A stretch of DNA of 34,784 nt from an uncultured Clostridia bacterium (GTDB taxonomy: Bacteria; Bacillota; Clostridia; Oscillospirales; Ruminococcaceae). Below are positions 1 through 34,784 of this stretch, piece after piece (the first letter of the stretch is position 1; each line of letters begins with the position of its first letter). The stretch covers positions 1-34,784 of the forward strand of contig CAMERU010000005.1 in the NCBI GenBank assembly GCA_945935925.1, in the 5' to 3' direction. The notes beneath the pieces were generated by a model. That model saw only the letters and a program-made list of their open reading frames with translations, did not search any database and was not told where the DNA came from. The translations under genes were made by a program, and so were the position numbers.

Positions 1-367
1 CCTCGACAATCGTGTCGCAGTCGAGATAAAGCACGCGGTCATACGCTGCGAAAAGCTCGCCGAGAATCGCTAAGCGGTAGTTTGTTTCCGCGGTTATGTA
101 GGCGTGGGTCGCGTCCTTGACGCTTTCGCGGAAATCCGTCATATCCACCGCACGCACCGTGCAGTTCGGGAAAAGCGCGCCTACCCTTTCAATAAGCGCG
201 AGTTTTTCCGGCGATATCGCGCTGTGAAGTATCACGATATCGTAAACGCGCGACTTATCCGCATTGCAAAGCAGCGAATACATTGACACCGCGAGATACG
301 GCGCGTAGTCCTCGTTGGTCGCGTAGCAGATATTCACCGGCAGATACGCCGGTTTCAGCCGTTCCAT
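1..367 (-). CDS. Glycosyltransferase family 8-like protein (partial, C-terminus beyond window edge)
   Basis: Reverse-strand reading gives MERLKPAYLPVNICYATNEDYAPYLAVSMYSLLCNADKSRVYDIVILHSAISPEKLALIERVGALFPNCTVRAVDMTDF...AETNYRLAILGELFAAYDRVLYLDCDTIVE, with GT8-like N-terminus and DxD region (LDCDTIV). SD GGAGGAGTT precedes the ATG. No stop before the window edge. Confidence 0.88.
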   Translation of the reverse strand, partial: MERLKPAYLPVNICYATNEDYAPYLAVSMYSLLCNADKSRVYDIVILHSAISPEKLALIERVGALFPNCTVRAVDMTDFRESVKDATHAYITAETNYRLAILGELFAAYDRVLYLDCDTIVE

Positions 368-427
368 AGAACTCCTCCTAAAGTAACTTTCTGCCAATGA
401 GCCTAAGTTATTACAAACACTCTTTTT

Positions 428-457
428 ATTATACTACCGTAAAATCGGGTTTGTCAA
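428..457 (-). promoter_or_regulatory. Sigma-A-type promoter for the GT8-like gene
   Basis: Reverse strand TTGACA-N18-TATAAT, upstream of the ATG at 367. Confidence 0.7.
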
Positions 458-770
458 TAATTTTCAAAGAAAAAATCCATTTTGTAACGAAAATTTCTTC
501 CTGTTTTCACATTCTCTATACAAAATCACTTTTTTAGGACAGTGAAATTGTAGAAAATGACAAACGTAATAAATAACGCGGATGATTTGCCCTAACATAA
601 TGTGCTGTGACACAAAGCCGTGCATTCCCAATCGGAGCGTTTTCACTCAATGCAAAACTTTAACCCCACAAAGTTGGTTACATATTCGCACAAAAAACCG
701 CCGCGGCATCCGTGAAAAACGAGCGCCCCGACGGTGTAATTTATGCAGGAATTATCGGAAAACATACCTG

Positions 771-2405
771 TCATTCCGAGATAAGCTCCCTTACTTCTAC
801 CCTCTTTATCTGCCGCGCGGCAATGTAGGAGAAAAGGAAGAAGCTGGCGCATATAGCGGCGGCGGGAATGATGAACGTCAAAAACGTTATGCTGCTTTCG
901 ATCCGCGTAAGTCCAACCATTCTCAGCAGCAGCTAAAGAAGCCGCCCCGTAAGCAGCAGCGAGCACACGCCTCCGATCACCGAGCCGACAGCGGAAACGA
1001 TAACAAACCTGAACGCAAACTGGAACCGAAGTCCGTTTTCGGTGAAGCCAAGCGCCTTCAGTATTCCGATATCCGTGCGCTCCTTTATGAACGCTTTCGC
1101 GCAGATCATATTTATGACCACGATCGAAAACAGTATCGATACGCTGAACACCGCTATAACAATAATAAGACAAATCGAGTCTATCATTTTTTTCACGCCC
1201 TCGGTGGCGCTGCTGCGCTCTGTTTTCTCCGTCTTGGAATAAATAACGCTGCCGAGATTTTCGTCAAGCGCGTTTGAAACCGCGTCAACAAGCGTATCGT
1301 CCGACAGCTCAATGCAGCAGGACGGCTTTGCGCCGCTCACGCTGTACAAGCCCTCGGCGGTAAGCAGGAAAGTCCGCCCGAGGTCGTTTATCGACTGATA
1401 ATAGCCCGTGATGATAAACTCCTTCGCGTTTTCGCCGCTTCCGACAAGTATCGTATCGCCGATCTTTTTGCCAAGCTCCTCGGAGGCGATCTCGGTCAGC
1501 ACCGCTTCGTTGTCGTAAATCGGCATTCTTCCCTCAAGCGGCTTATACATAAGCTCTGCGGGAGTGCAGGCGGTGCAGAATAGCTCGATCCCATCCGCCA
1601 TGATGTACTCATTATATCCGAAGGATATCTTTGCGTCCTCATCTATTGCCCGAACCTCCGCATCAAATCTCTCGATATCGCTTATTTCAAACTCATCGGA
1701 CATCGTAACGACGATATGCGGATCAATATTCCCCTCAATGATCTTCTCCCCCGAAAGCCTTTCGGAAAGAACGGAGATCGTCATCATAAAGAAAACAAGA
1801 AGCGCGACGATAAACACCGAGCCTATGTAGCTTTTTCCCCGGGAGGTAAACTGCCGCAGACCGATGAGGAAGGAAAGCGGTCTTGCCTTTATCGGGGCAT
1901 TGAGCCTGCTGTCAAAATGCACCTCCGCCTGTCCGCCCGAAATCGCGCGGACGGGAGAGATCCTGCCTACCCTGCTTGTTGCGAGAATTACGAATAAGCC
2001 GCACAAAGCTATTATCCCCAGCGAAATACCCGCGCATTTCAGCACCGAAACATCTGTCGCTGTAAGCAGTCCCGTTATCGGCTGAAACAGCGAGCCCAGC
2101 GCCGTTGTAAGCGGCACCGCGAGCAAAAGTCCTATCGCCGCGCCGATAAGCTCCGCAAGAATATACTGTACAATATAAACAAGACGTATTTTCCCCGACG
2201 TAAAGCCCTGCGATTTTAATATGCCGAGGTTCACATATTCCATCTCAACCGAGGTAGAAATGCTGTGCCACATTGATATAATAACGATAGTGACGAGCAG
2301 GATTATGAAAACGACAAAGGGTTATTATCGCCATAAGCGCCGCGATACTCTTGAATGCGCCCTTTTTGTGCTTTATGTTAGCCCTGATAAGCTTGATTAT
2401 CTCCA
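771..2405 (-). pseudogene. FtsX-like/BceB-like ABC transporter permease, degraded
   Basis: N-terminus MEIIKLIRANIKHKKGAFKSIAALMAIIT (from 2405) joins out of frame, near 2318-2325, to FVVFIILLVTIVIISMWHSISTSVEMEYVNLGILKSQGF. The extracellular domain expected between TM1 and TM2 is absent. An in-frame TAG (cta at 933-935) is followed by an intact C-terminus LLRMVGLTRIESSITFLTFIIPAAAICASFFLFSYIAARQIKRVEVRELISE ending at 771. Confidence 0.82.
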
Positions 2406-2414
2406 TGCCGCACC

Positions 2415-3160
2415 TCACCATTCCATTGACGACAGCCACGCGCTTATCTGCGTTTCGCGGCTCTTTTCGGCGTCGGGGGTATAGGGCGGCAGGTCAAGGC
2501 AGCCTATTACGGAGCCGTCGGCTATGTAGATGATCCTTGTCGCGCGTCATGCGTTACCATAAGAATGCTCTGACCGCCCGCGTTAAGCTCGGAGAGCAGG
2601 TCGAGCACCTCGGTGGTGTTCTTTCGGTTAAGGGCGCCCGTCGGCTCGTCCGCGAAAAGCAGCTTCGGACTGTTGACGACAGCCCTCGCTATCGCGCAGC
2701 GCTGCTGCTCGCCGCCCGAGCACTGCGACGGAAGGTGCGTCTTTATATGCGATATCCCCATTTGCTCAAGCAGTTCCTCGGCGCGCCTGTTCACCTCTCC
2801 CGCGGGTACGGATTTATTGAGATACCCCGGCACGGCGATATTCTCAAAAAGCGTCAGGTTGCTGACAAGGTGCATCTGCTGAAAAACAAATCCGAAATCA
2901 CCGCAGCGCAGCTGTGAAAGCTTCTTTTCCGAAAGCTTTGCGATATCATTTCCGCCGTACATTACCGACCCGCCGTTCACCCTGTCCATGCCGCTCAGCG
3001 CATAGAGCAGCGTTGACTTTCCCGAGCCGGAAGCGCCCATTACAACGGTGAAATCCCCCTCGTAGATATCAATGTCGAGATTGGTCAGAATGTGATTCTG
3101 AACTCCGTTATGCGCGAAGCTTTTGCATATTCCCTTTGCGGATAAAACAGTATTTTTCAT
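2415..3160 (-). pseudogene. ABC transporter ATP-binding protein (MacB/BceA-like), frameshifted near C-terminus
   Basis: Walker [10 protein letters not shown], signature CSGGEQQR, Walker [12 protein letters not shown]. After VTHDAR the frame is lost (QGSST stop); another frame continues TRIIYIADGSVIGCLDLPPYTPDAEKSRETQISAWLSSMEW, ending just before the permease start. Confidence 0.82.
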
Positions 3161-3221
3161 AACAATCGCACCTTTCCTTAATTGTTGATATCATTATACC
3201 GCAAAAGTTATTAAGAAGTAA

Positions 3222-4173
3222 TTAAGAGATGACGGGCAGAATAATTTTAATCCGAAAGCCGTCGGAAAGATTTTCGGCGAAAACCTCGCCGCCCGAGCGC
3301 GTCACGATGTATTTCACTATGTACAAACCGAGTCCCGCGCCGTTCCCGACAGCCTGCAGGAGCCTGTTTCTGTCTGCGCTGACCCGCACGGGATATGCGG
3401 GCAGATCAAGCCTGATATTGTTCCGCGCGGAGAGCCCGCCGACTGCCTCCGTGAGAAATCCGCACAGCTCGATATCCTCCGGCTGCATTTTCAGCCTGTC
3501 AAGGTCGGAAACGGAATGCAGCAGCATATCGTTAGTCAGCGCCGCTACCTCGTCGCACTTGCGCATGATCACCCCGAGATATTTCGCGCGCTTTTCGGGG
3601 TTATCGCCAAAGCCTGCCTCCAGCGCCTCGGCGTAGGCGCGTATTGAAGCGACGGGAGTTTTGATGTCATGGGAGAGAGGCTGTCACGGTCTTGTTATTT
3701 TCGATCGCAGCCTTTTCGCAGGCGCGCGCCGATGTGATCTCGCGGCGCATACAGTCGAACGCCCATGTGAACCGCCCGAAATAATTCCCGCGCTCGTAAT
3801 TCAGCGGCAGGTCGAAATCTCCCCCCGCGATACGCTCCGCAAAGCACGAAAGCTTATCAAACGGGCGCAGTATCGCAGCGCCGACATACATAAACGCGGC
3901 AAATATGACCACAGAGCAGGCGCCGAACATCACCCATATATAAGCAGCGCAGCCGCTTTCAGCGGTAAATCCCGACAGCGCCGTCCTGAGCTCCGCCGCG
4001 CACTGCGCCGCCGCTTCGGTTTTCCCCTCGGCGATAAGCCGCTCTATCTCGTTCGCCGCGACGGCAAAGCCCCCCGTGTCGGCAGCGGGCTTATCTGCCG
4101 CGCTGTAAATAAACGCAGTCGCCGCCGCAAGCAGGGCGATGAACAGCAGTGCAGTCGTCAAAGCCTTTTTCAT
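3222..4173 (-). pseudogene. Sensor histidine kinase, degraded (frameshift at H-box, internal deletion of ATP-binding core)
   Basis: N-terminal part (168 aa, two TM regions and HAMP-like linker) ends at NNKTVTASLP; another frame continues HDIKTPVASIRAYAEALEAGFGDNPEKRAKYLGVIMRKCDEVAALTNDMLL. C-terminus reads RLLQAVGNGAGLGLYIVKYIV, so the N, G1 and F boxes are missing. Confidence 0.85.
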
Positions 4174-4852
4174 CCCCCCACCTCCAGCATATATCCCACC
4201 TTGTAAACCGTTTTGATGAAGCGCGGCGCGGCGGGGTTTTCCTCAAGCTTTTCCCTTAACCAGCGAATATGCACCGTAAGCGTCGACGGCTCGACCTCGG
4301 AGAACGCGCCCCAAACCTCCGAAAGCAGCGTTTCCTTTGAAACGGCGGTGTTGATGTGACAGCAGAGGTACGCCAGCAGGTCAAACTCGCGCAGCGAAAG
4401 CGAAACGGGCTTGCCGCCGCGCGTGACTGTGCGCATGGTTATGTTCACGACGATATCCCCGAAGGCAACGGTCTTTTCGCGGTCGGCGCTTCCGTAGGTG
4501 CGGCGGAAAAGGGCGTTCACCCTTGACAGAAGCTCCTTCATTGAATAGGGCTTGGGCAGGTAATCGTCCCCGCCGATATCAAAGCCGCTTATCCGGTCGT
4601 TTTCGTCCGCACGCGCGCTCGCGAAGATTACGGGTATCTGCGACGCCCTGCGCAGCTCCCTGCAAAGCTCCAGCCCCGTTGTGTCGGGAAGATTGACGTC
4701 AAGCAGGATAAGCTGAAATGCGTTTGCCGAAAGCAGGTCGAACGCCTCCGCGCCGCTTTCCGCGGTCGTCACCGAATAGCCGTAGCTCTCCAGCATTTCC
4801 GACACGATAAAGGACAGGTCGCTGTCGTCCTCGACGATAAGTATTTTTTCAT
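4170..4852 (-). pseudogene. OmpR/PhoB-family response regulator with frameshifted start
   Basis: The 211-aa ORF begins at MSEMLESYGYSV, lacking the start of the receiver domain. The missing part KILIVEDDSDLSFIV is in the same frame, but the natural ATG (4852) is separated from it by an A6 tract (ATGAAAAAATACTT) that needs one more A. A TAA lies upstream in the domain frame and no ATG/GTG/TTG lies between. C-terminal winged helix is intact. Confidence 0.7.
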
Positions 4853-4903
4853 TGCCGCATCTCCGTTTTTGTTAACATATCCGCCGCGTTATTTCAACAA
4901 AAA

Positions 4904-4927
4904 TGTCGGGAGCAAACGCCCCCGACA
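4904..4927 (-). terminator. Rho-independent terminator of the ABC exporter operon
   Basis: Reverse strand TGTCGGGgGCGTTTGCtCCCGACA followed by TTTTTG. Confidence 0.75.
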
Positions 4928-4938
4928 AATTTACGGCA

Positions 4939-6759
4939 TTACACCGCGCCGCAGCCGATATAATACTTCGCCTGCTCGGCGAACATTTTCGCGTATATGC
5001 CGCCTTGCAGCGAAACAAGCTCGTCATGCGTGCCGCTCTCCTTAATGGTGTCCTCCGCGAACACCACGATACGGTCGCAGAATTTACAGCTGGATAGTCT
5101 GTGCGAGATGTACACGGCAGTCTTTCCGCCGACGAGCGTGTTGAACTGGCGGTATATCTCGTATTCGGCAACGGGGTCAAGCGCCGCAGTAGGCTCGTCA
5201 AGTATGACAACGGGCGCGTTACGGTACAGTGCCCTCGCAATGGCTGTCTTTTGCCGCTGACCGCCCGAAAGGTCGGTGCCGTTCTCGTCAAAGCTTTTGT
5301 AAAGCATGGTGTCAAGCCCGTCGGGCAGCTTCTGCGCGTCCTCCCACAACCCCGCTAGCCGCAGCACGTTTTCAAGCTCCTTATCGTCGGCGCGTTCCCC
5401 GAACGCGATGTTTTCACGCAGGCTGAACGCGAACAGCTGAAAATCCTGAAATACCACCGCAAACAAACGGCGGTACTCCTCGTCGGAGTATTCCTTTATG
5501 TTCACTCCGTCGACAAGTATCTCGCCCTCGGTGACGTCGTAAAGCCTGCACAGCAGCTTTATGAACGTTGTTTTTCCCGCTCCGTTAAGTCCGACTATCG
5601 ACAGGTGCTCGCCAGATTTTATGGTGAGGTTAATGTCGCGCAGCACAGGCTTGTCGGTGCGCGGGTATTTAAATCCGACATGGCGGAACTCGATAGTATG
5701 CTCTCCCGCTGCGACCGCCCTATTACCCTTTTCCATAGCGGCGGGATAGCGCATAAATTCGATATAGCGGTGCGCATAGGCGCATTTCTGATTTACGCCC
5801 TGAATGCCGCTGACAACGCCGTAAAGGCTCCAGTAGAGCGTCCCCGCGGCGCTCGCGCACATTGAGAAGTCGCCGACGGTGATAGCACCCGTTACCGCGA
5901 GATAGCCTATATAGAAATAGCTTATCCCATCGCGCAGAGCGTTCGCCGCGTCCATTACCCAGCTGTTGCGGCGCTGCTTCTCGGCGGTTTCGTGCCATAC
6001 GCCTATCTGCTCGTCGGAGTAATACTTCGCCTTGTCACCCATCATTTTGCCGCTGTTGTAAAGGCGGATATCCTTGCCGAGCCTGAAATCTGCCAGCTGA
6101 TAGAAAACATATCCGAAAACACGGTTGCTTTTCGCAAGCTTTAAGAAGCTCTCGCGGTCTATCTTGTTATTTTTCGCGTTGAATATCGTGATAACGACAA
6201 TCGCCGCCGCCTGCACAGGAAGAAGCCACGGGCAGGTCATCAGTATTATAACCGAAACGCCCAGCAGTGCCGCCACATTGTTGACAAGCCCGAACACCGC
6301 GCCCAGCACGCCCACGATACCGCCGCTGTACCAGCTCATTCCCTCCTGCGCCTTTTCCAGCGCGTCGAGAGCCTCGGGGTTTTCGGTGTGTTCATAGTCC
6401 ATTTTCATGGAGTGATCGGCAAGCTGAATGTCCACATACTCCGCGAACCACTCACCGTGCACCGATTCGAGCTGATCCGCGCCGTTCTTCAGAACGCTTG
6501 TCAGAAGCTGAACGCCGATATATATTCCCGCGAACATAACCGCGTTCGCAAGGTGCTGCGCAGCCGAGCCGCCGCTGATGACAAGCACCAGCTCGTCAAT
6601 GATGAGCTTTGCCATTATCGCGTTCTGCATTTTATCGGCAAACTCCGCGATAAATCTCATTATATAGACAAGGAAAACGGAGCGGCGCTCCCTCCACGCG
6701 GTCGCGAACACGAATTTCAGCGTTTCCCGCGTTATCCCCTTTTGTTTCTGCTCAGACAT
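4939..6759 (-). CDS. ABC transporter, permease/ATP-binding half-transporter
   Basis: MSEQKQKGITRETLKF... with TM domain, Walker A GLNGAGKTT, signature DLSGGQRQK, Walker B PVVILDEPTAALD. SD GGAGGCGG before the ATG at 6759; the listed ORF start at 6888 is too far upstream. Confidence 0.93.
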   Translation of the reverse strand: MSEQKQKGITRETLKFVFATAWRERRSVFLVYIMRFIAEFADKMQNAIMAKLIIDELVLVISGGSAAQHLANAVMFAGIYIGVQLLTSVLKNGADQLESVHGEWFAEYVDIQLADHSMKMDYEHTENPEALDALEKAQEGMSWYSGGIVGVLGAVFGLVNNVAALLGVSVIILMTCPWLLPVQAAAIVVITIFNAKNNKIDRESFLKLAKSNRVFGYVFYQLADFRLGKDIRLYNSGKMMGDKAKYYSDEQIGVWHETAEKQRRNSWVMDAANALRDGISYFYIGYLAVTGAITVGDFSMCASAAGTLYWSLYGVVSGIQGVNQKCAYAHRYIEFMRYPAAMEKGNRAVAAGEHTIEFRHVGFKYPRTDKPVLRDINLTIKSGEHLSIVGLNGAGKTTFIKLLCRLYDVTEGEILVDGVNIKEYSDEEYRRLFAVVFQDFQLFAFSLRENIAFGERADDKELENVLRLAGLWEDAQKLPDGLDTMLYKSFDENGTDLSGGQRQKTAIARALYRNAPVVILDEPTAALDPVAEYEIYRQFNTLVGGKTAVYISHRLSSCKFCDRIVVFAEDTIKESGTHDELVSLQGGIYAKMFAEQAKYYIGCGAV

Positions 6760-8593
6760 TTGCCGCCTCCTTTCCCTCAACATAATACTGCGCCTGCAGG
6801 CGGAACATCTCCGCGTATGCGCCGTTTTTCGCCATAAGGCTGTCGTGCGTGCCGTACTCGCACAGCTCGCCGTCCCTGAACATCGCAATGCTGCTGCAGA
6901 ACTGCGTGGAGCTCAGCCTGTGGCTGATGTAAACGGCTGTCTTATTGCCGATAAGCTTGTCGAAATCGTTGTAAAGCCTGCTTTCCGCAAGGGCGTCGAG
7001 AGCCGCCGTCGGCTCGTCAAGCACTGCCACGGGAGCGTCCTTGTACAGCGCCCTAGCAAGCGCCAGCTTCTGCTTTTCGCCGCCCGAAAGGTCAACTCCG
7101 TCGTCGTGAATGACCTTGAGTATCTCGGTGTCAACTCCGCGCGGCAGTTCCGCAAGCTTGTCGCCGAAGCCCGCCGCTGCAAGGCATTCCTCCGCGCGCT
7201 TTCTGTCCGTTTCCTCGGGCGACTGCATCGAAACATTCTCCGCAAGCGGGAACGCGAACAGCTCGACGTCCTGAAATACCGGCGCGAATATCCCGTAATA
7301 GCTCTCCCTGCTGTATTCGCGGATATTGACGCCGTTGAGGAGTATCTCTCCCTCGGTCGGCTCGTACAGCCGCAACAGCAGCTTTATAAACGTAGACTTT
7401 CCCGCGCCGTTAAGCCCGACAACGGCGAGCCGCTCCCCTGCCCTCAGCCGTATCGACAGGTTTTTCAGCGCGTAATTCTCCGCCTTTGGGTATTTAAAGG
7501 ATACGTTGCGGAACTCAAATTCGTAGCTGTCAAGCCTTGGCACAGGCTTGCCGCTGTCGGGACTGCCGCCGTCTATATCCATGAAACTGCGGAAGTCATC
7601 CACCTGCCTGCTTTTCTGAAGCAGTGAGCTCACACAGTTAAGAAGATTATTTATATGCTGAAACAGCGTTCCCGCGCTTGCCAGATAAAGGCTGAAATTA
7701 CCCAGCGACAGCCCGTCGTTCACCACCGACCATATAAGCCAGCCGTAAACAGAGCACAGCGCCGCCGCCCACATCACCGCCGATAAACCCGACGCAAGAA
7801 ACCACATTTTTGCATTGGTTTTCTGCGCGGAAAGGCGCTCCTTTTTAAGCTCGCGGTATTTTTCCACAAGCCATTCGCGCAGCCCGAAAAGCCGTATATC
7901 CTTTGCGGGCGTGAAGTCGGTTATCTGCCGCCTCATATAATTATCCCGCCGCCACCACGGCGCAAGCGGATCCCAAACCTTTTTCTTGCAGGAAGCGTTC
8001 GTGCGGTCGGTTATGACAAAATTAACAACGGCAAGAACGGTCATGATAAGCACTATGCGGATATCCAGCGTTCCCATAATGCACAGCCCGACAACGGTTA
8101 CCGCAAGCGACATCGCAAGATCCACCATGCCCCTTGACATCCCCTCAACGCCCGCGTCGTTGCTGTTGCAGGCGTTGTTTGCCTTTTGATAGCAGTCCAT
8201 GACGTCGGGGTTTTCGAGGTGCTCGAAATCAATGCTCATGACCTTTGCGTTTTTCTCCGCCATTAAACCGAACCTCACCGCGACAAACCGCCACCATGCC
8301 TCGCTGTGATAATATGTGTTCAGCATGGTGGAAACAAGCTGTAAAAGCGTGAACGCGCCCACAAGCCACAGCAGCGCCTCCCAGCCCGCCTCGCCCGTTA
8401 TCATGTCAATGACGAATTTCGTGATGAATGTCCACAGGTAATTCATCATCGGCGCGCAGACTATCCCTATCGGAATGAGCACAAGCAGCCGCTCAGAATA
8501 CCGCCGCATTCCCGAAAAGATCCAGCGGATATTGCTCCGCAGACCGTAGTCACGGTGAAGCGGATTCTGCTTCTCATCGGTTTTCTTTTTCAT
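6752..8593 (-). CDS. ABC transporter, permease/ATP-binding half-transporter (partner)
   Basis: MKKKTDEKQNPLHRDYGLRSNIRWIFSGM... with Walker A GLNGAGKST, signature DLSGGEKQK, Walker B PVAVLDEPTAALD. SD AAAGGAGG upstream; its 3' end overlaps the start of the next half-transporter. Confidence 0.93.
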   Translation of the reverse strand: MKKKTDEKQNPLHRDYGLRSNIRWIFSGMRRYSERLLVLIPIGIVCAPMMNYLWTFITKFVIDMITGEAGWEALLWLVGAFTLLQLVSTMLNTYYHSEAWWRFVAVRFGLMAEKNAKVMSIDFEHLENPDVMDCYQKANNACNSNDAGVEGMSRGMVDLAMSLAVTVVGLCIMGTLDIRIVLIMTVLAVVNFVITDRTNASCKKKVWDPLAPWWRRDNYMRRQITDFTPAKDIRLFGLREWLVEKYRELKKERLSAQKTNAKMWFLASGLSAVMWAAALCSVYGWLIWSVVNDGLSLGNFSLYLASAGTLFQHINNLLNCVSSLLQKSRQVDDFRSFMDIDGGSPDSGKPVPRLDSYEFEFRNVSFKYPKAENYALKNLSIRLRAGERLAVVGLNGAGKSTFIKLLLRLYEPTEGEILLNGVNIREYSRESYYGIFAPVFQDVELFAFPLAENVSMQSPEETDRKRAEECLAAAGFGDKLAELPRGVDTEILKVIHDDGVDLSGGEKQKLALARALYKDAPVAVLDEPTAALDALAESRLYNDFDKLIGNKTAVYISHRLSSTQFCSSIAMFRDGELCEYGTHDSLMAKNGAYAEMFRLQAQYYVEGKEAANV

Positions 8594-9446
8594 CACCAAC
8601 CTCCTTTTTGTAGGTGTCATTTATGAAATAACGCTTATGCCTGCAATCGCTGTTATAGTTGAAGCTGTTGGGCGGACACATAAAGTACCGCGCGGCGGTA
8701 AGGAAAGCAACCAGCTCGCAGCGCGCAAGGAACTGATAAATCTTCTCGCTGCTTTCGCCTACGTTCAGGGTCGCCTCCCATATAAACCTTATATCGCAGA
8801 AAGCGGTTATTATTTCCCTTGCGTTTTCGTCGGAGATACCAAGCTCGTGAATGAGCGTATCTTTTTTGAAGAACATCGTGCCGTCCCTGCCCGCGAGGAA
8901 ATACAATGCTTTCAGCGCGTTCGGTTTCGCCAGAACGCTGAACAGCTTCACATACCGCTCGTCGTATTTAAGCACCTTGTCATAACCGCACTCCGGCTCG
9001 GGGAACAGGAAAAAATATTGCAGATCCGAATTGTTCCGCGTTTCCATAAAGCCCTCGAAGAAATCCATACGGCTATGGATCTCGTACTCGCAGTCAAGTA
9101 TATCCGGCGTCAGCGGTTCATACCTCGGGCTGCCGCCCTTACCCATTATCAGCGCCCTGCAAATGCTGAAAGCCTCCTCGAACTGTTTTTCGGCGGGAGC
9201 GGCTTTGATGTGCTCCATGACCCTGTCGTAAATCGAGATGTTCTCGTTCTTCAGTCCGAACAGCTCGTCGATCGTGGTGCCGAGCCGCTCCGCGATCTTC
9301 GGCAGCAACGCAGCGTCGGGGTAGCTGTTCATCTCCCATTTTGACACCGCCTGCGCGGATACCCCCACCGCAAGCGCAAGCTGTTCCTGTGTGATACCCT
9401 TTTCCCTGCGTATCCTGCGGAGATTTGTGTTAAAGCTGTTTTCCAT
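8574..9446 (-). CDS. XRE-family HTH transcriptional regulator
   Basis: MENSFNTNLRRIRREKGITQEQLALAVGVSAQAVSKWEMNSYPDAALLPKIAERLGTTIDELFGL is a classic HTH_3 domain. SD AAAGGAGGGG before the ATG at 9446. The 3' end overlaps the downstream ABC gene. Confidence 0.92.
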   Translation of the reverse strand: MENSFNTNLRRIRREKGITQEQLALAVGVSAQAVSKWEMNSYPDAALLPKIAERLGTTIDELFGLKNENISIYDRVMEHIKAAPAEKQFEEAFSICRALIMGKGGSPRYEPLTPDILDCEYEIHSRMDFFEGFMETRNNSDLQYFFLFPEPECGYDKVLKYDERYVKLFSVLAKPNALKALYFLAGRDGTMFFKKDTLIHELGISDENAREIITAFCDIRFIWEATLNVGESSEKIYQFLARCELVAFLTAARYFMCPPNSFNYNSDCRHKRYFINDTYKKEVGDEKENR

Positions 9447-9578
9447 GTTTTCCCCTCCTTTGAACTCATTATAGCACAATCTGCCGTTGAAATCAACGTA
9501 TTTATAGTTTATCAATTCAACCTGCGGTTTATCTGCATCAAAATATCAACCCACGAATTATTTTTTTTTGCTTACAGC

Positions 9579-9607
9579 TTGACCGACAGTATTTTCTGTG
9601 CTACAAT
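9579..9607 (+). promoter_or_regulatory. Sigma-A-type promoter upstream of the DUF5131-like gene
   Basis: TTGACC-N17-TACAAT with extended -10 TGC. Confidence 0.6.
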
Positions 9608-9639
9608 AAAGGCAGAATGACCGCCGATTTACCGAGAGG

Positions 9640-10449
9640 GTGAGAAAAATAAAGAACAGCATATATGCGGACTGGAATCCGTGGCACGGCTGCACCAAAA
9701 TCAGCGCAGGCTGCAAATACTGCTATGTTTACAGGCAGGATGAAATGCACGGCGGCTCTGACAGCAGCCTCTGCCGCAAAACGCAGAACTTTGACCTGCC
9801 GCTGAAAAAACAGCGCGACGGGAGCTATAAGCTGCCGCCCGGGAAAATAGTGTTCACCTGCTTCACATCGGATTTCCTGCTGAGCGACGCGGACGAATGG
9901 CGCGGCGAGTGCTGGCAGATGATAAAGCAGCGGGGCGACTGCCTGTTTTATTTCTTCACCAAGCGAATTGACCGCCTTGAACAATGCCTGCCGCCCGACT
10001 GGGGCAGCGGCTACGACAACGTGATGATAGGCTGCACTGTCGAAAATCAGGACAGAGCCGACTTCCGCCTGCCGATATTCCTGTCGCTGCCGATAAAGCA
10101 TAAGTCGATAATCGCGGCGCCGCTGCTGGAGCGGATAGATATTTCAGCCTATCTTGACGGAAGTATAGAGCAGGTGTCCGCAAGCGGCGAATCGGGGCTG
10201 TGCGCAAGGCCCTGCAATTATGACTGGATACTGGATATCAGGCGGCAGTGCGTGGAGAAAAACATTCCGTTCAGCTTTCATCAGACGGGCGCGCACTTCA
10301 TCAAGGACGGGAAAATGTACCGTATCGAGCGGAAATTTCAGATAAGTCAGGCAAGAAAGGCGGGGATAGACTTCCGTATCGGGGAGAATTTAATTCCCGA
10401 CACCGCCGTCTTTCCGACCGACCCACAGCTCACCCTGTTTGATGAATAG
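9640..10449 (+). CDS. DUF5131 / phage Gp37-Gp68-like protein (radical-SAM-like Cys cluster)
   Basis: GTG start; IYADWNPWHGCTKISAGCKYCYVYRQDEM and KIVFTCFTSDFLLSDADEWRGECWQMIKQRGDCLFYFFTKR are typical of the family (WNPWHGCTK...GCxxCY). Confidence 0.82.
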   Translation: MRKIKNSIYADWNPWHGCTKISAGCKYCYVYRQDEMHGGSDSSLCRKTQNFDLPLKKQRDGSYKLPPGKIVFTCFTSDFLLSDADEWRGECWQMIKQRGDCLFYFFTKRIDRLEQCLPPDWGSGYDNVMIGCTVENQDRADFRLPIFLSLPIKHKSIIAAPLLERIDISAYLDGSIEQVSASGESGLCARPCNYDWILDIRRQCVEKNIPFSFHQTGAHFIKDGKMYRIERKFQISQARKAGIDFRIGENLIPDTAVFPTDPQLTLFDE

Positions 10450-10472
10450 CGGCGCGGGAGGATAATTAACGC

Positions 10473-10501
10473 TTGATTTTTTGAGATCATTGTGGTATAA
10501 T
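10473..10501 (+). promoter_or_regulatory. Sigma-A-type promoter for the SprA-like gene
   Basis: TTGATT-N17-TATAAT. Confidence 0.6.
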
Positions 10502-10533
10502 TAAGTAAGATAACAATGAGGAGGTGTGTTTTT

Positions 10534-11145
10534 ATGGGATTTTCGGTCAGCGGGAGCATGGCGGGCGTTCAAAATAACGGCTATGTTTACGGCAACAACG
10601 GCAATAATGGCAGCAGCGGCTCTCGGCGTTCTGTCGAAAGCGAGTTGACTAAGCTTAATAAGCAGCTCGACGATTACGAACGGCAGAAGAAAGAAAGCGG
10701 CTCATATGAACTCGACAGCAGGATCGCGAACCTCGAAAAGCGAATAAATGACCTCCAAAAGCGCCTAAACAGTCTGAAAGAAAAAAACGACGAGTTGGAC
10801 AACGGCGAGTGTCAGACCTGCAAGAACCGCAAATATCAGGACGGCTCCGACGACCCCGGCGTGTCATTCAAAAGCCCCGGAAAAATCGACCCCGCAAGCG
10901 CCGAGGCAGTCGTGCGCAGCCATGAATACGAGCACGTCAACCATAATCAGGCAAAGGCGTCGCGCGAGGACAGAGAGGTAGTTTATCAGAGCGTGATAAT
11001 AAAGCACGGGATATGCCCCGAATGCGGCGATACCTATGTGACGGGCGGCGAAACGACAACCGTCACAAAAAAGGCGGCGGACGACAGGTTCTCGGCAGGG
11101 CTGAAGGACAGCGAACAGGGCAAGGTCATGAATCTGCTTGTGTAA
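10534..11145 (+). CDS. SprA-related putative metalloprotease
   Basis: SD GAGGAGGTG then MGFSVSGSMAGVQNNGYVYGNNG; central coiled coil; CQTCKNRKYQDGSDDPGVSFKSPGKIDPASAEAVVRSHEYEHVNHNQAKA resembles the SprA-related family, with an HExxH motif (HEYEH). Confidence 0.75.
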   Translation: MGFSVSGSMAGVQNNGYVYGNNGNNGSSGSRRSVESELTKLNKQLDDYERQKKESGSYELDSRIANLEKRINDLQKRLNSLKEKNDELDNGECQTCKNRKYQDGSDDPGVSFKSPGKIDPASAEAVVRSHEYEHVNHNQAKASREDREVVYQSVIIKHGICPECGDTYVTGGETTTVTKKAADDRFSAGLKDSEQGKVMNLLV

Positions 11146-11162
11146 ACAACATATTAACAGCA

Positions 11163-11196
11163 AAGACTGCACCTCAATTGAAGTGCAGTCTTTTTG
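11163..11196 (+). terminator. Rho-independent terminator
   Basis: AAGACTGCACctcaattgaaGTGCAGTCTT followed by TTTG. Confidence 0.85.
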
Positions 11197-11244
11197 TTAT
11201 CCTCAGCCGTGTTTATCGCCCGGGGCAGCCGTCAGGCTGTTGTC

Positions 11245-12504
11245 TTATTCCAAACTGCTGTCGGGCGGCATAAGCTGCACGGGCGCCGCAGCCGCGCCGT
11301 TGCCCGAAGAGAACGTAAACATCACGCCGACAAGGCAGTTTTGTCTGCCCTCGCTGCTAACAGCGCCCCTAGGCAGGCAGGAGGCAGTTTCGTCCGCATA
11401 TTCCTTTGTTGAGTCGGCAATTATCCAGCTTAACGTAGCCATGTCGAAATCGACCTCGGAGGATACTCCCTCATGGTCGGTGAATGTAATCGTGCGCGAC
11501 GGGAAGCCGTTGTACCAGCGATTAATATCGTTGATATAATTATTTAGCTCGGGGTCATAGCCGGTGAGGAAATCCGTCGTTATTTCGGCATTTATCAGCC
11601 ACTCTAACTCGTCCATAACGGGGACGATAAACTGCTCGTCAATATCCATGACCGACTTGGGCAGTCCCCCCAGATTATAAAGTTCTTCAGTAGGATTTAC
11701 AGATGTTTCGTATGTTCTGTCGCCGAGATCGGCTTCAAATTCAAAGTGATCCGCGCCCGCGCCGAGATAATCGGGGACGTTTTTGAAATAATGTGTGATG
11801 GATAGGGTCCTCTGCTCAAGCGGGTATTCTGTGGGATTTTCCAAACCGGCAGACGTGCCGCCCGACGCTTCGGGGGTAACTGCCGAGCCGCCGGACGTTT
11901 CGGTATCAACGACCGCGCCGCCTGACATTTCGGGGGTTATCCGCAGCGTGTCGCCCTTTTCAAGGATCTCCCGCCTGTTCCCGTAGTCAACCCATACCGA
12001 GCCTTCGAACACCTCCGCCGTCGTTTCGCCCGTTGTAATGTCGTACTCTACGGAAAAGGACGTTCCGCGGACGCTAAGCGTTGCGTTGGGCGTTCTGACC
12101 TCAAAGAATGAATTTTCACCGAGCTTGTTGTCAATGGTGAAAAGCGAGCGCCCGTATATCAATTGAATGGATATCATTCCCTTTTCGGCAGTGCCGCTTG
12201 AATTGAGCAGAAAGCGCGTGTTTTCCTCCGCGATGATATGCTTGTCCTCGTCGGCGAGGAGCTCCAGAAACGACTCCTCCTCAACGTTCACCTCGTCCTC
12301 CGAAACAAGCTTCATTCCGTTGAATGCATTAAGAGTGCCCTCCGTAAGACGGTTCACCGAAACATCGCCCTCAAAGCTGTTCACCCTGACAAGGCGGTAT
12401 TCCTCTTTGTGCGAAAGCAGCATTACTGCCGTCACCACCGCCGCCGCAATCAGCACCGCAGCGGCAGCGGGTATTATTATCCATTTTGCGTTAATCTTCT
12501 TCAT
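11245..12504 (-). CDS. FecR-domain membrane-anchored protein
   Basis: MKKINAKWIIIPAAAAVLIAAAVVTAVMLL TM anchor, then FecR-like VNSFEGDVSVNR...GMKLVSEDEVNVEEESFLELLADEDKHIIAEENTRF...FEVRTPNATLSVRGTSFSVEYD...AEVFEGSVWV. Confidence 0.85.
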   Translation of the reverse strand: MKKINAKWIIIPAAAAVLIAAAVVTAVMLLSHKEEYRLVRVNSFEGDVSVNRLTEGTLNAFNGMKLVSEDEVNVEEESFLELLADEDKHIIAEENTRFLLNSSGTAEKGMISIQLIYGRSLFTIDNKLGENSFFEVRTPNATLSVRGTSFSVEYDITTGETTAEVFEGSVWVDYGNRREILEKGDTLRITPEMSGGAVVDTETSGGSAVTPEASGGTSAGLENPTEYPLEQRTLSITHYFKNVPDYLGAGADHFEFEADLGDRTYETSVNPTEELYNLGGLPKSVMDIDEQFIVPVMDELEWLINAEITTDFLTGYDPELNNYINDINRWYNGFPSRTITFTDHEGVSSEVDFDMATLSWIIADSTKEYADETASCLPRGAVSSEGRQNCLVGVMFTFSSGNGAAAAPVQLMPPDSSLE

Positions 12505-14585
12505 GCGTTATCTCCCTTTTTGTCCGTTTTATCCGTTTTATCCCCCGTCAGCCAGATTTCCTTTGCGATATCGAGAAGCGCCTTATCCACCTTCCCTGCC
12601 GCCGCTTCCTCGTCAAGTATCTCAAAAGCCGCCTTTACCGACTTCGCCTTTTTGTAGGGTCGGTCGTCCGCAATCAGCGAATCATAGATGTCCATTATCG
12701 TGAGTATCCTCGTCATGGTGTCGAGCTTGTCCGCGCCTATCCCGTTGGGGTAGCCCTTTCCGTTGAGCAGCTCGTGATGATTTGCCGCCATTGCCCTGAC
12801 GTCACGGTAATCCGCCCCGAAATGCATATGCGACAATATCTTGTCGGTGTACACCACATGGCTCTGCATTATGCGGCGCTCGTCGTCGGACAGCGTTCCC
12901 GCGCGGATATGCAGGTCGTCATTTTCCTGCGGGGTCAGGAACGGTATCTCCTCGCCGTCCGCCGAGCGGTACACCGTGGCGCTCATTCTGTCGATAACTG
13001 CCCATTCCTCCGCCTCAAGCTTTCTGCCGCAGTTGTACAGCCCGAGCTTGTCAAGAAAGCCCTGTATCTGTGCCAGCTGCTCGTCTGCCTTTTCTTTGGG
13101 GAGAGCGCCCGTGAGCGCGTCGTTCAAAAGCCGCTGCCTTATTATTTCCAGCCTTGCGCGGAGCGGCTCCTCATGATGCCCGAGCTTTGTGGGCTTGTCC
13201 ATGACCTCGAGCGGAATGTCCATCTTTCCGACATCATGAAGCATTGCCGCAAGATAAAGCTGATTTCTGTCCTTTTTTGAGAAATGAAGGTCTGTCCTGC
13301 GTTCCCTGTGCATTTGGTTGATGTAGTCAAGCATACGGACAGAGCGCTCCGCTACATTTTTTGTGTGATTAGCATTATAGGGCGTTCTTCCCTCTATCGC
13401 CTCCGCCATGCAGTCCGCCATGGAGAAAAGCATCTTCTGCATTTCATCGGCGCGATTTTTCTGAAGCTCAACATACCTCGCCAGCACAAAAACAAGGAAC
13501 TCCAGCACCACGCCGAGCGGTATAAATATGACCGACGCCCTTACTCCCGTCAGACCGAACAGCGCAAGCGCCGCCGCGGGATATCCGACAACAATCCCCG
13601 CCATGGCGAGCACGCACGTCCGAAGCCTGCATTTCCTCATTATCAGCCCGAACGCCGCCGCCACAACAGCCGCCGCAATTATTTCCGCCCACAGCGGCAC
13701 GCTCTCAATGAACCGATGCTCAAGAAAGGCGGTCACTGCGTTAGCGTGGCATTCGACGCCGTACATTTCTGTCTGACGGTCTATCGGCACCTTGTAGGAG
13801 TCGAGCATTCCCTCCTCATAAGCACCGACAAGCACCACGCTGTCCCTGAAATAACCCGCGGGGACAGTCCCGTCAAGCACCATCGACATGGGAACGGTCT
13901 CAAATTCCCCGGGATTGCCGGTATATCGAAGCTCGACAGTTGTCGGCAGCCCCGAAAGGACATCAACTCCCGCCGCCTTTTCCGCAATAATACCTGCAAA
14001 GCTTTTGTACACTCTGCCGCCGTTTTCAACGCTCGTGTAAGCGCGGCGGACAAAGCCGTCGCTGTCGATGATTATGTTGGTGAAGCCCGACTCGCAGACA
14101 GCGCTAAGCTCGTCAAACGCAGTCACCTCGCCGCCGATAAAGGTCTTAAGGGCATACCCGCCGTCGTCGGAGCGCGCCGCGTGGGTATCGGTATCAAGCT
14201 TTGAAGCAAGCACAACGTTTCCCGCGTCCCTTGCCGCCGCGACAAGCCTTTCGTCCGCCGCCGAGTTATCCGTCCCCGAAAAGATGACGTCAAGCCCGAT
14301 AACAAGCGGCTTTGCAGCAGAGTCGGCGTTCAGCGCTTCGATAAGCTCCGCAAAACAGGACCTGTCCCAACCCGAATAAGGGCCCAGCCTGTCAAGGGTC
14401 GTTTCGTCTATCGCGATTATTTTTATGTTGTCGGGGATAACGCCCGCCTGCTGATAAAGCTCGTCCTCCGCGATCATTTCAAGCTCGTTCGGTATGCGCA
14501 GCACCGTAAGCAGCACCGCCACAATAACGGGCAGCACCGCGGTAAGTATCCGCGCCGCGCGGTCAATAAATCTTGTAAAGGTCAC
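12501..14585 (-). CDS. CHASE2 sensor protein with C-terminal HD-GYP phosphodiesterase domain
   Basis: N-terminal TM, CHASE2-like IKIIAIDETTLDRLGPYSGWDRSCFAELIEAL...VIGLDVIFSG, three TM segments, HD (LAAMLHDVGKMDIP) and GYP-type motif (AANHHELLNGKGYPNGIGADKLDTMTRILTIMDIYDSLIADDRPYKKA). Confidence 0.88.
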   Translation of the reverse strand: MTFTRFIDRAARILTAVLPVIVAVLLTVLRIPNELEMIAEDELYQQAGVIPDNIKIIAIDETTLDRLGPYSGWDRSCFAELIEALNADSAAKPLVIGLDVIFSGTDNSAADERLVAAARDAGNVVLASKLDTDTHAARSDDGGYALKTFIGGEVTAFDELSAVCESGFTNIIIDSDGFVRRAYTSVENGGRVYKSFAGIIAEKAAGVDVLSGLPTTVELRYTGNPGEFETVPMSMVLDGTVPAGYFRDSVVLVGAYEEGMLDSYKVPIDRQTEMYGVECHANAVTAFLEHRFIESVPLWAEIIAAAVVAAAFGLIMRKCRLRTCVLAMAGIVVGYPAAALALFGLTGVRASVIFIPLGVVLEFLVFVLARYVELQKNRADEMQKMLFSMADCMAEAIEGRTPYNANHTKNVAERSVRMLDYINQMHRERRTDLHFSKKDRNQLYLAAMLHDVGKMDIPLEVMDKPTKLGHHEEPLRARLEIIRQRLLNDALTGALPKEKADEQLAQIQGFLDKLGLYNCGRKLEAEEWAVIDRMSATVYRSADGEEIPFLTPQENDDLHIRAGTLSDDERRIMQSHVVYTDKILSHMHFGADYRDVRAMAANHHELLNGKGYPNGIGADKLDTMTRILTIMDIYDSLIADDRPYKKAKSVKAAFEILDEEAAAGKVDKALLDIAKEIWLTGDKTDKTDKKGDNA

Positions 14586-14640
14586 AACAGCCCTCTCGTT
14601 TCGTTTTTCGTTGATTTACAATGCTATATATACTTTATCA

Positions 14641-14712
14641 TTTTCGGCGGGAATTGTCAAGCTGTCGGCAAGCGGGGCGCGGTTTTTCGGCGGAAATCGT
14701 CAAGCTGTCGGC
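14641..14712. repeat. Imperfect direct repeat, two copies with 43-bp period
   Basis: TTTTCGGCGGGAATTGTCAAGCTGTCGGC (14641-14669) and TTTTCGGCGGAAATCGTCAAGCTGTCGGC (14684-14712). Confidence 0.8.
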
Positions 14713-14775
14713 GGCGGGTGCAGCGCCGGTCATTCCCTCCGCAGCTTATTTATAGATAATAATCAGATTAAACTA

Positions 14776-14804
14776 TTGACAAGACTAATTTTTTGTGATA
14801 TAAT
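14776..14804 (+). promoter_or_regulatory. Consensus sigma-A promoter of the TetR-MCP transcript
   Basis: TTGACA-N17-TATAAT, exact consensus hexamers. Confidence 0.88.
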
Positions 14805-14834
14805 GTAACAAGTGTTATACAACTAATGTTACAT
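14803..14834. promoter_or_regulatory. Candidate TetR operator (inverted repeat over -10/+1 region)
   Basis: ATGTAACA-N16-TGTTACAT perfect inverted arms overlapping the -10, directly before the TetR start codon at 14849. Confidence 0.7.
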
Positions 14835-14848
14835 AATGGAGTGATGAA

Positions 14849-15499
14849 ATGCCGCCTAGAGCAAAGTTTACCCGTGAGGAGATAGTGCAGGTCGCGCTGG
14901 AGCTTGTCGCCCGTCAGGGTATCGACGCGCTCAACGCAAGGAACCTTGCCGCCGCGCTCGGAACGTCCACCCGACCGCTGTTCACCGCGTTCAGGAACAT
15001 GGGCGAGCTTGCCGACGAGGTGTATCTCGCCGCAATGGCAAGCTTCAACGAATACACCCAGCGCATCACCGAAATAAAGCCGCCGTTCAAGAGCGTCGGT
15101 ATGCAGATGATAATGTTCGCCGCGGAACAGCCGAAGCTTTTTAAGCTTTTGTTTATGAGCGAGCGGAGGCAGTCGGACAGCTTTGATGATATGTTTGATC
15201 GGCTGGGAGAAACTGGCACCGTCTGCCGCGAATTTATCCGGCGCGACTACGGGCTGAACGAACAAGAAACGGATATCCTGTTCAAAAACGTGTGGATATA
15301 CACCTTCGGGATATGCAGCCTTGTCGCAAACGGGATCTGCCGTTACAACGAACGGAAGATCTCCGAAATGCTCTCGCTTCAATTCAGCGCGGTCATGTCG
15401 CTCGTCATTTCGGGAAAGGCTGCCGAACCGCCGAGCAGCACGGACGATTATTCCCGCGAGGAATTTATCAGGCAATTAACGACAAAACGCGATAACTAA
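14849..15499 (+). CDS. TetR/AcrR-family transcriptional regulator
   Basis: MPPRAKFTREEIVQVALELVARQGIDALNARNLAAALGTSTRPLFTAFRNMGELADEVYLAAM, typical TetR N-terminal HTH. Confidence 0.9.
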   Translation: MPPRAKFTREEIVQVALELVARQGIDALNARNLAAALGTSTRPLFTAFRNMGELADEVYLAAMASFNEYTQRITEIKPPFKSVGMQMIMFAAEQPKLFKLLFMSERRQSDSFDDMFDRLGETGTVCREFIRRDYGLNEQETDILFKNVWIYTFGICSLVANGICRYNERKISEMLSLQFSAVMSLVISGKAAEPPSSTDDYSREEFIRQLTTKRDN

Positions 15500-15510
15500 A
15501 GGAGGAAATT

Positions 15511-17001
15511 ATGGAACTGTTAAAGGAAAACGAACTCGGCGCAAACCGCGCTTCGGCGAATGTCATGAGAATTACGGCGGCAGTGTTCGTGCTGGTTCTC
15601 GTGCTGGATATCGTGGGGATATTCACCGTCGAGCTCGGGACAATGATAACCTCGTTTATCATCGGTACCGTGCTGCTTTTCATACCGACGCTTCTTGTCA
15701 ATATTCTGAAGATCGAGAAGGGCTGGGTCAAGTTCGTCATCGTTCTCTGCTCGGTCGTTTTCACCGTCATTCTGACGGTAACGCTCGCTTATCACGCCGT
15801 TCTTCTGTTCGTCTACCCGATAGCGATAGCCAGCCTTTATTTCTCGGCGAAGCTCAACTACTTCGCGACCTCGCTCACTATCGTAGGCGTTTCCGTCGGG
15901 CAGTTTCTGTGCTATAATTTCGATCTTGTGACCGACCGCAATTTCACCACGATAAAGGGGCTCGTGCTTTTCGGGATATTGCCGCGTGCGCTGGTGCTGC
16001 TTGCCGTTTCGGCGATATTCGTCATGCTGTGCAAAAGAACGGCTTCAATGCTCGGCAGCCTTATGGGTGCGGAGCAGCAGCGGCTCATGCAGGAAAAATC
16101 AATGAAGATGTCGCATAAGCTGCTTGACACCGTTACGGAGCTCGACAATATCGCGAACTCCTCCGCCGAGGCGAACCGCAGCATTTCGGAACAGTCCTCT
16201 AACGTAATGCACGACAGCGAGGAGAACTTCCAACATATCAAGTCGGTAGAGGACAGCATGACGGAGATATCCGAGAGCCTGAAGAAGCTTTCGGACATGA
16301 GCCGCGAGATATCCGAGCTCACCGCCCGCTCCGACGAAATTACCGCCGAAAATAACCGCAAGATAGAGCTTTCCTCCCAAAGCATGGACGAAATATGCCG
16401 CGGCAGCGACGAAAGCCGCGACATCATTCTGCGCCTTTCAGACCGTTCAAATCAGATAGTAGAGATAGCGAAGGTCATCACGGGCATTTCAACGCAGACG
16501 AATATTCTCGCGATAAACGCCTCGATAGAGGCGTCCCGGGCGGGCGAGGCAGGAAAGGGCTTCTCGGTCGTTGCGAGCGAGATAAAGTCGCTCTCCGACA
16601 AGACAAAGACCGCCGCTGCCGAGATAGGTCAGATAATCGTCAAGGTGACAGAGGACATCAACGCGGCTGTTTCTTCTATGGAGAACAACTCTGCTCTCAC
16701 AAGGCAGGGGCTTGACAGCATGAACAAAATAACTGCCTCCGCCGAACAGCTCAGCCTTTCGACAAGCGAAATCTCCCGCAACATTGCGGAAATGGACCGC
16801 GTTATCGGAAGCGTTGCTGCGAACGGAGAAAGCGTGTCCGACAAGCTTGTTAGCGTCAGCAGGAACATCGAAAACAACTGCGGCGCTGTACAGCAGGTAG
16901 CGGCGGCAATTCAGGAGAACAGCGCAGGCGCGGCAAACCTCGGATTTATGGTAAAGGATATAAAAACCATGGCGGAGGAGCTCGAACGGCTCACGCAGTA
17001 A
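15511..17001 (+). CDS. Methyl-accepting chemotaxis protein with polytopic membrane N-terminus
   Basis: Several hydrophobic segments in the first ~190 aa, then the signalling domain with hairpin tip ITGISTQTNILAINASIEASRAGEAGKGFSVVASEIKSLSDKTKTAAAEIG. SD GGAGG 12 nt after the TetR stop. Confidence 0.92.
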   Translation: MELLKENELGANRASANVMRITAAVFVLVLVLDIVGIFTVELGTMITSFIIGTVLLFIPTLLVNILKIEKGWVKFVIVLCSVVFTVILTVTLAYHAVLLFVYPIAIASLYFSAKLNYFATSLTIVGVSVGQFLCYNFDLVTDRNFTTIKGLVLFGILPRALVLLAVSAIFVMLCKRTASMLGSLMGAEQQRLMQEKSMKMSHKLLDTVTELDNIANSSAEANRSISEQSSNVMHDSEENFQHIKSVEDSMTEISESLKKLSDMSREISELTARSDEITAENNRKIELSSQSMDEICRGSDESRDIILRLSDRSNQIVEIAKVITGISTQTNILAINASIEASRAGEAGKGFSVVASEIKSLSDKTKTAAAEIGQIIVKVTEDINAAVSSMENNSALTRQGLDSMNKITASAEQLSLSTSEISRNIAEMDRVIGSVAANGESVSDKLVSVSRNIENNCGAVQQVAAAIQENSAGAANLGFMVKDIKTMAEELERLTQ

Positions 17002-17063
17002 ACGCGTTACATACGGCACATTTCGGCGGGAATACCGAAATACCGCCGAAGCATACAACAAAG

Positions 17064-17097
17064 CCCCCGTGACCCAAGCGATCACGGGGGTGATTTT
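17064..17097 (+). terminator. Rho-independent terminator after the MCP
   Basis: CCCCCGTGAcccaagcgaTCACGGGGG followed by TGATTTTTTG. Confidence 0.88.
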
Positions 17098-17137
17098 TTG
17101 CCGTTCTGCCGCGCCGACACAGTAGGAATAAAATATG

Positions 17138-17154
17138 GTCACCTCTGAAAACCT
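17138..17154 (+). repeat. Solo end-like copy of the dispersed GGTCACCTCT(A/G)AAAACC motif
   Basis: GGTCACCTCTGAAAACC, differing at one position from the left end of the element at 28774 (GGTCACCTCTAAAAACC). Confidence 0.5.
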
Positions 17155-19655
17155 TATTTATCAATATTCATAAGAATAATCCTGATCACCTCGTCCATGA
17201 CAATGGGCTTTGCAAGATGACCGTTCATTCCCGCGTCCAGCGAAGCCTGAACGTCCTCGACGAATGCGTTGGCGGTCATGGCAATTATCGGTATCGTGCG
17301 GGAATCGGGGCGGTCGGGCAGCGTTCTTATATCCGTTGTTGCCTCATAGCCGTTCTTTTTCGGCATCATGATGTCCATGAATATCAGGTCGAACGTGCCG
17401 GGCGGCGCTTCCGAGAACAGCTTTACAGCCTCGTCGCCGTCGTGTGCCCTTGTGACATTGATACCGAGCTCCTCAAGCTGTATGGTCGCTATTTCCGCGT
17501 TGATGTCGTTGTCCTCGGCAAGGAGTATTTTTACGCCGCTGAGATCGGCGCCGGTATTGGGCATAGCCTTTGTTGCAACATGGCTTGCATCGGTCAGTTC
17601 AAGCGGCAGCTCCACAGTGAACACCGTGCCCTCGCCCTTTTTGCTCTTAACGGTTATTGTACCGCCCATGAGGTCAACATAACGCTTGGATATCGCCATA
17701 CCAAGACCCGTTCCCTTATACTGCGTCCTCGCGCCGTTTTCCTCCTGTGTGAACTCTTCAAAGATGTGCTCCGCAAAGTCCTCCGACATACCGACGCCCG
17801 TATCGGATATGGTGTAGGTGACGAAAATGCGGTTCGGCTCGCTGCCGCTGCGATAGCTTGTTTCAAAGGTTATGCTGCCGCCGTCATCGGTGAATTTGAC
17901 GGCGTTGCCGAGAATATTAACCAGCACTTCCCTTATCCTCACCGAATCGGCAAGCACATACGGCGTGTCCGTTTCGCCAATATTTGCGGTAAAGTTTATG
18001 TTGCGGTTGGAAAGGAAGCCCTGAACGATACTGAGCACCATATCGGTTACCTGCGTAATGTTCGCGGGAGTGGGCGAGAACTTTATCCTGCCGCTCTCGA
18101 TACGGCTGATGTCAAGCACGTCGTTTATGAGCGTGAGCAGATGCTCGGAGCTTGTGCTTATCTTTTCAAGGCAGTTTCTCACCTCGGGGTTAGTGTCCTG
18201 CTTTAGCGCTATGCCCGTGAAGCCTATGATAGCGTTCATCGGCGTGCGGATATCATGCGACATATTGTTGAGGAACGTCGTTTTCGCAAGGCTGGCTTTC
18301 TGCGCGGCGTGCACCGCGTTTTCAAGATCCTGATTTATCTTCCTGTCCTCTGTCCTGTCAGACATATCCAGTATGTACTTCTTCGCCCCCTGAATATCGC
18401 TGCAAAAAGCGAATACATGGAACCAACAGACATTGCCGCTCGACCCGTGGACATATTCCCTGTCCCATTCCACCTGACAGCCCGGACGGATATCCGGAAG
18501 AATATCAAGGATACGCGCGTTCTCTTTATTGCGGATAAGATTTTCAAGCGCGTGAGCGTCCTTGTACACCTGTTTTTTGGAAATTCCGAGGAGTTTTTCT
18601 ATATTCGGGCTGACATATTCGACGTCGAAGTTCTGCGCGTCGAGCATAAGGAACACGTCGTTGACGTTCGCAGACAGCGTTGAGAACAGCTCGTCGCGCG
18701 CGATAAGTTCATTGTCCTTCAGTCTGAGCTTCTGCCTGTTACGGCGAATGACAAGCAGCAGCAGGCATACCGCAAGCGCAATGATTATCACCGAAACAAC
18801 TACCATTGTAGACGACTGGAGCTTGTTCATGCTTGCGTTGACAACTTCTGTCGGAGCTACCCCGAGAACCATCCAGTCCTGAAAGTTCGCGGGCTCATAT
18901 ATAAGATAACAGCTCGCGCCGTTTATGTCAAACACTGCCTGACCCGCCCTGCCCTCAAGGAAGTCCCTCTGAATTTCGTCAAGCTTTTCCGCAGACACTC
19001 TGTCAGACTTTTTGAGCAGCGCGAAAAGGTTGTAAATATTGCCGAAATCCTCGCCGCCGTTGTCAACGACTATGCGCCCGTCGGGCAGCACCGCATAGGT
19101 GCCCGCCTTGCCCCCGAAAGCAGAGATCTTCAAAGCGTCCACAAAGTCGGAGTTGTTGTAGGTTATGGCGATAGCCTCATACTCAAAGCCTCGGAAGCTG
19201 CCGTGTGCGGCAGGTACGGCGAAAACCATGATCTCGGGCTGATCCGGCACAACGGAATTAATAACTATGGGCATATGCTCAACAACAAGCTCCTCAAGCC
19301 TGCTTCTGAGGTCAAGGTAGCCCTTCTTTCCCTCGATAGTCATATATTCGCCGTCGCGCGAGATGAAGAAGAAGTCGGTAAAGCTGCTTTCCTCGCGCGC
19401 TGTTTCAACATACGCCGTGATATCCTCCTCGCTTGCCGCCGACTCGATAAACGGAGTCCACATTCGCATACGGCTCCAATTGAAGGATACCATGTTATAC
19501 AGTGCCTGATTTGCCTGATGGAATATCTCAACAAGGTGGGCGGTGCTTTCCTCAAAAATCGTTTTGGAAACAAAGCCGGAATAGGCATATCCCGACACGA
19601 CCACTGCGGCAGCAATGACCGCCGAAAGAAGGCATGAAATGATTCTGTTTCTCAC
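17154..19655 (-). CDS. Hybrid sensor histidine kinase / response regulator (extracellular sensor, PAS, HisKA, HATPase, REC)
   Basis: H-box NNMSHDIRTPMNAIIGFTGIAL, N-box VLVNILGNAVKFTDDGG, G-boxes ISDTGVGMSED / GTGLGMAISKRYVDLMGG, C-terminal receiver ILLAEDNDINAEIA...DLIFMDIMMPKKNGYEATTDIR. Confidence 0.94.
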   Translation of the reverse strand: MRNRIISCLLSAVIAAAVVVSGYAYSGFVSKTIFEESTAHLVEIFHQANQALYNMVSFNWSRMRMWTPFIESAASEEDITAYVETAREESSFTDFFFISRDGEYMTIEGKKGYLDLRSRLEELVVEHMPIVINSVVPDQPEIMVFAVPAAHGSFRGFEYEAIAITYNNSDFVDALKISAFGGKAGTYAVLPDGRIVVDNGGEDFGNIYNLFALLKKSDRVSAEKLDEIQRDFLEGRAGQAVFDINGASCYLIYEPANFQDWMVLGVAPTEVVNASMNKLQSSTMVVVSVIIIALAVCLLLLVIRRNRQKLRLKDNELIARDELFSTLSANVNDVFLMLDAQNFDVEYVSPNIEKLLGISKKQVYKDAHALENLIRNKENARILDILPDIRPGCQVEWDREYVHGSSGNVCWFHVFAFCSDIQGAKKYILDMSDRTEDRKINQDLENAVHAAQKASLAKTTFLNNMSHDIRTPMNAIIGFTGIALKQDTNPEVRNCLEKISTSSEHLLTLINDVLDISRIESGRIKFSPTPANITQVTDMVLSIVQGFLSNRNINFTANIGETDTPYVLADSVRIREVLVNILGNAVKFTDDGGSITFETSYRSGSEPNRIFVTYTISDTGVGMSEDFAEHIFEEFTQEENGARTQYKGTGLGMAISKRYVDLMGGTITVKSKKGEGTVFTVELPLELTDASHVATKAMPNTGADLSGVKILLAEDNDINAEIATIQLEELGINVTRAHDGDEAVKLFSEAPPGTFDLIFMDIMMPKKNGYEATTDIRTLPDRPDSRTIPIIAMTANAFVEDVQASLDAGMNGHLAKPIVMDEVIRIILMNIDK

Positions 19656-19688
19656 GCACCGACCCTCCCTTCTGACAATTTCCCCTTA

Positions 19689-21578
19689 TCAATAGCCGCG
19701 GATAACGGTCACATATTCCGTCGGAGCAAGGAACTGCTGCGTTTCTGCAAGCGCCTCGCAAATGTACTCCTGACTTGTGAAATCGTTCACTATGTAGTCC
19801 TCCCGCTTGGTCTTGATGTCCTCGGGCATGGGACAGCCGCAGAATGTCGGGTGTTCAAGATAGGTATCCGCGCCGACAAGCAAGACATTATAAACCGCGT
19901 CGTCGTCAAGCGGCTGACCGTTCACGGTAATATCGCCGAGAGAGAACTTTCCGCGCTCCGTTTCGGTTACGGTGTATTCAAGGCCGCTCGTCACGGGCAT
20001 CTGGTTGCGGTGGTGTATAGGGTTGGCGCCGTCCTCCTTTACGTTAACGAGCCAATCCATGATACGGCGAACCTCCGCGCCTGTGTACTCGCCTCGGTAG
20101 AGCGCGTTTCTGAATGTCATTATCCACTTGACCTGCTGAACGGTGTACTCGCCCGCAAATATCGGCGAGCTCGCAACGCTCGCATATCCTATCGCGATAT
20201 CATCGTTGTTCTTGATGCGCAGCGTGTTCATCAGAGAGGAAGCCGCAGGGCTGCCGTGAACGCCGAAATCGTTGGAATAAGCCGTGTTCTGCGTGAACAG
20301 CACCTCCTCCGCCTCGGGGTTCTTGTAATCGGTTATCTGTGCGTTGAACGCCTCGTAAGCGCTCTTGGCGTCATACTCGCCCGTCATCATCTTGTGAGCG
20401 ACGTCCTGCGAAATACTGAACACCTCAGTGGAGGCAAGGCGCATATACAGGTGGTTGCTGCTTATGCAGTCCTGAACATAGTCAAGCGCGGGCGAGGGGG
20501 TTATCTTAACCTCCTTGTTGTAGGAGAGGACAGATGTTCCCGCGGCAACGTGCTTCTGACCCTCGTCGCTGAAAAGCGCCATAAGCACCTCGTTCACTGC
20601 CGCAATTTTAGCCTCGTCGCCCTCAAAGCCGTTTGACACCGCAACCTGACACATGGGGTATGTAAGCACCCAGTTATCCTCGGCAGTTTCGCCGAAATAG
20701 GGCAGGATAACGCAGTTCATGTCACGTTCAGCCTTGATACTGTCGCAGAGAGCCGCCGTGTTTCTTATCATAGCGGTCTTACCCGCATAGAAAGGCTCCA
20801 TTGTCTCTCTGAACTGAAGCTCCTCGTCGCCCGGTTCAAAGCGGACGTCCTTTAAGAACTGCTCATACTTATCAAAAACAACAGGCCACACCTTGTCGTC
20901 AAGACCGACCCGATCGCCCGACCTTTCGCTCTCGTACTCCATGCGCCACTTTGTCCCCTCAAGGCTCATAAGCTCGGGGACAGCGCAGCCCTGCATGGTT
21001 TCAAGGCAGGTGTAGTCGTAGTACCAGTCAGCCTGAAAGCCCTTGATCCCCAGCTCCTCAAAGGCGTCGATCGCCGCCACAAACTCGGAATAATTCGTGG
21101 GCAGGGGGATATTGTGCTCGTCGAAAAGGTCTTTGTTCGCCACGATACAGTCGACCTCGGCGCACATGGGCAGCCAGCGTATCGCGCCGCTTTCCTCGCG
21201 GTTGATCTCAAGATAGCTGCTGTAAAACGTTCCCGCTACCTCGGTCTTGCTGAGATCCATCAGATTGTCGGCAAGCGGCGCAGCGTCATTCAGCGAGAAT
21301 CGGCGGCAGGTTATGATGTCGGGCATTTCCTCGCCTCTTGCGATAAGATCCTTGTAATATTCCATGGTGTTATAGCTCTGCACAAAGGTGAAATCAATGT
21401 CGGGGAACTTCTCCTCCAGCCACGGGGTAAGCTCCTTGAACAAGGATCTGTCCCACATATACATACTTATGGATATTCTCCCGTCATTGCCGTTCTGCGC
21501 GGTGCCCGAGCAGCCTGTAAGCATTGAAGCGGACATTACACCCGCAAGCAGCAGGGATACGAATTTCTTTAATTTCAT
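19689..21578 (-). CDS. Extracellular solute-binding lipoprotein with a C-terminal 5'-nucleotidase C-terminal-like domain
   Basis: Lipobox LLAGVMSASMLTGCSG; SBP-like ISMYMWDRSLFKELTPWLEEKFPDIDFTFVQSYNTMEYYKDLIARGEEMPDIITC. C-terminal MPVTSGLEYTVTETERGKFSLGDITVNGQPLDDDAVYNVLLVGADTYL resembles 5_nucleotid_C. SD AAAGGAAAA upstream of the ATG at 21578. Confidence 0.85.
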   Translation of the reverse strand: MKLKKFVSLLLAGVMSASMLTGCSGTAQNGNDGRISISMYMWDRSLFKELTPWLEEKFPDIDFTFVQSYNTMEYYKDLIARGEEMPDIITCRRFSLNDAAPLADNLMDLSKTEVAGTFYSSYLEINREESGAIRWLPMCAEVDCIVANKDLFDEHNIPLPTNYSEFVAAIDAFEELGIKGFQADWYYDYTCLETMQGCAVPELMSLEGTKWRMEYESERSGDRVGLDDKVWPVVFDKYEQFLKDVRFEPGDEELQFRETMEPFYAGKTAMIRNTAALCDSIKAERDMNCVILPYFGETAEDNWVLTYPMCQVAVSNGFEGDEAKIAAVNEVLMALFSDEGQKHVAAGTSVLSYNKEVKITPSPALDYVQDCISSNHLYMRLASTEVFSISQDVAHKMMTGEYDAKSAYEAFNAQITDYKNPEAEEVLFTQNTAYSNDFGVHGSPAASSLMNTLRIKNNDDIAIGYASVASSPIFAGEYTVQQVKWIMTFRNALYRGEYTGAEVRRIMDWLVNVKEDGANPIHHRNQMPVTSGLEYTVTETERGKFSLGDITVNGQPLDDDAVYNVLLVGADTYLEHPTFCGCPMPEDIKTKREDYIVNDFTSQEYICEALAETQQFLAPTEYVTVIRGY

Positions 21579-21739
21579 AAGATGTTTTCCTTTTTTCAAA
21601 TCAACGTATTTCGGGCGGTTATGCCACTTTTTGAATAATCACTGAATTATAACATGAAAAACGACAAAAAGCAATAAATATTTCGTTAAGAAATATAAAG
21701 GAAACGCCTGTAATATGCGGCGGTTAACCGCCGAAAAAA

Positions 21740-21764
21740 GCGCGCCAACGTTCCGCAGGCGCGC
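21740..21764 (-). terminator. Rho-independent terminator after GH43
   Basis: Reverse strand GCGCGCCtgcggaacgttGGCGCGC followed by TTTTTT. Confidence 0.8.
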
Positions 21765-21784
21765 CATATTTTTCAATTATTTGC

Positions 21785-23296
21785 CTATTTTGCAGCGACC
21801 TGCCACGCGTCAAGCTCCGCGCCGTCCGACAGGACGAAATAAACGTCGTTCACGCCTCTCGCTGTCGTGCTGAACCTGTTATAAACCGTCGTCCATTCGT
21901 CGCAGTCAAACTCGATATAGGTGTAAGCGCCGTTTTCCGAATCCCCTACATACACCTCTATTCTTCCCTTGCCGCGGACGTCCGCCGCGAAATAATCCGC
22001 GCCGCCGCCGAAGTCCGCCCCGCGGACATATGTCCACGCGGAGCTTCCGTCGCCGTTCCCGCCCGATATCCACATATTGCCGCCGTCCGAATAGTAGGAA
22101 ATGTTGGAGCAGGCGGCGATCGTTTCCGCCGCAACGGGCCCGAACGGGTCAAGGCTCTTTATCTGCTCAACGCCCTGTTTGGTTGCGGTGACCTTTTCAA
22201 TGGTGACGGTGCTCTCGTCTACCTGCGCCTCGTTCACGCAAAGGCTCCTGAAACCGCCGCTCGTCCCCAGTGCTTTCTGCGGAAAAAGCGAGTGGTAAAA
22301 CAGATAATACCTGCCGCCGTATTTCTGCAAATGGGTGTGATTGTTGCTGTACTCCATGCCCTGCTCGCCGGGGTTTTTGAAGTAATAGTCGCGGTAGACC
22401 CAGCTGTCGGGGTCAAGCGGCGTTTTCGTCGTCATGTAGGACATACTGCATGAGGGCGGCGGGATAACGCCATCAATGTCCCAGCCCGTGATGTGGCTGT
22501 CCCAGTCGTTGTTGTGGGTGTAAACGTAGGTTCCGTTGATGTAATTCAGCTCGCTCGCCTCGAAATGAAAGCGCGACGGTATCTTAACGATATCGCTGTC
22601 AAGGCTGAGCATATCACTGCCCAGTCTTACTATCCGAGATCCATCGGTGCCGCCGCCGAACGTCAGCCAGCCCGTCCCGTTGTCGTCAATGCACGCTCCC
22701 GGGTCGAACGGCGACTCGCAGCCGTTGAGCCCCGGAGTGTTCCCATCGATAAGCGACTGCCCCAGCGGATCGCTCCACGGTCCCGTGGGCGAGGTCGCGG
22801 TGATAACGCCCGTTCCCCAGCCGCTGTTTGAGAAGTAAAGGTAGAAATGGGTCAGCCCGTCCTCCTCTACCCGCGATACTATCGACGGCGCCCAGGAAGC
22901 GAATATCCACGGGCAGATCTCGCCGACTTCAATGCGCCCGTGATAGGTGTAGTTCACCATATCGTCAGTCGAAAGCATGACAAATGATTTAATGCGCTCA
23001 TAGGTGTTCTTCCCGCCGGCACCGACAGCCTCAAACTGCTGCTGATCGCAGGTGCCGTAAATATACAGCCTGCCGTCATATTCCACCGCCGTCGGGTCTG
23101 CGCAGAATATGTTTGAAATCAGCGGGTTGGAGTCAAGCGGGTATTTTGAAACGGTTTCGTTTATAGGCGCCATTGTCAGCTCTTCCTTTAGCGACAGCAC
23201 TGCATTACCGCCAAGCGAAAATTCGGGCGGCGCTGTGCTGCAGGAGCATAACATCAAGGAAGAAAGCAGCAATGCGACAATTGATAATTTTTTCAA
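21785..23296 (-). CDS. Glycoside hydrolase family 43-like lipoprotein
   Basis: Lipobox SLMLCSCS; NPLISNIFCADPTAVEYDGRLYIYGTCD (catalytic-Asp region), WAPSIVSRVEEDGLTHFYLYFSNSGWGTGVITATSPTGPWSDPLG, FDPGACIDDNGTGWLTFGGG; C-terminal ~130 aa is CBM-like. Confidence 0.85.
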   Translation of the reverse strand: MKKLSIVALLLSSLMLCSCSTAPPEFSLGGNAVLSLKEELTMAPINETVSKYPLDSNPLISNIFCADPTAVEYDGRLYIYGTCDQQQFEAVGAGGKNTYERIKSFVMLSTDDMVNYTYHGRIEVGEICPWIFASWAPSIVSRVEEDGLTHFYLYFSNSGWGTGVITATSPTGPWSDPLGQSLIDGNTPGLNGCESPFDPGACIDDNGTGWLTFGGGTDGSRIVRLGSDMLSLDSDIVKIPSRFHFEASELNYINGTYVYTHNNDWDSHITGWDIDGVIPPPSCSMSYMTTKTPLDPDSWVYRDYYFKNPGEQGMEYSNNHTHLQKYGGRYYLFYHSLFPQKALGTSGGFRSLCVNEAQVDESTVTIEKVTATKQGVEQIKSLDPFGPVAAETIAACSNISYYSDGGNMWISGGNGDGSSAWTYVRGADFGGGADYFAADVRGKGRIEVYVGDSENGAYTYIEFDCDEWTTVYNRFSTTARGVNDVYFVLSDGAELDAWQVAAK

Positions 23297-23436
23297 ATCT
23301 GTTCACCTTTCCTAAACAATGTATTTTCACTTTAATTATAGCCAATAACGCCCGAGCATTCGATAACCGTTTCGGTAAATTAAGGTCAGTTTTTCGGCGG
23401 CGCAATATGCGGGCGGAAATAAAACTGCCGCAGCTT

Positions 23437-23787
23437 TCATGAATATCTCTTTATGCAGCCGATCATTTTCTCCTGAACGGGCAGTATTCCGACCAGCAGC
23501 TCTCGCGCCTCGGCGGGCTTGTACGCTCTCAAAAGATTAACTATCTCGGTGTAAGCCGTATAAAGCGGCGTGAGCGATAGGTTTCCGACAATGCCCTTTA
23601 TGGTGTGCGCGTTGCTGAGTGCCGTCTTGATATCGCCTGCGTCGAGGAAACTCAACACCTCAAGCTTTGCAACATTCGCGGGCGCCTTTTTCAGCAGCCT
23701 CTCATAAAGCTCTTGATTGTTCATGCACCTTTCAAGTCCCTCGTCTGTATTTGCTCCCAGTTCCTTTAATTCGGTCATAAGATCCAA
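23437..23787 (-). CDS. Stand-alone Hpt phosphotransfer protein
   Basis: 116 aa with the Hpt motif AHTIKGIVGNLSLTPLYTAYTEIVNLLRA. Confidence 0.85.
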   Translation of the reverse strand: MDLMTELKELGANTDEGLERCMNNQELYERLLKKAPANVAKLEVLSFLDAGDIKTALSNAHTIKGIVGNLSLTPLYTAYTEIVNLLRAYKPAEARELLVGILPVQEKMIGCIKRYS

Positions 23788-24067
23788 TGTCGGTCCTCCT
23801 TGTAAATGTTAAAAAGCGCCGGACGGCTCCGAAGCAGCATTGCAGCCGCAACAGGTTCCATCTTGTAATTAACCAAATTAATTATATCATAAATGATCCG
23901 CAAAATCAATATATTTTATGAAAATATGTCAAAAATGCCGGAACGACAACGCTCTTCAGTACCGCCGCAGCGGCGGGCGCGTTCGGAACTCTGTCGTTAT
24001 TGAGATCTACGGGCAGGCACTGAACTCACAGAGCATCTGACACAGCCGCCCTTACGGTCACGTTGTT

Positions 24068-24118
24068 GAGAAGCGCATTGCCGATTTTCTCTGTTCAAGC
24101 CGCTTTTCAGAGGTGCCC
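24068..24118 (-). repeat. Partial copy of the dispersed element found at 28774-29005
   Basis: Reverse strand GGGCACCTCTGAAAAGCGGCTTGAACAGAGAAAATCGGCAATGCG aligns with GGTCACCTCTAAAAACCGGCTTGAACAGAGGAAACCGGCAGGGAAC at 28774. Confidence 0.65.
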
Positions 24119-24145
24119 ACAAGCGAAAATGTCTCAAAAACGGCA

Positions 24146-24173
24146 TTGCAAAATTCGCTGATCATGCTATAAT
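24146..24173 (+). promoter_or_regulatory. Sigma-A-type promoter for the Sel1-like gene
   Basis: TTGCAA-N16-TATAAT with extended -10 TGC, upstream of SD AAGGAGGAG. Confidence 0.6.
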
Positions 24174-24198
24174 ATATCTCAATAAGGAGGAGTTGTGT

Positions 24199-25077
24199 AT
24201 GAATATATCGGAAGCAAAAAAATAGGTCGATAACTATAACAGAGGGGAAGCTCATACCGAGCAGGAGGATTTGATCTATCTCGAGGCGCTGCGGTATTTG
24301 TTTGACGAAACCCACGAACCGGCATACATCGCCGAAACGGGCTTTTATTACTATGAAAGCCGCCGCTTTGAGCTTGCGCTGAAATACTACGAAATGGCGG
24401 CGGAGCTTGGCGAAAAATCGGTGTACCCGGGGCTGGGATATATATGGTACTACGGAAGAACGGGTAAATGCGACTACGAAAAAGCATTCCGATGGTTTAC
24501 CCTTGCCGCCGAAAACGGCGACATTCAGTCGGAATACAAGCTTGCCGATATGTATAAAAACGGCTACGGCGTTGAGAAGGATTCCGAAAAATACAAGGAG
24601 ATCATCGAGAGCCTTTACCCGAAAGTCAGAAATGCGCGTTATCTGCATGAGCCGCTCCCCGAGATAGCGACAAGGCTCGCAAGGATACGCAAAAAGCAGG
24701 GCAGGATCAATGACGCCGTGTCGCTTTATTTGCAGGCAAGGGATTTTCTCGCGCAGAGAATAAAGTACAGCCCGTTTTTCGGAAACCTGAACATCATGAT
24801 GTGGCTTATCGACGACCTTTACAGTCTTATAGAATTTGATGAGGATAATATGGATCTGTTCGACCTGTATTGGCTGCTCAAAGCCCCGAACAAGGCGTCG
24901 TTTTATTACGAGGAAGAGCTCCAAACGGTTGAAAGCTCCGAATCGGAGGGAGATATCGCTGTTTGCTTTAACGGAAAGTGGTTCAGAAACCGCGGGGAAT
25001 TTTTTGAAAAGGCAGAGATCGGCGGAATGCTGCGGACCACGATACAAAATGAACTTTACGGGTTCAGGGTGGAGTGA
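24199..25077 (+). pseudogene. Sel1/TPR-like repeat protein with in-frame TAG at codon 9
   Basis: ATG AAT ATA TCG GAA GCA AAA AAA TAG GTC GAT AAC TAT AAC AGA GGG..., then an uninterrupted frame containing LALKYYEMAAELGEKSVYPGLGYIWYYGRTGKCDYEKAFRWFTLAAENGDIQSEYKLADMYKNGYG. A good SD precedes the ATG at 24199. Confidence 0.7.
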
Positions 25078-25115
25078 AAATATGGAGATCGTCAGATTGT
25101 TCTTGTCAAGCAAAA

Positions 25116-25606
25116 TTGTAACACTTTCCCACAAAATCAATCCATCCGTTTCTGCCAGGGTGTAAGACCGTTATTGAACGAATGAGGTCTGACGGAATTA
25201 TACCATAGCAGTACGTGATCATCACCGTCTGAGAAGCCATATGAGTCCCATCGACTCTTTGTTTTCGTCGAGAAATCGATCTCCTTCGTGAAGAATGCCG
25301 CTGCTTTTTTTAGGAATTCGTTTTACTTCCTCATTTCTTCAAGCTCCTTTCGGAGTTTGAGGTCTTCCTTCATGAGGTCGTATTCTTCCTTTGCAGCGGG
25401 ATCCTTTGAGCATTCTTCGCGATACATTTTCAGCCAGTACCCGATCCCGTTCTCGGAAACATGGTACTCCTCCGACAGACTTCTTATCGTCCGTCCTTAT
25501 TCCAAGTGCATCCGCACTATCCTCTTCTTGAATTCTTCGTCGTAACTTGCCATTGCTTTCCCATCCTTTGTTTATTATATCACTTTTTTTGGGGTGGGTG
25601 TTACAA
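25116..25606 (-). mobile_element. IS3-family insertion sequence remnant (internally deleted, two nonsense codons)
   Basis: Terminal inverted repeats TTGTAACAC (25116-25124) / GTGTTACAA (25598-25606). Reverse strand encodes MASYDEEFKKRIVRMHLE*GRTIRSLSEEYHVSENGIGYWLKMYREECSKDPAAKEEYDLMKEDLKLRKELEEMRK*NEFLKKAAAFFTKEID fused to NSVRPHSFNNGLTPWQKRMD*. Confidence 0.82.
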
Positions 25607-25697
25607 CTTTATTATAGCACATCGCCATGCCACATAAAAGAAAGCTACAAAAAGCGTGTCCAACGCCAAAATAAAACTATCAATAAAATGAAAAAAT

Positions 25698-25729
25698 GCC
25701 CAAAAGCCCTTTCACAAAGGCTTTTAGGC
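25698..25729 (-). terminator. Rho-independent terminator downstream of tRNA-Leu (distal of two)
   Basis: Reverse strand GCCTAAAAGCCTTTGTGAAAGGGCTTTTGGGC then ATTTTTTC. Confidence 0.75.
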
Positions 25730-25740
25730 AAAAAAGAAAA

Positions 25741-25783
25741 AGCACGGTAGTTTCAGATACCATTGTATCAAAATTACCGTGCT
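25741..25783 (-). terminator. Long hairpin / rho-independent terminator downstream of tRNA-Leu (proximal of two)
   Basis: Reverse strand AGCACGGTAATTTTGATACaatgGTATCTGAAACTACCGTGCT followed by TTTTCTTTTTT. Confidence 0.75.
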
Positions 25784-25882
25784 TATTTGTCTATGGTATA
25801 TGAAATAGATTTTTTATCGCGGGAGAAAACCTAAAAAACAGAAGCGCCTCAACGCGCGAAAATGCGTGTCGAGGCACTCGAC

Positions 25883-25965
25883 TGGTGCGCCTGACAGGAC
25901 TTGAACCTGCACGCTTTCGCATTGGAACCTAAATCCAACGTGTCTGCCAATTCCACCACAGGCGC
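25883..25965 (-). tRNA. tRNA-Leu (anticodon UAG), CCA encoded
   Basis: Reverse strand GCGCCTGTGGTGGAATTGGCAGACACGTTGGATTTAGGTTCCAATGCGAAAGCGTGCAGGTTCAAGTCCTGTCAGGCGCACCA: acceptor GCGCCTG/CAGGCGC, anticodon stem TTGGA/TCCAA with loop TTTAGGT, long variable arm, TPsiC GTTCAAGTC. Confidence 0.96.
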
Positions 25966-25978
25966 TCGCTTGATTATC

Positions 25979-26008
25979 ATTATAGCACAACTCATATGCT
26001 TTTGTCAA
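25979..26008 (-). promoter_or_regulatory. Sigma-A promoter for tRNA-Leu
   Basis: Reverse strand TTGACA-N18-TATAAT immediately upstream of the tRNA. Confidence 0.8.
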
Positions 26009-26038
26009 GCGGGCGCTTTATCGTATTTTGCGGCGCGG

Positions 26039-26965
26039 TCATGTTTTACTTTCGGGGACGGCTATCGTTACTGCGCGCGGTTCGATCGATATCTCGGCGA
26101 GAAGCGTGCTCCCGCCGAACTCGCCGTCCAGATCCCATTCAATGGGTTTGTCGCTCTCGATAACGAGCCTGTCGGTGCGCAGGCGGACAACATTCCCGAA
26201 CGTGTGACCCTCGTCAAGTAGAGCCGCCCGCGTTTTTTCTATGTCCGAAAGATTTCTCGGGCGCCTTATAAAAAGGCAGTCAAGCAGCCCGTCGTCCATT
26301 TCCGCGCCCGCAGAAATAAGCTTTGTCATACCTGCGACGGAAAGGCTGTTTCCCGCCATGCCGAAAATAAAATCCCCGATGAAAACCTCGTCGCCGCAGG
26401 TTATTTTCATACCGACAGAGCGTTCGTCAAAATAATTTATGTCAAAAAGCTTTACACCCTGCAGAAAATACGCGAACGAGCCGAAAACGTTCTTCAGGCG
26501 GTTGTCGGTCGAATAGCTGACCTCGGAGAACGCCCCGAACGCCGCGACATACGCGAACCGCTCGCCGCCGAGCACGCCAGCGTCAATATCGCGGAAATTC
26601 CCGCCAACAATCATTTTTGCCGCCTCGGGAATATCCTTCGGAATGCACAGCGAGCCTGCGAAATCGTTCATCGTCCCCGCGGGAATATAACCGCAGCGCT
26701 TGCCCTTATGGTACTTTATCCCCTCGAAAAGCTCGTGCAGCGTGCCGTCGCCGCCGCAGGTGCATACAAGGTCGTATTCACCGCCGCAGTCCCTTATAAA
26801 ATCGCGCCCGTCACCCTTTTCGGAGGTAGGGTGCACCGTCACGTCATAGCCCGCCGCCGTGAACACCGCGATCACCTCGTGAAGCGAGCGCACTATGTCG
26901 CCTTTCCCCGAGAACGGGTTGTAGACAAACAAAAGCTTTCGCCGCTCCATTGCCGCCGCCGTCAT
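26039..26965 (-). CDS. Diacylglycerol kinase catalytic-domain lipid kinase (YegS/BmrU-like)
   Basis: LLFVYNPFSGKGDIVRSLHEVIAVF, CTCGGDGTLHELFEGI, GYIPAGTMNDFAGSL. The ATG at 26965 overlaps the pyk stop (ATGA); an alternative ATG is at 26950. Confidence 0.9.
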   Translation of the reverse strand: MTAAAMERRKLLFVYNPFSGKGDIVRSLHEVIAVFTAAGYDVTVHPTSEKGDGRDFIRDCGGEYDLVCTCGGDGTLHELFEGIKYHKGKRCGYIPAGTMNDFAGSLCIPKDIPEAAKMIVGGNFRDIDAGVLGGERFAYVAAFGAFSEVSYSTDNRLKNVFGSFAYFLQGVKLFDINYFDERSVGMKITCGDEVFIGDFIFGMAGNSLSVAGMTKLISAGAEMDDGLLDCLFIRRPRNLSDIEKTRAALLDEGHTFGNVVRLRTDRLVIESDKPIEWDLDGEFGGSTLLAEISIEPRAVTIAVPESKT

Positions 26966-28737
26966 ATCGGCTCCGCCGCCGAAACTATGCCCTTTTCGGC
27001 GTCCATGGTTATCGTCGTTCCACTGCGCAGGATAAGCGTAGCGTTCGCCGCACCCGTTATTACGGGAATATCAAGCGCCATTCCGACAACAGCCGCATGG
27101 CTTTCGGTATCTGTGGAGATCTCCTCGGTGATTATTCCCGCCGCCGTCTTTAACAGAGGGAGTATCGCATTAGAGGTCTTGGGTATAACGATTATCTCCC
27201 CGCTCTCAAACTGACACAGCGCGTCGCTCTCGTTCCTGCATACACAGGCGGTGGCGGTGACCTTTCCGCCCGAAACGCCGTGACCCGAAACAAGCACGTC
27301 CCCGACGATGTGCACCTTCATCAGGTTAGTCGTTCCCGAAACGCCGAGAGGAACGCCCGCCGTAATGACCGCAAGGTCGCCGTTTTTAAGCAGACCCGCC
27401 GACACAGCCTTTTCCACCGCGTGGTGTATAAGGTCGTCGGTGCTGGTCATCATTTCCTCCGCCATGAGCGGTATAACGCCCCATGACAGCGCCATCTGGC
27501 GCCATGTCACCTCGCTCGTCGTGCAGGAGATTATAGGGCATTCGGGACGGTAGCGCGATATCATGCGCGCCGTCGTGCCCGTCTTTGTGACGGTGATTAT
27601 CGCTGTCGCGCCGAGATCCATTGCAGCGCTTACCGTCGCGTGGGATATTGCGGTGGATACGTTCACGCCGTTATTTGTTTCAAGCTTATAGAAGCGCTTT
27701 TTGTAGTCGATAGCCTTTTCGGTGGTTTCTGCGATCAGCGCCATTGTCTTTACCGCCTCAACGGGGTGCTCGCCCGCCGCCGTTTCTCCCGAGAGCATTA
27801 TCGCGCTCGTCCCGTCGTAAATAGCGTTCGCAACGTCGGTCGTTTCGGCGCGCGTCGGGCGCGGATTGTGTATCATGCTTTCAAGCATCTGCGTTGCCGT
27901 TATTACCTGCTTGTTCGCGTTGTACGCTTTCTTGATGAGCATTTTCTGTATCTGCGGTATTTCCTCGAACGGTATTTCAACGCCCATATCGCCGCGCGCT
28001 ACCATTATTCCGTCGGAAACGCGGAGTATCTCGTCGATATTCTTGACGCCCTCGCCGTTCTCTATCTTCGCGATAATGCGGATATCGGGTCTTCCCTCTT
28101 CCTCGAGTATCTTCCTTATCGAAAGAACGTCCGCCTCGCAGGTCACAAAGCTTGCCGCGATATAATCGAAGCTTTCCCGAGCCGCAAAGCGTATATCCGA
28201 AATGTCCGCCTCGCTGAGGTACGGCATGGACAGCTTGACACCGGGGATATTCACTCCCTTGTTGTCGGACAGCAGTCCCCCGTTAAGAACGGTGCACACT
28301 ATATCGGCGGTGCCGTCCGCGTTTCTTATGATATCGGTGCAGCGTAGTATAACGTTGCCGTCGTCGATAAGAATGCGCGTCCCGACGTCGATGTCGTCGG
28401 CGAGTTTTTTGTAGGTTATCGACACGATATCCTTGTTGCCGGCGATATCACGGGTAGTAAGGACAAAACCCTCGCCCGTCTTTATCTCGGTCTTTTTTCC
28501 GCCCTCGAATTTTTTCAGGCGCACCTCCGGTCCCTTTGTGTCAAGCAGTGTCGCAACGGGCTGACCGAGCTCGCGCGCTATCCTGACGACCTGATCGTGC
28601 GTTGCCTTGTGGCCGCTGTGGTCGCCGTGGGAAAAGTTCTGCCGCGCAACGTTCATGCCGCTTTCGATAAGGCGGCGGAGCACCTCGTCGCTCCTTGTCG
28701 AGGGACCAAGCGTGCAGACAATCTTCGTTCTTCTCAT
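26962..28737 (-). CDS. pyk: Pyruvate kinase with C-terminal PEP-utilizing (phosphohistidine-like) domain
   Basis: MRRTKIVCTLGPSTRSDEVLRRLIESGMNVARQNFSHGDH, DGIMVARGDMGVEIPFEEIPQIQKMLI, ITATQMLESMIHNPRPTRAETTDVANAIYDGTSAIMLSGETAAGEHPVEAV; extra C-terminal ~110 aa. Confidence 0.97.
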   Translation of the reverse strand: MRRTKIVCTLGPSTRSDEVLRRLIESGMNVARQNFSHGDHSGHKATHDQVVRIARELGQPVATLLDTKGPEVRLKKFEGGKKTEIKTGEGFVLTTRDIAGNKDIVSITYKKLADDIDVGTRILIDDGNVILRCTDIIRNADGTADIVCTVLNGGLLSDNKGVNIPGVKLSMPYLSEADISDIRFAARESFDYIAASFVTCEADVLSIRKILEEEGRPDIRIIAKIENGEGVKNIDEILRVSDGIMVARGDMGVEIPFEEIPQIQKMLIKKAYNANKQVITATQMLESMIHNPRPTRAETTDVANAIYDGTSAIMLSGETAAGEHPVEAVKTMALIAETTEKAIDYKKRFYKLETNNGVNVSTAISHATVSAAMDLGATAIITVTKTGTTARMISRYRPECPIISCTTSEVTWRQMALSWGVIPLMAEEMMTSTDDLIHHAVEKAVSAGLLKNGDLAVITAGVPLGVSGTTNLMKVHIVGDVLVSGHGVSGGKVTATACVCRNESDALCQFESGEIIVIPKTSNAILPLLKTAAGIITEEISTDTESHAAVVGMALDIPVITGAANATLILRSGTTITMDAEKGIVSAAEPI

Positions 28738-28773
28738 ATAATACTCCTTTCTCGGTCGGGGTCACTAATATAA

Positions 28774-29005
28774 GGTCACCTCTAAAAACCGGCTTGAACA
28801 GAGGAAACCGGCAGGGAACATCGGCTGCAGGGAAAGCCGACGAAGCAAGGCTGTATGCCTTGTGATGAGGCGCAGCACAATGTTGCGAAGCGAAAGCCCC
28901 CAAGCGACGGCACGGACGCCGTTGCCGAAGATCTTTCGCCTGTTGACCGAAGCAGACGGCGCGCTCTGTCGATTTATCCCCCAAACAAGGCTTTTATAGG
29001 TGCCC
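28774..29005. mobile_element. MITE-like non-coding element (~232 bp) with terminal inverted repeats
   Basis: Left end GGTCACCTCTAAAAACCGGCTTG; right end reads GGGCACCTATAAAAGCCTTGTTTG on the opposite strand; flanked by ATAA on both sides (28770-28773 and 29006-29009). Related ends at 24118 and 17138. Confidence 0.6.
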
Positions 29006-29181
29006 ATAATACATTTATAATTATACACCAATCCGCTCGGAATTTCAAGCCCGATATGCTCGCCCGCGAAAATTTAATACTACTTCATCGTATTCTTAAC
29101 ACAAAATAATCAGGACAGGCAGTATTTTCTATTTTTCTCACAAAAAAATGCCATCTCGGAAATATTTTTTTGCAAAAGTTG

Positions 29182-29210
29182 TTGAAAATTCCGCCGTTTC
29201 ATGCTATAAT
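29182..29210 (+). promoter_or_regulatory. Sigma-A promoter for the GSF-repeat gene
   Basis: TTGAAA-N17-TATAAT with extended -10 TGC. Confidence 0.75.
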
Positions 29211-29236
29211 AGAGTTATATTATTGGGGGTGACGTG

Positions 29237-30004
29237 ATGGAATGTGCGCTTTGGCTTAACAGGCGTAAAATATACCATGCCGATGAGATATCCGATAACC
29301 TTGATATCGCGTCGCTGAGGGGTTATTTTCTCGGGGGAAGCCTTGAAGAATGGCTCCGCGACAACGGCGGCGAAATGTACGCCGATCGCCTCGCAGAGCT
29401 GGACGCAGCCGACCCCGACCTTAATGGGAAGCTGGCACGCATATTCCGCAAAAACAGCCCGCCCGTGCCCGCCGTATCCCTCGGCGGCGCACAGCAGCCT
29501 GTCCCCGCACGCGGAGCGGTATTCGGGCTTTCGCAGAGGCAGAGCGCTTACGGCGGCTCGTTCGGCTCTTTCGGCTCGTTTGGGTCATTCCGAGGGTCGT
29601 TCCGCGGTGGTTCGTTCCGTCATGGAAGCTTTATTAACGAATGGGAGTGGGAATACGTCCTCGGAAGCTTCAAAAGAGGTTCGTTCCGCGCGGGGTCATT
29701 CGGCGGCTCTTTCGGCTCGCATGAGTGGGAATGGGAATATGCCCTCGGAAGCTTCGGAAAGGGCTCGTTCCGCGCGGGGTCATTCCGCTCGGGATCATTC
29801 ACAGGCGGCTCGTTCAGGCTCGGGTCATTCAGAGCGCCGATCTCCGTATATGGCTCGGGCAGACCGTTCGGGCTGTCCCCGAAAAACACGAACGGAAGCT
29901 TCCCCGCATTTGTCCTGTCCTCCGACGAATACGACAGGATAATGCTCGAAACGCTGCGAAAGTGCCCGCTGGATCGCTTCGGCTACGGTATCCATATCAT
30001 ATAA
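29237..30004 (+). CDS. GSF-repeat low-complexity protein of unknown function with conserved-looking N-terminal domain
   Basis: SD GGGGGTGA then MECALWLNRRKIYHADEISDNLDIASLRGYFLGGSLEEWLRDNGGEMYADRLAELDAADPDLNGKLARIF. Repeat tract GGSFGSFGSFGSFRGSFRGGSFRHGSF...EWEWEYVLGSFKRGSFRAGSF...EWEWEYALGSFGKGSFRAGSFRSGSFTGGSFRLGSF. Wobble changes between repeats support real coding. Confidence 0.85.
   Translation: MECALWLNRRKIYHADEISDNLDIASLRGYFLGGSLEEWLRDNGGEMYADRLAELDAADPDLNGKLARIFRKNSPPVPAVSLGGAQQPVPARGAVFGLSQRQSAYGGSFGSFGSFGSFRGSFRGGSFRHGSFINEWEWEYVLGSFKRGSFRAGSFGGSFGSHEWEWEYALGSFGKGSFRAGSFRSGSFTGGSFRLGSFRAPISVYGSGRPFGLSPKNTNGSFPAFVLSSDEYDRIMLETLRKCPLDRFGYGIHII
29552..29830 (+). repeat. Coding tandem repeat tract (GSF motifs; two 84-bp EWEWEY-GSF units)
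   Basis: 17 GSF tripeptides in this tract; units starting at 29639 and 29723 share EWEWEYxLGSFxxGSFRAGSF with an 84-bp (28-aa) offset. Confidence 0.9.
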
Positions 30005-30005
30005 C

Positions 30006-30824
30006 ATGAATGCTATCCATATCGTATCAACTGCGCCGTTTTTCGCAAAGGGCGGCAAGACTTACCGCATGGAGGATTTCGACCTCTGGTGCACCGCGCT
30101 GTCAGCCCTGTGCTGGAGAAGATACAACGGCAGAATAACGCTCTGCGCCGACAGCCGTGCCGCACGGTATTTCACCGAGGCGGGACTTGCGCCGCTCTGG
30201 GACGGCATAAACGTCTGCATCCCCGACGACCTCGATGGGATAGACCCCGAGATGTTCTGGGCTGGCGGAAAGCTGCTTGCGCTGAAAGAAACGCCTGCGC
30301 CCGTTGTAATGCTTGACACCGACTTTATCGTCTGGAAACCGCTCCCGTTCGGGCAGGAAATAATCGCCGCCCACTGCGAGGAGCTCTACCCCGACATATA
30401 CCCGCCGCTCGGGTACTTCCGAACAAAAAACCATATCATTCCCGCGTTCAGCGAAAGCGTTCTCCCACTGAACACGGCTTTTCTCTATATACCCGACGAG
30501 GACTTCAAAGGCTTCTACACCTCGCAGGCGATAGCGTTCATGAAGTCCGCCGAAAAAAGCGGCGACCGCCTGTGCAACATGGTTTTCGCCGAGCAGAGAA
30601 TGGCGGCGATGTGCGCCGACTACACGGGCACCCCCGTAAAGACGCTCCTCGACAAGGATCACCTCTTTTTCCCGCAGGACTGCTTCACCCACCTCTGGGG
30701 CGCAAAGCAGGCAATGCGCGACGACCCCGTGCTCCGCGCCGACCTTGTTGGTAAATTCAGAGCGCGGCTGATGTCCGACTTTCCCGAATATTCTTTCATC
30801 GCCGATATTATCTGCGCGCTGTGA
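30006..30824 (+). CDS. Glycosyltransferase-like protein (DUF6734-like)
   Basis: MNAIHIVSTAPFFAKGGKTYRMEDFDLWCTALSALCWRRYNGRITLCADSRAARYFTEAGLAPLWDGINV...FWAGGKLLALKETPAPVVMLDTDFIVWKPL: GT-A-like layout with DTDF (DxD). Starts 1 nt after the GSF gene stop. Confidence 0.72.
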   Translation: MNAIHIVSTAPFFAKGGKTYRMEDFDLWCTALSALCWRRYNGRITLCADSRAARYFTEAGLAPLWDGINVCIPDDLDGIDPEMFWAGGKLLALKETPAPVVMLDTDFIVWKPLPFGQEIIAAHCEELYPDIYPPLGYFRTKNHIIPAFSESVLPLNTAFLYIPDEDFKGFYTSQAIAFMKSAEKSGDRLCNMVFAEQRMAAMCADYTGTPVKTLLDKDHLFFPQDCFTHLWGAKQAMRDDPVLRADLVGKFRARLMSDFPEYSFIADIICAL

Positions 30825-30913
30825 CGGAATATTCCCCCGTTATTTCCGTATAATACGGGAAAAGGTTTTTTATGGGGACGCCCGCGCGGCGTTTCCCTGA
30901 AGGGGGAATTTAT

Positions 30914-31579
30914 ATGTCAATATCTGCGAAAGAACTGCGAAAATACTACAACGTCGGCGGACAGTGCGTAAGAGCGCTCGACGGCGTGAGCCTTGACATT
31001 AGCGACGGGGAATATGTCACCGTCGTCGGGGCGAGCGGCTCGGGAAAATCCACACTGATGAATATTCTCGGCTGCCTTGACCTGCCAAGCTCGGGCAGCT
31101 ATTTTTTAGACGGCGAGGACGTTTCGCTCCTGCCCGACAGCAGGCTCAGCGATATCCGCGGCGCGGGGATAGGCTTTATCTTCCAGAGCTTCAATCTTAT
31201 CCCGGGGCTTACCGCGCTTGAGAATGTCGAGCTGCCGCTGATATACCGCCGTGTACCCAAAAAAACGCGCCGCGAGCTTGCTATGGCGGCGCTTGAAAGC
31301 GTTAAGCTCTCCGACCGCGCGCAGCACCGCCCCTCGGAAATGTCGGGCGGTCAGCAGCAGCGCACCGCGATAGCCCGCGCTATTGCAAGCTCGCCGTCGC
31401 TTATCCTTGCCGATGAGCCCTGCGGCAACCTTGACAGCCGCTCGGGCGCGGAGGTGCTGGATATACTTTCCGCGCTCAACCGCAGCGGGAAAACCATTGT
31501 GATGATAACCCACAACGAACAGACCGCAAAACAGGCTCAACGCCTTATCCGAATTTCGGACGGGAAGCTGAGCAGCTGA
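30914..31579 (+). CDS. ABC transporter ATP-binding protein (LolD/MacB-like), no adjacent permease
   Basis: [61 protein letters not shown]; signature [15 protein letters not shown]; Walker [14 protein letters not shown]. Confidence 0.92.
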
Positions 31580-31596
31580 CATTACGGAGGGATTTT

Positions 31597-32307
31597 ATGA
31601 CATTACAGGAGATCATTGACGAAAGCAGCCGCATAGTATTCTTCGGCGGGGCGGGAGTGTCCACCGAAAGCGGCATACCCGACTTCCGCAGCGCGGACGG
31701 GCTTTATAACCAAAAATACAAATACCCGCCCGAGCAGATAGTCAGCCACAGCTTCTTCACAGAGCACACCGAAGAATTTTACCGCTTCTACCGCGACAGA
31801 ATGATATTCCCCGACGCGAAGCCAAACGCCGCGCACCTCAAGCTCGCCGAGCTTGAGCGGGCGGGTAAGCTGTCCTGCGTTATTACGCAGAATATTGACG
31901 GGCTGCATCAGGCGGCGGGCAGCGTAAACGTCGTTGAACTGCACGGGAGCGTTCACCGTAACCGCTGCATGAGCTGCGGAAAGAAATTCCCGCTTTCGGC
32001 GGTGACGGAAAGCGACGGGATACCGCGCTGCGAATGCGGCGGTATCATCAAGCCCGAGGTCGTGCTTTATGAGGAAAGCCTTGACGACAGCGATATTGAG
32101 CGCGCCGTTCACGAGATAAGCGCTGCGGATACGCTGATAATCGGCGGGACCTCGCTCGCCGTTTATCCCGCGGCGGGACTTGTCCGCTTTTTCGGCGGGA
32201 AACACCTCGTTGTGATAAACAAATCCGCGATAAGCGCGGATCGCTCCGCCGACCTTGTGATAAACGAGCCGCTCGGAGAGGTGCTCGGGAAACTGATCGT
32301 CCGTTAA
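31597..32307 (+). CDS. NAD-dependent protein deacylase (SIR2 family)
   Basis: FFGGAGVSTESGIPDFRSADGLY, TQNIDGLHQAAGS, ELHGSVHRNRCMSCGKKFP, CECGGIIKPEVVLYEE, GTSLAVYPAAGLV. Confidence 0.95.
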   Translation: MTLQEIIDESSRIVFFGGAGVSTESGIPDFRSADGLYNQKYKYPPEQIVSHSFFTEHTEEFYRFYRDRMIFPDAKPNAAHLKLAELERAGKLSCVITQNIDGLHQAAGSVNVVELHGSVHRNRCMSCGKKFPLSAVTESDGIPRCECGGIIKPEVVLYEESLDDSDIERAVHEISAADTLIIGGTSLAVYPAAGLVRFFGGKHLVVINKSAISADRSADLVINEPLGEVLGKLIVR

Positions 32308-32326
32308 TGAAATAAAGGAGTATCTT

Positions 32327-33409
32327 ATGAAAACTGTTACCTACCAGTGCCCGAACTGCTACGCGGCGCTGGAATACGATAATGCGAGCGGGGAATTCGC
32401 CTGCAAGTACTGCGGGGGGACTTTCTCCGAGGAGCAGATACATTCCCTCTTTAAGGAAAACGAGGAAATGCCGCTCGACATCGACGAGCCCGAACTCAAC
32501 GAGCAGCAGAAGGAGGACGAGGAGTTTTCAGGGCAGAGCGCGCTGTATTCCTGCCCTAACTGCGGCGCGGGCGTTATCTGCGATTCGCTCACCGCGTCGA
32601 CAAGATGTCATTTCTGTCACACTCCCGTTATCCTCACGGGGCGTTTGTCGGGCGAATACAAGCCCGATATGATAATCCCGTTCTGCACCACGAGGGAGCT
32701 TGCCGAAAGCTCGTTCAGGGAGTACATAAAAGGCAAATTCCTCCTTCCGAAGGGTTTTCGCAGCGAGGCGCAGATACGGAACATTGCGCCGCTGTATGTC
32801 CCCTACTGGCTTAAAAGCGCGCTCACTACCGCGCACCTTGTCGCTGAGGGGCGGATCATAAGAACATGGCGCTCGGGCGACACGCGCTATACGAATACAA
32901 AGGTATTCAACGTCAGGCGCTCGGCGGAGATGGCTTTCGTGCGCGTTCCCTGCGACGGGTCTAAGCGCATAGACGACAGCCTTATGGAGAGCATAGAGCC
33001 GTTCAACTATGACGGGCTGAAGCCGTTCTCGATGTCCTATCTTTCCGGCTGCGCCGCAGAGAAATACGACGTTGCAAAGGAGGAAGCGGGTCAGCGCATA
33101 GGTCAGCGCATACGCGCGGGAGCGGAGGAGGAACTTAAAAAGAGCATTATGGGCTATTCCTCGGTGGACGTGCTCAATTTCGCGCTGAATTACGAAAAGC
33201 AGCAGTATATCTACGCGCTCATGCCCGTTTGGTTCCTTAACTACACCTACGGCGGCAAGGATTACCCCTTTGTTATGAACGGTCAGACGGGGCAGATGTT
33301 CGGTATCCTGCCCATAAGCAAGCTCAGGGCGTTCCTTTTCGGCGCGGGGATATTCCTGCTGGCAACAGCTGCCGCCGCTCTTATAGGAGGTGTCTGCGTT
33401 GTTTTATAA
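32327..33409 (+). CDS. TFIIB-type zinc-ribbon membrane protein
   Basis: Two CxxC...CxxC ribbons (CPNCYAALEYDNASGEFACKYCGG; CPNCGAGVICDSLTASTRCHFCHTP) and a C-terminal TM segment. Confidence 0.82.
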   Translation: MKTVTYQCPNCYAALEYDNASGEFACKYCGGTFSEEQIHSLFKENEEMPLDIDEPELNEQQKEDEEFSGQSALYSCPNCGAGVICDSLTASTRCHFCHTPVILTGRLSGEYKPDMIIPFCTTRELAESSFREYIKGKFLLPKGFRSEAQIRNIAPLYVPYWLKSALTTAHLVAEGRIIRTWRSGDTRYTNTKVFNVRRSAEMAFVRVPCDGSKRIDDSLMESIEPFNYDGLKPFSMSYLSGCAAEKYDVAKEEAGQRIGQRIRAGAEEELKKSIMGYSSVDVLNFALNYEKQQYIYALMPVWFLNYTYGGKDYPFVMNGQTGQMFGILPISKLRAFLFGAGIFLLATAAAALIGGVCVVL

Positions 33410-34691
33410 AAGAATAATTTCCCTTGTCATATGCCTGCTTGTTTTCGCGGGGTCATTCACCGCCGCTTATGCGAAAAGTGCGGACGGCTGGCTGAAAGAT
33501 GATCTCGGGCTTTTAACCGAAAGTGATACCAAAACGCTGCGCGCGGAGATACGCAAGACAGCAAAGCAGGCGGGAGTTAATATCGCGGTTTTTGTCTGCG
33601 ACCTTGGGCAGCACACCGACGACAGCGAGCGGCGCGAGTTCGCCGAGGAGATCTGCGAGGTCAATGATTTCGCTGCAACGGGCGGAGCGGTCGTTTTCAT
33701 CATGGACGTTGACCCCGAAACGCTGGATTACTTTGATTACATATACCTTACGGGCAATGCCTACGAGCTTTATCAGCCGCATATAAGCGAAATTTACTCC
33801 GATATGTACGACGCAATGGACGGCGGCGGGCTGTCCGCGGGGTTATCCTCGCTCGTCGGCAGCCTTTACGCCCTCGCGGGCGGCGGCGCGGAAACGGAAA
33901 GCACCGAGTCCGCCGAGCCCGAAAAGCCGCGTTTCAGCGGAGTATTAAGCGACCTTGAGATGAAGTTCTCCTCCGCGCAGCAAAGCGAGCTCACCGAGCT
34001 GCTTAATGAAACAGCGCAGACGATACAGTGCAACGTCGGCGTTGTTATAACAGACGACCTGCGCGGTAAAAGCGACAGGCAGTATGCTGAGAATTTCCTC
34101 GACAACACGTTCGGGGTCGGCAGCAGCTCGATCGTACTGCTTTACAACGACGACCGCTCAAACATGAACTACACCGACTACATCTCCGCAAACGGGCGCG
34201 GAACAGACCTCTATGGTAACCGCATAGATGACATTTTCGACAGGGTATATGCGGGCTCGCTGGGGGTCAAAAAAGACGTTTATCCTGCGGAGGATTATTA
34301 TGAGTCCATAGTATTCTTCTGCCGTTACCTTTCCAATCACACCACTCCCGGCAGCAACAGCAATGCCTATGAGGAGGATTTCAATATTTCGTTCGACAGC
34401 GCGGACATCGACACGGTAGCATATGTTTTCGTTGTGCCATGCGTATTCGGCATTATAGTCGCGTTTGTTGTGACGAGCGTAGTCTGCTCCAAGTACAAGA
34501 AGAAAAAACCGATAAGCGCCGCGGCGTACCTTGCCCGCAGCAGAACGAAATACCTCTTGAGAACAGATGATTTCGTCCGGGAATACACCACCCATGTGCA
34601 CATCAGCTCCTCCTCTTCCGGCGGCGGGCACCGAAGCGGAGGCGGCGGGCACCGAAGCGGCAGAAGCGGAGGCGGCGGCAGACGGCGCTGA
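33390..34691 (+). CDS. TPM-domain-like membrane protein with Ser/Gly/Arg-rich tail
   Basis: Signal peptide, TPM-like WLKDDLGLLTESDTKTLRAEIRKTAKQAGVNIAVFVCDL, second similar region, TM VAYVFVVPCVFGIIVAFVVTSVV, tail HISSSSSGGGHRSGGGGHRSGRSGGGGRRR. Start could be GTG 33390 or TTG 33399. Confidence 0.78.
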   Translation: MSALFYKRIISLVICLLVFAGSFTAAYAKSADGWLKDDLGLLTESDTKTLRAEIRKTAKQAGVNIAVFVCDLGQHTDDSERREFAEEICEVNDFAATGGAVVFIMDVDPETLDYFDYIYLTGNAYELYQPHISEIYSDMYDAMDGGGLSAGLSSLVGSLYALAGGGAETESTESAEPEKPRFSGVLSDLEMKFSSAQQSELTELLNETAQTIQCNVGVVITDDLRGKSDRQYAENFLDNTFGVGSSSIVLLYNDDRSNMNYTDYISANGRGTDLYGNRIDDIFDRVYAGSLGVKKDVYPAEDYYESIVFFCRYLSNHTTPGSNSNAYEEDFNISFDSADIDTVAYVFVVPCVFGIIVAFVVTSVVCSKYKKKKPISAAAYLARSRTKYLLRTDDFVREYTTHVHISSSSSGGGHRSGGGGHRSGRSGGGGRRR

Positions 34692-34784
34692 CGCAGTATG
34701 ACGTGAAATGCAATTGACCCAAAACAGAAAATTTAAGGCAACACCGCATAATTATTTTCGTTCGATTGCGCAGTCAGATTTTTC

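Follow-up and report, generated by a model that had tools for sequence, protein, structure and literature searches.

Comparison with described systems

Glycogenin glucosylates itself on a Tyr residue of the enzyme, and in Maf-type glycosylation of flagellin an adjacent, dedicated cytoplasmic transferase acts on Ser/Thr residues of one protein. In serine-rich repeat adhesins, cytoplasmic O-glycosylation precedes export, and in the serine-rich repeat proteins (SRRPs) Fap1, PsrP and Srr1 the low-complexity Ser acceptor is encoded with its own transferases (GtfA/GtfB plus accessory glycosyltransferases) and is glycosylated in the cytoplasm (PMC7661464). The window analysed here, a stretch of 34,784 nucleotides from an uncultured gut bacterium of the Clostridia, contains two adjacent genes, one for a Gly-Ser-Phe (GSF)-repeat protein, called the acceptor below after its proposed role, and one for a glycosyltransferase (GT)-like enzyme. 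The cytoplasmic glycosylation proposed for this pair most resembles that of the SRRPs, and the structure of pneumococcal GlyE is among the fold neighbours of the enzyme. In contrast to the SRRPs, however, the window acceptor carries neither an N-terminal signal peptide nor a C-terminal cell-wall anchor and has no hydrophobic segment. The pair has one enzyme, its repeats are GS-aromatic pentads, and its C-terminal tail persists where the N-terminal domain is exchanged. In addition, secA2/secY2/Asp and GtfA/GtfB are not among the recurring neighbours identified by clustering and limited Pfam scans. Because the signal peptide and the secretion genes of the SRRPs are absent here, the pair is not a member of the SRRP family.

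With glycogenin and other GT8-type GT-A enzymes (LgtC, LARGE1, UGGT) the enzyme shares a predicted GT-A fold with a DxD motif, but it gives no match to the GT8 profile and its acceptor is a separate repeat protein. The flagellin/Maf system differs in that the pair has no flagellin domain, no flagellar genes alongside and no Maf profile match. None of the described systems tested (SRRP/aSec, glycogenin, pentapeptide repeat, RiPP, phage and defence) accounts for the pair.

Arrangement of the two genes

The acceptor gene occupies positions 29237-30004 of the forward strand and encodes 255 amino acids from an ATG at 29237; a GTG at 29234, ahead of this ATG, is also open. The GSF-repeat reading frame of the preliminary description, with EWEWEY at residues 135 and 163, is real; relatives retain it undisrupted, and none of the homologs identified is of known function. 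The enzyme gene (30006-30824, forward strand) begins 1 nt past the acceptor stop and encodes a soluble protein of 272 amino acids.

A putative promoter, TTGAAA-17-TATAAT with an extended -10 element (TG), lies at 29182-29210 (forward strand; 11 of 12 consensus matches), and a terminator-like hairpin with a T-run at 30843-30871 (forward strand) would close the two-gene unit. As consensus matches, not transcription evidence, these elements appear to place the acceptor and GT genes in a compact two-gene unit. Of 75 loci scanned, 52 have the same promoter arrangement ahead of the acceptor gene, and a promoter score of 10.5 is reached by 40 of 73 loci, compared with 1.9% of shuffles. The acceptor might be synthesized in the mother cell, whose proteins need no signal peptide, as a glycoprotein of the spore coat or exosporium, and Spo0A is present in nine of ten host genomes tested; the promoter, however, is near-consensus for the vegetative (sigma-A) type and is conserved across loci, and we regard this explanation as very unlikely.

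The Gly-Ser-aromatic tract

The tract spans residues 107-198 (29555-29830, forward strand) and contains 17 of the 18 GSF motifs of the acceptor, the 18th being at residue 220, whereas 5000 shuffles of the acceptor never produced more than 5 (mean, 0.47). Two acidic-aromatic EWEWEY blocks are located at residues 135-140 (29639-29656) and 163-168 (29723-29740), both on the forward strand, and a block of this kind is found in 57 of 74 family members. The 17 motifs and the two blocks had been recognized earlier, but the separation of 0-3 residues between motifs is not arbitrary and is of a pentad type. A distance of five residues separates [GSTN]S[FYW] units in 37% of cases family-wide, as against 8% when the units are shuffled, so the repeat can be described as a degenerate pentad of the form [G/S/T]-S-[F/Y]-x-x. 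Nine different codon triplets are used for the GSF units in the acceptor gene, which indicates that the motif is maintained at the protein level and rules out recent DNA-level slippage as the origin of the tract.

The five-residue spacing resembles that of pentapeptide-repeat proteins (Pentapeptide_2, PF01469), but the window protein and most members of the family are unmatched by this profile, and the tract is predicted to be disordered (AlphaFold2 pLDDT ~40) and not a beta-helix. The cut-off of 26.4 bits is passed by a few members, for example with 39.3 and 36.7 bits, and with 4 of 38 members matching Pfam a canonical pentapeptide beta-helix is not supported. No PDB structure match was found for the tract. 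Neither a signal nor a transmembrane segment is present in the acceptor, as had been noted before; its maximal 19-residue hydropathy is 0.59, compared with 2.79 for a DUF6709 membrane protein used as control, and 1 of 72 relatives has a hydrophobic segment above the threshold used.

The acceptor gene is conserved and under purifying selection. The 13 close pairs compared have dN/dS values of 0.04-0.20 in the N-terminal domain, 0.09-0.30 in the tract and 0.05-0.13 in the GT; in the tail the value is 0-0.13 over the ten pairs that have a synonymous change in it. Every acceptor segment stays below 0.31. Within the tract, the same pairs differ at 5.6% of Gly, 6.5% of Ser, 10.7% of aromatic and 23% of spacer residues, so that the aromatic residue is nearly as conserved as Ser. 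Because GS-aromatic units occur 700 times, as against 4 GT-aromatic and 14 GA-aromatic units, it is Ser itself that is kept, and this conservation suggests that Ser may be the residue that is modified.

A disordered tract in which F/Y residues abound among G/S spacers and E-W/Y blocks could also belong to an aromatic low-complexity scaffold that self-associates into a condensate or fibre through F/Y/W stickers, the tail recruiting the enzyme as a client that acts on something else or whose sugars only tune assembly. The conservation of the aromatic positions, at which changes are mainly Y to F, is consistent with such a scaffold. Stickers, however, do not require that Ser be kept over Thr or Ala. 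Moreover, the partner at locus L154 has the same tail and the same pairing with the enzyme, and yet its tract is almost entirely (GS)n and lacks aromatics, so that the aromatic residues cannot be essential; the partner at L155 is minimal. A scaffold is therefore considered an unlikely explanation, and modification of the tract Ser residues is preferred.

The exchangeable N-terminal domain and the conserved tail

The N-terminal domain (residues 1-71; 29237-29449, forward strand) is modelled with high confidence (AlphaFold2 pLDDT ~96) and matches neither a Pfam family nor a PDB structure. A search of 299 genomes from this family with the N-terminal 66 amino acids as query gave homologs in 12. 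The close homologs are all built alike: the N-terminal domain is followed by a GS[F/Y] tract, most have an acidic-aromatic block (EWEWE or EYEYE), and the C-terminus resembles PL(N/D)RFGYGIHxI. At ten loci of N-domain homologs, the next gene downstream is a homolog of the one at 30006-30824 of the window. The preliminary description had suggested looking for this domain in front of other repeat cores; in other genera (L010, L012, L013 and L014), the same kind of domain heads Sel1-repeat proteins and an SH3-domain membrane protein.

The N-terminal regions of distant partners of the enzyme differ, and most are of the GILAMDPxxYREIDGVVFDxDSYARHC type; the partners at L156-L158 have another N-terminal domain, that at L154 has a third, and that at L155 has none. 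The emphasis originally placed on the N-terminal domain was misplaced, because it also heads Sel1-repeat and SH3 proteins and is replaced or missing in other-genus partners, and a role as the functional key is ruled out. The N-terminal domain is thus the swappable part, and the tract, the tail and the enzyme are the constant ones.

The C-terminus, described at first as short and non-repetitive, is not a plain end but the most conserved part of the family. It comprises, at 29921-30001 (forward strand), a predicted helix (residues 229-242) and the near-invariant tail CPLDRFGYGIHII, and the AlphaFold2 model of the acceptor has a confident N-terminal domain, a disordered tract and a C-terminal helix preceding the tail. 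The tail consensus is GYG[I/L]x[L/I][I/V], in which G249, Y250 and G251 are invariant; the family alignment used for tail and spacing has 55 rows, with one short tail entered by hand, which left the picture unchanged. Variants such as GYGVHII, LGYGLDLI and HGYGIHRI were recognized by eye. Of the 10,955 further ORFs with 60 codons or more in all loci retrieved, a single one ends in this pattern, and the tail is retained alongside unrelated N-terminal domains. This conservation points to the tail as a candidate docking site for the enzyme, and in the reading we prefer the tract and tail together would form a portable substrate module.

The downstream enzyme

The enzyme matches PF20508 (DUF6734) with 28.9 bits (cut-off, 27), and this profile, the only one to match, is found in 51 of 52 relatives (E up to 0.1), while the GT8 (Glyco_transf_8) profile matches 0 of the 52. 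Its AlphaFold2 model has a pLDDT of 94, and its Foldseek neighbours in the PDB are GT-A enzymes, mostly of GT8 type (LARGE1, LgtC, glycogenin, UGGT and GlyE) and including protein-glycosylating ones, at a modest similarity (E ~1e-4, TM 0.34-0.51, identity 9-17%). The DxD motif (D104-T-D106; 30315-30323, forward strand) is the expected donor/metal site, and an H-x-W-G-x-K motif occupies residues 229-234 (30690-30707, forward strand); D104, D106, N156, H229, W231, G232 and K234 are invariant in 52 enzyme sequences. Equivalent motifs are seen in distant GTs, in a listing pre-filtered on two of these motifs. The enzyme thus looks like a sugar transferase, with a predicted GT-A fold and a DxD motif. 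No paper on DUF6734, DUF6709 or GSF/GSY repeats of this kind was found in the literature searched, and the two-gene unit is previously undescribed.

Pairing, distribution and gene neighbours

Named genomes were searched with an alignment of the 30006-30824 gene, and the best 80 of 208 candidate loci were kept; these are related to one another and are therefore not 80 independent observations. They come from Clostridia MAGs, save a few with probably wrong genus labels; L073 (titled Bacteroides sp.) and L082 (Roseburia sp.) group with Ruminiclostridium-type loci. An upstream, same-strand repeat protein with the tail is found in all 80 of these best 80 of 208 loci (74 by pattern and 6 by eye); two of them, L027 and L096, are truncated at contig ends, and L093 has a short ORF. 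In the more distant set, taken from other genera and families of the order and leaving out a 46-aa fragment in G944 (L159), an upstream protein bearing a Ser-rich tract and the tail is found in 31 of 33 intact loci. A Ser-repeat partner lies just upstream on the same strand in 111 of 113 intact GT loci of Oscillospiraceae-type Clostridia (the best 80 of 208 plus the 33 distant ones), and the two-gene unit occurs in at least two families of the order. The exchange of the N-terminal domain between genera is a stronger argument than the counts for the best 80 of 208 loci. GT relatives at L153 (8095-8967) and L190 (4225-5082) have no obvious repeat partner nearby, so the enzyme can occur by itself or with a more remote partner. 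At L153, an ORF at 6645-7061, ~1 kb upstream of the GT, holds GGGYGLSLI near, not at, its C-terminus, which may be chance.

In the genus of the window, GT and acceptor are each present in 42 of 43 genomes (27 of 27 high-quality genomes), the GT once per genome, and the sole genome without the GT, which is 83% complete, also has no acceptor. The alignment also detects GT relatives outside this genus, both within the family and in further families of the order; in the family, most of the remaining genera have no GT. A phage, plasmid or defence origin was rejected, with no PHROGs or PADLOC match and no occurrence among the phages and plasmids searched. The acceptor might instead serve, like glycogenin, as the protein on which the enzyme primes synthesis of a storage polysaccharide, as its single-copy, genus-wide presence and the glycogenins among the nearest folds of the enzyme could suggest. 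The acceptor, however, is a separate protein with many sites and not a self-glucosylating enzyme, no polysaccharide-synthesis gene recurs alongside, and most other genera of the family have no such pair, all of which makes a primer distinctly unlikely.

Within the best 80 of 208 loci, acceptor and GT are within ~105 nt of each other in 53, often with a 4-nt overlap, and in the other 27 the gap is filled by at least one DUF6709 gene for a predicted membrane protein (for example, L015:8006-9311, L017:10206-10868 and L018:10448-11750). In three of ten genus-mate genomes tested, DUF6709 is found there and nowhere else in the genome; the genome of the window has none. A gene for a protein with a PolyA_pol head (CCA-adding-like) immediately precedes the acceptor gene in 22 of the best 80 of 208 loci, in several genera (including L064, L065, L067, L075, L083, L019, L021 and L022). 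The DUF6709, TtcA-like, PolyA_pol-like, Sir2 and ScpA/B-like neighbours are each clade-specific, and conserved gene context was set aside as a clue; only acceptor and GT recur across all clades in the clustering and the limited set of Pfam scans. Near the two-gene unit, a TPM-domain protein encoded at 33390-34688 of the window has a low-complexity tail, with a Ser/Gly/His/Arg-rich end (SSSSGGGHRSGGGGHRSGRSGGGGRRR).

A variable core between conserved ends, with a possible tailoring enzyme adjoining, would also be expected of a RiPP or glycocin precursor from which a bioactive peptide is exported. Such a precursor is nevertheless extremely improbable here, since no exporter, protease or immunity gene recurs alongside, the pair is universal in the genus and gives no phage or plasmid matches, the supposed leader is swappable and not a known one, and there is no NCBIfam match. 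The genus-wide presence and the conserved vegetative-type promoter suggest a housekeeping product and not a toxin or mobile element.

Proposed model

In the model that we consider probable, the two genes form a bicistronic, chromosomal, cytoplasmic protein-modification pair, in which the GT docks on the tail and transfers sugar to Ser residues of the tract. The acceptor and its dedicated GT-A-fold transferase would be made together in the cytoplasm. The transferase encoded at 30006 would then bind the near-invariant tail of its partner, GYG[I/L]x[L/I][I/V], and, from the tail, would move sugar onto the numerous serines of the flexible [G/T/S]-S-[F/Y] tract by O-glycosylation; the glycosylated product would remain in the cytosol.

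This model draws on several observations: the two genes are almost always paired, tract Ser/Gly and the tail are conserved, the N-terminal domain can be swapped, the enzyme has a predicted GT-A fold and a DxD motif, and the acceptor has no signal or transmembrane segment. From these, the 29237 partner would be the acceptor and its product cytosolic, and we infer likewise the reaction, donor, processivity and cellular role. Among the suggestions of the preliminary description was a precursor or repeat protein that the neighbour at 30006 modifies or glycosylates; this is now the best-supported reading, in part through the GT-A-fold neighbour and the near-invariable pairing, while its chemistry is that of the model. 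A broader and more tentative possibility is an order-wide, tag-directed cytoplasmic glycosylation, in which the short C-terminal tail tag and the Gly/Ser tract would mark otherwise unrelated proteins for glycosylation at multiple Ser residues by one dedicated transferase and would yield an intracellular bottlebrush-like glycoprotein of a kind undescribed in bacteria.

If the model is correct, DUF6734 would gain both a function and a substrate, and the enzyme and its tag would constitute a compact, portable pair that could serve as a protein-glycosylation tool. Many gut Clostridia would then make an undescribed, single-copy cytoplasmic glycoprotein that is conserved across the genus.
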